Source of the DNA: Actinomycetota bacterium
Lineage (GTDB): Bacteria > Actinomycetota > Thermoleophilia > Solirubrobacterales > Solirubrobacteraceae
Direction: 5' to 3'
Length of the DNA: 64,000 bases
Assembly (NCBI GenBank): GCA_005883215.1
Contig: VAYS01000012.1
Coordinates: 70,628-134,627, forward strand
Numbering within the stretch: the first letter of the stretch is position 1; every line of letters begins with the position of its first letter. This document shows, one piece after another, positions 1 through 64,000 of the stretch. The notes beneath the pieces were generated by a model. That model worked only from the letters and a program-made list of their open reading frames with translations. It ran no database searches and was not told the DNA's origin. The translations under genes and the position numbers were made by a program.

Positions 1-525
1 CTCCTGCCGGGCGGCTTTACCCCCCGGCGGGCGGCCGTCGTGCTGGTCAGCCCGGTGATCGCCCTCGGGGCTTTGGTCGTGCTCGACTTGGCCACCGCCG
101 GCGGCCGCGGCCACCTCACCCACAACGTGGTGGAGGCGCACACGCGGACCAACCTGCACGACACGATCGTGCGACGCCTGAACTCAGCCGTCGATGCGCT
201 CGAGCTGGGCCTGATGCCGTTTGCCGTCGCGGCCGCCGTGCTCGTGGTCGTGCTGGCGTTGGTGCTGCGCCGGCGGCTGTTCGGGCCGCTGCCCGACCCG
301 GCCTGGCGGGCGGCGCTGGTGGCCGGGCTGGTCGGTGGGCTGGTGGGGGCGGTGGTGGAGGACTCGGGCCCCGTGCTGTTCGTGGTGGCGGTCTTCGCGC
401 TGGGCTGCCTGACCCTCTACATCCAGGGCGCGCCGGCGCGGCGGCGGCGCTCGACCCGCTTGGCCGGCCCGGGCGCAGACCGCGGTCAAGGACGCGCGGC
501 AGCGGCTACGCGCGCCGGACCCTGA
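1..525 (+). CDS. C-terminal part of an integral membrane protein (5' end outside window)
   Basis: The frame is open from base 1, so the true start lies to the left of the window. The visible 174 residues contain a hydrophobic segment at about 13-26, a loop with many His and charged residues, and three further hydrophobic segments (about 70-92, 100-116 and 120-137). The third is preceded by the motif VVEDSGP. The tail is rich in Arg and Ala. A DSG motif just before a membrane helix recalls large actinobacterial membrane proteins with an NDSG motif, but that is only a weak resemblance and no function is assigned. The last 20 bases overlap the 3' end of the convergent protease gene. Confidence 0.6.
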   Translation, partial: LLPGGFTPRRAAVVLVSPVIALGALVVLDLATAGGRGHLTHNVVEAHTRTNLHDTIVRRLNSAVDALELGLMPFAVAAAVLVVVLALVLRRRLFGPLPDPAWRAALVAGLVGGLVGAVVEDSGPVLFVVAVFALGCLTLYIQGAPARRRRSTRLAGPGADRGQGRAAAATRAGP

Positions 526-1729
526 TCCGGACGGTGCCCGCGGCGGCGAGCTTGTGGCCGCGGCGGTCGCGCGGAGAGGCGAAGATGCGCACCACGCCGA
601 GCGGGAGGTCGCGCACGCTGGCGCTCCACAGGCTGCCGCGCACACGACGCGCGCTGGCGAAGGCGTCGCGCAGCTGGATGCAGCGCGCGCGCCGGCCGCG
701 CCTCGTGCGTCCACACACGGGCATCGGATGGATCCGCACCAGCACGCTGGACAGCCGGGCGTTGGAGCCGAGGAGCGTGACCGCGATCCGGCACCCCTTA
801 AGGCCGCAGGTGACGTTGGTCACCCGTGTGCGCAGGGGCGAGCTCGTGGCGTGCGACGGAGTAGGGGTCGGCGGCGGTGAAGGCGCCGGGGCGGGGGTGG
901 GGAGCCCGACCTGGGAGGAGATCCACCCCGCCTCAGCGGCCACGCGGGTGTAGACCCCCGGGATCGTGGGGTCGCCGCAGGTGGCTCCCCCGAACGCGAC
1001 GAGCCCCACCTCGCGGACGATGGCTCCGTCGGAGGCGACCAGGGGACCCCCGCTGTCGCCGCGGCAGGAGTCGGGCACGCCCGCCGGGCTGCCCGCGCAC
1101 ATCATCACGCTCGGGTCGTAGCCGTCGCCGTAGTAGCCGTCGCAGCGCGAGTCGGGGAACGCCTGGATCGAGCCCACCTGCAGGGCGTCCGAGGTGGTGC
1201 TGGCGTCGTTGCTGGTCAGGCCCCAGCCCGCCACCAGCAGGGGGTTGCCGGCGGCGTAGAGCCCCACTTGCGAGGGCTGGGCGAGCGCCACCGGGGGGGC
1301 GCTGGTCGGGGCGGCGAGCGTGAGCACGGCGGCGTCGTGCTGATCGGTATCGGCGTTGTAGCCGGGCTCGACGGCGATGTTGGTCACGGCGACGCGGTCC
1401 CCGCCGGCGCCCGACAGCAGCTGGCGACCGGCGACGACGTCGAGCTCGCCGGGGGAGGATCCGTTGACGCAGTGGGCGGCGGTCAGGACCGCGGTGGGGG
1501 AGATCACGCTTCCGCCGCAGAAGGTGCTCCGCTCGGCGGGCACGTCGTGCTGGACCAGGGCGACGGCGAAGGGAAACTGGCCGGGAAGGGCCGGGGCGCC
1601 GCCGACGACGCGCGGGGTGGCGCTGGCGGCGGCGGTGGAGGCGAGCGCGGCGCCGGCCAGGGCGGTCGCCCAAGCCACCCCTGCCCCCTGAAGGAACCGT
1701 CCAACCTTCACACCGACTCCTTTCGGCAA
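506..1729 (-). CDS. Secreted trypsin-like serine protease (S1 family) with C-terminal extension
   Basis: 407 aa. A signal peptide covers about residues 8-36, and the mature N-terminus probably follows the R-VVGG activation sequence at 40-44, as in trypsinogens. The triad is complete: His86 in LTAAHC, Asp132 in QHDAAVL and Ser226 in GDSGGP. Asp220, six residues before the Ser, lies at the S1-pocket position that gives trypsin (Lys/Arg) specificity. After a Pro/Thr linker near 283-300 comes a module of about 110 residues rich in Arg and Cys, comparable to the tail of the large exported protein at 14667-19472. It should act outside the cell. It is a single gene, convergent with the upstream membrane gene. 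Confidence 0.9.
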   Translation of the reverse strand: MPKGVGVKVGRFLQGAGVAWATALAGAALASTAAASATPRVVGGAPALPGQFPFAVALVQHDVPAERSTFCGGSVISPTAVLTAAHCVNGSSPGELDVVAGRQLLSGAGGDRVAVTNIAVEPGYNADTDQHDAAVLTLAAPTSAPPVALAQPSQVGLYAAGNPLLVAGWGLTSNDASTTSDALQVGSIQAFPDSRCDGYYGDGYDPSVMMCAGSPAGVPDSCRGDSGGPLVASDGAIVREVGLVAFGGATCGDPTIPGVYTRVAAEAGWISSQVGLPTPAPAPSPPPTPTPSHATSSPLRTRVTNVTCGLKGCRIAVTLLGSNARLSSVLVRIHPMPVCGRTRRGRRARCIQLRDAFASARRVRGSLWSASVRDLPLGVVRIFASPRDRRGHKLAAAGTVRIRVRRA

Positions 1730-1833
1730 TCTCAGCGTCCTGCTTGAGGACCACCCTAGTCGGTGGGGGCCTAAAGACAGGAGCGCAGGCCGACGGGGAA
1801 TGCTCCGGGGCGCCGCCGCGCCGGTGCCGGTAC

Positions 1834-2529
1834 CTAGCCGAAGTCAAACGGCGGGTAGACGGTGACCATCCAGTCGGCGTAGGCGCTGGCCCGGGTCTGG
1901 AGCTGAAGAGCGCCCCGGGTGAGGTTGAAGATGCCCTCCGGGAACTGCTTGGTGAACAGGATCGAGAAGAACGTGAGGATCGAGGCGATGTAGGCGACGA
2001 ACAAGACCACCTGGGCCACCAGGTTGATCGGGTAGGCGAGGATCCAGGCAAACAGCGGCCGCCAGCGGTCGACGCCGTGCTCCGGGTACTCGATGCTGAG
2101 GCGCACCGGGTAGCTCGGGTCGTCCTGGAGCGAGAAGGGGGGGTACTTGTCGGTCATCAGCAGGCCGTAGGCGCTCACCCGCAGGGCCCACCGTTGAAAG
2201 CCCACCAGGAAGTTGAACAGGCCCTCGGGGTAGCGGCGAGTGAACAGGACGGCAAACCACGCCAGGATCAGGGCGATGAACGCGCCGATCGCCACGAACC
2301 CCAGCACGAGCCAGTGCGGGATCAGCAACAGCCACTTGACCAGCGGCAGCAGGCGGTTGTACTCGGCCTGGGGGGTGATCTGGACGTTGACCGGATAGGG
2401 CACCGCGGTCGACGCCGCGAGCGGGGGCGTAGCGGGCGGGGGCGTTCCCGGCGGGGGCGTTCCCGGCGGGGGCGCTCCCGGCGGGGGAGTGGCGGGCGGG
2501 GGGGTGCCGGGAGGAGGTTGAGCGTCCAC
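1834..2529 (-). CDS. DUF4389 membrane protein, copy A
   Basis: 231 aa, GTG start with a GGAGG upstream. A low-complexity N-terminus of PPPGT/PPPAT units (residues 5-35) precedes two DUF4389-like halves. Each half has a YP-x-N/R-hydrophobic strand, hydrophobic helices (about 62-90 and 150-185), a motif of the type LFTRRYPEGLFNF or LFTKQFPEGIFNL, and a closing YPPF. The function of DUF4389 proteins is unknown; they are polytopic membrane proteins common in actinobacteria. The gene is a tandem paralogue of the next one (2718-3419, same strand), with 188 bases between them in which I see no further gene. The family call is confident, the role unknown. Confidence 0.8.
   Translation of the reverse strand: MDAQPPPGTPPPATPPPGAPPPGTPPPGTPPPATPPLAASTAVPYPVNVQITPQAEYNRLLPLVKWLLLIPHWLVLGFVAIGAFIALILAWFAVLFTRRYPEGLFNFLVGFQRWALRVSAYGLLMTDKYPPFSLQDDPSYPVRLSIEYPEHGVDRWRPLFAWILAYPINLVAQVVLFVAYIASILTFFSILFTKQFPEGIFNLTRGALQLQTRASAYADWMVTVYPPFDFG
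2420..2509. repeat. 15-bp tandem repeat (about six units) in the DUF4389 gene
   Basis: Consecutive 15-base units of the type GGCGGGGGCGTTCCC occur at 2435, 2450 and 2465, with degenerate units at 2420, 2480 and 2495. They encode the Pro-rich N-terminal tail. Copy number could vary by replication slippage. Confidence 0.8.
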
Positions 2530-2717
2530 GGAAGATGTCCTCCAGTCTCAGATCGGGCGCGGGGCGTAGGGCCCCTCAGGGACAACCAGAGCGGTATCGC
2601 ATCAGGGGGACCGGACAGAGGGCCGGACAGAGGGCCCGGCGCCGAACCGGCCGGCGCATGGGCCGGGCCGTTCGGCGGGAGCGGCGCGGGCCGCCGCCCA
2701 GGCTTGCCTGTCGTCTC

Positions 2718-3419
2718 CTAGCCGAGCTCGAACGGCGGGTAGCGGGTCACCAGGAACGTCGCGTAGGCCTGTCCGCGTGCGTACAGGCGCAGGCCGCCGC
2801 GGATGAAGTTGAATATGCCCTCGGGATACTTGCCGGTGAAGATGATCGCCAGCTGGATGAAGCCCGGGATGAAGGGGGGCAGGACCAGCAGGAGATAGCC
2901 GAGGATGAGGACGACCTCGGCGACGATCGTCACCGGAAGCGCCATGATGCCCGTGAGCAGCGGGATCCCCCGCCAACGTGCCACTCCCTCCTCCGGGTAC
3001 TGGACGTCGAACCGAAGTGGGTGCGCGTCGGGGTCAAACGAGAACGGCGGATAGGCGTCGCTGAGGATGAACTGCCACGCCGCCACCCGGTGGGACCAGC
3101 GTTGCACGCCGACCATGAAGTCCCACATCCCCCGCGGGTAGCGGCCGGTGAACAGGACGGCAAAGCAGGAGATGAGGTAGATGACGATGGCGACCACGCC
3201 GAGGACGAGCAGGCAGATCGCGTGCGGCAGGAGCACCAGTGCGTTGATGATGTTCAGGACGAAGGCGTAGGGAGACCTGATGAGCGCCCTGAACTTGTCG
3301 TACTCCGGCTGGCGCTCGACCTGCAGGTTGGCCGGATAGGAGACCGCAGGGACGGGCGGTGGAGCCTGGGGCGGAGGCGGCGGCGGGGGGGTGGCGGACG
3401 GCGGAGGTTGAGCGTTCAC
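2718..3419 (-). CDS. DUF4389 membrane protein, copy B
   Basis: 233 aa from the GTG at 3419, chosen because GGAGG lies about 10 bases upstream and because the N-terminus (VNAQPPP) matches copy A (VDAQPPP). A Pro-rich tail (4-27) is followed by two DUF4389-like halves with hydrophobic segments near 55-80 and 150-185. The motifs LFTGRYPRGMWDF and IFTGKYPEGIFNF are present, and each half ends in YPPF. The frame is open far upstream, but that part is not homologous and overlaps the oppositely oriented GMC gene. The 225 bases between this start and the next gene contain no other gene that I can support. Confidence 0.8.
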   Translation of the reverse strand: MNAQPPPSATPPPPPPPQAPPPVPAVSYPANLQVERQPEYDKFRALIRSPYAFVLNIINALVLLPHAICLLVLGVVAIVIYLISCFAVLFTGRYPRGMWDFMVGVQRWSHRVAAWQFILSDAYPPFSFDPDAHPLRFDVQYPEEGVARWRGIPLLTGIMALPVTIVAEVVLILGYLLLVLPPFIPGFIQLAIIFTGKYPEGIFNFIRGGLRLYARGQAYATFLVTRYPPFELG

Positions 3420-3644
3420 GACTGGACATCCTCCAATCTCGAAGGGGCGGGGACGGACGCCCCCGGCACGACGGGGCAAAGAATCGGCTGTAGCGGGGAC
3501 CCATTCGACCGGACATCCGTCCATCAAGTCAAGTACCGACTTCTGGGGAAGGTCCGGCGACGAACGCTCCTTGCGGCCACTTGAGCGCCCGGTGGCGCGG
3601 CGGGCATAAGATGCTTCGCCCACAAAAACGGAGGAGAGAGCGCG

Positions 3645-5642
3645 ATGGCCGGCGAGTTCAGCGACGCGCAGCGCGAGACCCTGACGGCGGTGTGCGACAC
3701 GATCGTACCCCGCATCGAGCGCGGCGAGGATCCCTCCGGCTTCTGGGCCCGCACCGCCTCGGACATCGGCGTCGATGAGGGCGTGGCGCAGCTCATCTCC
3801 GAGCTGCCCGACGAGACGGTCAGGGCGGGGCTGGCGCAGCTGCTGGACGCGCTCGCCGATTCCGGGCTCCAGACCGCGCCCACCCAGCTTTCCCGCGAGC
3901 AGATCCTGCGCAATGTGGCGCTGGCCTCGGCCGACGCGGCGGCGGGGGTCTCGGCGCTGGCGGGGATGACCCTGTTCCTGGCCTACGGAGCCCCCGACCC
4001 GGCCAGCGGGCGCAATCCCAACTGGGAGATCCTCGGCTACGCCGGGCCGATCAGCGCCCCGCCCGAGGCGCCCAAGGAGATCGTCCCGCTCGTGCCCCAA
4101 GGCGACCCCGCCGAGCTCGAGGCCGACGTGTGCGTGATCGGCTCGGGCGCCGGCGGCGGCGTCGTCGCCGGCACGCTGGCCCAGCAGGGAAAGAAGGTGA
4201 TCGTGCTCGAGGCGGGCGACTACTTCAACGAGGCCGACTTCGCCCAGCTCGAGCTCAAGGCCTACCAGGAGATGTACTGGCGCGGGGGGCCGACCCCGAC
4301 CGCCGAGGGCAACGTCGCGCTCTACGCCGGCTACACCCTCGGCGGGGGAACCACGGTCAACTGGACCAACTGCCTGCGCACCAAGCCGTGGGTGCGCGAG
4401 CAGTGGGCCCGGGAGCACGGGCTAGAGGGAGTGGACGGCGAGGAGTACGACCGCCATCTGGACTTCGTGCTGGGGCGGATCGGCGCCACCGACGCGCTCT
4501 CGGACCTCAACGGGCCCCACCAGCGGATGCGGGAGGCGTGCGAGCGGCTGGACTGGTCGTTTCAAACCATCGTCAGAAACGCCGACCCGGCCACGTACAC
4601 CCCGGAGAGCGCGGGCTACCTGGGCTTCGGCGATCAATCGGGCTCCAAGCAGAGCACGGTCAAGACGTTCTTGCGCGACGCCGTCGAGCACGGCGCCGAC
4701 GTCGTCGTGCGCTGCCGGGCCCAGCGGGTGCTGGTGGAGGGCGGACGCGCCGCGGGGGTCGAGGCCGTCTACGGGGGTGCGGAGGGGCCGTTCACGCGCG
4801 TGCTGGTGCGCGCCCCCCAGGTGGTCGTGGCCGGCGGCGCGCTGGAGTCCCCGGCGCTGCTCTTGCGCTCGGGCATCGGCGGCCCGGCGGTGGGCGACTA
4901 CCTGCGCCTGCACCCCTGCGTAGCGGTGTTCGGGATCTACGCCGAGGACCAGCAGGCGTGGTGGGGGGCCCCGCAGACCGGGCTATGCGACGAGTTCGCC
5001 GACAACGGCGGCGGCTATGGCTTTCTGATCGAGAGCGCCCAGTACGCCCCCGCGGTCACCGGGTCGGCGATCCCCTGGACCTCGGGGCGCGCCCACAAGG
5101 AGCTGATGGCCAACGCGCGCAACGGCGCGAGCTTCATCGCCCTGGCCCGCGACCGCGGCCACGGGCGGGTGTCGATCGACGCCTCCGGCGAGGCCGTTCC
5201 CGCCTACTCGATCACCGACGAGCTGGACGTCGCCAACCTGTGCCGCGGCATGGAGGCCATGGCCCGCATGCACGACGCCGCCGGCGCGCGCCAGATCGTC
5301 TCGCTCGCCGCCGGCATGCCGACCTGGCACGCGGGCGAGGACCTCGACGCCTTCGTCGCGCGCCTCCAGCGCCTCCCGCTGCGCTTCGGCGGTCACCGCC
5401 TGTTCAGCGCCCACCAGATGGGGACCTGCCGGATGGGCACCGACCCCCAGACCTCGGTGGCCGGGCCGTGGGGCCAGCTGCACGACGTCCCCGGCGTGTG
5501 GATCGGGGACGGCTCGGCCTTCCCCACCCCGACGGGCACCAACCCGATGGTCTCGATCATGGCCCTCGCCCACCGGACCGCCGAAGCGATGGCGGGGGTC
5601 ACCGAGCCCCGCGGCGAGGCGGTGGCGACCCCCGCCGGCTGA
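3645..5642 (+). CDS. GMC-family FAD-dependent oxidoreductase (alcohol oxidase/dehydrogenase type)
   Basis: 665 aa, ATG start with GGAGGAGAG upstream. Residues 1-130 form a helical N-terminal region (FSDAQRETLTAVCDTIVPR) like that of long-chain alcohol oxidases and gluconate-dehydrogenase subunit 3. The FAD-binding dinucleotide fold starts near residue 160 (VIGSGAGGGVVAGTLA, then VLEAG at its second strand). The GMC C-terminal part carries HQMGTCRMG (about 588-596) and a final GTNPMVSIMALAHR segment. Oxidation of an alcohol to an aldehyde is the family reaction; the substrate cannot be read from the sequence. An aldehyde dehydrogenase follows on the same strand after 93 bases, which suggests stepwise oxidation of alcohol to acid. 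Confidence 0.88.
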   Translation: MAGEFSDAQRETLTAVCDTIVPRIERGEDPSGFWARTASDIGVDEGVAQLISELPDETVRAGLAQLLDALADSGLQTAPTQLSREQILRNVALASADAAAGVSALAGMTLFLAYGAPDPASGRNPNWEILGYAGPISAPPEAPKEIVPLVPQGDPAELEADVCVIGSGAGGGVVAGTLAQQGKKVIVLEAGDYFNEADFAQLELKAYQEMYWRGGPTPTAEGNVALYAGYTLGGGTTVNWTNCLRTKPWVREQWAREHGLEGVDGEEYDRHLDFVLGRIGATDALSDLNGPHQRMREACERLDWSFQTIVRNADPATYTPESAGYLGFGDQSGSKQSTVKTFLRDAVEHGADVVVRCRAQRVLVEGGRAAGVEAVYGGAEGPFTRVLVRAPQVVVAGGALESPALLLRSGIGGPAVGDYLRLHPCVAVFGIYAEDQQAWWGAPQTGLCDEFADNGGGYGFLIESAQYAPAVTGSAIPWTSGRAHKELMANARNGASFIALARDRGHGRVSIDASGEAVPAYSITDELDVANLCRGMEAMARMHDAAGARQIVSLAAGMPTWHAGEDLDAFVARLQRLPLRFGGHRLFSAHQMGTCRMGTDPQTSVAGPWGQLHDVPGVWIGDGSAFPTPTGTNPMVSIMALAHRTAEAMAGVTEPRGEAVATPAG

Positions 5643-5687
5643 GACCCCGACCGCGGCGCCCGACCGGGCACGCCGCCGACCAACCCC

Positions 5688-5700
5688 CATTTTCAAAATG
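5688..5700. promoter_or_regulatory. AT-rich near-perfect palindrome upstream of the aldehyde dehydrogenase gene
   Basis: CATTTT-C-AAAATG is a 6-bp dyad around one central base. It lies 35 bases before the GTG start of the aldehyde dehydrogenase gene in otherwise GC-rich DNA. It is a candidate operator or promoter-proximal element; no regulator is identified. Confidence 0.3.
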
Positions 5701-5735
5701 ACGAGCAATCACTAGAGGATCCGAGGAGGACCCCC

Positions 5736-7208
5736 GTGGCCACCGAAACCCAGAGCCAGAGCACCGTCCCCACCCGCCCGCCGGCCGAGCCGATCGTCCG
5801 CGACCGCCTGTACATCGGCGGAGAGTGGAGCGAGCCCGCGGGCAAGGGCAAGATCGAGGTGCTCGACTCGACCACCGAGGAGGTCATCGGCTCGGTCCCC
5901 GAAGGGACCCCCGAGGACATCGCCCGCGCCGCGCGCGCCGCGCGCGAGGGGTTCGCGCAGTGGTCGCAGACCGCCCCCGCCGAGCGCGCTCAGGCGTGTC
6001 AGGCGATCGCCCAGGCGCTGGGCGAGCGCGCCGAGGAGATCGCCACCCTGATTGCCCGCGAGGTCGGCATGCCGCTGGGCCTGGCGCGCGCGATCCAGGC
6101 CGGTCTGCCGGCGATGGACTTCGGCTCTATTCCCCAGGTGGTGGAGGAGACCAGGTGGGAGGAGGAGGTCGGCAACTCGCTGATCGTGCGCGAGCCGGTC
6201 GGGGTGGTGGGGTGCATCACGCCGTGGAACTACCCCCTGCACCAGATCTCGGCCAAGGTGGCCGCCGCGCTGGCCGCCGGCTGCACGGTGATCGTCAAGC
6301 CGTCGGAGGTCACCCCGCTGAACGCCTACGTGCTCGCCGAGATCATCGACGGGCTCGACCTGCCGGCGGGGACGTTCAACCTGGTCACTGGGTTTGGACC
6401 GGTGGTGGGAGAGGCGATGGCCGCGAGCCCCGACGTGGACATGGTCTCGTTCACCGGCTCCACCCGGGCGGGGCGTCGCGTGGCTGAGGTCGCGTCGGCG
6501 ACGGTCAAGCGGGTGGCGCTCGAGCTGGGCGGCAAGTCGGCCAACGTGGTCCTGGACGACGCCGACCTGCAGAAGGCGGTAGCCGACGGGATCAACAAGT
6601 GCTATCTGAACTCGGGGCAGACCTGCTCGGCGCTGACCCGGATGCTGGTGCCGCGCTCTCGGCTTGCCGAGGCCGAGCAGATCGCCGCGGCGGTGGTCTC
6701 CCAGATCAAGGTCGGCGACCCGTTCGACGGCGAGACCATGCTCGGCCCGCTGGTCTCCGACGCCCAGCGCGAGCGCGTGCAGGGCTACATCAAGCGCGGC
6801 CGGGAGGAGGGGGCCAAGCTGGTGGTCGGCGGCGAAGATCCACCCGAGGGGGCAGAGCGGGGCTACTTCGTCTCCCCCACCGTCTTCTCGGAGGTAAAGC
6901 CGGACATGACGATCGCCCAGGAGGAGATCTTCGGCCCGGTGCTGTGCGTGATGCCCTACGACGACGAGGACGAGGCGGTGGAGATCGCCAATGGCACCAT
7001 CTACGGGCTGGCCGGCGGCGTGTGGTCGGGCTCCGAGGAGCACGCCCAGAGCGTGGCCCGGCGCCTGCGCACCGGGCAGGTGGAGATCAACGGCGCCACG
7101 TTTAACCCGCTGGCCCCGTTCGGCGGCTACAAGCAGTCGGGCTGCGGGCGCGAGCTGGGCAAGTTCGGCCTGGAGGAGTTCCTGGAGGTCAAGGCGATCC
7201 AGCGCTAG
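5736..7208 (+). CDS. NAD(P)-dependent aldehyde dehydrogenase
   Basis: 490 aa, the normal length for the superfamily. GTG start with GAGGAGG about eight bases upstream. The general-base Glu263 lies in LELGGKS and the catalytic Cys297 in NSGQTC. PWNYP and FTGST of the cofactor-binding part are present. The C-terminal [13 protein letters not shown] is typical of the betaine/general aldehyde dehydrogenase group. The enzyme oxidises an aldehyde to a carboxylate in the cytosol. Its position after the GMC oxidoreductase suggests that it handles the aldehyde that enzyme makes. The PFK gene starts nine bases after its stop, so the two are probably co-transcribed. Confidence 0.93.
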
Positions 7209-7216
7209 CAAGCCCC

Positions 7217-8251
7217 GTGGCCCGGATCGGAATCCTCACCGGGGGCGGAGACTGCCCCGGTCTGAACGCCGTCATTCGCGCCGTCGTGCGCAGCGGCGTG
7301 CGCGAGCACGGCTACTCGCTGGTGGGCTTTCGCAACGGCTGGGCGGGGGTGCTCGAGGGCAACCAGTTCGATCTCACGATCCAGAACACGGCCGGGATCC
7401 TGCCCCGGGGGGGCACCATCCTCGGCACGTCGCGGACCAACCCGTTCTCGGGCGAGGTGGCCGACGGCGCCGCCCAGATCCGCGAGAGCCTGGCGGAAAC
7501 CGGGGTCGACGCGCTTATCGCGATAGGCGGGGAGGACACGCTCGGGGTGGCGCTGCGCCTCAGCCAGGAGGGGATCGGCGTGGTCGGCGTGCCCAAGACG
7601 ATCGACAACGACCTGGCGCAGACCGACTTCACCTTCGGCTTTCACACCGCGGTGCAGATCGCCACCGACGCCATCGACCGGCTACACACCACCGCCGAGT
7701 CGCACCATCGCGTGATCGTGCTCGAGGTCATGGGCCGCCACGCCGGGTGGATCGCGCTGTACAGCGGGATGGCCGGCGGCGCCGACGCGATCCTGGTCCC
7801 CGAGCGGCCGTTCGATATCGAGGAGGTCTGCGACCGCCTGCGGCGCCGCCACGCCGGCGGGCGGACGTTCTCGATCGTCGTGGTGGCCGAGGGCGCCCAG
7901 CCGGCCGGGGGCGAGCTGGCCGGGCGGCAGGCCACCGACGCGTTCGGGCACGTGCGCCTGGGCGGGATCGCAGTCGAGCTCGAGCGCGAGCTCGAGCAGC
8001 GGACCGGCTTTGAGACTCGCATGACCATCCTCGGCCACGTACAGCGGGGCGGCACCCCGACCGCCTATGACCGGGTGCTCGCCACCCGCTTCGGGGTGGC
8101 GGCCATGGAGGCGGCGGTCCACGGGCGCTTCGGGCAGATGGTCGCCCTGCAGGGGTCAGAGATCGAGCTGGTCGAGCTCGAGCGGGCGCTGGCCGAGCCC
8201 AAGCTGCTCGATCCGGCGCTGTATGAGACGGCCGAGATCTTCTTCGGCTGA
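7217..8251 (+). CDS. 6-phosphofructokinase, group III, residues predict pyrophosphate dependence
   Basis: 344 aa, GTG start. The N-terminal ILTGGGDCPGLNAVIR and the PKTIDND loop identify the PFK family. The catalytic loop reads GGEDTLG with Asp107 where ATP-dependent enzymes have Gly. The TIDND loop carries Lys127 (PKTIDND) where E. coli PFK has Gly. In the family literature the Asp/Lys pair marks pyrophosphate as phosphoryl donor, so this is probably a PPi:fructose-6-phosphate phosphotransferase. That would make the step reversible and usable in both glycolysis and gluconeogenesis. The donor is inferred from two residues only; the fold assignment is firm. Confidence 0.9.
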   Translation: MARIGILTGGGDCPGLNAVIRAVVRSGVREHGYSLVGFRNGWAGVLEGNQFDLTIQNTAGILPRGGTILGTSRTNPFSGEVADGAAQIRESLAETGVDALIAIGGEDTLGVALRLSQEGIGVVGVPKTIDNDLAQTDFTFGFHTAVQIATDAIDRLHTTAESHHRVIVLEVMGRHAGWIALYSGMAGGADAILVPERPFDIEEVCDRLRRRHAGGRTFSIVVVAEGAQPAGGELAGRQATDAFGHVRLGGIAVELERELEQRTGFETRMTILGHVQRGGTPTAYDRVLATRFGVAAMEAAVHGRFGQMVALQGSEIELVELERALAEPKLLDPALYETAEIFFG

Positions 8252-8316
8252 GCCCCGATCCGGCTGGGGCGGGCGGGAGGGGAGCGGACGGAATTGGCCC
8301 GGCCCGTGGGGCAGGG

Positions 8317-8925
8317 TCAGCCGACGACCAGCGTGCCCTGCATGCCCGCCTGACGGTGGGCGTCCACCGAGCAGAAGTAGGTGTAGGTCCCGGGCGCGAG
8401 GGCGAGGGCGACCTTGGTGGCCGACCCGGTGATGGTCTGGGTCGCGCCCACCGTCTTGCCCGCCGATTCGACGGTCACGTTATGGGGCACGGGGGCCTGG
8501 TTGGCGAACGCGACCGTGACCTTGCCCGGGCGCGTCTTGAGCGAGCTCTTGTCGTAGCGCAGCTGGCCGCTCGGGTCGGCGGCCAGGCTCACGGTCGAGG
8601 GACGCCCGGCCGGGGTGGGGCGGCCGCCCGGTGGGGCGGGGGCTCCCGGCGGCGGGCTCGCCGCGCTGGCCTCGTTGGGCCGCTCGTGGCGGCTGGCGGT
8701 GACCAGGGCCATCGCGATCGCCGTGGCCACCAGCACCGCGCTGACCCCCATCACGGCGCGCGAGGCCCGGCGCGAGCCGGGGAACTCGGCCCGGCGCAGT
8801 CCCATGGCGGATACCAGCACCGCCCAGGCGGCGAGCGCCGCGCCGGCTATGTAGAAGGGGGTCTTGCTCTTCTCGCTGACCGCGGCCAGCACCAGTAGCG
8901 AGGCGATCTTGGCGACCGGCACCAT
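8317..8925 (-). CDS. Membrane-anchored cupredoxin-domain protein
   Basis: 202 aa. Three hydrophobic segments (about 5-17, 24-42 and 57-75) are followed by a Pro/Ala-rich linker (80-110) and a C-terminal cupredoxin domain (about 112-202). The likely copper ligands are visible: His in PVPHNV, then Cys, His and Met in YFCSVDAH...AGMQG, the type 1 copper pattern. The domain probably faces outside and carries electrons or binds copper. It is convergent with the PFK gene. The 204 bases upstream, before the zinc-ribbon gene, hold an inverted repeat but no gene. Confidence 0.82.
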   Translation of the reverse strand: MVPVAKIASLLVLAAVSEKSKTPFYIAGAALAAWAVLVSAMGLRRAEFPGSRRASRAVMGVSAVLVATAIAMALVTASRHERPNEASAASPPPGAPAPPGGRPTPAGRPSTVSLAADPSGQLRYDKSSLKTRPGKVTVAFANQAPVPHNVTVESAGKTVGATQTITGSATKVALALAPGTYTYFCSVDAHRQAGMQGTLVVG

Positions 8926-9082
8926 CGGGGGCCGCGAGCCTAGCGGATGGCCTGGGGCAGGCCGCTGGCCAGGCGGCGCCTTCCCCGGTCGGCCGGGGCG
9001 GCGGCGCCGGAGGAGCCCTGGTCGGGCAGCGACATGGACGAATGGTCGTGTTTAGGAGCGCGCCGGACGGTCCGATGATGCA

Positions 9083-9110
9083 TATGTCGGAGCGCATCGG
9101 CTCCGACATA
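9083..9110. promoter_or_regulatory. Perfect 11-bp inverted repeat between divergent genes
   Basis: TATGTCGGAGC and GCTCCGACATA are exact reverse complements separated by six bases. The repeat lies 19 bases before the GTG start of the zinc-ribbon gene and 157 bases from the start of the divergent cupredoxin gene. It could be an operator for a dimeric regulator, or a hairpin in the mRNA leader just ahead of the ribosome site (AGGGGAG at 9113-9119). Confidence 0.55.
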
Positions 9111-9129
9111 CGAGGGGAGATCATCCGCT

Positions 9130-9462
9130 GTGAGCCAGAACGGCCTCGACGAGCAGGTCCACCGCAACAGCTCGGACCATCCGGCCCGCGTCAGCTGCGT
9201 GGACTGCCGGTTTCGCTGGTACGGGCTGACCGCCGCCCACGGCCTGTCCATAATCGGACGCTGCCCGCGGTGCGGTGGCGAACTGGCCTTCTCCGAGCGG
9301 GTGCCCACCGTCCCGGTCACGCTCGCCGACGCCGAGTTCGAGGTGCCGGTGGTCGACGGGGCCCCGGAGGCATCCGGGTCCCCAGCGCCCGCCCGCCGCG
9401 ACCGGCCATCGGTGACGGAGCCCTCGCGGGTGCTCGGTGTGCCGCTGACCTGGGGCCGCTGA
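9130..9462 (+). CDS. Small zinc-ribbon protein
   Basis: 110 aa, GTG start preceded by AGGGGAG. CVDC (about 23-26) and CPRC (about 45-48) make a four-cysteine zinc ribbon. The second half (60-110) is Pro/Ala/Glu-rich and looks disordered. There is no enzymatic motif. Proteins of this kind are common in actinobacteria and unassigned; binding of nucleic acid or protein is possible but not shown. A hairpin with a TTTTC loop directly downstream probably ends its transcript. Confidence 0.6.
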   Translation: MSQNGLDEQVHRNSSDHPARVSCVDCRFRWYGLTAAHGLSIIGRCPRCGGELAFSERVPTVPVTLADAEFEVPVVDGAPEASGSPAPARRDRPSVTEPSRVLGVPLTWGR

Positions 9463-9516
9463 GGCCCGATCTGGACGCACTGGATGCCGGCCGGTCCCGG
9501 CAGATAGGGGGACGGC

Positions 9517-9535
9517 GGGCCCCTTTTCGGGGCTC
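9517..9535. terminator. Hairpin between convergent genes
   Basis: GGGCCCC-TTTTC-GGGGCTC can pair over six to seven bases. It sits exactly between the stop of the zinc-ribbon gene and the stop of the minus-strand 3D-domain gene. A bidirectional terminator is likely, although no clear U tract follows. Confidence 0.45.
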
Positions 9536-10458
9536 TATCCCGCGGTGGCCCCGCCCGCCGTACTCGCCGGCCCGGACGAGCCCGACGGGGTGCTGGACCC
9601 CCCGTCGGGTCCCGGGGCGCCCCCGCCGACCGGGCTCTTGGGCGGTGCCGCCGGCGGCGGGTTGGGGGCGGGCCTGGCCGGGGTGTGGGGCGGGATCACG
9701 TAGATGCGCTGGCCGCTGAGGGAGTTGCCGGGGTCGGTGGGCGACGCCGGCGGGGGGCGAAAGACGTCGACGTGGCGGCCCCGGATCGCGCCGCCGGTGT
9801 CCGAAGCGACGAACCAGCCACTGGCGCCGCCGACGCCGTGGTAGGCCGGGATGTAGATCCGGCTGCCCATGGGGATCAGCGTCGGATCGACGGCGATCGA
9901 GCGGTAGTAGGTCAGCGACCGCGACGGCCCGGGGGCGAAGGTCACCCCCCGCAGGGGCACGTACTTGACCCCGGCACCCGCCGACCAGCCGCCCGCCTCG
10001 AGCGGGAAGGTGGGCCGGCGCGAGGAATTGAGCCAGTAGGCGCCTGCTCGCCAGTACGGTCCACCGCCGCTCCAGCCGCCCCGCCCCGGCGCGGTGGGAT
10101 GGCCCGCCGAGTCGATCCATCCTCCGTGGCCCAGGGACTCGATGTGCACCTGGTGGCCGGACAGGTCGATGCCGTCGCCCTCCATCGCTACTCCGTGGGC
10201 CGAGAACAGCCAGTCGATGCGGTGGGTGCCCGGCAGCCCGGGCGCGGTGACCCGACGCCCGACGAACCAGCCCTCGGGCACGGGAAAGTACTCGGTGATT
10301 CTCACACCGGAAAGCCATGTCGGCCGCCGCAGAAGGTGCGAGCGCTGCGGACGACGATGGTGCCTTTGTCCTGGGCTGGCCAGTCCGGGTGAGCCCAGCA
10401 GGGCACATCCGCAGACGATCACGCCGGCCAGCCCCAGGACCCGTCCCAGGGGCGCCAT
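9535..10458 (-). CDS. Secreted 3D-domain protein (peptidoglycan-remodelling type)
   Basis: 307 aa from the ATG at 10458, chosen because it opens directly into a hydrophobic signal peptide (MAPLGRVLGLAGVIVCGC). The open frame extends 36 codons further upstream, but that part is Arg-rich and not signal-like. The 3D domain is near the C-terminal third: IPMGSRIYIP, then WFVASDTGGAIRGRHVDVF with the conserved Asp residues of the MltA/YabE-like barrel. A disordered Pro/Gly/Ser tail of about 80 residues follows. The family is linked to lytic transglycosylase-like activity on peptidoglycan. It is divergent from a polysaccharide deacetylase, which also fits cell-wall remodelling. Confidence 0.8.
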   Translation of the reverse strand: MAPLGRVLGLAGVIVCGCALLGSPGLASPGQRHHRRPQRSHLLRRPTWLSGVRITEYFPVPEGWFVGRRVTAPGLPGTHRIDWLFSAHGVAMEGDGIDLSGHQVHIESLGHGGWIDSAGHPTAPGRGGWSGGGPYWRAGAYWLNSSRRPTFPLEAGGWSAGAGVKYVPLRGVTFAPGPSRSLTYYRSIAVDPTLIPMGSRIYIPAYHGVGGASGWFVASDTGGAIRGRHVDVFRPPPASPTDPGNSLSGQRIYVIPPHTPARPAPNPPPAAPPKSPVGGGAPGPDGGSSTPSGSSGPASTAGGATAG

Positions 10459-10547
10459 GCAGCAGCAGGATAGCCGGACCTCGCAAAGTGGCCACCTGCG
10501 CGGCCTACTTGGGCGCGCGCGCCCGCGGCGCGACGTATGGTGGGTGC

Positions 10548-11462
10548 GTGGACAGGGACTGTCCATCCTCTGCCCGAGGCGTTCGGCGGGTCGCCGTGGT
10601 TGCCCTGCTTGCCCTGGGCCCGTGGGCGGCGCCTACCGCCCCCGCCGCCGCCAGCGAGAGCTCGCTGCACGCGGTCTGGCCGGGGGAGATCACGCTCACC
10701 GGCCAGGCGCCCTCCTTCGCCTCGGTGCAGCCGCGCCCGTCCGCCTCCGCTGCCGTCGCCCCGGTCGCGGCGGCGCCCGCCCGGGGCCGTACGCCGGCGT
10801 CGCGGGGGCGGGGCCTGGCCACCGGTTGCGACATCCACGGGGCCACCGTGCGCAGCTCGGGCTCGGCCCGCCGGCGCGAGGTGGCCCTGTCCTTCGACGA
10901 CGGGCCGTGGTCGGACACCCCCCAGTTCCTGGGGGTGCTCGAGCGCGAGCGGGTTCCCGCCACCTTCTTCATGATCGGGCGCCAGGTGCCGGGGCACGAG
11001 GACGTGCTCCGGCGCATGCTGCGCGACGGCGACGCGATCGGCAACCACACCTTCGACCACGCCGACCTGCGGCGCCTGTCGGCGGCCGGTGTGCGCCACG
11101 AGCTGTCGGCGACCAACGACGCGATCCATCACGCGGTCGGCTACCGACCCTGCCTGTTTCGGCCCCCCTACGGCTCCTATGACCGGACGGTCGTCCGGCT
11201 CGCCGTCGGCCGCCACATGACCACCGTCATCTGGGACGTGGACCCGCGCGACTGGTCGCGTCCCGGCACGGGGACGATCGAGCAGCGCGTGCGCGCTCAG
11301 ACGCGGTCGGGATCGATCGTGCTCATGCACGACGGCGGCGGCCCGCGCGAGCAGACGCTCGCCGCCCTGCCCCACATCATCCACTCCCTGCGTGGCCGGG
11401 GAATGCGTTTGGTCACCGTCCCCGACCTGCTCGGCTTCCGGGTGCGCTACCGGTCCCGCTAG
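10548..11462 (+). CDS. Exported polysaccharide deacetylase (NodB domain, CE4)
   Basis: 304 aa from the GTG at 10548, chosen because a signal peptide follows it (VAVVALLALGPWAAPTAPAA) and because any earlier start overlaps the divergent gene. The NodB domain covers about 107-300: LSFDDGPW holds the catalytic and metal Asp pair, NHTFDH the metal-binding His pair, FRPPYGSYD motif 3, and WDVDPRDW and LMHDGGG the later motifs. The enzyme would remove acetyl groups from peptidoglycan or another cell-surface glycan. The 90-base gap to the divergent 3D-domain gene is a likely shared promoter region. Confidence 0.88.
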   Translation: MDRDCPSSARGVRRVAVVALLALGPWAAPTAPAAASESSLHAVWPGEITLTGQAPSFASVQPRPSASAAVAPVAAAPARGRTPASRGRGLATGCDIHGATVRSSGSARRREVALSFDDGPWSDTPQFLGVLERERVPATFFMIGRQVPGHEDVLRRMLRDGDAIGNHTFDHADLRRLSAAGVRHELSATNDAIHHAVGYRPCLFRPPYGSYDRTVVRLAVGRHMTTVIWDVDPRDWSRPGTGTIEQRVRAQTRSGSIVLMHDGGGPREQTLAALPHIIHSLRGRGMRLVTVPDLLGFRVRYRSR

Positions 11463-11512
11463 CGCGGCTCGCGCCGGGCGACGTCGCGCGTGTCCTGCGG
11501 AGCGAAGCCGGG

Positions 11513-12331
11513 TCAGTCCCCGGCCACGTCGCGGCGCAGGAACACTAGGAACGCCGCGCTCACGCAGACCACGGCATAGATCGCGCACACCCACGCGGCG
11601 TGGCCGATCGGCGCCCAGTCGGTGGGCACGCGCAGGAACCCCTGCCAGGCGTTGAACTGCTCGGGCAGCAGGTAGGGCCGCAGACCTCCAAGGCCGGGAA
11701 GAATCGTCACCAGCTGCAGCAGCAACGAGAACAACAGCGTGCCCACCACGGCCCCGGCGCTGTTGCGGGTGACGGTCGAGAGCAGGAGCCCGATGGAGGC
11801 GATCGCGAGCAACGGCAACATGTACACCAGGGCGCTGGCGCCCATGAGCACGAACGCGCGACCTACGCTCACCCGGGTGCCCGAGAGCGTGGTGAGCGGA
11901 TGCAGGCCCGACTTCAGCCCCCCGGCCGCGACCGCCACCAGGCCCATCACCACCAGGGCCAGCCCCGCGTAGGTGAACGTCGCCAGCGCCTTGGCCGCGA
12001 ACACGCGCCCGCGGCCGACCGAGCGAGTGAGGATCGTCTTGAGGGTACCGTTGTGATCCTCGGCCGCCACGATGTCCCCCGCTACCAGCGCGGTGATCAG
12101 CGGGAACAGCCAGAACGAGCCGAACACCAGGAGCACGAGGGGGATGGCCAGCCCCGACTGGCGCACGTAGCGTCCAAACGCGACGTCCGGTCCGGCGCCG
12201 TGGCGGCGCAGCGTGAGGGCGAGCACGAACAGCAACGGCATGGCGATGGCGAAGGCGAGGCCGAGGTAGGTGCGCTTCTGAGAGACGAGCTTGCGCAGCT
12301 CCCAGCGGTAGACGGTCGCGGTCGAGGGCAT
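11513..12331 (-). CDS. ABC transporter permease (ABC-2 type)
   Basis: 272 aa with six hydrophobic segments: about 22-40, 58-82, 108-132, 155-178, 185-207 and 245-262. This fits the ABC-2 exporter permease fold. Residues 84-100 (AGDIVAAEDHNGTLKTIL) match the cytoplasmic loop usual after the second helix. Its ATG overlaps the TGA of the ATP-binding gene by one base (TGATG), so the two are translationally coupled and certainly form one transporter. The substrate is unknown. Confidence 0.88.
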   Translation of the reverse strand: MPSTATVYRWELRKLVSQKRTYLGLAFAIAMPLLFVLALTLRRHGAGPDVAFGRYVRQSGLAIPLVLLVFGSFWLFPLITALVAGDIVAAEDHNGTLKTILTRSVGRGRVFAAKALATFTYAGLALVVMGLVAVAAGGLKSGLHPLTTLSGTRVSVGRAFVLMGASALVYMLPLLAIASIGLLLSTVTRNSAGAVVGTLLFSLLLQLVTILPGLGGLRPYLLPEQFNAWQGFLRVPTDWAPIGHAAWVCAIYAVVCVSAAFLVFLRRDVAGD

Positions 12332-13302
12332 CAGGCGGCCTCTTCCACGGCGTCGGACGCCGGGATGGGCGCCCGGCCGTCGTCCTCGGTCAACCGGAAG
12401 AAGAGGTCCTCGAGCGTGGCGGCGTGGGGGGTGAGCGCGGTTAGCCCTATCCCGGCCTGCACGAGGGCGATCGACAGATCGGCGACCGCCGCCTCCGGGG
12501 CGCGGAAGGAGATCCCCGATGCCGTGGCCCGGGCCTCCTCGATCCCCGGCGCCGAGCGGCACACGCGCAGGGCGACGTCGTCGTCGGTGGTGCGCAGCTG
12601 CCAGGCGCCCGCGGCGCTGGCGCGCAGGTCGGTGAGCGTGCCCTCGAAAACCATCTTGCCCCGGCGGATGATCCCCACGCGATTGCACAGCTCCTCGACC
12701 TCGACGAGCAGGTGGCTGGACAGGACCACGGTCATGCCGCTGTCGGCGAGGTTGCGAATCAGCCCGCGCATGTCTCGCATGCCGGCCGGGTCAAGCCCGG
12801 TGGCCGGCTCGTCGAGCAGCATCAGGCGCGGCGCACGCAGCAGTGCGCCCGCGATGCCCAGCCGCTGGCGCATGCCGTGCGAGTAGCCACCGACCTTGTC
12901 GCGTGCGCGGTCGCTGAGCTCGACGGTCTCCAGCGCATCGTCGATGCGCCCGGCGGCCTGACCCCCGTCGAGGGCGGCGACCAGCTCGAGGTTCTTGCGG
13001 CCTGAGAGATAGGGGTAAAAGGACGGCGCCTCGACGAACCCGGCCACCGACTCGAGCGCCTGGACACCGTGCAGGAGGGGATCGCGGCCGAACAGGGCGA
13101 CGCTTCCGGCGTGCGGGCGGACGAGTCCGAGGAGTATGCGCAGGGCCGTGGTCTTGCCCGCTCCGTTGGGACCGAGGAAACCGTAGACATCGCCGGGCGC
13201 GACGGTCAGGTCGACGCCGTCGACCGCGACCACATCGCCGTAGCGCTTGACCAGCCCCCGGGCGCACAGCGGTGCGTCGAGGTCCTGGGGGGGAACCCTC
13301 AT
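12331..13302 (-). CDS. ABC transporter ATP-binding protein
   Basis: 323 aa from the ATG at 13302, which sits just inside the conserved start of the domain (ARGLVKRYGDVVAVDGVDL). Walker A is GPNGAGKTT (about 44-52), the signature is SHGMRQRLGIAGALL (about 138), and Walker B with the catalytic Glu is LMLLDEPATGLDP. The C-terminal 90 residues form the extension found in ABC-2 exporters of the CcmA/BcrA/DrrA type. It lies 25 bases downstream of the LolA-like gene and overlaps the permease gene by one base; together these are a three-gene operon. Confidence 0.92.
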   Translation of the reverse strand: MRVPPQDLDAPLCARGLVKRYGDVVAVDGVDLTVAPGDVYGFLGPNGAGKTTALRILLGLVRPHAGSVALFGRDPLLHGVQALESVAGFVEAPSFYPYLSGRKNLELVAALDGGQAAGRIDDALETVELSDRARDKVGGYSHGMRQRLGIAGALLRAPRLMLLDEPATGLDPAGMRDMRGLIRNLADSGMTVVLSSHLLVEVEELCNRVGIIRRGKMVFEGTLTDLRASAAGAWQLRTTDDDVALRVCRSAPGIEEARATASGISFRAPEAAVADLSIALVQAGIGLTALTPHAATLEDLFFRLTEDDGRAPIPASDAVEEAA

Positions 13303-13327
13303 CGCTCGCGGGCGCCGGGGTCCGCGA

Positions 13328-14581
13328 CTAGAGCGCTCGCGCCGCGCTCTCGGCGGTGGCTTGCGTGACCGAGCCGACCACCACGTAGTCCACGCCGCCG
13401 CGCTGGAAGGTGACCAGCGTGCCCAGCGCCGTGGACAGCTCGTGCCCGCTGGCCCCGTTGATCGAGACCGCGGGCAGCCCGCCGCGGTGCTCACCATCGC
13501 CGCCATCCGAGGAGGCGGCCGGCGCCGACGAGCCCGGCTTGGCCGGGGCGGCCGCGCGCTCGATCACGGCGATGCCGCCTAGGCCCTCGCCGTAGCCGAC
13601 GACCGCGACCGGCTTGTTCCCGATGGTGAACAGCTTGACGTCGTTGCGGGCCTGCCCGGCGACGCTGTCGGGGGCGCTTAGCCTGAACGGCAGCTTGGCC
13701 TGGACGGCATCCAGGCCGCTGACCGGGGCGGGGTGGCGCCTGCCGGCGGTGCGGCCGCGGCGTTCGCGCGCCTTGGCGCGGGCGGTGGCGGCGTTGGGCC
13801 GCTTGACCTCGACCACCTTGGCGCCGGCGGGCGGCGTCACGGCGAACACCGAGGCGGGGACCCGCCCGAAGCTGATGTCGGTGACCTTGAGCTCGAGCAC
13901 AGGCTGGTCGCTGCCGCGCGCATAGAGGGCCACCCGCAGCGGTATCCCGCGGACCGCGTCCCAGGCGAGCTGGGCGGGGCCGATCAGGCCCGGGTTGGCA
14001 CGCGGGCTGACGCTCACCGTGTAGGCCGGCCGCCCGGCGACGTCGCCGGGTTGGGCGCCGCTGACGTTGGCGTGCTTGGACAGCTCGTCGATGTGGCGCT
14101 GGATGACAGCGAGGCTCGGCGGGGCGTGGCGCTCCTTGGGCTTGCCGGCTGCGCCGTCGCGGCGGGGCAGGCTGCCCTGGTAGGCCGTGTTCGAGCCCGC
14201 GTCGTAGGCCCAGAACGCGCCGTCGTGGACGACCAACTGGGAGTCGCCGCGGCTGGACTGGAGCTCCAGACGCAGCCCATGGCCCGGGGCCAGCCAGAGC
14301 CGACCGGTGGCGCCGTTGAGCAGCGGGTTGCCGGGGAGCCCGCGCGTGTCCACCACCCCGGGGTCGATCAGATGGTTGGTGTACTCGATGCGCGCGGTGA
14401 TGCCCGGCACCGGCCGGGCGTCGATCGCCTGCCTGATAGCGACGGCCAGCGACTCGGCGGCCGGTACCGGCCCACCCGCGGTGAGCGCGGAGGCGATCGC
14501 GGTGACGCCGGCCGAGAAGGCCAGCACCGCGGCGCACAGCAGCAGCAGGCGAGGCGTGGGAATCCGGCGCAGCAGGCTCAT
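13328..14581 (-). CDS. Exported LolA/RseB-like protein, first gene of the ABC operon
   Basis: 417 aa. A signal peptide or N-terminal anchor covers about 8-33 (LLLLCAAVLAFSAGVTAIA). Residues 40-255 have the alternating strand pattern of the LolA/RseB-like half barrel (GRLWLAPGHGLRLEL, VVHDGAFWAYD, ELKVTDISFGRVP) ending in a PPAGAKVVEV strand. Residues 265-417 hold a linker and a second, beta-rich part. Such proteins bind lipid or sense envelope state. Its place upstream of the ATPase and permease suggests it delivers, or senses, the substrate of that transporter. That role is inferred from position. Confidence 0.65.
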   Translation of the reverse strand: MSLLRRIPTPRLLLLCAAVLAFSAGVTAIASALTAGGPVPAAESLAVAIRQAIDARPVPGITARIEYTNHLIDPGVVDTRGLPGNPLLNGATGRLWLAPGHGLRLELQSSRGDSQLVVHDGAFWAYDAGSNTAYQGSLPRRDGAAGKPKERHAPPSLAVIQRHIDELSKHANVSGAQPGDVAGRPAYTVSVSPRANPGLIGPAQLAWDAVRGIPLRVALYARGSDQPVLELKVTDISFGRVPASVFAVTPPAGAKVVEVKRPNAATARAKARERRGRTAGRRHPAPVSGLDAVQAKLPFRLSAPDSVAGQARNDVKLFTIGNKPVAVVGYGEGLGGIAVIERAAAPAKPGSSAPAASSDGGDGEHRGGLPAVSINGASGHELSTALGTLVTFQRGGVDYVVVGSVTQATAESAARAL

Positions 14582-14666
14582 CTCGCGCCCCGAGTCTAGG
14601 TCCTCAACCTAAAGGATCATGAAGATCCGCGGGCCGACGCGAGCCTCGTCCCGCGGCCGAATCCGC

Positions 14667-17600
14667 TCAGCGCACGCGGAAGAAAAGCCGGCTCGAGCGC
14701 AGCGCGCGGCTCTCGAAGTGGCCCTGGGCGTCGTAGGCCCGGGTCAGCGCCTCGTAGCGGCCGTGGGGGAGGCGTCGCCGAAGCGGCAGCGACCACGTCA
14801 CCGACCCATCCCGGCGCGCCCGCACTCGGGCAGTGAGGTAGACCGGCCGCTGGCAGCTGCGCGGGCGCGTGAGCCGTCCGCCGGTGGTGACGAACTGGCA
14901 GCGCCGGTGGCGCAGCAGCCGGGCGACCAGGACCTGCACTCCTCGGACGGCCGAGCGCGAGCACCCCACGTCCACGCTGGTTCCGCGCAGGGTGGGGCGC
15001 GCGTGGCGCCCGAGCCGGTGGCTGAGCTTGGACCGCGGTGCCGTGGCTAGGCACGGCGGACCGCTGGCCCCACCCGGCCCGAGGCCACCGAAGGTGGGGC
15101 CCGAGGTGCCGCCAGAGCCCGATCCGCTCGCGCCCCCGGGTCCGCTTCCGCCGCCGAGCGGGGTGCTCGTGCCCCGATCGACGACCGCGGGCAGGCCGAG
15201 GTTGCCCTGCCCGTCGACCGCGCGCACGGCTACGTAGCGAAGCGTCCCCGTCGGCAACGTGATCGACTCGGCGCTTCCCGCCGCGTGCGGTGCGGGCAGG
15301 CTTTGGATGGGTAGGGCCGAGGCAAAGCTCTGGGGGGTGATGGGGGAATCCGAGGTGGCGGCCTGGTAGTGGTCGGCGGTGCCGCACATCAGATCGTTGC
15401 CCGGCGCGGTGAACGTCAGCTGCGCCCCGGAGATCGCGGCGTTCATGGGCTTGCCCGGCGGGAACGCGTCGCGCGAGTAGTCGCCCGAGTTGGCCAGGTC
15501 GTGGTGATAGCGCGGCCAGGAGCTGGGCGAGCACGCTGAGGCCGGGGTCTTGTAGACGGTCAGGCTGCCGTAGCGGGTGATCGAGACGACGTCCTTTGGT
15601 TTGCCCGCCTCGGTGTCCAGTGTGCCGAACGATCCCAGCGTGGGATTGGCCACCGTCCAGTCGCCGGTCAGCTTGGGCCAGTTGGGTCCCGCGGGCGCGC
15701 CGGTGGGGCCGAAGGCGGCCAGATCCTGGGAGGCCGAACCCTCGAGCGGAGACTCGTTGAGGCTGGTCTGGTCGATGGCTCCGGTCGACGGCCCGGTGAG
15801 GAACTGCAGGTCGTTGACCGGCGTGGGCCAGCCCGGCATGAACTGTCCGCTGCTGGGGTTCCAGGCCGCTAGGAAATCCTGGCCGCCCTGGTATTCGTTG
15901 GCGACCACGTCAAGTGCACGGACGAGGCCGGTGGCCGGGGCCATGAACGTGACCTGGCCACCGACATTGCCGAAGGCCGGATCTCCCACGGCGGGGATCG
16001 CGGGGGTGTCGTACTTGGTCGTGCCCGCCGCAAAATCGGTTTGCAGCGCGATGTCTCCGCTTCCGTCGTTGCCATAGCAGGAGGTGGCGTCACGGTTGAG
16101 GATGTAGCCCGGCCCGGCGTCGGGGATGACCCCGACCTTCGGCGCTGTCTGGCCGACGTCGGGACCCGATGGGCAGGCGACCGGTCCGACCACCGGCGAG
16201 CCGGTGACGCCCTCGCCCACGTCCGGCAGGAGGCCGCGGTCGATCAGCCCGACCTTGAACGGCCAGTTGGCCAGGAAGGCGTCGTGGATCTGCGTGACGG
16301 TGCTCGGGCTCTCGCCGCTGGGCAAGCCGGTGGGCTTGATCGCGTACAGCCGCGAGTTTCCGAAGTGCAGCCCGATGGACCCGCCGCCGGCGGCGAGCGG
16401 CTGAAGGCTTGCGGTGTCGAATGCGCCCGCGTTGAAGCCGTCGTTGCTGCGGTCGTACTCCTCGTTTGACCCAACGACGATCTCGGGCTTGCCGCTGCCG
16501 TCGATGTCGGCCACCGCCGGAGTGTCCACCAGCTTGCCCTGATCGGCGGTCAGGCCGTCGTCGAGCCCAGGGTTGAAGGTGACCAGGTGAGTGGTGGGAT
16601 CGACCGCCGTTACCTTGCTGGGATCCACCACCAGCACGGGAAAGCCGGGCACGGGGGTGCCGTCGGCGTGCCAGGCATATAGGTGGCGGTCGAGTCCCGC
16701 CGCCACGATGTCCAGCGGCCCGTGGGGGTTTCCGTCCAGGTGTGCCAGCACGGGCGCCATGGCGAACCCGTGATCGGTCCGGGTCATGTGACCCGTGCGG
16801 ATGCTTTGGTACTCGTCGTGGCCCGGGACCGTGGTGGGATTGCCCGAATAAGCCGGGTTAGATGTGGTGTGGAACACCTCGTGGCCTGAGCTGTCCCACG
16901 CGTAGACGTTGCCCTCGAGATCGTCGGCCAAGATCTCGATGCGTCCGTCGTGGAAGAGGTCTCCCGCCGCCAGCGAGCCGAGGATCGCCCCGTAGCGGGG
17001 CGCCGATATCGGGCCACCCGCCGTGGAGTAGGCGACTTCGTTGTGCAGCGAAAGGGCCCGCGTGTGCACCGGCCACCCCGAGACCTCGGAACCGTCGGAG
17101 CGGTAGGCATGGACCAGGCCATCGGAGGTAGCGACCACTAGCTCGCTGCGGTTGTCGCCATCGATGTCGGCCAGCACCGGCGACGAAGCGCCGTCGGTGT
17201 GCAGGTCCTTGGGCCAGTTTTGGTTGAGGGTGTCGGCGTCGCGGTGCAGGAAGAACTGGCGCCGATCCATGCCGCTCATCGGGTTGGCTCCCGCGGTGCG
17301 CACGACGACGCGCACGGTGAAGGCGTAGGGCATGGTGCTGGGACGTCCATTGGAGGTCTGCGCCCCTGCCAGACCGGGCTCGCGCCCATCGAAGTTGCCG
17401 GTGTTGGTGGGCGGGAAGTAGCTCTTTAGCGTGGTCACGTCGAGGTGACCGAGCGATCCGCTGTAGGGGTCGGTGTGCGCGGTCGAACCGTCGCAGAAGG
17501 AGCTCGAGACCGAATGGAAGTCGCCTCCGCCGGAGGCAGGGGCGTTGTTGGGTTGACCACCGGCGGCTACCTCCAGCGTGCAGGTGTAGCTGCTGCCGCG

Positions 17601-19472
17601 GGCGTAGACCTGACCCTGGATGTCGATCTGAGACTGGTTGGGATCGATGCGCTCGAACCAGTCGGGCGAGGTGATGCCGGCCTCGGGAGGAATCTTGCCC
17701 TGGGCCGCGGCCCACACGGCGTTAAAGGCGTTGAGGCGTCCATAGCCATAGAACTCGTCAAACCCCTTGCGCGCCGGGTAGCGCCGGGTGTCGGGGCCTG
17801 CGCTGGTCCCGCCGTTCTGCTCGGAGGAGAAGAGCATGTTGTGGTTGGGATCGGTGCATGTAGGGGTAGGCGCCGCGCAGGAAGGCTCGGGTTGCTGGGC
17901 GAAGTTGACGTCGTCGGCCTGCCCATGGTTGGTGTCGCCCGTGCCGGTGTAGGTGTCTCCATCGGTCGGACCGCCACCCTGGTCGGCCGAGGTGGAGCTG
18001 TTGATGTTTCCCGAGGCCATCAGCTGACGCACCTCGTTGGCGGTGATGACGCAGCGCTGTCCGTTGACCCGACGGCAGTCGTCGGAGGGCTGCAGCGTCC
18101 CGGCATCCCGCGCGTTTAGGGCCGCCGAGTAGATCAGGCCCACGATCCCAGAGCTCTTTCCGGTGGCGTCCGAGGAACAGGAAGAGCTCTCGACCGCGAC
18201 CGTGATCTTGGTGGAGAAGTTCGTGCACCCGTTGAACTGCAGGTATGACTGCGAGCCGGGGGTGGCGGACAGGTCGTAGTTGGTGACCGAGTTGACCAGC
18301 ACCGTGTCCGAAAGCACCCCGGGCTGGTTGTGATGTTCGGCGGCCTCGTCGGCTGCTGAGGCCACCACCGTGGTGCCGTGCTGGTAGGCGTACTCGATCG
18401 CCTCGCGGGCCAGGTTTGAGTTGTTGAGCGTCCCCAGCGCCTCCTGGACCACGTAGGCGCCCTGGTCGGTGGCGTAGACCGCGGCCTGGGCGAACCGGTT
18501 GACGTCGGCTATGAATGACTCCCCCACGCGCAGAGGCATGACCATGCAGTTGGGGCACGTGCCCACCTTGTTGCCGTTGTTGGCCTCGGCGTTTGAGTCC
18601 TGGGCCTCGCCGCTGCCGTGGCCGTACTGGACGTCGTCGTAGGGGTTGTTCTTGTTGTCGACGAAGTCCCAGCCCGCGATGTCATTGGCGTAGCCGTTGT
18701 GGTCGTTGTCGTAATGGGTGCCCGCGGCGCAGGTTCCGAGGCTGCGATCGCTGTTGATCTGGCAGTTTCCGAAGCGGAGGATCAGGTCCTCCGGCGTCAT
18801 GGTCGCCGCCGGTCCGTGGCGGTCGGGGTTGGTCAGGGAGATGCGGTTGTCGCAGGCATAGTCGGAGAGGTTCACCACTCCGTCCCCGTTTGCGTCGTAG
18901 GCCCCGCTCGTGTAGTTGGCGCAGGTCTGGCCAGTCGGAAGCAGGGTGGCGTCGGTTGGGGTGGGGTCCACCTCGGGGTAGGGCAGCTCGCCCGTGTTGA
19001 GGCGCACTTTCTTGCGCAGGTCGTTCATGGCGCCCGTGTCGTTCCACTTGATGCCCGAATCGAGCACGGCGATGGGAACGTCCGGGCGACCGGTCGTCTG
19101 CGCCCACCCGGTTCGGACGTTCTTGCCGCCGTAGTCGCCAAAGCACGCGCTCGTCGGGGGAAAGTCGGTGAGCGGGAAGCTCGCGTTGTTGTCGGTTACC
19201 GCACCGCCACGCAGCCCGCACAGCTCGCTGAGCTTGCCGTTGTTGTCGGCGATCGACTGAGGGCTGCTCTCGGGCGAGGTGGCAAAGCGAAAGTCGTCGC
19301 CGAAGTCGTTGGGCTGCCCGGAGCCCGGGTTCTTGTGGTAGGTGGAGGGTTGACCGGCCGTACCGTCGCCTACGTAGGGGAAGTCCGCCCGCGCGCCGCC
19401 GGCGCTCGCCGCCGACAACGCGGTCGCCAGCCCGACCGCGAGCGCCCACCGGCGCGAGCGATCACGCCGCAT
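14667..19472 (-). CDS. Large exported subtilase-like protein with FG-GAP/VCBS propeller, active site apparently degenerate
   Basis: 1601 aa from the ATG at 19472, preceded by a purine-rich site and followed by a signal peptide (residues 1-30). The S8-like region covers about 130-625, with Asp138 in AVLDSG and His285 in YGHGSGEA. The usual AGN motif with the oxyanion Asn reads VVASAADE (about 369-376). No GTSxAxP serine motif is seen; the matching place (430-446) reads SSDATGKSSGIVG. DANGDGVVNLSDY (about 193-205) is a calcium-binding-type loop. Repeats such as LADIDGDNRSELVVA and VADIDGSGKPEIVVG (about 800-1130) indicate an integrin-like beta-propeller. The C-terminal 110 residues are an Arg/Cys-rich module. 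A cell-surface binding protein is more likely than a classical protease. Confidence 0.75.
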   Translation of the reverse strand: MRRDRSRRWALAVGLATALSAASAGGARADFPYVGDGTAGQPSTYHKNPGSGQPNDFGDDFRFATSPESSPQSIADNNGKLSELCGLRGGAVTDNNASFPLTDFPPTSACFGDYGGKNVRTGWAQTTGRPDVPIAVLDSGIKWNDTGAMNDLRKKVRLNTGELPYPEVDPTPTDATLLPTGQTCANYTSGAYDANGDGVVNLSDYACDNRISLTNPDRHGPAATMTPEDLILRFGNCQINSDRSLGTCAAGTHYDNDHNGYANDIAGWDFVDNKNNPYDDVQYGHGSGEAQDSNAEANNGNKVGTCPNCMVMPLRVGESFIADVNRFAQAAVYATDQGAYVVQEALGTLNNSNLAREAIEYAYQHGTTVVASAADEAAEHHNQPGVLSDTVLVNSVTNYDLSATPGSQSYLQFNGCTNFSTKITVAVESSSCSSDATGKSSGIVGLIYSAALNARDAGTLQPSDDCRRVNGQRCVITANEVRQLMASGNINSSTSADQGGGPTDGDTYTGTGDTNHGQADDVNFAQQPEPSCAAPTPTCTDPNHNMLFSSEQNGGTSAGPDTRRYPARKGFDEFYGYGRLNAFNAVWAAAQGKIPPEAGITSPDWFERIDPNQSQIDIQGQVYARGSSYTCTLEVAAGGQPNNAPASGGGDFHSVSSSFCDGSTAHTDPYSGSLGHLDVTTLKSYFPPTNTGNFDGREPGLAGAQTSNGRPSTMPYAFTVRVVVRTAGANPMSGMDRRQFFLHRDADTLNQNWPKDLHTDGASSPVLADIDGDNRSELVVATSDGLVHAYRSDGSEVSGWPVHTRALSLHNEVAYSTAGGPISAPRYGAILGSLAAGDLFHDGRIEILADDLEGNVYAWDSSGHEVFHTTSNPAYSGNPTTVPGHDEYQSIRTGHMTRTDHGFAMAPVLAHLDGNPHGPLDIVAAGLDRHLYAWHADGTPVPGFPVLVVDPSKVTAVDPTTHLVTFNPGLDDGLTADQGKLVDTPAVADIDGSGKPEIVVGSNEEYDRSNDGFNAGAFDTASLQPLAAGGGSIGLHFGNSRLYAIKPTGLPSGESPSTVTQIHDAFLANWPFKVGLIDRGLLPDVGEGVTGSPVVGPVACPSGPDVGQTAPKVGVIPDAGPGYILNRDATSCYGNDGSGDIALQTDFAAGTTKYDTPAIPAVGDPAFGNVGGQVTFMAPATGLVRALDVVANEYQGGQDFLAAWNPSSGQFMPGWPTPVNDLQFLTGPSTGAIDQTSLNESPLEGSASQDLAAFGPTGAPAGPNWPKLTGDWTVANPTLGSFGTLDTEAGKPKDVVSITRYGSLTVYKTPASACSPSSWPRYHHDLANSGDYSRDAFPPGKPMNAAISGAQLTFTAPGNDLMCGTADHYQAATSDSPITPQSFASALPIQSLPAPHAAGSAESITLPTGTLRYVAVRAVDGQGNLGLPAVVDRGTSTPLGGGSGPGGASGSGSGGTSGPTFGGLGPGGASGPPCLATAPRSKLSHRLGRHARPTLRGTSVDVGCSRSAVRGVQVLVARLLRHRRCQFVTTGGRLTRPRSCQRPVYLTARVRARRDGSVTWSLPLRRRLPHGRYEALTRAYDAQGHFESRALRSSRLFFRVR

Positions 19473-19592
19473 TCCCTTGCCTCCCGCTCTGCGCCTCCCC
19501 AGCACCGCCCCTGCATGGTGGCACGCGTCACGAGCGAGCGCCACCGGTTGCCCGGCGCGGGCGTCACCGCCCTTACCTGGCCGGGCTCGGGC

Positions 19593-20990
19593 TCAGGCGT
19601 CGCCGGTCAGCTCCAGCCAGATCTCGCTTCGCGTCGGGAAGGCCGGCACGGCGTGGGCCAGCGTGGCCAACGGGACCTCGCTCACCACCGCGATGGTGGC
19701 GGCCTGAAGCCACTCGGCCACGTCCGGTCCGACGAAGGTGGCGCCGACCAGAACGCCGCGCCGGTCGTCGATGACAAAGCGGGTGCGGCCGGGCGCACCC
19801 CGCCCATGGAAGCTTGCGCCCGCCGTGCCCTGGGTGTCCGCGTCCACCAGGCGCACGTCCAGGCCCTCCTCCTCGGCGGTCGCGGCGGTGAGACCGACGG
19901 CCGCGACCTGGGGTTCGGTGAACGTCACCCGCGGCGCGCGCCCTCCGTCCAGCCGCGGGCCATCCGGATCGGGTTCGCCGCGGATCGCCCGCGCCGCCAG
20001 ACGCGCGTGGTATTTGGCCATGTGGGTCAGCGGCACGCGGCCGTTGATGTCACCGATGGCATAGAGCCACGGGCGATCGGGCACCTGCATGGTGTCCGTC
20101 ACCTCGACCGGCCCCTCGGCGGACAGGCCGACCGTCTCCAGGCCGAGATCGGCGGTGCGGGGCGCGCGGCCCGCGGCCGCCAGCAGGGCGTCGGTCCGCA
20201 CCGCCTGTCCCGAGTCGAGCTCGAGCACCAGCTCGGCCCCCTCGCGGCGGACCGCCTTGGCCTCCGCGCCGAGCAGAACTTCGACTCCGCCATCGCGCAG
20301 CGCCTCGGCGACCAGCTCGCCGGCGAACGGCTCCTCGCGGGCGAGCAGTCGATCGGCGACTTCGATCAGCCACACCTCGCTGCCCAGCGAGCGCCAGGCC
20401 TGGGCCAGCTCGACGCCCACCGGTCCTCCGCCCATGATCGCCAGGCGCTCGGGCGCCTCGCCCGCCCCCGTGCCCTCGCGGTTGGTCCACGGCCGGGCCT
20501 CGGTCAGCCCGGGGATGGGTGGAATCGTCGCCGTAGACCCGCCCGCGAGCACGACCGCCCGGCGCGCCACCAGGCGCTGGTCGCCGACCCGCACCCGCCG
20601 TTCGCCCTCCAGGCGGCCGTGGCCGCGGAAGAGCTCGACCTTTCGCTCGGCCAGCCACGGGAGCTGGCCGCTGTCGTCGAGGTGGTGGATGACCTCGTCG
20701 CGGCGCCGCAACGCCGCGGCGACGTCGAGTGACCCGGTGAACGCTTGGGCGGCGCCCGGGACGCGGGCCGCCTCACCCAGCACTTCGGCGGGGCGCAGGA
20801 GCGCCTTGGAGGGCATGCAGGCGTAGTAGGAGCACTCGCCGCCGATCAGCTCGGACTCGACCAGGGCCACCCGCAGCGGCGGCTTACCCGCCCCGAGCTC
20901 GCCCGCGAGCACCTCACCGCCGGGACCCGCCCCGACCACGACCACGTCGAACTCGCGCTCGGTGCCGCTGGCAGGAGGCGCGTCCTCCAT
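19593..20990 (-). CDS. Pyridine nucleotide-disulfide oxidoreductase (dihydrolipoamide dehydrogenase/mercuric reductase-like)
   Basis: 465 aa, full length for class I flavoprotein disulfide reductases. The FAD motif is VVVVGAGPGGEVLAGEL (about 16-32). The redox pair lies in GGECSYYACMPSK, a CxxxxC variant of the usual GGTCxxxGCIPSK. The NAD(P) motif is IMGGGPVGVELA and the second FAD motif is LYAIGDINGRVPL. The C-terminal dimerisation part is present, but I do not see the HxxxxE pair that assists the dithiol in lipoamide dehydrogenases, so the substrate is uncertain. It starts two bases after the stop of the small gene upstream and ends a three-gene operon with the LLM-SCP2 protein. Confidence 0.85.
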   Translation of the reverse strand: MEDAPPASGTEREFDVVVVGAGPGGEVLAGELGAGKPPLRVALVESELIGGECSYYACMPSKALLRPAEVLGEAARVPGAAQAFTGSLDVAAALRRRDEVIHHLDDSGQLPWLAERKVELFRGHGRLEGERRVRVGDQRLVARRAVVLAGGSTATIPPIPGLTEARPWTNREGTGAGEAPERLAIMGGGPVGVELAQAWRSLGSEVWLIEVADRLLAREEPFAGELVAEALRDGGVEVLLGAEAKAVRREGAELVLELDSGQAVRTDALLAAAGRAPRTADLGLETVGLSAEGPVEVTDTMQVPDRPWLYAIGDINGRVPLTHMAKYHARLAARAIRGEPDPDGPRLDGGRAPRVTFTEPQVAAVGLTAATAEEEGLDVRLVDADTQGTAGASFHGRGAPGRTRFVIDDRRGVLVGATFVGPDVAEWLQAATIAVVSEVPLATLAHAVPAFPTRSEIWLELTGDA

Positions 20991-20992
20991 GC

Positions 20993-21232
20993 TCAGGAGT
21001 CCAGCAGGTGGTCGATCGTGTACTGCTCGGGCGGCTGGCGCTCGCGGGGGCCGCCCCGGGCCCAGTGATCGATGACCTCGCGGGCGGTGGCGTGGCGGTA
21101 GCTGATGCCCCGTTCGATGGGCTCGATCGCCAGCTGGTCGGCCGGCCCGATCCCCCGGACGTGGGCGTGGAACAGGCGCCCCCGCTTGTTGACCTTCACC
21201 ACGTCACCGGGATGGATCGCGCGCAGGCGCAC
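20993..21232 (-). CDS. Small conserved-looking hypothetical protein
   Basis: 79 aa, GTG start. The first half (IHPGDVVKVNKRGRLFHAHV) reads like a small beta-barrel strand set. The middle has GISYRHATAREVIDHW and the end is charged. There is no signal peptide, membrane segment or catalytic motif. The gene is packed between the LLM-SCP2 gene (33 bases upstream) and the flavoprotein gene (two bases downstream), which is the main reason to believe it is real. Function unknown. Confidence 0.6.
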   Translation of the reverse strand: MRLRAIHPGDVVKVNKRGRLFHAHVRGIGPADQLAIEPIERGISYRHATAREVIDHWARGGPRERQPPEQYTIDHLLDS

Positions 21233-21265
21233 CGCGGGATGGTCGTGGGCAACCCGGTCGGAAGC

Positions 21266-23014
21266 TCAGTAGGGAGAGGGACCGCCGAACATCTCGGTTA
21301 GCCGGCCGGCCACCGTCAAATCGCCCTCGATGATCGTGCGGCCCTCGAGCAGCGCCCGCACGGGGGGCAGCTCGCCCGCCGCGACGCGCGCGAAGTCGGC
21401 CACTCCCATCCGTATGCGCACCGCGGCGTCGGGCGAGTCGCCCGAGCGCGCGGCGGCTCGTCCCTCGGAGACGGTGATCGTCCAGGTGGCCGGGGTCGCC
21501 CCGTTCTCGTCGAGGCCCAGCTCGTAGGTGACGTCGCCCCGAAAGCCAAAAGCGAACCGGGGCTCGAACGAGCTCGCCATCGCGGTGAACATCGCCCTCA
21601 GGGCCAGGGGAGAGCCGAAGCGGCGCTCGAGCTGGCGGTCCGAGGCGCCGTCGACCAACCGCTCGAGTAGCGCCTGGCCGCCTCGGCGCAGCTCGCGCCG
21701 CGCGCGGTCGCGGGCCAGGGCGGCGAGCTGGCCCGGGCGGGGGGCGCCGCGCGCGCGGGCCCGCTCGAGCTCGGCCCGCTCGTCGATGCGATAGGCGATG
21801 GGCGCCTGCCGCGGAGCGGGGCGCCGAGCGAGCGCCGCCTCCATGGAGCCGGCAAGCCGCTCGTGCTTCTCCGCCTCCACCCGCTCGGCCGCCTCGGCGA
21901 ACGCCGGCAGGACCATCTCGCCGAACAGCTCCAGGCTCTCGCAGATGTGCTCGTGGCGGTTGGGCCCGGCCTGCAGCACGAAGCCGATCTGGTCGACGCC
22001 CACCGCCTCATAGCGGCGCACGAGGTCGGCGATCTGGTCCGGCGTACCGATCGCGCCCCGCAGCGATCCCAGGCCCTGCTGGAGCAGCTTGATTCCCAGC
22101 GGCGCCCGGTCGGCGGCGACGATCGAGCGGGCAAAGCCCGTCTCGTCGCGGTGCTCGGTGAACTCGTCGAACACGTCGGTGCGCCCGGGCAGGTGGGGGC
22201 GGATGCCGAAGTAGTGGGCCAGCGAGTAGCCGAAGAAATGGGCGCCGTCGATCCCCCGCTCGATCGCCTCCTGCTCGTCGCGGTGACACATCATCGGGAG
22301 CACGACGGCGAGATTGGGGTTGACGGCAAAGCCGGCGGGCTGGCATTCCGGCGAGGCGATCAGCTCGTAGTAGCGTCGCACCCACTCGCCGGCGTCCTCG
22401 GGCTCGACGAAGGAGAACGACAGCGCCCCGATGCCCCGCCGGGCGGCGAACTCGATCGTCTCCCGTCTGCTGCACGCCACCCACAGGGGGGGATGGGGCC
22501 TCTGCAGCGGCTTGGGGACGACATTGCGCGGCGGCATGCGCAGGTAGGGGCTGTCCCAACCGGCGAAGGGCTCCTCGACGAACATCCGGGTGATCGCGTC
22601 GATCGCGTCCTCCCACATGGCACGCTTGGCCTCCCGGTCCACGCCGAAGCCGCCGAGCTCGGCGGCCGCGCTCGACTCGCCGGTGCCGAACTCGACCCGC
22701 CCGTCGGAGATCAGATCCAGGGTGGCCACCCGCTCGGCGACGCGGGCGGGGTGGTTGACCTGCTGGGGCAGCTGGACGATCCCGTGGCCGAGACGGATCC
22801 GCCGCGTGCGCATCGCCGCCGCCGCCAGGAACACCTCTGGTGCCGAGGAGTGCGAGTACTCCTCCAGGAAGTGGTGCTCGACCTCCCATACGTAGTCGAA
22901 GCCGACGCGGTCGGCGATCTCGATCTGCTCGAGCGCCTCGTGGAGCAGACGGTGCTCGGAGTCCGCATCCCAGGGGCGCGGCAGCTGGTGCTCGTAGAAG
23001 AGCCCGAAGCGCAT
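21266..23014 (-). CDS. Luciferase-like (LLM) monooxygenase fused to an SCP2 sterol-binding domain
   Basis: 582 aa. Residues 1-370 are a bacterial-luciferase-type TIM barrel (MRFGLFYEHQLPRPW, RLGHGIVQLPQQVNHPARVAERVATLD, VGVDQIGFVLQ) that would use reduced flavin or F420. After an Arg/Glu-rich linker (about 380-440) the C-terminal 110 residues read FAFGFRGDVTYELGLDE, AAVRIRMGVADFARVAAGE and IEGDLTVAGRLTEMF. That is an SCP2/SCPx-type lipid-binding fold. The fusion implies oxidation of a hydrophobic substrate held by the SCP2 part; this is inference. It is the first gene of an operon with the 79-aa protein and the flavoprotein. The 232 bases between its start and the divergent repeat-protein gene show no gene. 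Confidence 0.85.
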   Translation of the reverse strand: MRFGLFYEHQLPRPWDADSEHRLLHEALEQIEIADRVGFDYVWEVEHHFLEEYSHSSAPEVFLAAAAMRTRRIRLGHGIVQLPQQVNHPARVAERVATLDLISDGRVEFGTGESSAAAELGGFGVDREAKRAMWEDAIDAITRMFVEEPFAGWDSPYLRMPPRNVVPKPLQRPHPPLWVACSRRETIEFAARRGIGALSFSFVEPEDAGEWVRRYYELIASPECQPAGFAVNPNLAVVLPMMCHRDEQEAIERGIDGAHFFGYSLAHYFGIRPHLPGRTDVFDEFTEHRDETGFARSIVAADRAPLGIKLLQQGLGSLRGAIGTPDQIADLVRRYEAVGVDQIGFVLQAGPNRHEHICESLELFGEMVLPAFAEAAERVEAEKHERLAGSMEAALARRPAPRQAPIAYRIDERAELERARARGAPRPGQLAALARDRARRELRRGGQALLERLVDGASDRQLERRFGSPLALRAMFTAMASSFEPRFAFGFRGDVTYELGLDENGATPATWTITVSEGRAAARSGDSPDAAVRIRMGVADFARVAAGELPPVRALLEGRTIIEGDLTVAGRLTEMFGGPSPY

Positions 23015-23246
23015 CGGTTGGCCCGACGATACCGCGGGGCTCGCGCCGGGAGCCTTGCCGTCCGGACCCTGGGGTTGGATACTGCACCGGCCCGCCGGGC
23101 GTTGGGGATTCCCGTCGCCGCGGGCACCGCCATTGGCATACGCGATTCCCCACCGACAGGGTGACGGCCGCGGCGTCGGGACCGGCGCCGCGAGTCAGGC
23201 CAACGGCGCTCGTCCGACAGCGGCGGGCATCGATCTAAGCGGCCTG

Positions 23247-24272
23247 ATGCGGGTTCCCGCCGCGCTGGGGTCGCTGGCGCTCCAGCCGGTCGAGCTCGTG
23301 CTGCGCGCCACGGGCGCGGGCGGGTTGATGAAGGCGCTTGTCGACGCCCTGCGCTCGGTGCCCCGCCTGGTGGCAACGCTCGAGCGTCTGGCCGACTCGG
23401 CCCAGACGCTCGACCGGCTGGCCGAGGCCACCGACGCACTCGAGCGCCTGGCCGAGAGCGCCGGGGCGATCGAGCAGCTGGCGGCGACCCGACCCACGCT
23501 CGAGAAGCTGGTGGCCACCGGCGAGCACCTGGCCACCCTGGCCGAGATGGGTCAGACCATGGAGGCGCTGGCCGCCACCGGTGTGCACCTCGAGGAGCTC
23601 GCGGCGATGGGCGAGACCATGCGCGCGCTCGCCCTGGCCAGCGACGCGGTCGGTCGCCTGGCCGACATGCGCGAGGTCATGGAGCAGCTGGCGGGGACGG
23701 CCGGCCACCTGGAGGCGCTGGCCGACACCGGCCAGACGCTCGGTGACCTGGCCGCCGCCCGTCCCTTCCTCGAGCAGCTGGCGGCCTCGGCGCCCACGCT
23801 CGAGCGCCTGGCGGGGTCGGCTTCCTCGCTCGAGCGCCTGGCGGAGACGACCGGGGCGCTCAACCGGCTGGCCGAGACCACCGACGCGCTCGAAGAGCTC
23901 GCGCGCGGATCGGCGGCCCTCCCCGAGCTCGCGCGCGCGTCGCGGGTGCTGCCGGAGATGCCCGAGCAGGTGACCGCCCTGCAGGGACACGTGATCGAGA
24001 CCAATCGCCGGCTGACGGCGCTGGAGCCCGACGTGCGCGAGCTGGTGGGCACCATGGCCGAGCTCGACGAGTCGATCGCGGTGCTGGCCCAGACGATGGG
24101 ACCGCTGCAGGGGGCCACCAGCCGTCTGGGACGGATCGTCGACCGCCTGCCCGACCGGCGTCGCCGGCGCCAGCTGCGGGCCGAACAGAAGGCCCTCGAG
24201 GAACGGCAGGCCCAGCGGGACGATGAGGCCGGCGCCCCCGCCGAGGGCGAGGGCGAGGCCGAAGAAGGCTGA
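23247..24272 (+). CDS. Protein made of 19 consecutive decapeptide repeats (xLxxLAxxxx)
   Basis: 341 aa from the ATG at 23247; earlier in-frame starts exist but add Pro/Arg/Gly-rich sequence with no repeat. Residues 44-233 divide without gap or insertion into 19 ten-residue units such as TLERLADSAQ, ALERLAESAG and HLEELAAMGE, with Leu at position 2 and Leu-Ala at positions 5-6. The next part (234-300) is also helical (VTALQGHVIETNRRLTALEP) and heptad-like. The tail is Arg-rich, then Glu/Gly/Ala-rich and acidic. There is no signal peptide; residues 5-30 are moderately hydrophobic. It is probably a long rod or solenoid. Function unknown. Its stop codon overlaps the predicted CTG start of the GH1 gene. 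Confidence 0.75.
   Translation: MRVPAALGSLALQPVELVLRATGAGGLMKALVDALRSVPRLVATLERLADSAQTLDRLAEATDALERLAESAGAIEQLAATRPTLEKLVATGEHLATLAEMGQTMEALAATGVHLEELAAMGETMRALALASDAVGRLADMREVMEQLAGTAGHLEALADTGQTLGDLAAARPFLEQLAASAPTLERLAGSASSLERLAETTGALNRLAETTDALEELARGSAALPELARASRVLPEMPEQVTALQGHVIETNRRLTALEPDVRELVGTMAELDESIAVLAQTMGPLQGATSRLGRIVDRLPDRRRRRQLRAEQKALEERQAQRDDEAGAPAEGEGEAEEG
23376..23945 (+). repeat. 30-bp period coding repeat (19 units)
   Basis: Each 30-base unit encodes one decapeptide xLxxLAxxxx. At DNA level units are similar (for example CTCGAGCGCCTGGCCGA) but not identical, so protein-level selection rather than recent slippage maintains the period. Confidence 0.8.
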
Positions 24273-25855
24273 GGCGCACCGCGCTCCTGGCGGCCGGGCT
24301 GTCCGGCCTGGCCCTGGCGGCCCCGGCGGCCCACGCCGGGCCCGGCGGCTTCGGGCGCGGCTTTCTCTGGGGGACGGCTACCTCCGCGTTTCAGGTTGAG
24401 ATGGGCGGCCGGCCGGCGCACGCCGATCCGAACTCGGACTGGTGGATGTGGGTGCGCGATCCCGCCAACCTGGCCTCGCACCGGGTCAGCGGAGACCTGC
24501 CCGAGCGGGGTCCCGGCGAATACGCCCTCTACCGGCGCGACATCGGTCTCGCTCGGCGGGTGCTGGGGGCCAACGCCTTTCGCCTGTCGATCGAGTGGAG
24601 TCGCATATTCCCCCGCTCGACGGCGTCGGTGGACGCCAGGCGGGGCTTTACCCCACGCGTGCTGCGCCGCCTGGACGCGCTGGCCGACCACCGCGCGGTC
24701 GTGCACTACGGCGCCGAGCTGCGGGCCATCCGTCGCGCCCACATGGTCCCGCTGGTGACCGTCAATCACTTCACCCTGCCCGCCTGGCTGGACGCCGGGG
24801 TGCCCGCGCGCGACGCCTTCTCCCGGCTTGCCCCCTCCGACGCGCTGCCCTCGGGGTTCGGCCCCCGCGGCTGGCTCGACGCCGCCACGGTGCGCGAGTT
24901 CGCCAAGTACGCCGCCTACCTGGGTTGGCGCTACCGCCGCCTGGTGCGGATGTGGACGCCGATCAACGAGCCGGTGCCGATGGTCGTCGACGGCTACTTC
25001 AACGGCGCCGGGGTCGGGAGCAACTTCCCGCCGGGGGCGTTTTCCTATCGGGCCCTGGCCCCGCTGCTGGTCAACCTCCTGCACGCCAACGCCGCCGCCT
25101 ACGATGCGCTCAAGGCCACCGACCCCGGGGCCAGGGTGGGCCTGGTGCAGAGCCTGGTGGCGTTCACGCCCGCCAACCCCGCCTCGGCGCGGGACCTGGC
25201 GGGGGCGGCCCACGCCGACCAGCTCTATAACCGCCTCTTCCTGGACGGGGCGGTCCGGGGGGTGATCGACGCCGACCTGAACGGGCGCGTCGATGCCGGG
25301 GAGCGCCATCCGGCGCTGGCGGGCAAGGCCGACTTCGTCGGCGTCAACTACTACTTCCGTGGGCGGGTGACCGGGGTGGGCACGGCGCTGACGCCGCTGG
25401 TTCCGCTTCTGGACTTCGTGCCCACCTTCACCTATCGCAGCCCGGTGGCCCCCGGGGCGCCGCCGTGTCCGACCACGTGCAGCGACGCGGGGTCCGAGAT
25501 CTATCCCCAGGGCCTGCGCGCCGTGCTGGGAGTGGCGGGCGGCTACCACAGGCCGGTCTACATCACCGAGAACGGGATCGCCGACGCTCGCGACCGACTG
25601 CGGCCCAGCTACCTGGTGCGCCACCTCGCCGTCCTGCGCCGGGCGATGGCCGACCACGTGGCCAACGTGCGCGGCTACTTTCACTGGTCGCTGATCGACA
25701 ACCTGGAATGGACGGCGGGCTACCGGCCAAAGTTCGGCCTGTTCTCCTTTGACCCCCGCACCCTGCGGCGCACCGCCCGCCCCAGCGCGCGCATCTTCGC
25801 CCGCGTGGCGCGCGCCAACCGCATCCCCACCGCCCTGGCGCGCCGCTACCGCTGA
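24269..25855 (+). CDS. Secreted glycoside hydrolase family 1 (beta-glycosidase), probable CTG start
   Basis: 528 aa if translation starts at CTG 24269. The first in-frame ATG (24401) would remove the conserved GH1 opening FLWGTATSAFQVE and a good signal peptide (RRTALLAAGLSGLALAAP then AHA). No ATG, GTG or TTG lies in frame between the upstream stop (TGA at 24224) and 24401. The CTG overlaps the TGA of the previous gene as CTGA, with GAGG ten bases before. The catalytic acid/base Glu234 lies in INEP and the nucleophile Glu434 in ITENG. NLEWTAGYRPKFGLF is the usual GH1 C-terminal signature region. It should hydrolyse beta-glucosides or related sugars outside the cytoplasm. Confidence 0.85.
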   Translation: MRRTALLAAGLSGLALAAPAAHAGPGGFGRGFLWGTATSAFQVEMGGRPAHADPNSDWWMWVRDPANLASHRVSGDLPERGPGEYALYRRDIGLARRVLGANAFRLSIEWSRIFPRSTASVDARRGFTPRVLRRLDALADHRAVVHYGAELRAIRRAHMVPLVTVNHFTLPAWLDAGVPARDAFSRLAPSDALPSGFGPRGWLDAATVREFAKYAAYLGWRYRRLVRMWTPINEPVPMVVDGYFNGAGVGSNFPPGAFSYRALAPLLVNLLHANAAAYDALKATDPGARVGLVQSLVAFTPANPASARDLAGAAHADQLYNRLFLDGAVRGVIDADLNGRVDAGERHPALAGKADFVGVNYYFRGRVTGVGTALTPLVPLLDFVPTFTYRSPVAPGAPPCPTTCSDAGSEIYPQGLRAVLGVAGGYHRPVYITENGIADARDRLRPSYLVRHLAVLRRAMADHVANVRGYFHWSLIDNLEWTAGYRPKFGLFSFDPRTLRRTARPSARIFARVARANRIPTALARRYR

Positions 25856-25930
25856 GCGCGGGCCGCGATGGTGGCCGGTCGCCCGAGCCGCGCCGCGCCG
25901 GCGCATCGCCCTCATTAGTCTGCCCGGACC

Positions 25931-26782
25931 GTGCGCTTCGGGCTGGCGATCTTCCTCACCGACGAGACGATCGAGCCGGACAGCGTGGCGCGGATGGCCG
26001 AGGAGCGGCACTTCGAGTCGCTCTTCGTCCCCGAGCACACCCATATCCCGGTCAGCCGGCGCACTCCCTACCCCCCGGGCGGCGAGCTGCCGCGCGAGTA
26101 CACGCGCACGCTGGATCCGTTCGTGGCCCTGACCGCGGCCGCCGCGGCCACCGAGCGCCTGCGCGTCGGAACCGGGATCTGCCTGGTCGCCCAGCGCGAC
26201 CCGATCGTCACGGCCAAGGCGGTGGCCAGCCTCGACCTGGTCTCCGGCGGACGCGTGCTGTTCGGCGTGGGGGCGGGCTGGAACGAGGAGGAGATGGAAA
26301 GCCACGGCGTCGATCCGCCCACCCGCTGGCGGCGCATGCGCGAGCACGTCGAGGCGATCAAGGCGCTGTGGACGCAGGACGAGGCCTCCTACGAAGGCCA
26401 GTTCGCCCGCTTCGAGCCCTCCTGGTCCTGGCCCAAGCCCGTCCAGCAACCGCATCCGCCGGTGCTGGTGGCGGGCAACGGACGGCGGGTGCTCGAGCGG
26501 GTGCTGGGCTTCGGCGACGAGTGGTACCCCAACCGCATTGGCGACGACGAGCGGATACGGGGTCGCATCGAGCGCCTGCAAAAGCTCGGCCGCGAAGCAG
26601 GTCGACAAGGCGTCCCAGTGACGCTGCAGCTGGCGCCGCTCGAGGCCGGCGAGATCGAGCCCTACGAGGCCGCCGGCGTGACGCGGGTGGTGTGGTACTT
26701 GCCCAGCGCCGGGGCCGAGAAGGTCGAGCGGGCGCTCGAGCGCTACACGGCGGCGATGGAGGCCTACGGCGGCTCGGTTTAG
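25931..26782 (+). CDS. LLM-class (probably F420-dependent) oxidoreductase
   Basis: 283 aa, GTG start. The luciferase-like barrel runs throughout: FGLAIFLTDETI at the N-terminus, LFVPEHTHIP, RLRVGTGICLVAQRDPIVTAKAVASLD, RVLFGVGAGWNEEEMESHGVDP and HPPVLVAGNGRRVLERVLGFGDEWYPN. These fit the F420-dependent subgroup common in actinobacteria. The substrate cannot be inferred. It lies alone between the GH1 gene (75 bases upstream) and the M28 peptidase gene (34 bases downstream), all on the plus strand. It is one of three LLM proteins in the window. Confidence 0.87.
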   Translation: MRFGLAIFLTDETIEPDSVARMAEERHFESLFVPEHTHIPVSRRTPYPPGGELPREYTRTLDPFVALTAAAAATERLRVGTGICLVAQRDPIVTAKAVASLDLVSGGRVLFGVGAGWNEEEMESHGVDPPTRWRRMREHVEAIKALWTQDEASYEGQFARFEPSWSWPKPVQQPHPPVLVAGNGRRVLERVLGFGDEWYPNRIGDDERIRGRIERLQKLGREAGRQGVPVTLQLAPLEAGEIEPYEAAGVTRVVWYLPSAGAEKVERALERYTAAMEAYGGSV

Positions 26783-26816
26783 CCGGCGCTGAGCTTTGGC
26801 CGTAGGGTTTCGCGCC

Positions 26817-28064
26817 GTGCCCGGGGGCACCCATCCGAATCTGCTCGGCGAAGAGGACCTGCGCTCCCGGGTGCAGCGCCTGGCCGAGCTCGACCGCGAG
26901 TCCGGCGGCGCGGGCGAACACGCGGCCGCCGAGCTGATCGCGGCCGACCTGCGGGCGTGCGGCGCCAGGGTCGAGCTCGAGCCGGCGCGGGTGCACGGCA
27001 CCTACTGGTGGCCGATCGGGCTCACCAGCGCCACCGCGCTGCTCGCCGCGCTGGCGCGGCGGCGGTGGGCGGCGCCGATCGCCGCGCTGGCCGCCGGCGC
27101 CGCCGTGGACGACATCAACCTCGGTCCGCGGCTGGTGCGCCGGGCCCTGCCCCAGAAGACCACCCACAACGTGGTCGCCGAGTTCGGGGACCCGGCGGCG
27201 CCGCGCACGCTCGTGTTCCTGGCCCACTACGACGCGGCCCATTCGGGCCTGGTGTTCGAGCCGCGGTTCCCGCGCGCGCTGATGCGTGCCTTTCCCGTCC
27301 TGCAGAGGGCGAAGACGACGCCCCCCACGATGTGGGGCGCGGTCTACGGGCCGCTGCTCGCCGCCGTCGGCCTGCTCTGGCGCCGCCCGTCGCTGCGCAG
27401 ACTGGGGGCGCTCCTGAGCGGCGGGTATCTGGCCGCGATGATCGATATCGGCCTTCGGCCGGTGGTCCCGGGCGCCAACGACAATGCCACCGGCGTGGTC
27501 GCCCTCCTGTCGCTGGCCCGGGCGCTGGCCGCCGAGCCCCCGCCGGGGCTGCGGGTGCTGCTGGTGTTCCCCGGCTCGGAGGAGTCGTTCATGGAGGGGA
27601 TGGTCGCCTGGGCGCGTCGGCACCTGGGTCGGCTGCATGACGACTCGACCTACTTCGTCTGCCTGGACACCGTCGGCTCCCCGCGCCTGATGCTGCTCGA
27701 AGGGGAGGGGATGCTGCGTATCCGCGACTACCCGCGCGAGCTGCTCGAGCTGGTCCACGAGGTGGGAGCCCAGGCGGGCGTAGAGGTCCTCAGGGGCCTG
27801 CGCTTTCGCAACGCGACCGATGCCCTGATCCCGCTCAAGGCGGGCTACCCCACGGTCATGCTCGGCTCGGTCGACGAGTACAAGCTCCCCACCGACTACC
27901 ACTGGCCCACCGACACCGCCGATCGTGCCACCTACTCGAGCGTGGCCGACGCCGCCCGGCTGTCGTGGGGCGTGGTGCGCCGGCTGGCGTCGTTGCCGTC
28001 GCCCGCTGGCGACGGCCGGATCACCGGATCGGGAGTCTCCGCTCGCGCTGGCGCCGCCCCGTAG
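26817..28064 (+). CDS. Membrane-associated M28-family metallopeptidase
   Basis: 415 aa from the GTG at 26817; a TTG seven codons upstream (26796) is an alternative, and neither has a clear ribosome site. Two hydrophobic stretches near residues 62-100 suggest membrane insertion, and another lies near 180-215. The co-catalytic zinc site of the aminopeptidase family is present: HYDAAHSG (His, Asp), GANDNATG (bridging Asp), SEES (Glu pair), LDTVGS (Asp) and the late His in DYHWPTDT. It would cleave N-terminal residues from peptides. The physiological substrate is unknown. Confidence 0.85.
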   Translation: MPGGTHPNLLGEEDLRSRVQRLAELDRESGGAGEHAAAELIAADLRACGARVELEPARVHGTYWWPIGLTSATALLAALARRRWAAPIAALAAGAAVDDINLGPRLVRRALPQKTTHNVVAEFGDPAAPRTLVFLAHYDAAHSGLVFEPRFPRALMRAFPVLQRAKTTPPTMWGAVYGPLLAAVGLLWRRPSLRRLGALLSGGYLAAMIDIGLRPVVPGANDNATGVVALLSLARALAAEPPPGLRVLLVFPGSEESFMEGMVAWARRHLGRLHDDSTYFVCLDTVGSPRLMLLEGEGMLRIRDYPRELLELVHEVGAQAGVEVLRGLRFRNATDALIPLKAGYPTVMLGSVDEYKLPTDYHWPTDTADRATYSSVADAARLSWGVVRRLASLPSPAGDGRITGSGVSARAGAAP

Positions 28065-28110
28065 CTCGCGACGCCCGCGGTCGGCTACGGTCGCGCCCTT
28101 CGCCCGGAGC

Positions 28111-29058
28111 TCAGTTCAACGTGTGCGAGTAGCTCACGCGGCAGGGGCCGAACAGATGCCAGCGGTGCCGGGTCTGCCTGGTCATGAACACGGTCACCTG
28201 CCCGGACTGGCAGTGGATCGCGCCGTGTCCGAAGTGGGCGTGCACGACATCGCGTCCGCCGCCGCTCCAGATCGAGTCGCGCCCGTGGCCGGCATAGATG
28301 AAGTCGTTGCCCGGGCCGCCGAATAGCCGGTCGACCTGCTTGGTGGGCTGGCAGCAGGGCTTGTAGTCAGCCCAGATCACGTCGCCGTGGGGGCCGGCGT
28401 GGATGGTGTCGCTGCCGTGGCCGCCGAGCAGCTCGTTGTGGCCGTCGCTCGCCAGCGTGACCCGCGGCGTTGGCGTCGAGGTGGCGCTGCCGCCGGAGGA
28501 GCCCGGGGTGATGGCGCCGGAGGGGGCGGTGGGGGCTCCCGGCGTGCCCGCTGGTACGCAGACCGCGTCCGCTCCCAGGCTGGGGGAAGGGAGCGCCCCG
28601 GGGAGGTCGGTCCCGTCCGGGGCGTTGAAGCAGGTCCAGCCGCCGCCGGTGAGGATCGGGCCGGCGACCGAGCCGCGATCACCCGAGCCAGAGTCGGTCG
28701 AGCCGGGATCACCCGAGCTCGAATCGCTCCCGCTCGAGTCGCCCGGGGCCGGGGTGTCGGGGAGGTTCAGGCACGAGTGGTCGCCGTCGCCCACCACGCC
28801 CAGGCAGGCATAGGTGGGGTCGGCGTGGTCGAACGGGTCGAACCCCGGCCGGGCGTCCAGCGGCCGGCTTTGGTCGCGCTTGTTCATCATCAGGACTCCG
28901 GTACGCCGCGGCCAGCCTTTGTGGCTGACGTTGGCCGGGGCCGACGAGGCCGCGCCCAGGAGGGCGGCCAGAACCACCGGCGTCACGGCAGCGGAGATCG
29001 GGGCGGCGATGCCCTTGTGACGCCGTTTTCGCCCGCGTGTTAGCCGCTGCCTCCGCAC
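28111..29058 (-). CDS. Secreted protein with RTX-like calcium-binding repeats
   Basis: 315 aa. An Arg/Lys-rich start and a hydrophobic segment (about 17-42, ending in SSAPA) make a signal peptide. Residues 60-200 are low complexity, with Ser/Gly/Asp then Pro/Gly/Ala. Residues about 205-290 contain glycine-aspartate nonapeptide-like repeats: LLGGHGSDTIHAGPHGDVIW, LFGGPGNDFIYAGHGRDSIW and SGGGRDVVHAHFGHG. These match the parallel beta-roll type of hemolysin repeats, with His replacing Asp at several places. It probably binds calcium at the cell surface. There is no toxin domain or export system nearby. It is convergent with the M28 gene. Confidence 0.7.
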   Translation of the reverse strand: MRRQRLTRGRKRRHKGIAAPISAAVTPVVLAALLGAASSAPANVSHKGWPRRTGVLMMNKRDQSRPLDARPGFDPFDHADPTYACLGVVGDGDHSCLNLPDTPAPGDSSGSDSSSGDPGSTDSGSGDRGSVAGPILTGGGWTCFNAPDGTDLPGALPSPSLGADAVCVPAGTPGAPTAPSGAITPGSSGGSATSTPTPRVTLASDGHNELLGGHGSDTIHAGPHGDVIWADYKPCCQPTKQVDRLFGGPGNDFIYAGHGRDSIWSGGGRDVVHAHFGHGAIHCQSGQVTVFMTRQTRHRWHLFGPCRVSYSHTLN

Positions 29059-29113
29059 GCTGGAGGTATCGGCATGCCCGCCTCGCCGGGTTAGGAGGCT
29101 TCAGGCCTTCGGA

Positions 29114-29144
29114 CCGATGAGCCCATCCATACGGGCGACATCGG
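29114..29144. terminator. Hairpin downstream of tRNA-Leu
   Basis: CCGATG/CATCGG and GCCC/GGGC can pair around an eight-base loop, with a small bulge. The hairpin starts 26 bases after the 3' end of the minus-strand tRNA and lies before the RTX-like gene. It is a probable terminator without a U tract. Confidence 0.4.
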
Positions 29145-29169
29145 CCCCGCGTGAGTCGCAGAGTCTCAG

Positions 29170-29252
29170 TGCGGCTGAGAGGATTCGAACCTCCACGGGG
29201 TTGCCCCCACGGACACCTGAAGCCCGCGCGTCTGCCGTTCCGCCACAGCCGC
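29170..29252 (-). tRNA. tRNA-Leu (anticodon CAG)
   Basis: Read on the minus strand, GCGGCTG pairs with CAGCCGC as the seven-base acceptor stem, followed by discriminator A. The D-arm is GCG...CGC. The anticodon arm CGGGC-TTCAGGT-GTCCG gives anticodon CAG, which reads CUG, the dominant Leu codon in this GC-rich genome. A long variable arm (GTGGGGGCAACCCCGT) marks a class II tRNA. The T-arm is GAGGTTCGAATCCTC. The 3' CCA is not encoded (next bases CTG). Length 83 nt. Confidence 0.95.
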
Positions 29253-29296
29253 TGGCGCCCTTCGACATTAGCGAAATGGCGGTCGAATCGGCGCTC

Positions 29297-30622
29297 TCAG
29301 CGGCTGTCTGGCCGCGATCCCTCCTCACCGGTGATCAAGCGGGTGCCGCGGCCGCGGGTAAAGAAGCTGAACGCCCAGCGGATGAGGACCAGCAGGCGGT
29401 TCTGAAAGCCGATCAGGTACAAGAGGTGGACCACGAGCCAGCCGAGCCAGGCCACCCAGCCGCTGAGGCGGACGAAGTCGAGGTCGGCCACGGCGCTGGC
29501 CCGACCGATGGTCGCCAGGTTGCCCTTGTCCCGGTAGCGAAACGGGGGCGTGGGGTGGTCGCGCAGGCGAGCGGCGACGAGTCGGCCGGCGTAGCGGCCC
29601 TGCTGCATGGCCACCGGCGCCAGTCCGGGGAGCACGAGCGGCTCCTCGCCATCGCGACGGATGCGCACCATGTCGCCGATGGCCAGCACCTCAGGATGCC
29701 CGGGCAGCGAGAGATCCGGCTCGACCGTCACGCGCCCGGCGCGATCGATCTCGGCTCCCGCCAGCCGGCCGAGCGTGCCGGCCAGACCCGAGGCCGTCAC
29801 GCCGGCGGCCCAGATCGCGGTGCGCGCCGGCACCCGCTCGACCGCCCCCTCCTGGGTGCGGATGCTCACCGACTGCTCGTCGATGTCCACCGCCGTCTCG
29901 GCCAGGCGCGGCGTGACCCCGAGGCGCTCGAGCGAGCGGGCGGCCTTGGCCGACAGCGAGGGAGGAAACGTGCCCAGCAGCCGGTCGGCGGTCTCGACGA
30001 GCAGGATGCGAGCCTGGCGTGTGTCTGCCGCCCGGAAGTCACGGCGGGTGTCGCGGGCGATCTCCCCGATCTGGCCGGCCATCTCCACCCCGGTCGGGCC
30101 GCCGCCCACGATCACGAAGGTCAGCCACGCGGCGCGCCGATCGGGATCGGGCTCCACCTCGGCCGCCTCGAAGGCCCGCAGGATGCGCCGCCGCAGCTCC
30201 AGCGCGCCCTCCAGCGTCTTTAGCTCCGGCGCCGCGCCGCGCCAGTCGTCGTGGCCGAAGTAGGAGTAGTGCGAGCCCCCGCTCACGACCAGGCTGTCGT
30301 AGGGGATGGACGTAGCGCTCGGCGCACCGATCGCCTGGAGCTCCACGCGACGGCCTTCCAGGTCAAAGCCGGTGGCCTCGGCCATGACCACGCGGACGTT
30401 TCGCCGCCGCTTGAAGATCGCGCGCAGCGGATAGCAGATCTCCCCGGGAGAGAGCGCCCCGGTGGCCACCTGGTAGGCCAGCGGCTGGAACAGGTGGAAG
30501 TTTCGCCGGTCGACGAGCGTCACCTCGACCGGCGCGCGGCTGAGCTTCAGCGCCGCCTGGAGGCCGCCAAAGCCACCCCCCACGACGACGACGCGATGCC
30601 TGCCTTCAGCGGCCGGTCCCAT
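29297..30622 (-). CDS. ndh: Type II NADH dehydrogenase (NDH-2)
   Basis: 441 aa from the ATG at 30622, which lies nine codons before the FAD motif (VVVVGGGFGGLQAALKL). The NADH motif is FVIVGGGPTGVEMAGQIGE (about 165-183). AYQVATGALSPGEI and VLAIGDMVRI with a following PVAMQQGRYAGR are typical of the family. The C-terminal GWVAWLGWLVVHLLYLIGF and following amphipathic stretch are the membrane-attachment region of NDH-2. It passes electrons from NADH to the quinone pool without pumping protons. It is divergent from the aminotransferase gene, with 70 bases between the starts. Confidence 0.9.
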   Translation of the reverse strand: MGPAAEGRHRVVVVGGGFGGLQAALKLSRAPVEVTLVDRRNFHLFQPLAYQVATGALSPGEICYPLRAIFKRRRNVRVVMAEATGFDLEGRRVELQAIGAPSATSIPYDSLVVSGGSHYSYFGHDDWRGAAPELKTLEGALELRRRILRAFEAAEVEPDPDRRAAWLTFVIVGGGPTGVEMAGQIGEIARDTRRDFRAADTRQARILLVETADRLLGTFPPSLSAKAARSLERLGVTPRLAETAVDIDEQSVSIRTQEGAVERVPARTAIWAAGVTASGLAGTLGRLAGAEIDRAGRVTVEPDLSLPGHPEVLAIGDMVRIRRDGEEPLVLPGLAPVAMQQGRYAGRLVAARLRDHPTPPFRYRDKGNLATIGRASAVADLDFVRLSGWVAWLGWLVVHLLYLIGFQNRLLVLIRWAFSFFTRGRGTRLITGEEGSRPDSR

Positions 30623-30692
30623 TGCCCGCAGCGTACGGCGATGGCGCCGACCACGGCGGCCCGGGCGCGCGCCCTCTGGAACCATTGCCGGC

Positions 30693-32132
30693 ATGGACCA
30701 GTCGCCCCCCGGCCCCCCCAGCATCGACGTCGCCGAGATCCTGCGCACCCGCGCGGGCGAGACCACCGCGCTGCACGAGCGCTATCTCAACCGCCAGATG
30801 GTGCGCGTGCTCGGCGCGCTGGGCTTTGACCGGACGTGGGTGGGCGCCGAGGGGGCGCATCTGATCGACGACGCCGGCGAGCGCTACCTGGACCTCCTGG
30901 GCGGCTTTGGCGTCTACGGGCTGGGACGCAACCCCCCCGCCGTCCGTGCCCAGCTCGAGCGCGTGCTGGAGGCGGGCACCGCCAGCCTGCCCCAGATCGG
31001 GCTGACGCTCCTTCCCGGCGTGCTCGCCGAGGAGCTGATCAGGCGCGCACCCGCGCCCCTGGACGCGGTGCTGCTCACCAACTCGGGCGCCGAGTCGGTC
31101 GAAGGGGCGATCAAGCTCGCCCGCGCGGCCACCGGGCGCCCACGCATCGTCTACTGCGAGAGCGCCTTTCACGGGCTCACGCTCGGCGCGCTGTCGGTCA
31201 ACGGAAACGCCGAGTTTCGCGACCGGTTCGGCCCGCTGTTGCCCGGCTGTGACCAGATCCCGTTCGGCGACCTGGACGCCCTGCGCCGCGAGCTCGCGCG
31301 CGACGACGTCGCCGCCTTCCTGGTCGAGCCGGTGCAGGGCAAGGGGGTGCACATTCCCCCGCCCAGCTTCCTACCCGAGGCCCAGGAGCTGTGCCGCCGC
31401 CACGGGACGCTGTTCGCCCTGGATGAGGTGCAGACCGGGCTCGGCCGCACCGGCCGGTTCCTGGCGCTCGAGCACTGGGGCCTGGAGCCCGACCTGCTGC
31501 TCCTGTCCAAGGCGCTATCCGGCGGGTACGTGCCGGTGGGGGCGATCCTCGCGTCGCGGCGAGTGTTCGACGGCGTGTTCGACACGATGGAGCGCTCGGT
31601 CGCCCACGGCTCGACGTTCGGCCAGAACGACCTGGCCGCCGCGGCCGCGCTGGCCGCGCTGTCCGAGCTCGACGACGCCGGCCTCGTCAAGCGCTCGCGC
31701 CGGCTGGGCGACCTGCTGCTCGAGCTGACGCGGCCGCTGGTGGTGCGTCACGAGCTCGTCCACGAGGTGCGCGGCATGGGGCTGATGTGGGCGATCGAGC
31801 TCGGGCCGCCGGCCGGCGGCGGCCGCCGGACCTGGGAGTTCGTCGAGCGCCGCCAGCCGGGCCTGCTGGCCCAGCTGCTGGTGGTACCGCTGTTCCGGCG
31901 CCATCGGATCCTCACCCAGGTGGCCGGACATCACCTCAACGTGATCAAGATCCTGCCCCCGCTGGTGATCTCAGAAGACGATCTGCGCGCCTTCGTCTCG
32001 GCGCTGGATCAGAGCCTGCACCGCGCGGCGCCGCTGGGGCGCGCGACCGCCGGGCTCACCCTCGGAATGGCCCGCCGCACCCTGCTGGGGTCCCGGGCTA
32101 GGAGCGCAGCGCCGCCCGCAGAGACTGCTTGA
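30693..32132 (+). CDS. hpnO: Class III aminotransferase, probable hopanoid aminotransferase HpnO
   Basis: 479 aa. The PLP-dependent fold type I features are clear: LLTNSGAESVEGAIKLAR (phosphate-binding loop), ESAFHGLTLGALS, FALDEVQTGLGRTG with the Asp that contacts the pyridine nitrogen, and Lys273 in LSKALSGGYVP as the Schiff-base Lys. By itself it could be an ornithine- or acetylornithine-type enzyme. The adjacency to shc, hpnG and hpnH makes HpnO, the enzyme that forms the terminal amine of aminobacteriohopanetriol, the best reading. Its last 35 bases overlap the 3' end of hpnH on the other strand. Confidence 0.8.
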   Translation: MDQSPPGPPSIDVAEILRTRAGETTALHERYLNRQMVRVLGALGFDRTWVGAEGAHLIDDAGERYLDLLGGFGVYGLGRNPPAVRAQLERVLEAGTASLPQIGLTLLPGVLAEELIRRAPAPLDAVLLTNSGAESVEGAIKLARAATGRPRIVYCESAFHGLTLGALSVNGNAEFRDRFGPLLPGCDQIPFGDLDALRRELARDDVAAFLVEPVQGKGVHIPPPSFLPEAQELCRRHGTLFALDEVQTGLGRTGRFLALEHWGLEPDLLLLSKALSGGYVPVGAILASRRVFDGVFDTMERSVAHGSTFGQNDLAAAAALAALSELDDAGLVKRSRRLGDLLLELTRPLVVRHELVHEVRGMGLMWAIELGPPAGGGRRTWEFVERRQPGLLAQLLVVPLFRRHRILTQVAGHHLNVIKILPPLVISEDDLRAFVSALDQSLHRAAPLGRATAGLTLGMARRTLLGSRARSAAPPAETA

Positions 32133-33102
32133 GCGAGCGCGTGGTGGCCAGCACCGCCGTCGGCTCGTACCCGCAGTGGGCCATGCAGTTCTCGCAGCGC
32201 GGATCGCGCCCGCGCCCGTAGGCCTCCCAATCGGTCGTCTCCACGAGCTCGCGGTAGGTGCTCGCATACCCGTCGGCCATCAGGTAACAGGGGCGCTGCC
32301 AGCCGTAGAGCGAGTAGGAGGGGATGCCCCACGCCGTGCACTGGTAGTCGACCTTGCCCTCGAGGAAGTCGAGGTAGAGCGGGGTGTGGTTCAGCCGCCA
32401 GCGCCGCCGCCGGCCGTCGGCGAACGCCTCGCGGAACAGCTTGCGGGTCTGCTCCACACCGAGGAAGTGCTCCTGGTCGGGCGCCTTCTCGTAGGCGTAG
32501 GCGGGCGAGATCATCATCTGATCCACCCCCAGCTCGTCGTTGAGGAAGTCCAGGACGCGGCGCACGGTGTCGGGCGAGTCGTGGGAGAAGAACGTGGTGT
32601 TGGTGGTGACGCGAAAGCCGCGCTGCTTGGCCTCCTGGATGGCGTCGACCGCCTTATCGAATATGCCCTCGCGGCAGACCGACTCGTCGTGGCGCTCTTG
32701 CAGGCCGTCGAGGTGCACCGCCCAGGCGAAGTAGGGCGAGGGCTCGAACAGGTCGAGCTTGCGCTCCATCAGGATCGCGTTGGTGCACAGATAGACGAAC
32801 CGGCGCCGGCGCATGAGCTCGCGCGCGATGACGTCGATCTCGGGGTGAATGAGCGGCTCGCCGCCGGCGATGGAGACCATCGGGGCGCCGCTCTCCTCGA
32901 TCGCGGCGACCGCCTGCTCGACGGGCATGCGCCGGCGCAGGACGTGCTCGGGGTGCTGGATCTTTCCGCACCCGGCGCACTCCAGGTTGCACTGAAACAG
33001 CGGTTCGAGCTCGACCAGGAGCGGAAAGCGCTCGCGGCGGCGCAGCCGCTGGGCGGCCAGGTAGGTGCCCACTCGCAGGCTCTGTCGCAGGGGTACCGGC
33101 AT
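32098..33102 (-). CDS. hpnH: Adenosylhopane synthase, radical SAM HpnH
   Basis: 334 aa. Radical SAM cysteines Cys38, Cys42 and Cys45 lie in FQCNLECAGCGK, followed by SIAGGEPLIHPEI (SAM-binding GGE motif). The C-terminal cysteines are in DPRCENCMAHCGYEPTA. HpnH joins the 5'-deoxyadenosyl group to hopene, the first step of side-chain extension. Length and motifs are those of the family. The ATG overlaps the stop of hpnG by one base (TGATG), so it is translated from the shc-hpnG-hpnH message. Confidence 0.92.
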   Translation of the reverse strand: MPVPLRQSLRVGTYLAAQRLRRRERFPLLVELEPLFQCNLECAGCGKIQHPEHVLRRRMPVEQAVAAIEESGAPMVSIAGGEPLIHPEIDVIARELMRRRRFVYLCTNAILMERKLDLFEPSPYFAWAVHLDGLQERHDESVCREGIFDKAVDAIQEAKQRGFRVTTNTTFFSHDSPDTVRRVLDFLNDELGVDQMMISPAYAYEKAPDQEHFLGVEQTRKLFREAFADGRRRRWRLNHTPLYLDFLEGKVDYQCTAWGIPSYSLYGWQRPCYLMADGYASTYRELVETTDWEAYGRGRDPRCENCMAHCGYEPTAVLATTRSLKQSLRAALRS

Positions 33103-33758
33103 CAGCTCACCCCGCCCATCGTACGCGGCTCCCTACCCGCCGTGTCGGGTCCCGACGCCGCGGCCGGCCAATCGTCGGCGCTGGACGCCACCAGCTCGCC
33201 CCACCCCCGCAGCGCCGGTCCGACCTGGCCCAGGGCCCGCAGGGCCCGCCGGGCGCGCCACGCGGTGCCCGGGCGCAGCAGCTCGGCGCTCGGCGTGTCG
33301 ACGATCGCTCGCACCGCCGCCAGCGGCTGCGCGCCCGCGCCCAGGCCGGCGGCCAGCCAGGCGGTCTCCATGTCCACCGCCAGCGCCCCGCTGCGCGCCA
33401 GGCGCCGCCGGGCTCCCGCCACGGCCAGCTGGGGATGCGACACGAGCGGTCCCAGCCACACCCCCGCGCCCTCGCCCCCGAGCTCGCGCGCCAGCCAGCC
33501 GGCGCGCGGGCAGGAAAACACCTCGCCCCCGGGCGAGCGCACTTCGCTGGCCACCACCAGGTCCCCCGGGGCCGGCCCGTCGGTCAGGGCGCCCGCCAGG
33601 CCCACCACCGCGATCGCCGGCGGCTCGGCGGGCAGCCGCGCCGCGGCGCGCCGGGCGCGACGCGGCCCCGGGCCGACGCGCATCACCTGAAGGTCGCCAG
33701 CACCGCGACGGACGGCGCGCGCCTCCAGCCCCAGCGGCGCCAGGACGAGCACGCTCAC
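33102..33758 (-). CDS. hpnG: Hopanoid-associated phosphorylase HpnG (adenosylhopane nucleosidase)
   Basis: 218 aa from the GTG at 33758, which overlaps the TGA of shc as GTGA. The MTA/SAH nucleosidase-phosphorylase fold is indicated by VSVLVLAPLGLEARAV, the Gly-rich VVGLAGALTDGPAPGDLVVAS and LAVDMET (the ribose-binding Met-Glu). HpnG removes adenine from adenosylhopane, giving phosphoribosyl- or ribosylhopane. The C-terminal 20 residues are low-complexity and may be disordered. Position between shc and hpnH fixes the assignment. Confidence 0.87.
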   Translation of the reverse strand: MSVLVLAPLGLEARAVRRGAGDLQVMRVGPGPRRARRAAARLPAEPPAIAVVGLAGALTDGPAPGDLVVASEVRSPGGEVFSCPRAGWLARELGGEGAGVWLGPLVSHPQLAVAGARRRLARSGALAVDMETAWLAAGLGAGAQPLAAVRAIVDTPSAELLRPGTAWRARRALRALGQVGPALRGWGELVASSADDWPAAASGPDTAGREPRTMGGVS

Positions 33759-35680
33759 GTCGCGCTTCCCCAGCGACCCAGCGCGCTGAGCGGGAACAGC
33801 AGGCGGTAGAGGTGGTAGTTGATGTAGTAGTCGCCGGGAAAGCCGGTGCCCGTGTACCACGGCTCATCCCAGGTCCCGTCCTCGCGCTGGTGCTCGATCA
33901 GCCACCGCAGCCCGCGCTCCACCGCCGGCGTGCGCTCGCCCAGCGCGTGCAGGCCGAGCAGCGCCCAGGCCGTCTGCGAGGCGGTGCTCTGGCCTCGTCC
34001 CGCCCAGGCACGGTCGTCGTAGGAGCGCGGGTCCTCGCCCCAGCCCCCGTCGGCGTTCTGCACCGATTCGAGCCACCAGCCCGCGCGCCGCAGGCGCGGA
34101 TCGGTGGCCGGGACTCCGTGGGCGCGCAGCGCGGGCAGCACCGCTCCCGTGCCGTAGACGTAGTTGACCCCCCAGCGGCCAAACCAGGATCCGTCCGGCT
34201 CCTGGGCCTCGAGCAGCCAAGCGGCCCCGCGCCGCGCGGGCGGGGTGCCGGCTCGCCCCTCCACCGCCAGCATCTCGAGCATGTGCGCGCACACGTCGGC
34301 GCTGGGGTCGTCGATGACCTCGCCGAAGTCACAGAACGGCAGCTCGCGCACCAGCCTCCGAGCGTTGTCGGCGTCAAACGCGCCCCAGCCCCCGTCCGAG
34401 CTCTGCATCCCCTGGGCCCAGGCGACCGCCCGGGCGACCGCACCGTGCACCCGCACGGGAGCCGGATGGCGCACCCGCCGCAGGGCGAGCACCACCTCGG
34501 CGGTGTCGTCGGTATCGGGATAGTGCTGGTTGGCGAACTCGAACGCCCAGCCGCCGGCCGGCAGCCCGGGCCGGCGCACCGCCCAGTCGCCGCGCACGCG
34601 CACCTCCTCGCCCAGGAGCCAGTCGGCGGCGCGCACCAGCGCCGGATGGTCGGGGACCAGGCCGGCGTCGGTCAGGGCGGTAACCGCCAGCGCCGTGTCC
34701 CACACCGGGGACTGGCAGGCCTCCAGCCGGCGGCCGAGCTCGTCCTGGATGAGAAAGCCCTCGATCCCCCCCAGGCCCCGGCGCATCACCGGATGCTCCA
34801 GGGAGTGGCCGCGCAGCGAAAGCGCGATCAGCGAGTACACCCACGGGGGTTGGATCCCGCCCCAGGAGCCATCCTCCTCCTGGCGCTCGACGATCCAATC
34901 CTCCACCCGATCCAGCGCCCGCCGCCGCAGCCAGCCCAGCGGGCGGCGCTCGTAGAGGCGCAGCGCGGCGTCGAGCCAGGCGAGCAGGCGACCTCGCCAG
35001 GTGGGTGCCCGCCGCTTGATGGGCGGGCGCCCGCTGCGCAACTCGTCGACCCCCAGGCCCAGTGGGCGAGCGGGGCGAAGCGACCGCACCACGGTCAGCG
35101 CGACCACGGTCTGACGCGCCCAGCAGGCGAAGTCGTAGGGATTGAGCGGGAACCACCGGGGCAGGAAGATCATCTCCGGGGGCAGGGCGGGCACCTGCTC
35201 CCACGGCCAGAGGCCGAATAGCGCCAGCCAGATGTGGGTGAACACGCGCGCCGACTCGAGTCCGCCGCGCCCGAGGATGAACCCCCGTGCCCGGGCCAGG
35301 TGCTCGGCGTCGATGTTGTCGCCGGCGAGGCGCAGGGCGACGTAGGCCTCGATCGTCGTCGACAGGTCGCCCGGCCCGCCATAGAACTTCGTCCAGCTCC
35401 CGTCCTCGCGCTGCTGGGAGCGGATCCACCGGGCCGCCAGCTCGGTCGCGCGCTCATCGCGGGCGCCGAGGAACTCGCGCAGGAGCAGATCCTCAGCGTC
35501 CATGGTGACGTTGGTCTGAAGCTCGCCCCGCCACCAGCCGTCCTCGCTTTGGAGGCCGAGCAGGTGGTCGCGGGCGCGCGCCCGCGCCCGGTCTAGCTCC
35601 TGGGGAGCCACCGGGCGAACGGGTGCCTGGCCGGGGCTCGGCGCCGCGCCGGGCCGAGTGTCGCGCGTCCTTACTGCCAT
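33755..35680 (-). CDS. shc: Squalene-hopene cyclase
   Basis: 641 aa, the usual length. The catalytic DxDD motif is DTDD at 389-392 in YPDTDDTAE, whose middle Asp protonates the terminal double bond of squalene. Several QW motifs are visible: LQSEDGWWRGEL, QSSDGGWGAFDADN, QEPDGSWFGRWGVNYVYGTG, QNADGGWGEDP and QREDGTWDEPWYTGTGFPGD. It is a monotopic membrane enzyme that folds squalene into hopene. It is the first gene of a coupled operon with hpnG and hpnH. The 134 bases to the divergent MMPL gene must contain both promoters. Squalene-making genes (hpnCDE or sqs) are not in this window. Confidence 0.95.
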   Translation of the reverse strand: MAVRTRDTRPGAAPSPGQAPVRPVAPQELDRARARARDHLLGLQSEDGWWRGELQTNVTMDAEDLLLREFLGARDERATELAARWIRSQQREDGSWTKFYGGPGDLSTTIEAYVALRLAGDNIDAEHLARARGFILGRGGLESARVFTHIWLALFGLWPWEQVPALPPEMIFLPRWFPLNPYDFACWARQTVVALTVVRSLRPARPLGLGVDELRSGRPPIKRRAPTWRGRLLAWLDAALRLYERRPLGWLRRRALDRVEDWIVERQEEDGSWGGIQPPWVYSLIALSLRGHSLEHPVMRRGLGGIEGFLIQDELGRRLEACQSPVWDTALAVTALTDAGLVPDHPALVRAADWLLGEEVRVRGDWAVRRPGLPAGGWAFEFANQHYPDTDDTAEVVLALRRVRHPAPVRVHGAVARAVAWAQGMQSSDGGWGAFDADNARRLVRELPFCDFGEVIDDPSADVCAHMLEMLAVEGRAGTPPARRGAAWLLEAQEPDGSWFGRWGVNYVYGTGAVLPALRAHGVPATDPRLRRAGWWLESVQNADGGWGEDPRSYDDRAWAGRGQSTASQTAWALLGLHALGERTPAVERGLRWLIEHQREDGTWDEPWYTGTGFPGDYYINYHLYRLLFPLSALGRWGSAT

Positions 35681-35814
35681 CTTGATCAGCGGTATCTAAG
35701 CGGGTGTGCCCGGCGTTCGTCCGGGCCGGGGCGCCAAGCGTGCCCTGCCGCCGGACCCCACCGGCCCCGACCAAGCCGGCGCGGACGGCCCCTGGGATAG
35801 GGTTGCGCCGCCGA

Positions 35815-38025
35815 ATGGCCTCGGTTCTCTACCGCTTGGGTGGTTGGGCCTTCGATCGACGGCGCACCGTCGTCGCCATCTGGATCGCCGTCCTACTGGC
35901 CTTCGGGGCGCTGGCCGCCGGCCTCGGCGGGCCCGAGAGCGACACGTTCACTGTCCCCGGCACCGAGAGCCAGCGCGCTCTGGACCTGCTCAAGAAGGAG
36001 TTTCCCGGCACCGGCGGGGCCGTCGCCCGGATCGTGTTCGCCGCCCCCAGGGGCCACAAGCTCAACGAGCCCCGCTACCGCACGCTGATTGCCCCCACCC
36101 TGAAGCTGGCCCAACAGGTGCCCCAATCGGTGGGCGGAGCAAAGGCGTTTGGCCAGAGCGCCCAGCTGTCAAAGGCCGGACGCATTCTGTTCGCCGATCT
36201 GCACTTCGTCGTCCCGGTGGCCAAGCTCAAGCAGTCCACCCGGGACGCTTTGGCCCGCGTGGCCGGCCCGGCGCGCCGCGGCGGACTGCAGGTCGAGTTC
36301 TCGGGCGGCGTGCTGACCACGTCGGGAAGCGGCGAGGGCGGCGGCGACGTGGTCGGCCTGATCGTGGCCTTCCTCGTCTTGTGGGTGGTCTTCGGCCGGG
36401 CGCTGCCCGCCGGGCTGCCGCTGCTCAAGGCGATCATCGGCGTGGCGCTGGGGCTGCTGGGCATCACGTTCGTCGCCGGCCTGATCGAGGTCTCCTCGAC
36501 CACCCCGACGCTGGCGGTGATGCTCGGCCTGGCGGTGGGGATCGACTACTCCCTGTTCATCCTCTCGCGCCACCGGCAGCATCTGGCCGAGGGCCTGGAT
36601 CCACGGGAGTCGGCCGCCCGGGCGGTAGCCACCGCCGGCGGCTCGGTTCTGTTCGCCGGGACCACCGTGGTGATCGCCCTGGTCGGTCTGGTCGTGGTGG
36701 GCATCCCATTCCTGTCGGTGATGGGAGTGGCGTCGGCCGCCACCATTGCGATTGCGGTGCTGATCGCCCTCACCCTGGGCCCCGCCGTGTTTGGCTTCGC
36801 CGGCCCCCGCCTGCATCGAGGGAAGAACATCCCGCCCGACCGCTCGGCGGGACGGCGCTGGGGCCAGTTCGTCGCGCGCCGGCGCTGGCCCGCGGCCCTG
36901 GTGGTGATCGTGATCGCTGTGGTGGCCGCGCTGCCCGCGGCGCACATGCGCCTGGGACTGCCCGACGACGGAACCAAGCCGACCAACAGCACCCAGCGCC
37001 GCGCCTATGACCTCCTCACCAAGGGCTTCGGCCCCGGCTACAACGGCCCGCTCGAGCTGGTGGTGGTGGACAACGCCCCGGAGCGCAACCTGCCCGCGCT
37101 GATCAAGCGGATCGACGCCGCGATCCCGCGCCTGCCCGACGTGGCCGACGTCTCGCCGCCGCTGATCAACCAGCGCGGCAACGTCGCCATCTTCGAGGTG
37201 ACTCCCCTCACCAGCCCGCAGTCACAGGCGACCAAGAACCTGGTCAAGCTCCTACGCGGCCGGGCCAAGCCGCTGGCGCAGCTGGGCGTGCAAGCGTTGG
37301 TCACGGGTACGACGGCGATCAACATCGACACGTCGGACAAGCTGGCTGGCGCGCTGCCCACCTTCCTGCCCTTGATCGTGGGCCTGGCGCTGATCCTGCT
37401 GCTGCTGGTGTTCCGCTCGATCCTGGTGCCGGTCAAGGCGGTGGTCGGATTCCTGCTCACCATCGCCGCGTCGTTCGGCGCCGTGGTGTGGATCTTCCAG
37501 GACGGGCACCTCAACGGCGTGCTGGGCATACCCGCCACGGCGCCGGTCACCAGCTTTCTCCCCATCATCATGATCGCCATCCTGTTCGGGTTGGCGATGG
37601 ACTACGAGGTCTTCCTCGTATCGCGGATGCGCGAGAGCTACCTGCGCAGCGGTCGGCCCACCGAGGCGGTGATCGGCGGCTTCTCGGTCAGCGCTCGGGT
37701 GGTCACCGCCGCGGCGATCATCATGACCTCGGTGTTCGCCAGCTTCGTCACCGGCGACGACCTAATCATCAAGTCGTTCGGCGTGGCGCTGGCGTTCGGC
37801 GTCCTCATCGACGCGTTCCTGGTGCGCATGACGCTGGTGCCGGCGATCCTCGCCCTGGTGGGCAACAGCGCCTGGCACCTTCCCGGCTGGCTGGCGCGCC
37901 GCGTGCCCGACCTCGACGTCGAAGGCGAGCAGCTCATCGAGAGGCTCGAGGCCCAGGCGGCCTCTCCGCCGGCCGCGACCCCCAGGCCCGAGCGCTCGGC
38001 GGAGGCACCTCCGACTCCCGAGTAG
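35815..38025 (+). CDS. MMPL/RND-superfamily lipid transporter
   Basis: 736 aa from the ATG at 35815, followed by LYRLGGWAFDRRRTVVAIW, the typical MmpL opening. Topology is the RND duplicate: one helix (about 18-37), a large exported loop (40-180), five helices (about 185-340), then a second set with the helix at about 370-390, a loop, and five helices to about 690. The conserved intramembrane motifs are VGIDYSLFILSRHRQHLAEG and AMDYEVFLVSRMRESYLRSG. The family exports lipids using the proton gradient. Being divergent from shc, it is a reasonable hopanoid exporter candidate (the role HpnN plays elsewhere), but that is inferred from position only. Confidence 0.88.
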   Translation: MASVLYRLGGWAFDRRRTVVAIWIAVLLAFGALAAGLGGPESDTFTVPGTESQRALDLLKKEFPGTGGAVARIVFAAPRGHKLNEPRYRTLIAPTLKLAQQVPQSVGGAKAFGQSAQLSKAGRILFADLHFVVPVAKLKQSTRDALARVAGPARRGGLQVEFSGGVLTTSGSGEGGGDVVGLIVAFLVLWVVFGRALPAGLPLLKAIIGVALGLLGITFVAGLIEVSSTTPTLAVMLGLAVGIDYSLFILSRHRQHLAEGLDPRESAARAVATAGGSVLFAGTTVVIALVGLVVVGIPFLSVMGVASAATIAIAVLIALTLGPAVFGFAGPRLHRGKNIPPDRSAGRRWGQFVARRRWPAALVVIVIAVVAALPAAHMRLGLPDDGTKPTNSTQRRAYDLLTKGFGPGYNGPLELVVVDNAPERNLPALIKRIDAAIPRLPDVADVSPPLINQRGNVAIFEVTPLTSPQSQATKNLVKLLRGRAKPLAQLGVQALVTGTTAINIDTSDKLAGALPTFLPLIVGLALILLLLVFRSILVPVKAVVGFLLTIAASFGAVVWIFQDGHLNGVLGIPATAPVTSFLPIIMIAILFGLAMDYEVFLVSRMRESYLRSGRPTEAVIGGFSVSARVVTAAAIIMTSVFASFVTGDDLIIKSFGVALAFGVLIDAFLVRMTLVPAILALVGNSAWHLPGWLARRVPDLDVEGEQLIERLEAQAASPPAATPRPERSAEAPPTPE

Positions 38026-38045
38026 GGAGGCGCCCACCGCCAGGC

Positions 38046-38192
38046 TCACGCCGGCGCGAGCCGCTCGGCCGGCAGGCGGGGCGCCGCCAGCGACACCTCG
38101 TCTAGCGCCCGGCCCCGCGGCTCGATGCGAAACGCGGCGGTCACCACCAGCCCAAGCAGGCATGCGCCCGCCATCGCATAGAGCACGAGCTC
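38046..38192 (-). pseudogene. Probable C-terminal remnant of an MFS transporter
   Basis: On the minus strand the frame ends with one hydrophobic helix (LVLYAMAGACLLGLVVTAAF) and RIEPRGRALDEVS. This looks like the last helix and the ETKGRSLEEI-type tail of MFS transporters. The sequence upstream in the same frame is not transporter-like and runs into the ribosome site of the acyl-CoA synthetase gene, so eleven of twelve helices are missing. Either a deletion left this 3' fragment or the resemblance is chance. Confidence 0.4.
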
Positions 38193-38295
38193 GGGCGGCG
38201 ACGATATCGTCGCCACGCCGTGGCCGGGCTCACGCGGCGAGTCGCCTGAGAGACTGTCCCGGCAAGAGCCCTCGGATGCCAAGAAGGGAGACGAG

Positions 38296-39855
38296 ATGGC
38301 CACGACCCAGATGTCCTACGAGCGGGCGTGCGCCGAGCACCGCTGGGAGGTTCCCGCCACCTACAACATCGCCGCCGACGTGTGCGACCGTCACCCCCGC
38401 CAGAAGCTGGCCATGATCCACGAGCACTTCTCCGGCGAGACGCGCGAGGTCAGCTGGGGGGAGCTGCAGGACCTCTCACAGCAGGCGGCCAACGTCATCT
38501 CGGGCCTCGGCGTCGGGCGCGGCGACCGCGTCGCGGTCGTGCTGCCGGCCACGCCCGAAACCGCCGCGGTGTTCTTTGCCACTTGGAAGCTGGGGGCGCT
38601 GCTGCTCTCGATGTCCGTGCTCTACGGCGATGAGGGCATCCGCCACCGCTGCCAGGACGCCCGGCCCACCGTCCTGGTCACCGACCAGGCCAACGCGTCG
38701 CGGTTCTCCGCCGATCTGGCCGAGCACATCCTGGTGCTCGACGCCGACACGCTCGCGGGAGCGTCCACCGACTTTCAGGCCGTGCCCACCGCCGCCGACG
38801 ATCCCGCCCAGCTCTACTACACGTCGGGGACCACCGGGCTGGCCAAGGGCATCGTGCACGCACACCGCTACGTGCTCGCCCACGAGGAGTTCGTCTACTG
38901 CCACGACATCCAGGACGGTGAGCGCTTTCACGGCATGGGCGAGTGGGCGTGGGCGGCCGGGATCTGCCCGCTGCTAGGGCCCTGGCGGCTGGGGGCGGTC
39001 CAGTGCGTCTACCAGCGCGAGGGAGGATTCGATCCCCACAAGCAGCTGGACTTCCTCTCCCGCCACGGTGTCACCAACGTGTTCGCCACCCCGACGGCGA
39101 TCCGCTCGATGATGACCATCGACGACGCGCGCACGCGCTACCCCCAGCGGTTTCGGATCGTGTGCTCGGCCGGCGAGCCGCTCAACCCCGAGGCGATCCG
39201 CTGGTTCCGCGAGCACTATGACGTGACGGTGCTCGACTACTACGGGTTGACCGAGTCCTATCCCCTGTGCGCGAACTTCCCCTTCATGGAGGTGCGCGAG
39301 GGCTCGATGGGTAGACCCATGCCCGGCTGGGAGGTGGCGATCCTCGATGAGGACGAGCGCTCGGTGCCCGCCGGCGAGAAGGGTGAGATCTGCCTGAGGG
39401 CCAGATCCAATCCGCACTACCCCCTGGGGTACTGGGGCCTGCCCGAGGCCAGCGAGGAGACCTTCGGGGGCGAGTGGTTTCACACCAAGGACGCGGCGCG
39501 CATGGACGAGCACGGCTATGTCTGGTACGAGGGGCGCGCCGACGACGTGATCATCTCGGCCGGCTATCGCATCGGCCCGTTCGAGGTCGAGTCGGCCTGC
39601 CTCGAGCATCCCGCGGTGGCCGAGGCGGCGGCGGTGGCCCTTCCCGACGAGCGCCGCGGCCATGTGGTCAAGGCCTTCATCGTGCTGACCGAGGGCCATG
39701 CGTCATCCGAGGACCTGGCGCAGGAGATCAAGACGTTCGTGCGCGATCGCCTGTCCGCATACGCCTACCCGCGCCGGATCGAGTTCGTCGCCGACTTGCC
39801 CAAGACGCTGACCGGAAAGATCCGCCGCGTCGAGCTCCGCGAGCGCGAGTCCTAG
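38296..39855 (+). CDS. AMP-forming acyl-CoA synthetase
   Basis: 519 aa, ATG start with AAGGGAGACGAG upstream. The adenylate-forming fold is clear: YYTSGTTGLAKGIVHAHR is the P-loop-like A3 motif, DYYGLTESYP motif A5, WFHTKDAARMDEHGYVWYEGRADDVI the hinge region, and the C-terminal Lys is in LPKTLTGKIRRVELR. It activates a carboxylic acid to its CoA thioester. The type resembles medium-chain or acetyl-CoA synthetase-like enzymes of 500-550 residues; the chain length cannot be read here. The upstream 270 bases hold only the MFS remnant. A cupin gene follows after 27 bases. Confidence 0.9.
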   Translation: MATTQMSYERACAEHRWEVPATYNIAADVCDRHPRQKLAMIHEHFSGETREVSWGELQDLSQQAANVISGLGVGRGDRVAVVLPATPETAAVFFATWKLGALLLSMSVLYGDEGIRHRCQDARPTVLVTDQANASRFSADLAEHILVLDADTLAGASTDFQAVPTAADDPAQLYYTSGTTGLAKGIVHAHRYVLAHEEFVYCHDIQDGERFHGMGEWAWAAGICPLLGPWRLGAVQCVYQREGGFDPHKQLDFLSRHGVTNVFATPTAIRSMMTIDDARTRYPQRFRIVCSAGEPLNPEAIRWFREHYDVTVLDYYGLTESYPLCANFPFMEVREGSMGRPMPGWEVAILDEDERSVPAGEKGEICLRARSNPHYPLGYWGLPEASEETFGGEWFHTKDAARMDEHGYVWYEGRADDVIISAGYRIGPFEVESACLEHPAVAEAAAVALPDERRGHVVKAFIVLTEGHASSEDLAQEIKTFVRDRLSAYAYPRRIEFVADLPKTLTGKIRRVELRERES

Positions 39856-39882
39856 CTCACCCCACCACCCCGAGGAGTCCCC

Positions 39883-40389
39883 ATGAACGCCCACGCCCTC
39901 CATCGGCGCGCTGCCTTCGGCGGCGCGCTCGCCGCGACCGCCGCCGCCGCGGTAGTCGCCACCCACACCTGGGATGTGCACGCCAGCGGCCGGCCGCCGA
40001 CCGTCAGCCGGGTGATGCTGGGCGCCAAGGCCAACCCGGTCGGTGTGCGCGGGCGCACGCTCGGCCTCTACCGGGTGGTGATTCCGCCGCGCGCCCAGCT
40101 GGCGCTGCACCGCCACCCGGGGGCCCAGATCGCCTACGTGCAGCAGGGCGTCCTCACCTACACCGTTCGCAACGGGTTCGTCGACGTGATGCGCGGGGCG
40201 GCCGACGCCGCCCCGCGCCGCGTCCGGCGCATCGCGGCCGGGCAGACGGGGGAGATTGGCGCCGGCGAATGGATCGTGGAGGTGCCCAGCGACGTCCACC
40301 GGGCGGCCAACCGCGCCGATGGGCGCGTGGTGGTGCTGCTGGCCACCCTGTTCAAGACGGGGTCCCCGCCGGCGATCCCGGTCGGGTAG
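39883..40389 (+). CDS. Exported cupin-domain protein
   Basis: 168 aa, ATG with GAGGAG upstream. Residues 1-36 have HRRAAFGG followed by an Ala-rich hydrophobic stretch, a weak Tat- or Sec-type signal. A single cupin barrel follows (about 58-155): YRVVIPPRAQLALHRHPGAQ carries the two metal His, and IAYVQQGVLTYTV, AGEWIVEVPSDVHRAAN and VVVLLATLF complete it. A metal-binding function is possible. No substrate is known. Confidence 0.7.
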   Translation: MNAHALHRRAAFGGALAATAAAAVVATHTWDVHASGRPPTVSRVMLGAKANPVGVRGRTLGLYRVVIPPRAQLALHRHPGAQIAYVQQGVLTYTVRNGFVDVMRGAADAAPRRVRRIAAGQTGEIGAGEWIVEVPSDVHRAANRADGRVVVLLATLFKTGSPPAIPVG

Positions 40390-40440
40390 CGCTCGCCCGC
40401 TCGCCCGCGCGCCACCCGCGACGGCACAGGGCCCGGCGCG

Positions 40441-41175
40441 TCAGCTGTGGGCGCCGAACTCCTGGGTGTAGGTCGCGCCGGGCTCGCCGCCCGACATGCT
40501 GGGCGGCGCGGCGGCCACCACGCCCATGCCGGTGTCCCGGTAGCTCGAGTCGAGGATGTTCTCCCGGTGTCCCGGGGAGGCCATCCACGCCTTGACGATC
40601 TCCCGCGGCGTGCCCAGCTCGGAGGTGCCGAACGCGATGTTCTCCCCGAGCGACCAGGCGCTGCCGGCCGGGATATAGCCCGAGGCGAGCACACGTGCCG
40701 CCGGGGTCTGCCCGGTCGGGCTGTTGTGGGCGAAGTAGTCGAGCGCGACCATCTCCTGGGAGTGGGCCTGGGCCACCCCCTGCAGCACGCCATTGGGGCG
40801 CAGGGCGGGCAGGCCGGCATCGGCGCGCCGCTGGTTGACCAGGCAGGTCGTCGCCGAGCGCACCTGGTCGATGTCGTCTGGCGTGGGGGCGAGGTCGGCG
40901 CCGGCGCAGGTCGCGGGCACAGAAGGCGAGGTCGCCGGCGCTCTGCCTACCGGACGCTTGCCTGCCCCCCGGCGCGCGCGACAACGGACGGGCCTTGCCT
41001 TGCGGGTGCGACGCTTGCACCGCCGTGCCGCCGGGCGCTTGGCGTGGCGGGCCGCGCTCGCCGACGCCCGGCCGCTGGCGGCGACCCTCGACGCGGCGGC
41101 GGCCGGCGCTGCGCCGGCCAGCAGCATGCACGCCAACACAGGGACCAGGCGAATCAGCAGTGCGCGAATAGTCAT
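40441..41175 (-). CDS. Secreted CAP-domain protein (SCP/PR1, YkwD type)
   Basis: 244 aa from the ATG at 41175, chosen over an ATG five codons earlier because a GGAGG lies eight bases before it. A signal peptide (about 1-30) is followed by an Arg/Lys-rich linker (about 30-85) and the CAP domain (about 100-244). Motifs are LVNQRRADAGLPALR, AHSQEMVALDYFAHNSPTG, WSLGENIAFG and WMASPGHRENILDSSYRDTG. CAP proteins act outside cells; their bacterial role is not settled. The gene is divergent from the island that starts at 41278 and marks the end of the chromosomal flank. Confidence 0.88.
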   Translation of the reverse strand: MTIRALLIRLVPVLACMLLAGAAPAAAASRVAASGRASASAARHAKRPAARRCKRRTRKARPVRCRARRGAGKRPVGRAPATSPSVPATCAGADLAPTPDDIDQVRSATTCLVNQRRADAGLPALRPNGVLQGVAQAHSQEMVALDYFAHNSPTGQTPAARVLASGYIPAGSAWSLGENIAFGTSELGTPREIVKAWMASPGHRENILDSSYRDTGMGVVAAAPPSMSGGEPGATYTQEFGAHS

Positions 41176-41277
41176 CGAATCTGCCTCCATGAGCGGTATC
41201 GGCCCCGCCGGGAGCGCGCTTTAGCCCCACTGCGAGCCCGGGCGTCCGAACCTGGGATCGACGACGGAGAAACAGGC

Positions 41278-44200
41278 ATGACGGGTGTCTGCGCTCTGCT
41301 GACCGCGGTCCTGATGGTCGGGGTTCCCGCGGCGCGGATCTGCGCGCGAGCGCATCGCCGCTACGTGCGCCTGGAGGTGCTCGCCTACCGCGGCGACGCT
41401 CCCACCGACGGCGACCTGCTCGCCATGTACGAGGCCCTGCACAAGGCGCTGCTGGAGCGACCGCTCCGGCGCCTGGTCCTGGGCCAGCCGTCGCTCGCCC
41501 TGGAGATCGGGCTCGCCCGCGGCGCGGACGGCGCGCGTATCGCGGTCTGCTGTCCCCGTCACCGCGCGAGCGCGGTGGCCGCCGCCCTGCGCCAGGCCTA
41601 CCCGAACGCTCGTCTGTCGCCGGCGCGGGCCCCGCTCCGGGCGCCGCCCCACCTGGTTCGGCTGAGAAGGGCATGGGCGCCCGCCGCCCGCGCTTCGGAA
41701 GGCGAGCGCGGCGCGCACGACCGGGCGGCCGCGGACGGCCTGCTGATCGCGATGGCCGCCGCCGGGGCCGAGACGCACGTGCAGTTGGCGCTCACGCCCG
41801 CCCCCGAGTGGCTCGCCGCGGCCAGGAGGTCGCGGCGTCCCATCCCGCCCGCCGAGCGCGCTCCGGCGGTCTGGGATCTGCCGTCGGACACCGGCCCGCC
41901 CCCGCGGGGGCTGTTCTTCGCCGACGTGCGGGTGATGGGCCCGGACCGCCCGCGCTGCGAACAGGTGGCGGCCCATCTGCGCGCGCAGGTGACCGCCATC
42001 CGGCTGGTGGCGCGGGGCGCGGCGCTCCGACGCGCCCTCGGGCTCTACCGGCGGCGGGTCGAGCGCGGCGAGGGCAATCCCCTGCCCGCGGTGATGCGCG
42101 GACTGCACGCCACCGGCGAGCTGGTCGAGGTGTGGCAGCTGCCCTCGCCGGGCTTCGCCGCGGTTCCCGTGCCGCGCAGCGCGGTGCCGCTGGCACCCGC
42201 ACCCCCGGAGGTCTGTCGCCCCGCCGGCACCGGTCTGCTGCGCGACGCCTTGGGCCCGATCACCGTGGCGCCCGAGCTGCGCTACCTCAACCTCGCCGCG
42301 CCCGGAGCCGTGGGCCAGGGGAAGACCTCCCTGCTCCTATCCAGCGTGGCCGAGGATCTGACCCGAGATCGCTGTGCGATCGTCGTCCTCGACCCCAAGG
42401 GCGACGCGGCCGAGGGAGTGCTCGGCGTAGTGCCGGCCACACGTACGTGCACGCTGCTCGACCTCGCCCACCCGACGTGTGGCCTGCAGCCCCTGGCGCT
42501 GGACGCGCCCCCCGACGTGATCGCCGACTACGTGGTCGGCGCCCTGCGGCACCTGTTCGCCGAGGGAGACATACGCGCCAGCTCGGAGCGCTATCTGCGC
42601 AATGCCGTGCTGGGGGCGTTGGCCTATGACCGCGACGCCAGCTTGTGGGATGCGGCGCGGCTGTTGTCCGTGAGCGGCGAGGGCGAGGCGTTTCGCGAGC
42701 GCGTGGTCGCGCGGCTGCGCCGTCTTCCCGAGCTCAAGGAGGTGACCGACTTCTTCTGCACCGAGCTGCCCCTGCAGCTGCAGGGGGCGCGCGGGCCGAC
42801 CACGGCCAAGCTCGACGCGCCGGCGAACAAGCTAGCCCGGGTGCTCAATTCGCCATCGGTCAAGCGCATTCTGCTCAACGACTCGCTGCGCATCGACCTG
42901 CACGGCATCGTGGAGCGCGCCGAAGTGCTCGTCGTCAAGGGGGCGCTCGGGCGCATGGGTCCGGGCAACACGGCGGTGGTCATGCAGCTCGTTCTGGGCA
43001 TGCTGGACGCGACGCTGGCGGGACAGCAGGACGCGGTGCCGGCGGCGCAGCGCACTACGGTGGCGCTCAAGATCGACGAGGCGCCGTTGGTCATCAATCG
43101 AGGCTTCGCCCACACGCTCGCGCTCAAGCGCTCGGCCGGTCTGGAGACGCTCGCGTGCTGGCAGACCGACGCCCAGTGGATCGAGGCCGAGGTCCGCGAG
43201 CAGCTCGACGCGCTGTTCGCCCACCGGGTGTACTTCGCCACCGCGTCCGAGCGCGAGGCCGAGGCCGCCGCCCGGTTGCTCGCCGGTCCGCCCGCGACCG
43301 GGCGCTCGGCCGACCGGCGCGCTGGTCCCTTCGCCCAAACCGACCTGCGCCTTCACCTGCCCCCGCATCACGCCGCCGTGAGCCTCGTGACCGCGCGCGG
43401 TCGCCAGGCGCCGTTCATCGCGCGCACGCACCGCATCCGCCTGGATTCGCGGCTCGCCGAGCACCACCGCGCGGCGCAGGAGCGCCGCGGCGGGCGCTTC
43501 CTGGCTGACCTGCATCAGCCTCCGTGGGACGGGTGCGCCGACCGGCCCGGGGCCGGTTCGCCGCTGCTCGAGACGGGCGGAGCCGACCCGGGCGCCGGGG
43601 TCAGATCCGGCGAGCTCCCCGGGGCGCGCGGGGCCCGCGCCCGCGCGACTAACGACCGTGCGGCCCTCCCCGACAGCTTGGCCGAGCTCGTCGCTCTCGA
43701 CGGGGCGCGCCGGGTGCGGGTGCAGCGACCGTCCACGCCGGCCGGGCAACTTCCCGCGGGCCGCGACATCGAGCTGCTCCGGCTCATCGCCCAGCTGGAG
43801 TGGGCCCTGGCACCACAGCTTCACCGCCAGCTGTGGCCAGAGGCCGACCCGACGGCCACGCAGCGCCGGCTACGGACGCTGTTTCAAGACGGTTGGGTCG
43901 AGCGCTTCCAGACGCACGGGCACGACGGCGGCGCGGCCCCGATGGCCTACCGGCTGAGCCAGTCCGCGGGCGGTGCGCTGCGGGCGGCCGGCGCCTTGCC
44001 CCCCTCGCCGGTCGGCACCGGCTCCACACCCACGCCGCCCGAGACCGCCGGCGGTCGGGAGGCGCCCCACGAACTCGTCGGCGCCGCACGACGCACCCTG
44101 CACGGCGTGGGCTGGGCGCTCGCGCTCGCGCACGCCGCGGGAGCCCGGACCGCGTCGATCGGTGGGCCGGGACGAGCGCGGCGCACCCCGCCGTCCGGTC

Positions 44201-44838
44201 CCCGTGGCCGGCTGCTTGGGCCGGGGGACCTGCGGCTCGCCGGGGGACGCGTGCCCGACGGCCTGATGCGCACCACGCCCGGCGCCTCACACAGAGCGCC
44301 CGTGCGCGCGTTTCGCGCCCTCAGCCCGACAGCCATCGTCGAGCTCCGACCCTCGGCGGAGCGAGCGATGAGGACCACCCCAGCCCCCTCATTGGACGTG
44401 CTCGTCGAGTGGATCGGCGACAGCTCCGAAGCGCGGCAGGCGGCGCTGCTCGAGACCTACGATCACTTCCTCGGTGGATGGGCGGACACCGTGCCGCGCT
44501 ACCAGGGCGCGGTGGTGCCCGTGGCGGTGTTCGTGTGCCGGCACGCCGACGCCGCCGTAGCCCTGGTGAAGCTCGCCGACCGCCTGCTCACCGCCGCCCA
44601 CGCCTACGCCGGGCAGCGCCCCGACCGGTGGCGCTACGGCGGGCGAGAGCGCACCCTGTTCGTCGCCGAGGCGTCGCCCCGCCGGCGCACGCAATCGCCC
44701 ATAGGACGAGGCCAGGCGCGAGGAATTGGGGCCCCGGGGCGGCCTAGCCTCCACGGCTCTCTTCTTCTCCTTCTTCTCCTTCTTCTTCTTCTTCTTCCTC
44801 TTCCTCCTCCTCCTCGGCGGCCCCGCCTCTTCCTCTGA
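41278..44838 (+). CDS. TraG/VirB4-like conjugation ATPase fused to a replication-relaxation-type module
   Basis: 1186 aa, ATG with GGAGAAA upstream. An N-terminal hydrophobic segment (2-20) is followed by LEVLAYRGDAPTDGDLLAMY and EALHKALLERPLRRLVLGQP, the N-terminal region of actinobacterial conjugation ATPases. Walker A is PGAVGQGKTS with Lys349, Walker B is IVVLDPKGD with Asp372, and KIDEAPLVINRG and ETLACWQTDAQ are later motor motifs. Residues about 828-900 form a winged helix (LLRLIAQLEWALAPQLHRQL, TQRRLRTLFQDGWVERF). Residues about 1035-1145 (YDHFLGGWADTVPRYQGAVV, VALVKLADRLL) resemble the C-terminal part of replication-relaxation proteins. The end of the gene contains a pyrimidine microsatellite encoding poly-Leu. 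It would act at the membrane to move or process DNA. Confidence 0.75.
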   Translation: MTGVCALLTAVLMVGVPAARICARAHRRYVRLEVLAYRGDAPTDGDLLAMYEALHKALLERPLRRLVLGQPSLALEIGLARGADGARIAVCCPRHRASAVAAALRQAYPNARLSPARAPLRAPPHLVRLRRAWAPAARASEGERGAHDRAAADGLLIAMAAAGAETHVQLALTPAPEWLAAARRSRRPIPPAERAPAVWDLPSDTGPPPRGLFFADVRVMGPDRPRCEQVAAHLRAQVTAIRLVARGAALRRALGLYRRRVERGEGNPLPAVMRGLHATGELVEVWQLPSPGFAAVPVPRSAVPLAPAPPEVCRPAGTGLLRDALGPITVAPELRYLNLAAPGAVGQGKTSLLLSSVAEDLTRDRCAIVVLDPKGDAAEGVLGVVPATRTCTLLDLAHPTCGLQPLALDAPPDVIADYVVGALRHLFAEGDIRASSERYLRNAVLGALAYDRDASLWDAARLLSVSGEGEAFRERVVARLRRLPELKEVTDFFCTELPLQLQGARGPTTAKLDAPANKLARVLNSPSVKRILLNDSLRIDLHGIVERAEVLVVKGALGRMGPGNTAVVMQLVLGMLDATLAGQQDAVPAAQRTTVALKIDEAPLVINRGFAHTLALKRSAGLETLACWQTDAQWIEAEVREQLDALFAHRVYFATASEREAEAAARLLAGPPATGRSADRRAGPFAQTDLRLHLPPHHAAVSLVTARGRQAPFIARTHRIRLDSRLAEHHRAAQERRGGRFLADLHQPPWDGCADRPGAGSPLLETGGADPGAGVRSGELPGARGARARATNDRAALPDSLAELVALDGARRVRVQRPSTPAGQLPAGRDIELLRLIAQLEWALAPQLHRQLWPEADPTATQRRLRTLFQDGWVERFQTHGHDGGAAPMAYRLSQSAGGALRAAGALPPSPVGTGSTPTPPETAGGREAPHELVGAARRTLHGVGWALALAHAAGARTASIGGPGRARRTPPSGPRGRLLGPGDLRLAGGRVPDGLMRTTPGASHRAPVRAFRALSPTAIVELRPSAERAMRTTPAPSLDVLVEWIGDSSEARQAALLETYDHFLGGWADTVPRYQGAVVPVAVFVCRHADAAVALVKLADRLLTAAHAYAGQRPDRWRYGGRERTLFVAEASPRRRTQSPIGRGQARGIGAPGRPSLHGSLLLLLLLLLLLLPLPPPPRRPRLFL
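44757..44815 (+). repeat. 59-base pure pyrimidine tract, (TTC/CTT)n microsatellite
   Basis: From 44757 to 44815 the plus strand has no purine. It consists of TTC, CTT and TCC units and lies 23 bases before the stop of the ATPase gene, where it encodes a run of Leu. Such tracts can form triplex DNA and change length by slippage, which would shift the reading of the ATPase C-terminus. Confidence 0.9.
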
Positions 44839-44886
44839 CTCGTCCCGTCGCCCGCCGTGCGACGGAAGGGGCAGCCGAGGGACGGG

Positions 44887-45804
44887 ATGGCCGCCACGAC
44901 CGGGATCGGGATCGGGACAGGAGAAGCCCAGGAGCTCGTGCCGGCGCCATCATCTTGCGCGCCCCCCGGCACGGATCTGGACGGGCACGTCCTCGCCCGT
45001 TACCTCGACCCCGACCACTGCGCCCGCGAGATCGTCGTCATCCCCGCCCACGCCGGCAGCCGAGTCCTGATCGACCGCCACGCCGACACGGGCGAGGACC
45101 CGCGGCTGCTGGCCCATCTCGCGCCCGACGAGCCCGAGACCAACGCCCGCGTGGTGTGTGACGAGTACCTGCGCGATCCCCCGCCCGCGCGCTGTCGGCC
45201 GCCCCACGAGGCCGACCTCGTCGCCGTCCCCGTCTGGGCGCGGCCCGAGCTGGGAGCGGAGACGCAAGAGCTCGCGGCGCCGTCGACCGCTCCCTTCGCC
45301 CTTGCCCGGGTGTCGATCCCCGGCCGCGAGCTCGCCGAGCTGCGCTGGACGCGGTCGTCGGGCACACCGGCGGAGACGGGAGGACCGGTACTCAGCCTGC
45401 GTGCGGTGATCGGTGCGCTCGAGTCCTACGAGCCGGCGCGGACGCTGAGCGTCAGGGCGGCGGCCCGCCACCGGTCAGACCCCCGGCTCTCGGTAGCCAC
45501 TCTCTCGGCCGAGCTCGAACGGCTCGCCGCCAGCCCGATCGTGCTCAATCGCCTGCTGCGCGACGCCGTCGAAAGGGCCGTCGCCGACGGCATGAGCCTG
45601 AGCCTCATCGCGATGCGGTGCGGGAGGGTCAAGCGCGACGCGCGGGGCAACGTCTCGGGCGAGACGAGCTGGCTCGGGCGGCGGCTCGGGCTGCTGCCCG
45701 AGGGCGGGGGGAAGCGACCCACGCCTTGGATCCACAGCAACGTGCTCGCCCTGATCGCGCGGCGCGGGCTGGGCGTCAGCCCGCACGAGGTCGAGCTCGG
45801 ATGA
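44887..45804 (+). CDS. Island hypothetical protein with a helix-turn-helix-like C-terminus
   Basis: 305 aa from the ATG at 44887 with GAGGGACGGG upstream; a 7-bp hairpin (44845-44865) lies just before. I do not recognise a family. Residues 1-165 hold acidic, Pro-rich sequence without membrane segments. Residues about 170-225 are helical (RTLSVRAAARHRSDP, ATLSAELERLAASPIVLNRL). Residues 230-303 read MSLSLIAMRCGRVKRDARGN, TSWLGRRLGLLPEGG and WIHSNVLALIARRGLGVSP, which fits a DNA-binding helix-turn-helix. It is coupled to the response regulator gene by an ATGA overlap, so the two may act in one regulatory step. Confidence 0.6.
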   Translation: MAATTGIGIGTGEAQELVPAPSSCAPPGTDLDGHVLARYLDPDHCAREIVVIPAHAGSRVLIDRHADTGEDPRLLAHLAPDEPETNARVVCDEYLRDPPPARCRPPHEADLVAVPVWARPELGAETQELAAPSTAPFALARVSIPGRELAELRWTRSSGTPAETGGPVLSLRAVIGALESYEPARTLSVRAAARHRSDPRLSVATLSAELERLAASPIVLNRLLRDAVERAVADGMSLSLIAMRCGRVKRDARGNVSGETSWLGRRLGLLPEGGGKRPTPWIHSNVLALIARRGLGVSPHEVELG

Positions 45805-46517
45805 CCGCCGCGCTGCTCCTGGTGGAAGCCGATTCCGGCACGCGCGAGTTCCTGTGCGAGCAGCTCGCGGCGGACGGCTACGGGGCACGATTGACCTCCA
45901 CCGCTCGCGGCGCCGAACGGCTCCTGCGCGACGAGACCCCGGCCGCCATCGTCCTCGGCGATCTTGCTCCCGGCGTGGAGGCGACAGCGCTGCTGCGGAC
46001 CATTCGGTCGGGCCCAAGCTCCGCCTGCCCGGTGATCGTGCTCAGCCGTCGGCGCCACGAGCTCGACGTACTGCGGGCATTCGAAGCGGGCGCCGACGAC
46101 TTCGTGCCCAAGCCGTTTTCGTATCCCGAGCTCCGGGCCCGACTGCGCGCGCTGCTGCGCCGGACGCGCGCGAGGCCTTCTGTGGCGTCGCGGGTCCAGC
46201 TGGGGGAGCTGGAAATCGACCGGGCGGCCCAGCGGGTCATCCTGGGCGGGCGCCCGGTCGTCCTGCGCAAGCGCGAGTACGAGCTGCTGGTGCACCTCGC
46301 GGCCGAGCCCGAGCGCGTGTTCACCAAGTCCGAGCTGTTGCGTGACGTCTGGGGCTTCCAGGCCGGCTCGGATATGACACGCACCGTGGATAGTCACGCC
46401 AGCCGCCTGCGGCGAAAGCTCAACGGCGACGGCCACCCCGACGCCCAGGCCGCCGAGCTGGTGGTCAACATCTGGGGCGTGGGCTACTGCCTGCGCCGCC
46501 CCGGCCTGCCCGCCTGA
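45801..46517 (+). CDS. OmpR/PhoB-type response regulator, orphan within the island
   Basis: 238 aa. The ATG overlaps the TGA of the preceding gene (ATGA). Residues 1-118 are a receiver domain: acidic residues Glu9 and Asp11 (LLVEADSG), phosphoacceptor Asp54 (VLGDLAPG), Ser82 and Lys104 (PKPF). Residues about 132-232 are a winged-helix DNA-binding domain (LRKREYELLVHLAAEPERVF, TKSELLRDVWG, RTVDSHASRLRRKL, VWGVGY-like end). No histidine kinase gene is nearby, so the partner kinase is elsewhere or absent. It probably controls the island genes; two palindromes lie in the gap just downstream. Confidence 0.85.
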   Translation: MTAALLLVEADSGTREFLCEQLAADGYGARLTSTARGAERLLRDETPAAIVLGDLAPGVEATALLRTIRSGPSSACPVIVLSRRRHELDVLRAFEAGADDFVPKPFSYPELRARLRALLRRTRARPSVASRVQLGELEIDRAAQRVILGGRPVVLRKREYELLVHLAAEPERVFTKSELLRDVWGFQAGSDMTRTVDSHASRLRRKLNGDGHPDAQAAELVVNIWGVGYCLRRPGLPA

Positions 46518-46537
46518 TCGCACCGAGACCGGCCCGA

Positions 46538-46658
46538 GGACCGCGGTCCGCCAGAGGACCGGGGTGCGCGCCGTCACCTTCTCGCTCCGCCGCCTGACCG
46601 GCCCGGACCCGAGCGGCCGGCCCTGGATCCGTCGGGCCCGGCCCGACCGTGGCCACGG
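46538..46658. promoter_or_regulatory. Two 12-bp perfect palindromes in the 252-base gap before the coupling ATPase
   Basis: GGACCGCGGTCC (46538-46549) and CCGTGGCCACGG (46647-46658) are perfect dyads in the longest gene-free stretch of the island. They could be operator sites for the regulator encoded upstream, although GC-rich DNA yields such palindromes by chance. I see nothing else in this gap except the ribosome site at its end. Confidence 0.25.
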
Positions 46659-46769
46659 GCCGCGCCCCGGCTCCGGCGGTCGCACCCGCCTGTCCCTACG
46701 CGCCCGCACGGCGCGCGGACCGACGACCCCTCTTTCCCTCGCGCAAGACCACTACCGAAAGGAGCAACC

Positions 46770-48377
46770 ATGCGCGATCAATCGCTCGGGACGCCCGAGC
46801 AGTTCCTCTCCCAGACCGCCGCCGGCCTGGTTCACCTCGCGCTGATCGGAGGGCTATCGGCGCTCGCCGCGCTGGCCGTGACGCTCTATCTGCGTCGCCG
46901 GGGCGAGCGCTGGACCTGGGCTCTGGGCGGGCCGGCTCTCGCCGTTCCCGTTTGGGACATCAGCCACGCCGCGGGGTGGATTTGCGCCGTGGGCGGAGCG
47001 CTGGCGACCTGGCTTTCGCTGCGGTGGGATCAGCGCGACCGCGAGGCCGGCGGCGACCTTGCCCTCGCCGCCGCGGCGCGCCGGGGCCCGCTGCAAGTGC
47101 TCCGTCGGCGCTGGGCGCGCCGCGAGCTCAATGCCGGACGCTGGTGTGGTCCGCAGGGCCTGGTCGTCGGCCGCGATCAGGGCGGCTTGCCGGTGCGCGT
47201 TCCCTTCGGTCGCCGCGAGGGCGCGCACGTGCTCGTGGTCGGCGCCACCGGCTCGGGCAAGACCGTGACCCAGACCTGGATCACCGTCCGCGCGATCGAG
47301 CAGGGGCACGGCGCGATCGTGATCGACCCCAAGGGCGACGACGCGCTGCGCGCGGCTCTGGTGTCCCAGTCCGAGCGCAGCGGACGGCCACTGCTGGAGT
47401 GGACGCCGGACGGCCCCGCCGTCTACAACCCCTACGGAGACGGGGTCGACACGGAGATTGTCGATCGGGCGCTGGCCGCCGAGCGCTACACCGAGCCGCA
47501 CTACCTGCGCCAGGCCCAGCGCTACCTCGGCCAGGCGGTGCGGGCGATGCGCCTGGCCAACGCGCCGATCACCCCCGCGCGCCTGGTGCGCTACCTCGAA
47601 CCCATCCAGCTCGAGGTCCTGGGCCGCTCGCTTCCGGAGTCCGACGCGCGGCGGCTGTGGGCGTACCTGGACTCGCTCACGCCTCACCAGCTGCGCGACC
47701 TGGCCGGGACGCGCGACCGCCTGGCCGTGCTGGCCGAGTCCGAAGCCGGGCGCTGGCTCGATCCCGAGGCGTCGCCCAGCGCCGCCTTCACCCTGGGCCA
47801 GGCAGTGGCGGAGCGCGCCGTGGTGCTCTTTCGCCTGGAGGCCGACCGTCGCCCGCTGCTCGGCCAGATGCTGGGCGCCGCCATCCTGCAGGACGTTCTG
47901 TCCACCGCGGCCCGGCACCAGGCAGCGCCGGTGCCGACGACGGTCATGGTCGATGAGTTCTCGGCACTGGCGGCGCCCCAGGTAGCGCGGCTGTTCGCCC
48001 GCACGCGGGCGGCGGGCATCAGTCTCCTGCTCGGGACCCAGGAGCTCTCCGACCTGCGCGCCGCGGGCGGCGACACCCTCCTGCACCAGGTGCTGGGCAA
48101 CGTCTCGGCGCTGGTCGCCCACCGCCAAGTGGTGCCCGACTCGGCCGAGCTGGTGGCCGGGGTGGCGGGCACCCAGGGGACTTGGGTCAGCCAGCAGCGC
48201 ACCTCGTTCGGGCTGGCCGGGCCGGCGCCGAGCGGCACCAGCACACGCAGCCGCGGGCGGGAGTACATCGTCCACCCCGACCTCATCAAGAGCCTGGCGC
48301 CGGGTGTCGCCGCCGTGGTCAGCGCCAGCGGGCGCGAGCGCCCGCGGGTGGCCCGGGTATTTCGCGCCGCGGCCTAG
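46770..48377 (+). CDS. VirD4/TraD-type coupling ATPase
   Basis: 535 aa, ATG with AAAGGAG eight bases upstream. Two N-terminal hydrophobic segments (about 17-40 and 50-85) anchor it. The motor domain has Walker A GATGSGKT with Lys164 and Walker B IVIDPKGD with Asp186. TVMVDEFSALAAPQVARLFA, AGISLLLGTQELSDL and LGNVSALVAHRQ match the TraG/TraD C-terminal helicase-like motifs. Coupling proteins bring DNA to a type IV secretion channel; here no channel gene is visible. It differs clearly from the ATPase at 41278, so the island carries two distinct motors. Confidence 0.85.
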   Translation: MRDQSLGTPEQFLSQTAAGLVHLALIGGLSALAALAVTLYLRRRGERWTWALGGPALAVPVWDISHAAGWICAVGGALATWLSLRWDQRDREAGGDLALAAAARRGPLQVLRRRWARRELNAGRWCGPQGLVVGRDQGGLPVRVPFGRREGAHVLVVGATGSGKTVTQTWITVRAIEQGHGAIVIDPKGDDALRAALVSQSERSGRPLLEWTPDGPAVYNPYGDGVDTEIVDRALAAERYTEPHYLRQAQRYLGQAVRAMRLANAPITPARLVRYLEPIQLEVLGRSLPESDARRLWAYLDSLTPHQLRDLAGTRDRLAVLAESEAGRWLDPEASPSAAFTLGQAVAERAVVLFRLEADRRPLLGQMLGAAILQDVLSTAARHQAAPVPTTVMVDEFSALAAPQVARLFARTRAAGISLLLGTQELSDLRAAGGDTLLHQVLGNVSALVAHRQVVPDSAELVAGVAGTQGTWVSQQRTSFGLAGPAPSGTSTRSRGREYIVHPDLIKSLAPGVAAVVSASGRERPRVARVFRAAA

Positions 48378-48474
48378 CGGAGCTCCGAGCCCCGGCCAAC
48401 CGGCCCGACGTCCGGACCGGTCTGCGCGGGCGGAGCGCAAGCCCCGCCCGTCCCCAATCCCAGAAAGGAGCACC

Positions 48475-49281
48475 ATGTCCTGTCAAGGCGATCTGACGAT
48501 CGTGCATTGGATCGGGCGCCTGGGGGCGGCCACCGCCGACGACGCGGCGGCGCGCTTTGGCCTCGGCGCTCGGGCGGCGCGCGCCAAGCTGGGCGCGGCC
48601 GCGCGGGCGGGGCTGCTGGCGCGTCGGCGAATGCTCGCCGAGCAGCCGGCGCTGTACCTGGCCACCCGCTCGGGCCTGCGGGCCGCGGGCCTTGACCAGC
48701 TGGCCACCTGCCGGGTGAGCGCGGCCAGCTTCATGCACGCTCGGGCGTGCGCGCGCGTGGCGGTGGCGCTCGAGCGCGAGCATCCGAGACGGGTGATGAG
48801 CGACCGTGAGCTGCGCGCGGCCGAGCGCGGGTGCGGCCGACCGCTGGCGAGCGCCGAGCTGGGTATCGGTCGCGACGGAGAGCCGCGCCGTCATCATCCC
48901 GACCTCGTCTTGTGGCCGAGCGAGCAGGACGGCGGGCGGCCGCTGGCGATCGAGGTCGAGCTCACGGTCAAGGCGCCCCGGCGCCTGCAGGCGATCTGCC
49001 GGGCGTGGGCGCGCAACCGCCGGGTGTGCGGCGTCCTCTACTACGCCTCCCCGCCGGCGGAGCGCGCGCTGCGGCGCGCGGTCGTCGCGATGTATGCCGA
49101 GGAGTTCGTCGACGTCCGGCCACTGCGGGAGATCCTCGATCCCCGCGGGGGCGATCTGGCGACGATCCCGTCCCAAGCGGACCCTACGGTGGCGCTTGGG
49201 GAGAGCACCTATCACGAAGGAGGGTTCGCTCTAGATGTCGTCCAACCTCCACCGCGCCCTGATAACCGGGAACCTGACTAG
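48475..49281 (+). CDS. Replication-relaxation family protein
   Basis: 268 aa from the ATG at 48475, with the same AAAGGAGCACC-type ribosome site as the coupling ATPase. Residues 5-60 are a winged helix (VHWIGRLGAATADDAAARFG, ARAKLGAAARAGLLARRRML). MSDRELRAAER (108-118) and HPDLVLWPSEQDGGRPLAIE followed by VELTVK (141-166) match the conserved core of this family. Asp143, Glu160/Glu162 and Lys166 are placed as in a PD-(D/E)xK nuclease core, which is suggestive only. In plasmids of actinobacteria this family sits with TraG/TraD ATPases, as here. Its last 47 bases overlap the ssb gene in another frame. Confidence 0.75.
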   Translation: MSCQGDLTIVHWIGRLGAATADDAAARFGLGARAARAKLGAAARAGLLARRRMLAEQPALYLATRSGLRAAGLDQLATCRVSAASFMHARACARVAVALEREHPRRVMSDRELRAAERGCGRPLASAELGIGRDGEPRRHHPDLVLWPSEQDGGRPLAIEVELTVKAPRRLQAICRAWARNRRVCGVLYYASPPAERALRRAVVAMYAEEFVDVRPLREILDPRGGDLATIPSQADPTVALGESTYHEGGFALDVVQPPPRPDNREPD

Positions 49282-49654
49282 GGATCCCGAGCTGCGGGCG
49301 CTGCCCTCGGGCGCGAGCGTGTGCCGCCTGCGCGTCGCCTGCTCGACCCGGCGCAAGAACGCCGACTCGGGAGAGTGGGAGGACAAGCCCAACTACTTCG
49401 ACGTCAGCGTGTGGGGCGCGCCCGGCGAGAACTGCGCGCGCTTCCTGGCCAAGGGTCGTCCGGTAGCCGTCGACGGACGCCTCGAATGGCGCGAGTGGGA
49501 GACCGACGACGGGCAGCGCCGCCAGGCGGTGGAGATCATCGCCGACGCCGTGCAGTTCCTCGGCTCGCCGCCCGCCTCGGCGGGGGCGGGCGATGGGGCG
49601 CTGGAGGCCGCCGAGCCCGCGCTGGCGGCGTCGGGCGAGGATGTCCCCTTCTAG
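49235..49654 (+). CDS. ssb: Single-stranded DNA-binding protein
   Basis: 139 aa, shorter than typical chromosomal actinobacterial SSB. The OB fold covers about 1-108: NLHRALITGNLTRDPELRAL, VCRLRVACSTRR, NYFDVSVWGAPGENCARFLA and GRPVAVDGRLEWREWE. A short Gly/Ala linker leads to EDVPF, a variant of the acidic DDIPF tip that recruits repair and replication proteins. The start lies inside the preceding gene, with AGGAGGG eleven bases ahead of the ATG. It is probably the element's own SSB, protecting single strands during transfer or repair. Confidence 0.9.
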   Translation: MSSNLHRALITGNLTRDPELRALPSGASVCRLRVACSTRRKNADSGEWEDKPNYFDVSVWGAPGENCARFLAKGRPVAVDGRLEWREWETDDGQRRQAVEIIADAVQFLGSPPASAGAGDGALEAAEPALAASGEDVPF

Positions 49655-50354
49655 CCCTCCGCCTCCCCCGTCCGCCGCGGGGCTCCCCGGGAGGCCGGGG
49701 AGCCCGCGGCGCAGGCGGCGGCGATGGGGCCTGGCCTTCGTCGGGTGGCGGTGGGCGCTGGCCCTAATCCGGTGGCGGATGTCGACGCTCGCCCTCGCCT
49801 CGGTCGCCGCGGCGGGCGCCGCGGCCGGGCTCGGCTCGTGCTCGGGCTCCGGTACCGGCCCAGGCGCGGGCTCCGGCCCGGGCTCGGGCGGCTCGCCCGC
49901 CGGGGCCGGGCGCCCGCTCAGGCCCCCGGCGCGCCACGACGGTTGTGTGACGCGCGGCGCGCTCCCGGACCCGGCGTGCACGCCCGGCGCCGTGCTGACC
50001 ACCGATCTGACGCGCATCTGTCGGCCCGGCTACACGCCCACCGTCCGCAGCGTCGATCCCGCGCTCAAGCAACGCGTCTATCGCTCCTACGGGATAGGCC
50101 GCCACCTGCGCGGCGCCTACGAGATCGACCACCTGGTGGCGCTCGAGCTGGGCGGCGGCAACGACCCCGCCAACCTGTGGCCCGAGGCGGCCAGCCCGAC
50201 GCCTGGCTACCACGAAAAGGACGCGCTGGAGAACCACCTCCACGATCAGGTCTGCACCGGGCGCCTTCCCCTCGAACGGGCCCAGAGCCAGATCGCTACC
50301 GACTGGGTCTCGGCCTGGAAGTCGGCGGGCCAGCCCTCCGGCTACGCCAGCTGA
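49641..50354 (+). CDS. Membrane-anchored or secreted HNH-type nuclease
   Basis: 237 aa from the ATG at 49641, which lies inside the end of ssb. A later ATG (49779) would give a signal or lipoprotein start (MSTLALASVAAAGAAAGLGS then Cys) and may be the real one. After a Gly/Ser/Pro linker the conserved domain covers the last 130 residues: CRPGYTPTVRSVDPALK, GAYEIDHLVALELGGGNDPA, NLWPEA, HEKDALENHLHDQVCTG and RAQSQIATDW. This is the EIDHLVALELGG core of a widespread HNH-like family. The position after ssb suggests a DNA-processing or entry role at the membrane; that is inference. Confidence 0.7.
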   Translation: MSPSSPPPPPSAAGLPGRPGSPRRRRRRWGLAFVGWRWALALIRWRMSTLALASVAAAGAAAGLGSCSGSGTGPGAGSGPGSGGSPAGAGRPLRPPARHDGCVTRGALPDPACTPGAVLTTDLTRICRPGYTPTVRSVDPALKQRVYRSYGIGRHLRGAYEIDHLVALELGGGNDPANLWPEAASPTPGYHEKDALENHLHDQVCTGRLPLERAQSQIATDWVSAWKSAGQPSGYAS

Positions 50355-50383
50355 CCGCCGTCCCGCCCGGCGCCCAAGAACCC

Positions 50384-50397
50384 CCGCCAGCTGGCGG
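50384..50397. promoter_or_regulatory. 14-bp perfect palindrome at the island's right border
   Basis: CCGCCAG-CTGGCGG lies between the HNH gene and the Holin-X gene. With no loop it is not a hairpin terminator; it may be an operator of the downstream envelope genes or a chance dyad. Confidence 0.25.
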
Positions 50398-50484
50398 ACC
50401 GCGCCGGCGCAACCTCTCGCTGCCGACCGTTTAGGACCCTACGCCGCGGGAAGCAAAGGGCATGAGGCCCGACAGGAGGACAAG

Positions 50485-50913
50485 ATGGCCCAGGCAACGC
50501 AGGTGCGCGACGGTCAGACCTCAAACGCGTCCGTCGCTGAGCTGGTCAAGCAGCTTTCAGAGCAGACGAGCCGGCTGGCCCGCGAGGAGGTCGAGCTGGC
50601 CAAGGCGGAGCTCGCCGAGAAGGGCAAGCGCGCGGGCATCGGCGCCGGCATGTTCGGCGGGGCGGGCATGCTCGGCTTCTACGCCCTGGGGGCGCTCACC
50701 GCGTGCGCGATCCTCGGCCTGGCGACCGCCGTCGCGGGGTGGCTGGCCGCGCTGATCGTCGGCGCCGTCTACGGGGCGATCGCCGGGGGGCTGGCGCTCG
50801 CCGGCAAGGGCAAGGTCCAGCAAGCGACCCCGCCGGTTCCCGAGCAAGCCACCGAGAGCGTGAAGGAGGACGTGCAATGGGCCAAGACCCGGGCGCAGAC
50901 AGCACGACGGTGA
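50485..50913 (+). CDS. Actinobacterial Holin-X/DUF1469-type membrane protein
   Basis: 142 aa, ATG with AGGAGG. An amphipathic helix (SVAELVKQLSEQTSRLAREEV, split here after EQT) covers residues about 12-50, followed by two membrane helices (about 55-80 and 84-108) and a charged tail. This is the Holin-X (PF07332) arrangement. Despite the name, these chromosomal proteins are not known to act in phage lysis. The start of the DUF3618 gene overlaps its end by 37 bases, and both occur with YihY in actinobacterial envelope-stress clusters. Confidence 0.82.
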   Translation: MAQATQVRDGQTSNASVAELVKQLSEQTSRLAREEVELAKAELAEKGKRAGIGAGMFGGAGMLGFYALGALTACAILGLATAVAGWLAALIVGAVYGAIAGGLALAGKGKVQQATPPVPEQATESVKEDVQWAKTRAQTARR

Positions 50914-51224
50914 CCGAGCCGCGCGGGCCCGAGGAGATCCGCCAGGACATCCAGAGCACCCGCCACGAGCTGGGTGACACCGTCGCCGCGCTGGCATACA
51001 AGGCCGACGTCAAGGCGCGGACCAGGGAGAAGGTGTCCGGCGCCAAGCAGTCGGTGGCCCACAAGAAGGACGAGGTGGTGGGCAAGGCCAAGCAGGCTTC
51101 GCCCGACGCCGCCGCCGGGGCCGCGGCTCAGGCTTCGGAGAAGGCGCGCCGAAACCCCCTTGCGCTGGCCGCCGCGGGCGCCTTCCTGGCCGGGGTACTC
51201 GTCGGACGCTCGAGCAACCGGTAG
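50877..51224 (+). CDS. DUF3618 protein
   Basis: 115 aa from the ATG at 50877, preceded by GAAGGAGG. The conserved start EEIRQDIQSTRHELGDTVAA (about 19-38) is the DUF3618 signature. An Ala/Lys-rich helical region follows, and one C-terminal membrane helix (NPLALAAAGAFLAGVLVGR). Function unknown. The gene overlaps the Holin-X gene and precedes YihY by 37 bases, so it belongs to the same module. Confidence 0.82.
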   Translation: MGQDPGADSTTVTEPRGPEEIRQDIQSTRHELGDTVAALAYKADVKARTREKVSGAKQSVAHKKDEVVGKAKQASPDAAAGAAAQASEKARRNPLALAAAGAFLAGVLVGRSSNR

Positions 51225-51261
51225 CGCCCCATCCGCCGATAGCGACTTGAAGGAGGACGAG

Positions 51262-52299
51262 ATGGCTCAGGCGACACGTCGCAAACCGGCATCGAGCGGT
51301 TCGGGATCGAGCGGCCCGGACCGGCCGACCAAGCCCAGCCACCTGGGCGGCCGCTCCTGGTGGGGCGTGGGCCGGCGCACGGTCCGCGAGTTCCGGGCGG
51401 ACAACCTGACCGACTGGGCGGCGGCGCTCACCTACTACGGGATCCTGGCGATCTTCCCGGCGCTCATCGCGCTGGTGGCGATCCTGGGTCTGATCGGCCA
51501 CTCGGCCACCCAGCCGCTGATCGACAACCTGGGCAAGGTGGCCCCCGGGGTGGCCCCCGGGCCGGCCAAGCAGATCTTCACCAGCGCGATCCAGAACCTG
51601 CAGAAGAGCCAGGGGGCGGCGGGTGTCATCTTCGTCACCGGTGTGGCCGGCGCGCTGTGGTCGGCGTCGGGCTACGTCGCCGCGTTCATGCGGGCGTCCA
51701 ACGCGATCTATGACGTGGAGGAGGGTCGCCCGGCGTGGAAGACGCTGCCCATTCGCGTGGGCGTGACGCTCGTCCTGATCGTGCTCCTGGCGCTGACCGC
51801 CGTGGCTGTGACGACCACCGGCGGGCTGGCCAAGCAGGTCGGCAACCTGGTGGGCGTCGGCGGCACCGCCGTCACCGTCTGGGAGATCGCCAAGTGGCCT
51901 GTGCTGCTGGTGGTGATCAGCCTGATGTTCGCGCTGCTGTACTGGGCGGCGCCGAACGCCAGGCAGCCCGGCTTTCGCTGGCTGAGCCCCGGCGGCCTGG
52001 TCGCCGTGCTGATGTGGATCGCCGCCTCGGCCGGGTTTGCCTTCTACGTGGCCAACTTCGGCTCCTACAACAAGACCTACGGCGCGCTGGGCGGCGTGAT
52101 CATCTTCCTCGTCTGGCTGTGGATCTCCAACCTCGCCGTCCTGGTGGGCGCCGAGCTCAACGCCGAGCTGGAGCGAGGACGGCGGCTGGAGGCGGGCGAG
52201 CCGGCCGAGCGCGAGCCCTTCGTCGAGCCCAGGGACACCCGCAAGCTCGACGGGCGCCGCGCGCCGGGCGGGGGTCGCGCCCAGGGAGCCGCGACCTAG
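51262..52299 (+). CDS. YihY/BrkB-family inner-membrane protein
   Basis: 345 aa from the ATG at 51262 with GAAGGAGG upstream. A Ser/Gly-rich N-terminus (1-35) precedes six hydrophobic segments (about 62-86, 125-145, 165-190, 205-225, 235-260 and 265-290). Motifs are DNLTDWAAALTYYGILAIFP at the first helix, GALWSASGYVAAFMRASNAIY in the middle and FLVWLWISNLAVLVGAELNA at the last helix; these define the family. The role is unknown (formerly misassigned as RNase BN). The charged tail is variable. Confidence 0.9.
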   Translation: MAQATRRKPASSGSGSSGPDRPTKPSHLGGRSWWGVGRRTVREFRADNLTDWAAALTYYGILAIFPALIALVAILGLIGHSATQPLIDNLGKVAPGVAPGPAKQIFTSAIQNLQKSQGAAGVIFVTGVAGALWSASGYVAAFMRASNAIYDVEEGRPAWKTLPIRVGVTLVLIVLLALTAVAVTTTGGLAKQVGNLVGVGGTAVTVWEIAKWPVLLVVISLMFALLYWAAPNARQPGFRWLSPGGLVAVLMWIAASAGFAFYVANFGSYNKTYGALGGVIIFLVWLWISNLAVLVGAELNAELERGRRLEAGEPAEREPFVEPRDTRKLDGRRAPGGGRAQGAAT

Positions 52300-52330
52300 C
52301 CGGCCCCAGGTCATACACTGCCCGGCCGCG

Positions 52331-52771
52331 ATGCCGGTCGACACCAAGGCAGTGGGCAAGAGCTTTCCCCCCGCGGTGTATGCGGTGGGGCGCGAGAAGG
52401 TGCGCGAGTACGCCCACGCGGTGGGGGAGACCAACCCGATCCACCTCGACCCCGACGCGGCCCGCGCAGCCGGCTTTCGCGACGTGGTCGCGCCCCCGAT
52501 GTTCGCCGTGGTCTACAGCGCTCCGGCGATGGCGCCGGCGATCTTCGACCCCGAGGTGGGGATGAACTTCGCCCTCATGGTCCACGGCGGCCAGGAGTTT
52601 CAGTGGGGCGAGCTGGTGATCGCGGGCGACGAGATCACCACCACGGCCACGGTCAAGGACATCTCCGACAAGGACGGCCGCACCTTCTACGTCTTTGAGA
52701 CCGTTTCCACCAACCAGGAAGGCGACAACGTCTGCACCGGCACCTGGACCAACATCGTCCGAGGAGGGTGA
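52331..52771 (+). CDS. MaoC-like dehydratase, HadA-type N-terminal hot-dog domain
   Basis: 146 aa. A single hot-dog fold resembling the N-terminal (substrate-side) half of (3R)-hydroxyacyl dehydratases: SFPPAVYAVGREKVREYAHA, GETNPIHLDPDAAR and GGQEFQWGELVIAGD. The NPIH motif is seen, but the paired gene carries the catalytic Asp-His in fuller form. It would pair with the next product to form a HadA-HadB type heterodimer that dehydrates 3-hydroxyacyl thioesters. The genes are adjacent, with GGAGG of the next gene overlapping this stop. Confidence 0.82.
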   Translation: MPVDTKAVGKSFPPAVYAVGREKVREYAHAVGETNPIHLDPDAARAAGFRDVVAPPMFAVVYSAPAMAPAIFDPEVGMNFALMVHGGQEFQWGELVIAGDEITTTATVKDISDKDGRTFYVFETVSTNQEGDNVCTGTWTNIVRGG

Positions 52772-52773
52772 GC

Positions 52774-53166
52774 ATGGCCGACTTCACAGCCGGAGAGCGC
52801 ATTCCCGAGCTACGCGTGACCCCGGACAAGTACCTCACCTACCGCTACGCGGGCGCCTCCGGGGACTACAACCCGATCCACATCGACGAGGAGTTCGCCA
52901 AGGCGGTCGGCCTGCCCGGGCGCATCCTGCACGGGCTCTACTCGATGGCCCAGGTGGCCCGCGCCCAGACCGAGGCGGCCGGTGGCCCGCAGGGACTCAA
53001 GCGATTGGCGGTCCAGTTTCGGGGCATGGGCTTTCCCGAGCAGGAGATCGTGGTCCGCGGCACGGTGCGCGAGCGCCGCGACGGCCGCGCGGTGATCGAC
53101 ACCGTCGCCCAGCAGGGTGACAACCAGATCATCCGCAACGCCGAGGCCGAGGTCGAGGTGCAGTAG
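52774..53166 (+). CDS. MaoC-like dehydratase, HadB-type catalytic hot-dog domain
   Basis: 130 aa from the ATG at 52774 (GGAGG seven bases before); a GTG at 52768 overlapping the previous stop is also possible. The hydratase motif is YAGASGDYNPIHIDEEFAKA with the catalytic Asp and His, followed by GLPGRILHGLYSMAQVAR. It is the catalytic partner of the preceding HadA-like protein in fatty acid elongation or degradation; the chain length is not known. A GC-rich hairpin region follows before hrcA. Confidence 0.85.
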   Translation: MADFTAGERIPELRVTPDKYLTYRYAGASGDYNPIHIDEEFAKAVGLPGRILHGLYSMAQVARAQTEAAGGPQGLKRLAVQFRGMGFPEQEIVVRGTVRERRDGRAVIDTVAQQGDNQIIRNAEAEVEVQ

Positions 53167-53200
53167 GGCTTCGCCCCTGAGGGGGCTTCGCCGGTCTCCC

Positions 53201-53222
53201 GGCCCCGGCGCACGCCGGAGCC
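53201..53222. promoter_or_regulatory. GC-rich inverted repeat before hrcA
   Basis: GGC-C-CCGGCG-CA-CGCCGG-A-GCC pairs over nine of ten positions and ends 19 bases before the hrcA start. The usual HrcA operator (CIRCE, TTAGCACTC-N9-GAGTGCTAA) is not seen in this gap. It may be a leader hairpin, the hadAB terminator or a different operator. Confidence 0.35.
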
Positions 53223-53241
53223 CGTCCCTAGAATCGAGAGC

Positions 53242-54267
53242 ATGCTCACCGCCCGCCAGGAGCTCATCCTGCGCAAGGTGGTCGAGGGCTACCTGCGCGC
53301 CGGACAGCCGGTCGCCTCCAAGGCGATCGCCGCCGAGCCGGGCATGGAGTATGGCTCCTCGACCATCCGCAACGAGCTCGCCGTGCTCGAGGAGCACGGG
53401 CTGCTCGGCCACCCCCACACCTCGGCCGGACGGGTTCCCACCGAGGCCGGCCAGCGCTACGTGGTCGACCGCCTGCTCGAGTCGGGAGTGCCGGTGCGCG
53501 CCTCCGAGCAGCTCGGGCTCTCGCTCATGCAGCGCGAGGTCGACGAGGCCATGCGCGCCACCACCGAGACCCTGGCCGAGGTCACCAACCTGCTGGCGAT
53601 CGTAACCGCCCCTCCGGTGGAGACGGCGACCATCCGCCACATCGAGGTGCTGGCCCTGCGCGCGGACCTGGTGATGGTGGTGATCATCACCTCGACCGGC
53701 GCGGTGTCCAAGCGGATCTTCACCTTTGCCCAGGGGGTCGATGCCGGCCTGGTGGCGTGGGCGGGCGAGTACCTCAACGAGCGGCTCTCGGGCCTCGGTC
53801 TGGGGGCGCGGACGCTTCACCAGCGCCTCGCCGAGCCCAGCCTCGGGCCGACCGAGCTCGCCTTCATCCGCCAGCTGACGCCGGCCTTCACCCAGCTGGC
53901 CGACACCTCCGAGGAGACCGTCTACTTCGAAGGCGCTTCGCACCTGTTCTCCGAGGAAGGCGTGCAGGAGATCTCCGAGATCAACGAGCTGATGGTGCTT
54001 CTCGAGCGCCGGGTGAGCCTCTTGCGGGTGATGCGCGCCGCCCTGTCCGAGCGCGACGTCTACGTGCGCATCGGCTCGGAGAACGAGTCGCCCGCCCTGC
54101 GCTCGCTGGCCCTGGTCGCCTCCGGCTATGGCCTCCCCGCCCGCAAGTTGGGGGCGGTGTCGGTGATCGGTCCGGTGCGCATGGACTACGAGCGCGCGAT
54201 CCTGACCGTGCGCGAGGCGGCGGACAAGCTCTCGCGCTTCACGCTCGACGTCTATGGCCACGGCTAG
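53242..54267 (+). CDS. hrcA: Heat-inducible transcription repressor HrcA
   Basis: 341 aa. An N-terminal winged helix (about 1-75: [60 protein letters not shown]) is followed by the GAF-like and dimerisation parts, with [16 protein letters not shown] and the closing [14 protein letters not shown] that typify the family. It represses chaperone genes and is inactivated when GroE is titrated. It is followed directly by dnaJ, overlapping by 14 bases if dnaJ starts at 54254. dnaK, grpE and groEL are not in the window. Confidence 0.95.
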
Positions 54268-55420
54268 CCGGCGCGATATGCCCCGCGATCCCTACGAGGT
54301 GCTCGGCGTCGCGCGGGCCGCGAGCGAGTCCGAGGTCAAAAAGGCCTTCCGGGGACTGGCGCGCGAGCTGCACCCCGACGTCAACAAGCACGACCACCAG
54401 GCCGAGGAGAAGTTCAAGGAGGCCGCCGAGGCCTACGAGATCCTGTCTGACCCCGAGCGGCGGGCCACCTATGACCGCTACGGGCACGAGGGCCTGCGCT
54501 CGGGCGGCTTCGCCCCCAACTTCGACGCCTTCGCCTCGGTGGCCGACATCTTTGACGCCTTCTTCGGGGGCGGCGCGTTCGGCGGCGGGGGTTTCGGCGG
54601 CCGCTTCGGTGCGCGCTCCGGCCCCGCCCCGGGAGGCGACGTGGCGGTGCGGGCCGACGTCGACCTGGTGGCGGCCGCCCGGGGCGCGTCGGTAGAGGTC
54701 AGCTACGACGCCATCGAGCGTTGCGATCGCTGCCAGGGCAACGGCGCCGAGCCGGGCACGCCGATCGAGACCTGCGAGCGCTGCGGCGGGGCCGGGCACC
54801 TGCAGGCGGTGACCCGCACGCCGTTCGGACAGGTGGTGCGCACGGTCGAGTGCGACGTGTGCCACGGCGATGGACGCATCGCTCGCCAACCGTGCACGCA
54901 GTGCCACGGGCGAGGACGCCGCGTGGTCAAGCGCGAGCTGAAGGTCGACGTACCCGCCGGCATCGCCGATGGCCAGCGGATCCGGATCTCCGGGCGCGGC
55001 CACGTGGGCGAACCGGGCGCGCCCCCCGGCGACCTCTACGTGCTCGTGCACGTGCGCGAGGACGAGCGCTTCGTGCGCGACGGCGACGACCTGGTGACCG
55101 TGCTCGACGTACCCGCCCCCGCCGCCGCGCTGGGGATCACGCTGACCGTCCCCGGCCTGGACGGCGAGCAGGAGGTCGAGGTGCCGGCCGGCACCCAGCC
55201 CGGCGAGGTGATCGTGCTGCGGGGCGAGGGCATGCCCGCCCTGCGTCGCGGCCGCACCGGCGATCTGCGGGTGGTGGTCAATGTGGTCGTGCCGCGGCGG
55301 CTGAGCGCCGAGCAGCGCGAGCTGGTCGAGCGTCTGCAGGGGACGATGACGCCCGAGAACCTGCGCGGCGAGGAGTCGGTGTTCCAGCGCCTGCGCCGCG
55401 CCCTGCGCACCTCGGCCTGA
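54254..55420 (+). CDS. dnaJ: Chaperone protein DnaJ
   Basis: 388 aa from the ATG at 54254; an ATG at 54278 ([10 protein letters not shown]) is an equally good start. The J domain (about 10-75) has the HPD motif in ELHPDVN. A Gly/Phe-rich region follows ([15 protein letters not shown]), then the zinc-binding domain with four repeats: [24 protein letters not shown] and CTQCHGRG. The C-terminal substrate-binding domain ends near [10 protein letters not shown]. It is a co-chaperone of DnaK. The hrcA-dnaJ-prmA order is the common actinobacterial and firmicute arrangement. Confidence 0.95.
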
Positions 55421-55487
55421 GCCGCTCGCGCCGAGGCGTGTCCCGGTCGCGCACGCGCGCATCTCGCTCGCGCCTGGGGGCCGGCGC

Positions 55488-56363
55488 ATGATCCGCCTCG
55501 CCGTCCGGGTGCGCCGCGATCAGTCCGAGCTGGTCCTGGCCGACCTGCTCGCGCTGGCGCCCACCGGAGTCGAGGAGGTCGACGTCGACGATTGCGTGGT
55601 CGAGTACGCGATCTACGGGGCCCCGGGTGAGCTGGCCGACGTGGGGGCGGTGCGCGCCGCGGCGGGCGCCGCGCTGGTCGAGGTCTTCACCCGCGAGGTG
55701 GCCGACGACTGGGGCGAGCGCTGGAGACGGTTTCATCGGCCGGTGACCGTCGCCGGACCCGCCGGCCGGCGCCGGGTCCACGTGCGACCGCCGTGGGCCC
55801 CGCCGCCGCCCGCTTCCATCCGCGCCGGCGGCGCGAGCCCCGAGGCCGGCCTGGTCGACCTCGTGGTCGACCCCGCCCAGGCGTTTGGGACCGGCGCCCA
55901 CCCCACGACCCGTCTGTGCCTGGAGCTGCTGCTCGCCCTGGTCGAGGAGGACCAGGCCCGCGGCTCGCTGTGCGACGTCGGCTCCGGCTCGGGCGTGCTG
56001 GCGATCGCCGCGGCCAAGCTCGGCTGGGCGCCGGTGGTGGCCATCGACCACGATCCGGCCGCCGTGGCCGCCACCCGCGAGAACGCGGCCGCCAACGGGG
56101 TCACGCTCGAGGTGCGCCGCGGCGACCTGCGCGCGATGACCCCGCCCGCCGCCGCGACGATCAGCGCCAACCTGGTGGCGCCCCTGCTGCGCGAGCTCGC
56201 CGCTCGCCCGCCCGCGCCGCCTCCGGCGGCCGTGGTGGCGGGCGGGCTGCTGGCAAGCGAGGCACCAGAGGTGGCGCGGGCCCTCGCCCGGGGCTGGGGT
56301 TTGCGCGAGCGCCTGCGCCTGAGCGAGGGCGACTGGGCGGCGGTGCTGCTGTCCGGCCCCTAG
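55488..56363 (+). CDS. prmA: Ribosomal protein L11 methyltransferase
   Basis: 291 aa. A short N-terminal substrate-binding domain (1-60) precedes the class I methyltransferase domain: DPAQAFGTGAHPTTRLCLEL, CDVGSGSGVLAIAAAKLG (SAM motif I), VAIDHDPAAVAATRENAAAN and ISANLVAPLLREL (catalytic NLV motif). It trimethylates L11. Position after dnaJ is typical. Confidence 0.92.
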   Translation: MIRLAVRVRRDQSELVLADLLALAPTGVEEVDVDDCVVEYAIYGAPGELADVGAVRAAAGAALVEVFTREVADDWGERWRRFHRPVTVAGPAGRRRVHVRPPWAPPPPASIRAGGASPEAGLVDLVVDPAQAFGTGAHPTTRLCLELLLALVEEDQARGSLCDVGSGSGVLAIAAAKLGWAPVVAIDHDPAAVAATRENAAANGVTLEVRRGDLRAMTPPAAATISANLVAPLLRELAARPPAPPPAAVVAGGLLASEAPEVARALARGWGLRERLRLSEGDWAAVLLSGP

Positions 56364-56385
56364 CCGCTCCTGGGATGCTTACCCG

Positions 56386-57417
56386 GTGCCAGCCACGAAC
56401 GACGGCGCCAAAGCCACCGGCGATGGCCGTCCCTCGGTCGTCCTGTCCCTCAACGCGCTGTCCGAAACCGTCGAGGCGGGACGCCTGGCGCAGGCCGTCG
56501 GCTTCGCCTCGGTGTGGACGACGGAGTTCACCGACCGCTCGGCGACCGTCCCTCTGGCCGCGCTGGCGGTGGCGACCGAGGAGATCACGTTGGGGAGCGC
56601 GATCGCCTATGCGTTCGGGCGCACGCCGCTGGTGCTGGCCGCCGAAGCCCGCGACCTGGACGTGCTCTCGGAGGGACGCCTCATCCTCGGGCTGGGTACC
56701 GGCACCCGGCGCATGCAGCAGGACTGGCACGGCCTCGACGGCGAGCATCCCGCCGCCCGGGTGGAGGAGCTGGTGCCGCTGCTGCGCCGCGCGCTGCGGC
56801 TGCACGAGGGGCCCATCGATCACCGGGGGCGCTTCTATCGCCTGGTGGTAAACCCCACCGCGCCGGTGGGACCTCCGCTGCGCGCGGACCTGCCGATCTA
56901 CACCGCGGGGGTCAACGCGCGCATGGTCGAGGCCGCGGGTGCGGTCGCCGACGGGCTGGTGGGCCACCCGCTGTTCACCGCCGACTACGTGCGCGACGTG
57001 GTGCGTCCCGCGCTGGCCCGGGGGGCCGAGCGCACGGAGCGGCAGCGGCCGCCGCCCATAGCCGGCTACGTCACCTGCGCGGTAGACGAGGACGCAGACC
57101 GCGCCCGGCGCAACGCCCGAGCGGTGATCGCCTTCAACTCGACGGTGAAGACCTACCAGGCCATCCACCGCCACCACGGCTTCGAGCCCGAGGCCGAGGC
57201 CATCCGCGACGCCTGGCGAAGCCGCGACTGGGAGGCGATGGCCGACGCCGTCTCCGACCGCATGCTCGACGCGATCGCTCTGGCCGGAACCGCGGCCGAG
57301 GTGCGCGCCCAGTACGAGGAGCGGCGCCGGGGCCTGTACGAGTGGACGCTCTTGTGGCCTCCCGCCTTCACCGGGCTGGAGGGCGCCGCCGCGGTGATCG
57401 AGGCGTTCAAGGACTGA
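56386..57417 (+). CDS. LLM-class F420/flavin-dependent oxidoreductase
   Basis: 343 aa, GTG start. The luciferase-like barrel is shown by RLAQAVGFASVWTTEFTDRS, GSAIAYAFGRTPLVLAAEAR, GRLILGLGTGTRRMQQDWHG, and LPIYTAGVNARMVEAAGAVA DGLVGHP read across two strands. These fit the F420-dependent group. It interrupts the otherwise conserved prmA-yqeY run. No substrate is known. Confidence 0.87.
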   Translation: MPATNDGAKATGDGRPSVVLSLNALSETVEAGRLAQAVGFASVWTTEFTDRSATVPLAALAVATEEITLGSAIAYAFGRTPLVLAAEARDLDVLSEGRLILGLGTGTRRMQQDWHGLDGEHPAARVEELVPLLRRALRLHEGPIDHRGRFYRLVVNPTAPVGPPLRADLPIYTAGVNARMVEAAGAVADGLVGHPLFTADYVRDVVRPALARGAERTERQRPPPIAGYVTCAVDEDADRARRNARAVIAFNSTVKTYQAIHRHHGFEPEAEAIRDAWRSRDWEAMADAVSDRMLDAIALAGTAAEVRAQYEERRRGLYEWTLLWPPAFTGLEGAAAVIEAFKD

Positions 57418-57487
57418 GCTTCGGCAAACCCCGCGCCGGGCGGCGGCGGAGATGCTCCGGGCGGACGGCCGCCTATCCTTGAGCGCG

Positions 57488-57916
57488 ATGAGCGTCGCCG
57501 AGCGGGTGCGCGAGGACATGAACGCGGCCATGAAGTCCGGCGACCGCGAGCGGGCGGCCGCGTTGCGCCTGGTCCTCTCCGAGCTGCAGAAGGCGGCCAA
57601 GGAGGGCGACTCCGACGAGATGGCGGTGCTCCGCCGCGAGCGCAAGCGGCGGCTCGACGCCGCCGAGGCGTTTCGCGAGGGCGGGCGCTCAGAGCGCGTG
57701 GAGGCCGAGGAGGCCGAGGCCGAGCTGATCTCCGACTACCTGCCTGCCGAGCTCGACGACCAGGAGCTGGGCGAGATCGTCGCCCGGGCCATCTCCGACG
57801 CCGGCGCCCAGTCGCCCAAGGACATGGGCAAGGTGATGCCGCTGGCCATGAAGGCGGTGCAGGGCCGCGCCGACGGCCGCCGCGTCTCCGAGCGCGTGCG
57901 GGAGGCGCTCGCCTAG
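57488..57916 (+). CDS. yqeY: GatB/YqeY domain protein
   Basis: 142 aa from the ATG at 57488. The all-helical YqeY fold is shown by VREDMNAAMKSGDRERAAAL, LRLVLSELQKAA, RKRRLDAAEAFREGGR, ELISDYLPAELDDQEL and DMGKVMPLAMKAVQGRADGR. The domain resembles the C-terminal tRNA-binding part of GatB but its own role is unsettled. The phoH-family gene starts 14 bases after its stop. Confidence 0.92.
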   Translation: MSVAERVREDMNAAMKSGDRERAAALRLVLSELQKAAKEGDSDEMAVLRRERKRRLDAAEAFREGGRSERVEAEEAEAELISDYLPAELDDQELGEIVARAISDAGAQSPKDMGKVMPLAMKAVQGRADGRRVSERVREALA

Positions 57917-57930
57917 GCGCGCCGCGGCCG

Positions 57931-58938
57931 ATGCGTCTGCAGATCGAGGTGCCAAACCAGGTCGCCGCGGAGCTGGCGGGCAGCCAGGACGCGGTCCTGC
58001 GCACGCTCGAGGAGCGCCTGGAGTGCCAGGTGTGGCTACGCGGCAACGTGGTCACCCTCGACGGCGACGAGGACGCCATCCAGGCGGGCGAGCGGGTGGT
58101 GCACGAGCTCAGCGACCTGTCCGCCCAGGGCCACGAGCTGGGGCCGGGCACCGTGTCCGCGGTGCAGGGCGCGATCGCCGCCGAGCGCGAGCCCGCGCAG
58201 GTGCTCGAGGACGTGGTCTGGCGCCACCGCGGGCGCCGGATCGCGCCCCGGACGGTCAACCAGAAGCACTACGTCGACTCGATCCGCGAGCACACGATCA
58301 CCTTCGGGATCGGCCCGGCGGGCACGGGCAAGACCTTCCTGGCGGTGGCGATGGCCGCGGCGGCGCTCTCGCGCCGCGAGGTCAGCCGCGTGATCCTCAC
58401 CCGGCCGGCGGTCGAGGCGGGGGAGCGCCTGGGCTTCCTGCCCGGCGATCTGATGGCCAAGATCGACCCCTATCTGCGGCCGCTGTTCGACGCCCTGCAC
58501 GACATGCTCGACCCCGAGCGGGTCTCGGCCCACCTGGAGCGCGGCGTGATCGAGGTGGCGCCGCTGGCGTTCATGCGGGGCCGCACGATTAATGACTCGT
58601 TCGTGATCCTCGACGAGGCCCAGAACACCAGCCCCGAGCAGATGAAGATGTTCCTCACCCGCCTGGGGTTCGGCTCCAAGATGGTGGTCACGGGCGACAT
58701 CACCCAGATCGACCTGCCGCGCGACCAGCGCTCCGGGCTGGTGGTGGTCGCCGACGTGCTCGAGTCGGTGCAGGAGATCGAGTTCGTGCGCTTCGGCGGG
58801 GAGGACGTCGTCCGCCACCAGCTTGTGCAGCGCATCGTCGAGGCCTACGGCGAGCAGGCCCAGCGCGAGGCCCCCGAACTGCACCCCGCCGACCGCGAGG
58901 GCGGCGAGCGCCGTCCCGCCGACCGCCGGCGCGCCTAG
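57931..58938 (+). CDS. phoH: PhoH-family ATPase
   Basis: 335 aa. A KH-like N-terminal region (about 1-75) is followed by the RecD-like ATPase: [20 protein letters not shown] (Walker A), [37 protein letters not shown] (Walker B) and [13 protein letters not shown]. It probably acts in RNA metabolism, as the constant neighbourhood with ybeY suggests. The C-terminal 30 residues are charged and variable. Confidence 0.93.
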
Positions 58939-58998
58939 CCGCCTACGCCCTGAGCGTCCTCCCGCCCGCGAGCTCGTCGCCCCTGCCTCCCGGCCGCG

Positions 58999-59394
58999 AT
59001 GTTGCAAGTCGAGATCCTGGGCTCCCACGGCGTCCCCGGCCTGGCCGTCGGCAGGGTCCATCGCCTGTGCGCGCTGGCCGCCGCCTCCGCCGGGGTCCAG
59101 GAGGGGCATCTGGCGGTGACGTTCGTGGACGAGCGCGAGATCGCCGAGCTCAACCGCCGCCACCGCGGCCGGCCCGAGCCGACGGACGTGCTGTCGTTCC
59201 CCGTGGACGCCGACGCCGATCCCGCCGGCCCGCGCGAGCTGGGAGACGTGGTGATCTGCCCCGGGCACACGGCCGACGTGGGCGAGGCGATCGTCCACGG
59301 CGTGCTCCACCTGGTGGGCATGGACCACGAGAGCGACGACGGCGAGATGCTCGCCCTCCAGCGCGAGCTGCTGGCCTGGGAGCGCGAGCGGTGA
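58999..59394 (+). CDS. ybeY: Endoribonuclease YbeY
   Basis: 131 aa. The zinc site is in [18 protein letters not shown] (HxxxHxxxxxH), preceded by the [20 protein letters not shown] signature. It takes part in 16S rRNA 3'-end maturation and ribosome quality control. Its TGA overlaps the GTG of era as GTGA, so the two are coupled. Confidence 0.95.
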
Positions 59395-60278
59395 GCGAGA
59401 CCCGCAGCGGGTTCGTCGCCCTCGGCGGCCGTCCCAACGTGGGCAAGTCGACGCTGGTCAACGCGATCGTGGGGGGCAAGGTGGCGATCGTCTCCGACAA
59501 GCCGCAGACCACCCGGTCGGCGATCCGCGGTGTGGCCACTGGCCCGGACTGGCAGCTGGTGCTGGTCGACCTCCCCGGCGTGCAGCGACCGCGAGACGCG
59601 TTGACCCGCCGTATGCAGGCGCGCGTGGAGCGCGAGCTGGCCGACGGCGACGCCGCCCTGCTGATGCTAAGCGCCGAGCAGGGGGTGGGGCCGGGCGACC
59701 GCTTCCTGGCCCGGTCGCTCACCCGCTCCCCGGTGCCGGTGGTGGTGGCGGTCAACAAGATCGACCGGGTGGGGCGCCCCGGCGTGGTGCGCGTCCTCCA
59801 GGACGCGGCCGCCCTGGAGGTGGGCGATGACATCTTCCCCATCGCGGCCAAGACGGGACAGGGAGTGGACGCGCTGGTCGCCCACCTGGTCTCGCTGCTG
59901 GCTCCCGGGCCGTTCCTGTTCGCGCCCGCCCAGCGCACCGACCAGCCCCGCGAGCTGCTCGTCGCCGAGCTGGTGCGCGAGCAGGTGCTGGCCCGCACCT
60001 TTCAGGAGGTGCCCCACTCGGTCGGGGTGGTGGTCGAGGATCTCGAGCGCCCGCGCCAGGGCCTGATCCGCCTGCGCGTGGTGGTGTGGGTCGAAGCCGA
60101 GTCCCAGAAGGGCATCCTGATCGGGGCCGGCGGGCGTCAGATCAAGGCGATCGGCACCGCCGCCCGCCGGGAGATCGAACGGGAGCTCGGGAGCTCGGTG
60201 CACCTGGACGTGGTGGTGCGCGTACGTCGCCACTGGCGCGCCGACGAGGGCCTGCTGGACCGGTTGGGCATCGAGTAG
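59391..60278 (+). CDS. era: GTPase Era
   Basis: 295 aa from the GTG at 59391. The G1 motif is [10 protein letters not shown]2 lies in SDKPQTTR, G3 reads DLPG instead of the usual DTPG, and G4 is NKID. The C-terminal KH domain is marked by [19 protein letters not shown]. Era binds the 3' end of 16S rRNA and assists small-subunit assembly. The G3 change is conservative in position but removes the Thr. Confidence 0.95.
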
Positions 60279-60307
60279 GCCGACCACCGCCCGCCTAGAC
60301 TCCGGTC

Positions 60308-60949
60308 ATGCAACAGACCGTCTCGACCGGCCCCAGGGACGAGCTCGACCTCGACCAGGTCGCCTTCGACGACCGCGGCCTCATCACGTGCGTGGTGCAG
60401 GACTGGGACACCGGCGAGGTGCTCACCGTGGCCCACATGAACGCCGAGGCGCTGGCGCTCACGCGCAGCCGGGGAGAGCTCTATCTGTGGAGCCGCAGCC
60501 GCCAGGAGCTGTGGCACAAGGGCGCCACCAGCGGCAACATTCAGCGAGTACGCGCCCTGCGCCTGGACTGCGACGGCGATGCCGTGCTCGCGCTCGTCCA
60601 GCCGCACGGTCCCGCCTGCCACACCGGCGAGCGCACCTGCTTTCACCGCGGCGAGCTCGAGCCGCCGGCGCCCCACGAGGCGCTGCCCCAGCTCGCCCGC
60701 ACGATCGCCGCGCGCGACGCCGAGCGCCCGCCGGGCTCCTACGTGGCGGGGCTCCTGGCCGACCCGGCGCGCGCCGCCGAGAAGGTCTCAGAGGAGGCCG
60801 GCGAGGTGGTCCGCGCCGCCGGCGGGGAGTCCGACGAGCGGGTGGACGAGGAGGCCGCCGATCTGGTCTTTCATCTGATGGTGCTGCTGCGCAGCCGCGG
60901 ACGCGCGCTCACCGACGCGGCGGAGGTGCTCCTTGGCCGTCGTCGGTAG
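60308..60949 (+). CDS. hisIE: Bifunctional phosphoribosyl-AMP cyclohydrolase / phosphoribosyl-ATP pyrophosphatase
   Basis: 213 aa. The HisI domain covers about 15-118 ([53 protein letters not shown] with the zinc Cys and Asp ligands). The HisE domain covers about 128-210 ([38 protein letters not shown]). It performs the second and third steps of histidine synthesis. It ends 17 bases inside the start of trpE, so His and Trp genes are linked here. Confidence 0.94.
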
Positions 60950-62423
60950 CGCCGAGCCGAGCGTCGAGCCCGATCTCGAGGGCGTCCGCTCGCTGGCCGG
61001 CGAGCACAATCTGATCCCCCTGCGCCACACGTTCATCGCCGACTGCGAGACGCCGGTATCGGCGTTCCTCAAGCTCCGCGACACCGGCCCCGCGTTCTTG
61101 CTCGAGTCGGCCGAACAGGGCCAGCGGGTGGGGCGCTTCTCGTTCATCGGCTTTCGGCCCCGGGCGGTGCTGCGCTGGTCGCTGGGTGATGGCGGCGACC
61201 CCTACGCGCTGGCGGCGGCCGAGGTCGGGCGCTACCGCCAGGCCCACGACCCCGGCCTGCCGCCGTTCGCCGGGGGGGCGGTCGGCTTCTTCGGCTATGA
61301 CCTGGTGCGCACCGTCGAGCCGCTGGGCGACCCCAACCCCGACCCCCTGGGGCTGCCCGACATGGCGCTGATGCTCACCGACGTGCTGGTGGCCTTCGAC
61401 CACCTCAAGCACACGGTCACGATCCTGGCCAACGTCTACGCGGGGGAGCCGGGAGCCGACTCCGCGGGCGCCGAACTGGAGACGGCCTATGCCGATGCGC
61501 TCGCGGCGATCACCGAGGTGCGCGCCGTGCTGGACGGGCCGGTACCCCATCCACCCGGCCCCGCGCCGGCGCGGGCGCCCGCAGACTTCTCCTCAAATAT
61601 GAAGCGAGAGCAGTTCGAGGCGATCGTGGGCCGGATCATCGAGTACATCCATGCCGGCGACGCCTTCCAGGTGGTTCCCTCCCAGCGCTGGTCGGCCGGG
61701 GTGGCGATTGAGCCGTTCTCCATCTACCGCGGCCTGCGCACGGTCAACCCCAGCCCCTACATGTACTTCCTGGACTTCGGGGACTTCCAGGTCGCCGGCG
61801 CCAGCCCCGAGCCGCTGCTGACCGTCACCGGCGATCAGGTCTCCACCCGGCCAATCGCCGGCACCCGCCCGCGCGGCGAGACCCCGGCCGAGGACCAGCG
61901 CATCGCCGCCGAGCTGCTCGCGGACGAGAAGGAGCGCGCCGAGCACGTGATGCTGGTGGACCTGGGGCGCAACGACCTCGGCCGGGTGTGTCGCTTCGGC
62001 AGCGTGGCGGTGGACATGCTCATGGAGGTGGAGACCTACAGCCACGTCATGCACATCGTCTCGGCGGTGTCCGGGACCCTGCGCGACGACGTGGGGGCGA
62101 TGGACGCGCTGCGCTCGGTGCTACCCGCCGGCACCCTATCCGGGGCGCCGAAGGTCAGGGCCATGCAGATCATCGACGAGCTCGAGCCGGTCAAGCGCGG
62201 GGGCTACGGGGGGGCGATCGGGTACCTGTCCTATGCCGGGGACCTCGATACCTGCATCCACATCCGCACGGTGGTGGTCAAGGACGGTATCGCTCACGTG
62301 CAGGCGGGCGGGGGCACGGTGGCCGACGCCAAGCCCGACTACGAGTTCGCCGAGTCCGAGGCCAAGGCGCGCGGGGTGCTGCGCGCGATCGAGCTCGCCG
62401 GCTCCCAGCCGGACTGGCCGTGA
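60933..62423 (+). CDS. trpE: Anthranilate synthase component I
   Basis: 496 aa from a TTG at 60933, supported by GGAGG seven bases upstream within hisIE; no nearer start precedes the conserved region. The chorismate-binding domain has [56 protein letters not shown] and [20 protein letters not shown]. The early region ([20 protein letters not shown]) includes the part where Trp usually binds for feedback control. With TrpG it makes anthranilate from chorismate. Its stop overlaps the trpG GTG (GTGA). Confidence 0.94.
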
Positions 62424-63034
62424 ACGGGTCCGGTGTGCCCCTGCGGGTGCTGGTGATCGACAACTACGACTCGTTCGCCTACAACCTCGTCCAATACCTG
62501 GGAGAGCTCGGCGCCGAGCCCACCGCCGTGCGCAACGATCGCGCCTCGGTCTCCGAGCTGCTCGCCTCGGCCCCCGACCGGGTGGTGATCTCCCCCGGCC
62601 CGTGCACCCCCGACGACGCCGGCATCTCGCTCGAGGCCGCCCGGCGCTTTCCCGAGGGCGGTGTGCGAACCCTGGGCGTATGCCTGGGCCACCAGTCGCT
62701 GGCCCAGGCGTTCGGGGCAAGCGTGGTCCGGGCCGCCCCGGTGCACGGCAAGACCGCGCAGATCAAGCACGATGGTCAGACCGTGTTCGCGGGCCTGGAG
62801 AGCCCGCTCACCGTCGGGCGCTACCACTCGCTGGTCGTCGACCCCGACCTTCCCGCCTGCCTGGAGTGCTCGGCGCGGGCCCAGGAGGTGGTCATGGGCA
62901 TCCGCCATCGCCAGCTGCCCGCCGAGGGGGTTCAGTTTCACCCGGAGTCGATCCTCACCGAGGCGGGCCGAGCGCTGCTGGCCAACTTCCTGCGCGGCCC
63001 GGTGGGGGCCGCGGCGACGGTCGGCGCGGCCTAG
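62420..63034 (+). CDS. trpG: Anthranilate synthase component II (glutamine amidotransferase)
   Basis: 204 aa from the GTG at 62420. [38 protein letters not shown], the nucleophile Cys in [16 protein letters not shown], and the catalytic His-Glu in [12 protein letters not shown] are present. It supplies ammonia to TrpE, and may also serve para-aminobenzoate synthesis as in many bacteria with one such subunit. It is coupled to trpE by a GTGA overlap. Confidence 0.95.
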
Positions 63035-63037
63035 GCG

Positions 63038-64000
63038 ATGCCCAATCGAGTCCTGACCGAGGCGATCGACGCGCTGGCCGCCGGGCGCGACCTCAGCGCC
63101 GAGGGGGCGGGGCGGGTGCTGGGGGAGATCATGGCCGGGGAGGCGTCTGAGACCCAGATCGCCGCCTTTCTCATCGCCCTGCGGACCAAGGGCGAGACGG
63201 TCGAGGAGCTCGCCGGCCTGGCCATCACCATGCGCGCCCTGGCCACTCCGGTCAAGACCGCGCGGGAGAACCTCCTCGACACCGCGGGCACCGGCGGGGG
63301 GCGCCCGACGTTCAACGTCTCCACCACCGCGGCGCTGATCGCCGCCGGCGCGGGCTGCCCGGTGGCCAAGCACGGCAACCGCTCGGCCACCAGCCTGTCC
63401 GGATCGGCCGACCTTCTCGAGGCACTCGGCGCCCGCCTGGACCTCCCCCCCGAGGGTGTGGCACGCTGCATCGAGGAGGTCGGGTTCGGCTTCATGTTCG
63501 CCCCCGCCCACCACCAGGCCACCCGCTTCGTGGTCCCGGTGCGCCGGGAGCTCGCGGTGCGCACGATCTTCAACTTCCTCGGCCCGCTCACCAACCCGGC
63601 GGGGGCCCGGCGACAGCTGGTCGGGGTCTCGGACGCCGACTTTCAGCCCACGATCGCCGGTGCCCTGGCCCGGCTCGGCGTCGATCGCGCCCTCGTCGTG
63701 TGCGCCGAGGACGGACTGGACGAGCTCAGCACTAGCGCGCCCACCCGCGTGCTGGAGGTCAACGGCGAGGAGGTGCGCGGCTACACGCTCTCGCCCGAGG
63801 ACTTCGGCTTGGAGCTCGCCCCCGCCGACGCTGTCGCCGGGGGGACGCCCGAGCACAACGCCGAGGTCACCCGCGGCATCCTGGCGGGAGAGCCGGGAGC
63901 TCCGCGCGACCTGGCTGTGCTGAACGCCGGGGCGGCGATCTACGCCGGCGGCGCGGCCGAGTCGCTGGCGCAGGGGGTCGAGCTCGCGGGCCAGGCGGTG
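63038..64000 (+). CDS. trpD: Anthranilate phosphoribosyltransferase (3' end outside window)
   Basis: The first 321 residues are visible; a full enzyme has about 340-350. ATG three bases after the trpG stop. KHGNRSATSLSGSADLLEAL, TIFNFLGPLTNPAGARRQLV, and the later DGLDELSTSAPT with the Asp-Glu metal site are typical. The PRPP loop reads AGTGGGRPTFNVST, with Gly88 where most relatives have Asp (GTGGD). It transfers phosphoribosyl to anthranilate. The order trpE-trpG-trpD indicates a Trp operon continuing to the right. Confidence 0.94.
   Translation, partial: MPNRVLTEAIDALAAGRDLSAEGAGRVLGEIMAGEASETQIAAFLIALRTKGETVEELAGLAITMRALATPVKTARENLLDTAGTGGGRPTFNVSTTAALIAAGAGCPVAKHGNRSATSLSGSADLLEALGARLDLPPEGVARCIEEVGFGFMFAPAHHQATRFVVPVRRELAVRTIFNFLGPLTNPAGARRQLVGVSDADFQPTIAGALARLGVDRALVVCAEDGLDELSTSAPTRVLEVNGEEVRGYTLSPEDFGLELAPADAVAGGTPEHNAEVTRGILAGEPGAPRDLAVLNAGAAIYAGGAAESLAQGVELAGQAV

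What the first reader, a model, noticed from the sequence alone, without database searches (positions are those of the whole stretch)
41278..50354. Compact DNA-handling island with two T4SS-type motors and no channel or relaxase
Seven same-strand genes, most tightly packed (ATGA and long overlaps), encode a TraG/VirB4-like ATPase fused to a replication-relaxation module, a VirD4/TraD-like ATPase, a second replication-relaxation protein, SSB, a membrane HNH-like nuclease, a response regulator and a DNA-binding-like protein. The families belong to actinobacterial conjugation, yet relaxase, integrase, pilin and channel proteins are absent and the flanks look chromosomal. Either it is an eroded integrative element or a conserved lineage-specific system for moving or degrading DNA at the membrane.
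Basis: partly seen in the sequence, partly recalled or inferred. Interest (0 to 1): 0.8.

Follow-up and report, generated by a model that had tools for sequence, protein, structure and literature searches.

The report
Chromosomal two-part conjugation machine, vertically inherited
A small clade of soil bacteria carries what looks like a complete DNA-transfer (conjugation) machine, split over two fixed chromosomal sites and passed down vertically instead of riding on a mobile element; if it works, these bacteria have made a parasite's gene-transfer machine their own.

Summary
The genes are real and intact, but two key readings change. (1) A relaxase is present: the "second replication-relaxation protein" (48475-49281) is a winged-helix plus PD-(D/E)XK protein of the MOBC relaxase group. 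D143, E160, E162 and K166 are invariant in 19 homologues, and it matches the cognate gene of a plasmid typed MOBC (hhalign E 2.5e-14). It sits next to its VirD4 coupling protein. (2) A channel is present, at another locus of the same genome: a TcpC/E/F(VirB4)/VirB6-type mating-pore operon on contig C6, whose orthologues keep gene order and site. The first locus (ATPase-relaxase-like fusion, orphan protein, atypical response regulator, coupling protein, relaxase, SSB) lies upstream of maoC-maoC-hrcA-dnaJ in three genera (g1, g2, about 20 species of g14) that form one clade on core genes. No integrase is found at either locus. Gene trees largely follow the host, frames are intact, dN/dS is about 0.1-0.4. 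This is neither an eroded ICE nor a channel-less DNA degrader. Best reading: a domesticated, vertically inherited conjugation apparatus split over two loci, probably exporting chromosomal ssDNA. Anatomy and inheritance are shown; DNA transfer is inferred. P7 (HNH-like) is not part of the conserved system.

The parts
41278..44838 (+). P1: membrane-anchored VirD4/TraD-like ATPase fused to a C-terminal Replic_Relax (wHTH + degenerate PD-(D/E)XK-like) domain, 1186 aa
   Evidence: PF13814 5.3e-6 in window, 7e-13 in an orthologue; weak TIGR03743 TraD matches; Walker A/B invariant in 10 orthologues; N-terminal hydrophobic helix
44887..45804 (+). P2: orphan protein (no Pfam/NCBIfam match), the most constant part of locus A; paralogues occur in integrase-bearing elements beside ArdC-like, ParB-like and SSB genes
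   Evidence: AF2 model pLDDT 81, no PDB fold match
45801..46517 (+). P3: OmpR-type response regulator, no neighbouring kinase; receiver residues degenerate in most orthologues
   Evidence: PF00486 4.7e-19, PF00072 6.4e-12; alignment of orthologues
46770..48377 (+). P4: VirD4-type coupling protein (T4CP), N-terminal membrane anchor, Walker A GATGSGKT and Walker B VDE
   Evidence: PF10412 2.9e-14, PF12696 1.2e-8; invariant motifs in 16 orthologues; best plasmid hit is the T4CP of a plasmid typed MOBC
48475..49281 (+). P5: MOBC-type relaxase: winged HTH + PD-(D/E)XK core, invariant D143, E160, E162, K166
   Evidence: AF2 pLDDT 86.8; hhalign E 2.5e-14 to CTH_10018 of a MOBC-typed plasmid
49235..49654 (+). 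P6: second (accessory) SSB; the housekeeping SSB is elsewhere (G000:C33)
   Evidence: PF00436 9e-31; genome copies
52331..54267 (+). Conserved right-hand flank marking the fixed site: MaoC1, MaoC2, HrcA (then DnaJ, PrmA)
   Evidence: same order downstream of the block in g14 and g2 loci; same order without the block in other genera

Best explanation
The island is the DNA-processing half of a chromosomal, vertically inherited conjugation-type secretion system. P5, a MOBC-type PD-(D/E)XK relaxase, nicks the chromosome at an origin of transfer not yet located. The strand is covered by the dedicated SSB (P6) and handed to the membrane-anchored VirD4 motor P4, with the ATPase-relaxase-like fusion P1 as second motor or recruitment factor. 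It leaves through a TcpC/E/F/VirB6-type pore encoded at a second fixed locus (G000:C6 in the window's genome). P3 and perhaps P2 regulate the P2-P6 operon. Both halves descend from mobile elements and were captured by the common ancestor of three genera. Shown here: gene identities, fixed sites, co-inheritance, purifying selection. Inferred: that the two loci work together, that the substrate is chromosomal ssDNA, and the direction of transport.
For: Locus A: same block upstream of maoC-maoC-hrcA in G013, G001, G034 and in most of the further g14 loci fetched. Core genes put g1+g2+g14 in one clade (SH-aLRT 99); hrcA-site P4 copies form one clade apart from mobile homologues (89). P2 occurs only in these genera in 232 genomes of the order apart from two marginal hits (E 2e-4). 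Relaxase. Locus B: TcpC-TcpE-VirB4/TcpF-VirB6-SLT operon with shared order and flanks; fixed-type VirB4 60-72% identical to the window genome's copy in g1, g2 and g14 only, other family hits at most 48%; 17 fixed copies form one clade (100). Co-occurrence: VirB4 in 20 of 25 locus-A genomes against 9 of 56 other relatives (not corrected for phylogeny). dN/dS mostly 0.2-0.4 in both loci. Distances track core genes: VirB4 r 0.87, P1 0.80, SSB 0.74, P5 0.73, P4 0.71 within g14. No integrase at either locus.
Against: No expression, nicking or transfer data, and no oriT identified. VirB4 was not found in G001 (93% complete), G166, G180, G183, G168, so some carriers may lack the pore. G178 keeps the pore but has lost P4/P5; G168's block lacks P4/P5; G174 and G025 (95%, 91% complete) lack the system. 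In g2 the coupling protein is shortened and lacks the membrane anchor seen elsewhere. P4's correlation with core genes is only 0.51 over all genera. P5's NCBIfam MobC match is below cut-off. Most genomes are MAGs.
Confidence: 0.6

Rival explanations
1. Eroded remnant of an integrated conjugative or mobilizable element, in decay at the hrcA site.
For: Gene families belong to ICE/IME; the P5-P4 pair also occurs in integrase-bearing elements, including one in the same genome (L181); some species have lost P3, P4 or P5.
Against: Same site in three genera, intact frames in nearly all orthologues, dN/dS 0.1-0.4, trees and distances that follow the host, no integrase or att remnant seen.
Confidence: 0.07
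2. Locus A is a selfish, integrase-less mobilizable element that uses the pores of passing ICEs; locus B is an independent apparatus.
For: Relaxase+T4CP without a local pore is the IME pattern, and PF13814 relaxases with VirD4 coupling proteins are known from IMEs (PMC5357655, PMC12479173). Several carriers lack a detected VirB4.
Against: No mobility seen: one site in three genera, host-like phylogeny. VirB4 of one fixed type co-occurs in 20 of 25 carriers.
Confidence: 0.12
3. A domesticated secretion system that exports proteins or releases DNA into the medium, not cell-to-cell conjugation.
For: ICEs are thought to be domesticated into protein transport systems often (PMC3158045); G178 keeps the pore without P4/P5.
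Against: Retained relaxase with all catalytic residues under purifying selection and a dedicated SSB point to a DNA substrate.
Confidence: 0.15
4. DNA import or competence machine, as proposed for archaeal Ced.
For: Chromosomal VirB4/VirB6-type machine; weak CedB/CedD profile matches of P4.
Against: Ced/Ted lack a relaxase (PMC9905601); here a MOBC relaxase and T4CP are kept, which fits export.
Confidence: 0.06

Closest known systems
MOBC relaxase + VirD4 coupling protein modules (pAD1 TraX, CloDF13 MobC; pCCELLA01 CTH_10018/CTH_10017; streptococcal IMEs with PF13814 relaxase)
   Same: wHTH + PD-(D/E)XK relaxase next to its VirD4 motor; P5 and P4 align with the pCCELLA01 pair
   Different: Those sit on plasmids or integrase-bearing elements; here the pair is at a fixed chromosomal site in three genera, with SSB, response regulator, P2 and an ATPase-relaxase-like fusion
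Tcp-type (MPF FA) mating pores of Tn916/pCW3-like elements
   Same: TcpC, TcpE, TcpF/VirB4, VirB6-like membrane protein, transglycosylase
   Different: Not linked to a relaxase or T4CP; fixed chromosomal operon, vertically inherited; has its own sigma/anti-sigma-like gene
Archaeal Ced/Ted DNA-transfer systems
   Same: Conjugation machinery encoded on the chromosome, domesticated (PMC9905601)
   Different: Archaeal, no relaxase, import proposed; here bacterial with relaxase and T4CP retained
Mycobacterial distributive conjugal transfer
   Same: Chromosomal DNA exchange in an actinobacterium without a mobile element (PMC9905601 discussion)
   Different: Type VII-based; no T4SS pore or MOBC relaxase
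Rickettsiales vir homologue T4SS (from memory, not tested)
   Same: Vertically inherited T4SS genes scattered over the chromosome
   Different: Thought to secrete effectors, no relaxase; Gram-negative intracellular bacteria

Membership tests
MOBC relaxases (PF13814 / MobC) | N-terminal winged HTH followed by PD-(D/E)XK core | tested here: met
   AF2 model pLDDT 86.8: helices 3-44, wing strands 48-63, then alpha-beta-beta-beta-alpha-beta; PDB fold search matched the wHTH but gave no strong hit for the nuclease part
MOBC relaxases (PF13814 / MobC) | Conserved catalytic acidic residues and lysine | tested here: met
   D143, E160, E162, K166 invariant in 19 sequences; aligned with the same positions of CTH_10018
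MOBC relaxases (PF13814 / MobC) | Sequence similarity to known MOBC | tested here: met
   hhalign prob 98.3, E 2.5e-14 over 182 columns to a gene beside the T4CP on a plasmid typed MOBC by PLSDB; curated NCBIfam/Pfam cut-offs not reached by P5 itself
MOBC relaxases (PF13814 / MobC) | Nicks oriT in vitro or in vivo | not testable with these tools
   no biochemical data
VirD4-type coupling protein | Membrane anchor, Walker A/B, TrwB/TraG domain | tested here: met
   (anchor missing in g2 copies)
ICE / IME | Integrase and excision, variable sites, patchy distribution | tested here: not met
   no integrase at loci A or B; fixed sites in three genera
Tcp-type conjugative pore | VirB4/TcpF ATPase, VirB6-like, TcpC/VirB8-like, TcpE | tested here: met
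   NF052333 TcpF 1.2e-52; CD3337/EF1877 7.6e-13; TcpC 1.2e-8; TcpE 6.4e-5, below its cut-off
Domesticated conjugation apparatus (Ced/Ted kind) | Machinery encoded on the chromosome and vertically inherited | tested here: met
Domesticated conjugation apparatus (Ced/Ted kind) | Mediates transfer of cellular DNA | not testable with these tools
   needs mating or DNA-transfer assays
Anti-phage defence | Matches to defence system components | tested here: not met
   only ATPase matches of P4 (mad8 9.8e-16, HerA); no other MADS-like gene at the locus

The most novel reading that the evidence does not exclude
A bacterial clade has fully domesticated a conjugation machine, with relaxase, coupling protein and Tcp-type pore in two unlinked chromosomal loci, as a housekeeping system for sending chromosomal DNA to neighbouring cells: a bacterial counterpart of archaeal Ced/Ted that keeps its relaxase.
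Probability: 0.45. Interest if true: 0.92.

Novelty: new variant of a known kind. Interest (0 to 1): 0.8.

Why it matters
Bacterial conjugation machines are nearly always carried by mobile elements and serve those elements. Beltran et al. (PMC9905601) state that domestication of the apparatus for DNA transfer had, to their knowledge, not been reported outside the archaea they studied. A vertically inherited bacterial set with relaxase would make host-controlled gene exchange directly testable. It also shows that proximity-based scans would misread such a system as a mobilizable element plus a relaxase-less T4SS.

Tried and rejected
oriT search: repeats and hairpins in the intergenic gaps gave no shared oriT. 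A 24-28 bp palindrome (TCCGAGAnCCCCTTAAGGGGnTCTCGGA type) upstream of P2 in g14 is kept in G168, whose block lacks P4/P5, so an operator is more likely than oriT, and it is absent from the window. Defence system: PADLOC gives only ATPase matches. P2 function: no family and no PDB fold match. Fold search of P5 against PDB was dominated by wHTH and methyltransferase matches and did not independently prove the nuclease fold; the claim rests on topology, invariant residues and hhalign. pSt0 ORF as relaxase: no similarity. Lon-yihY as a site for locus B common to all genera: true in g14 only; g1 shares the FAD-reductase side, g2 the F11/F13-F15 side. The Francia 2013 TraX paper is not held.

Full report
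1. Observation. The seven ORFs exist at the stated coordinates, all on the plus strand and with coding-like composition. Family scans give P1 = Replic_Relax at 834-933 behind an ATPase, P3 = OmpR-type response regulator, P4 = TrwB/TraG coupling protein, P6 = SSB; P2, P5 and P7 get no Pfam family above threshold. The window is part of a 3.29 Mb genome (G000, contig C54). GC content does not separate the island from its flanks. The right flank is housekeeping: maoC, maoC, hrcA, dnaJ, prmA, phoH, ybeY, era, trp genes.

2. Locus A is fixed. A search with P4 in 61 relatives gave hits in 15. Reading the neighbourhoods split them into two kinds. In G013, G034 (genus g14) and G001 (g2) P2, P4 and P6, with P1, P3 and P5 in most, lie directly upstream of maoC-maoC-hrcA-dnaJ, as in the window. 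In more distant relatives a P5-P4 pair often lies beside integrases, excisionases or pore genes. P2, an orphan protein, was found in 29 of 232 genomes of the order: g1, g2 and g14 plus two marginal hits. Of the g14 and g2 loci then fetched, nearly all non-mobile ones that reach the site have the block at the same place; other genera have maoC-maoC-hrcA without it. P7 occurs in none of the orthologous loci. In G170 an inversion has moved the SSB-maoC-hrcA genes relative to the block. Named records of the same loci are Solirubrobacterales soil, bog and permafrost MAGs.

3. Vertical inheritance. On MaoC1+MaoC2+HrcA+DnaJ the genera g1, g2, g14 are one clade (SH-aLRT 99). The hrcA-site P4 copies are one clade apart from mobile homologues (89) with many of the same sub-groups. 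The P2 tree is too weakly resolved to decide. Distances correlate with core genes for P1 (0.80), P2 (0.60), P3 (0.75), P4 (0.51; 0.71 within g14), P5 (0.73), P6 (0.74), all p at most 0.02. dN/dS in close pairs is about 0.1-0.4 against about 0.1-0.2 for neighbours, with synonymous distances somewhat higher than in the neighbours. The hrcA-site P4 orthologues have open frames without internal stops. This argues against erosion and for function.

4. P5 is a MOBC-type relaxase. Aligned P5 homologues keep D143, E160, E162, K166 in the pattern H-x-PD(x)n-E-V-E-L-x-x-K. The AlphaFold model (pLDDT 86.8) is a winged helix followed by an alpha-beta-beta-beta-alpha-beta core with these residues on or beside the expected strands. 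NCBIfam's MobC family touches the catalytic stretch (E 0.009 and 0.002, below cut-off). The closest plasmid homologue of P4 is CTH_10017 on pCCELLA01, typed 'mobilizable, MOBC' by PLSDB; the gene before it, CTH_10018, matches the P5 profile with E 2.5e-14 over 182 columns, catalytic motif included, and matches MobC_subf at 8e-14. The literature classes PF13814 proteins as MobC relaxases (PMC5357655), notes VirD4 partners in IMEs (PMC12479173), and describes MOBC as related to PD-(D/E)XK enzymes with an N-terminal winged helix in TraX (PMC12857230). The PDB fold search did not give an independent nuclease match.

5. The channel is elsewhere in the genome. A VirB4 query from a relative's ICE hit the window genome (C6:3659-6127) and most carriers of locus A, but only 9 of 56 other relatives (Fisher p 5e-8 without phylogenetic correction). 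The hits lie in one operon: sigma/anti-sigma-like, TcpC, small membrane protein, TcpE, VirB4/TcpF, VirB6-like, transglycosylase. In g14 it lies between lon-yihY and an FAD reductase; g1 shares the FAD-reductase side and g2 the following genes. With the window genome's VirB4 as query, the fixed type is 60-72% identical in g1, g2, g14 and all other family hits are at most 48% (this also adds G189 as a carrier). Seventeen fixed copies form one clade with support 100 and a long stem; distances track core genes at r 0.87; dN/dS 0.16-0.29 for VirB4, up to 0.65 for VirB6. In G170 the two loci lie on different contigs at positions that put them at least about 227 kb apart (coordinates).

6. Other parts. 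The SSB is an extra copy; the carriers tested also have a housekeeping SSB. P3 lacks the phospho-acceptor or the lysine in most orthologues, so it is probably phosphorylation-independent. P1 and P4 have intact Walker motifs and N-terminal membrane helices; the nuclease-like part of P1 appears degenerate. In g14 a locus-specific palindrome sits about 66 bp upstream of the -35 box of the P2 promoter, a likely operator; the window lacks it. Paralogues of P2 occur in integrase-bearing elements with ArdC-like, ParB-like and SSB genes, which suggests that locus A came from such an element.

7. Mechanism. P5 nicks, P6 protects the strand, P4 (and P1) drive it to and through the TcpC/E/F/VirB6 pore. 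The steps from nicking to export are inferred from family knowledge. Weak points: no oriT, no VirB4 found in five carriers (four of them below 90% complete), G178 and G168 without P4/P5 at the locus, G174 and G025 without the system.

8. Comparison and novelty. Components are all of known families; the arrangement, a relaxase-T4CP module and a Tcp-type pore at two separate, vertically inherited chromosomal sites, is what differs. The nearest concept is the domesticated archaeal Ced/Ted systems, which lack a relaxase (PMC9905601). Guglielmini et al. discuss T4SS without a nearby relaxase as MOBless, and domestication into protein transport (PMC3158045); locus B would be so labelled although a relaxase is encoded elsewhere. 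My literature search was limited to open-access papers, so prior description cannot be excluded.

Noticed in passing
L027:6012-6037, L032:7624-7648, L097:6789-6815, L104:11001-11025 and about 12 further g14 loci: Locus-specific palindrome of the TCCGAGAnCCCCTTAAGGGGnTCTCGGA type at a nearly fixed distance (about 66 bp) upstream of the -35 box of the P2 promoter; probable operator.
   Followed up: partly
L109, L110, L112, L103, L119: Integrase-bearing elements in g14 genomes carrying P2 paralogues with ArdC-like, ParB-like and SSB genes; G170 alone has four such copies.
   Followed up: partly
L181:5505-10487 (G000:C8): Compact mobilizable element in the window's own genome: tyrosine integrase, excisionase-like proteins, VirD4-like ATPase (440 aa) and a 199-aa MOBC-like protein.
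   Followed up: no
L025:8808-11085 (G000:C29): Second P5-P4 pair (44% and 50% identical) in the window's genome, with no integrase seen nearby; a fragment of another coupling protein lies at C29:97740.
   Followed up: no
L032 and L184 (G034:C100): A row of several Replic_Relax-like genes, one fused, upstream of P2 in place of P1/P5: apparent expansion or replacement of the relaxase family.
   Followed up: no
window 44740-44838: CT-rich low-complexity tail of P1 encoding a poly-leucine stretch absent from orthologues; possible slippage or assembly error at the 3' end.
   Followed up: no
window 50485-52299: Three genes (phage-holin-like, DUF3618-like, YihY) between the SSB and maoC1 only in the window; in g14 a different YihY lies beside locus B.
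   Followed up: partly
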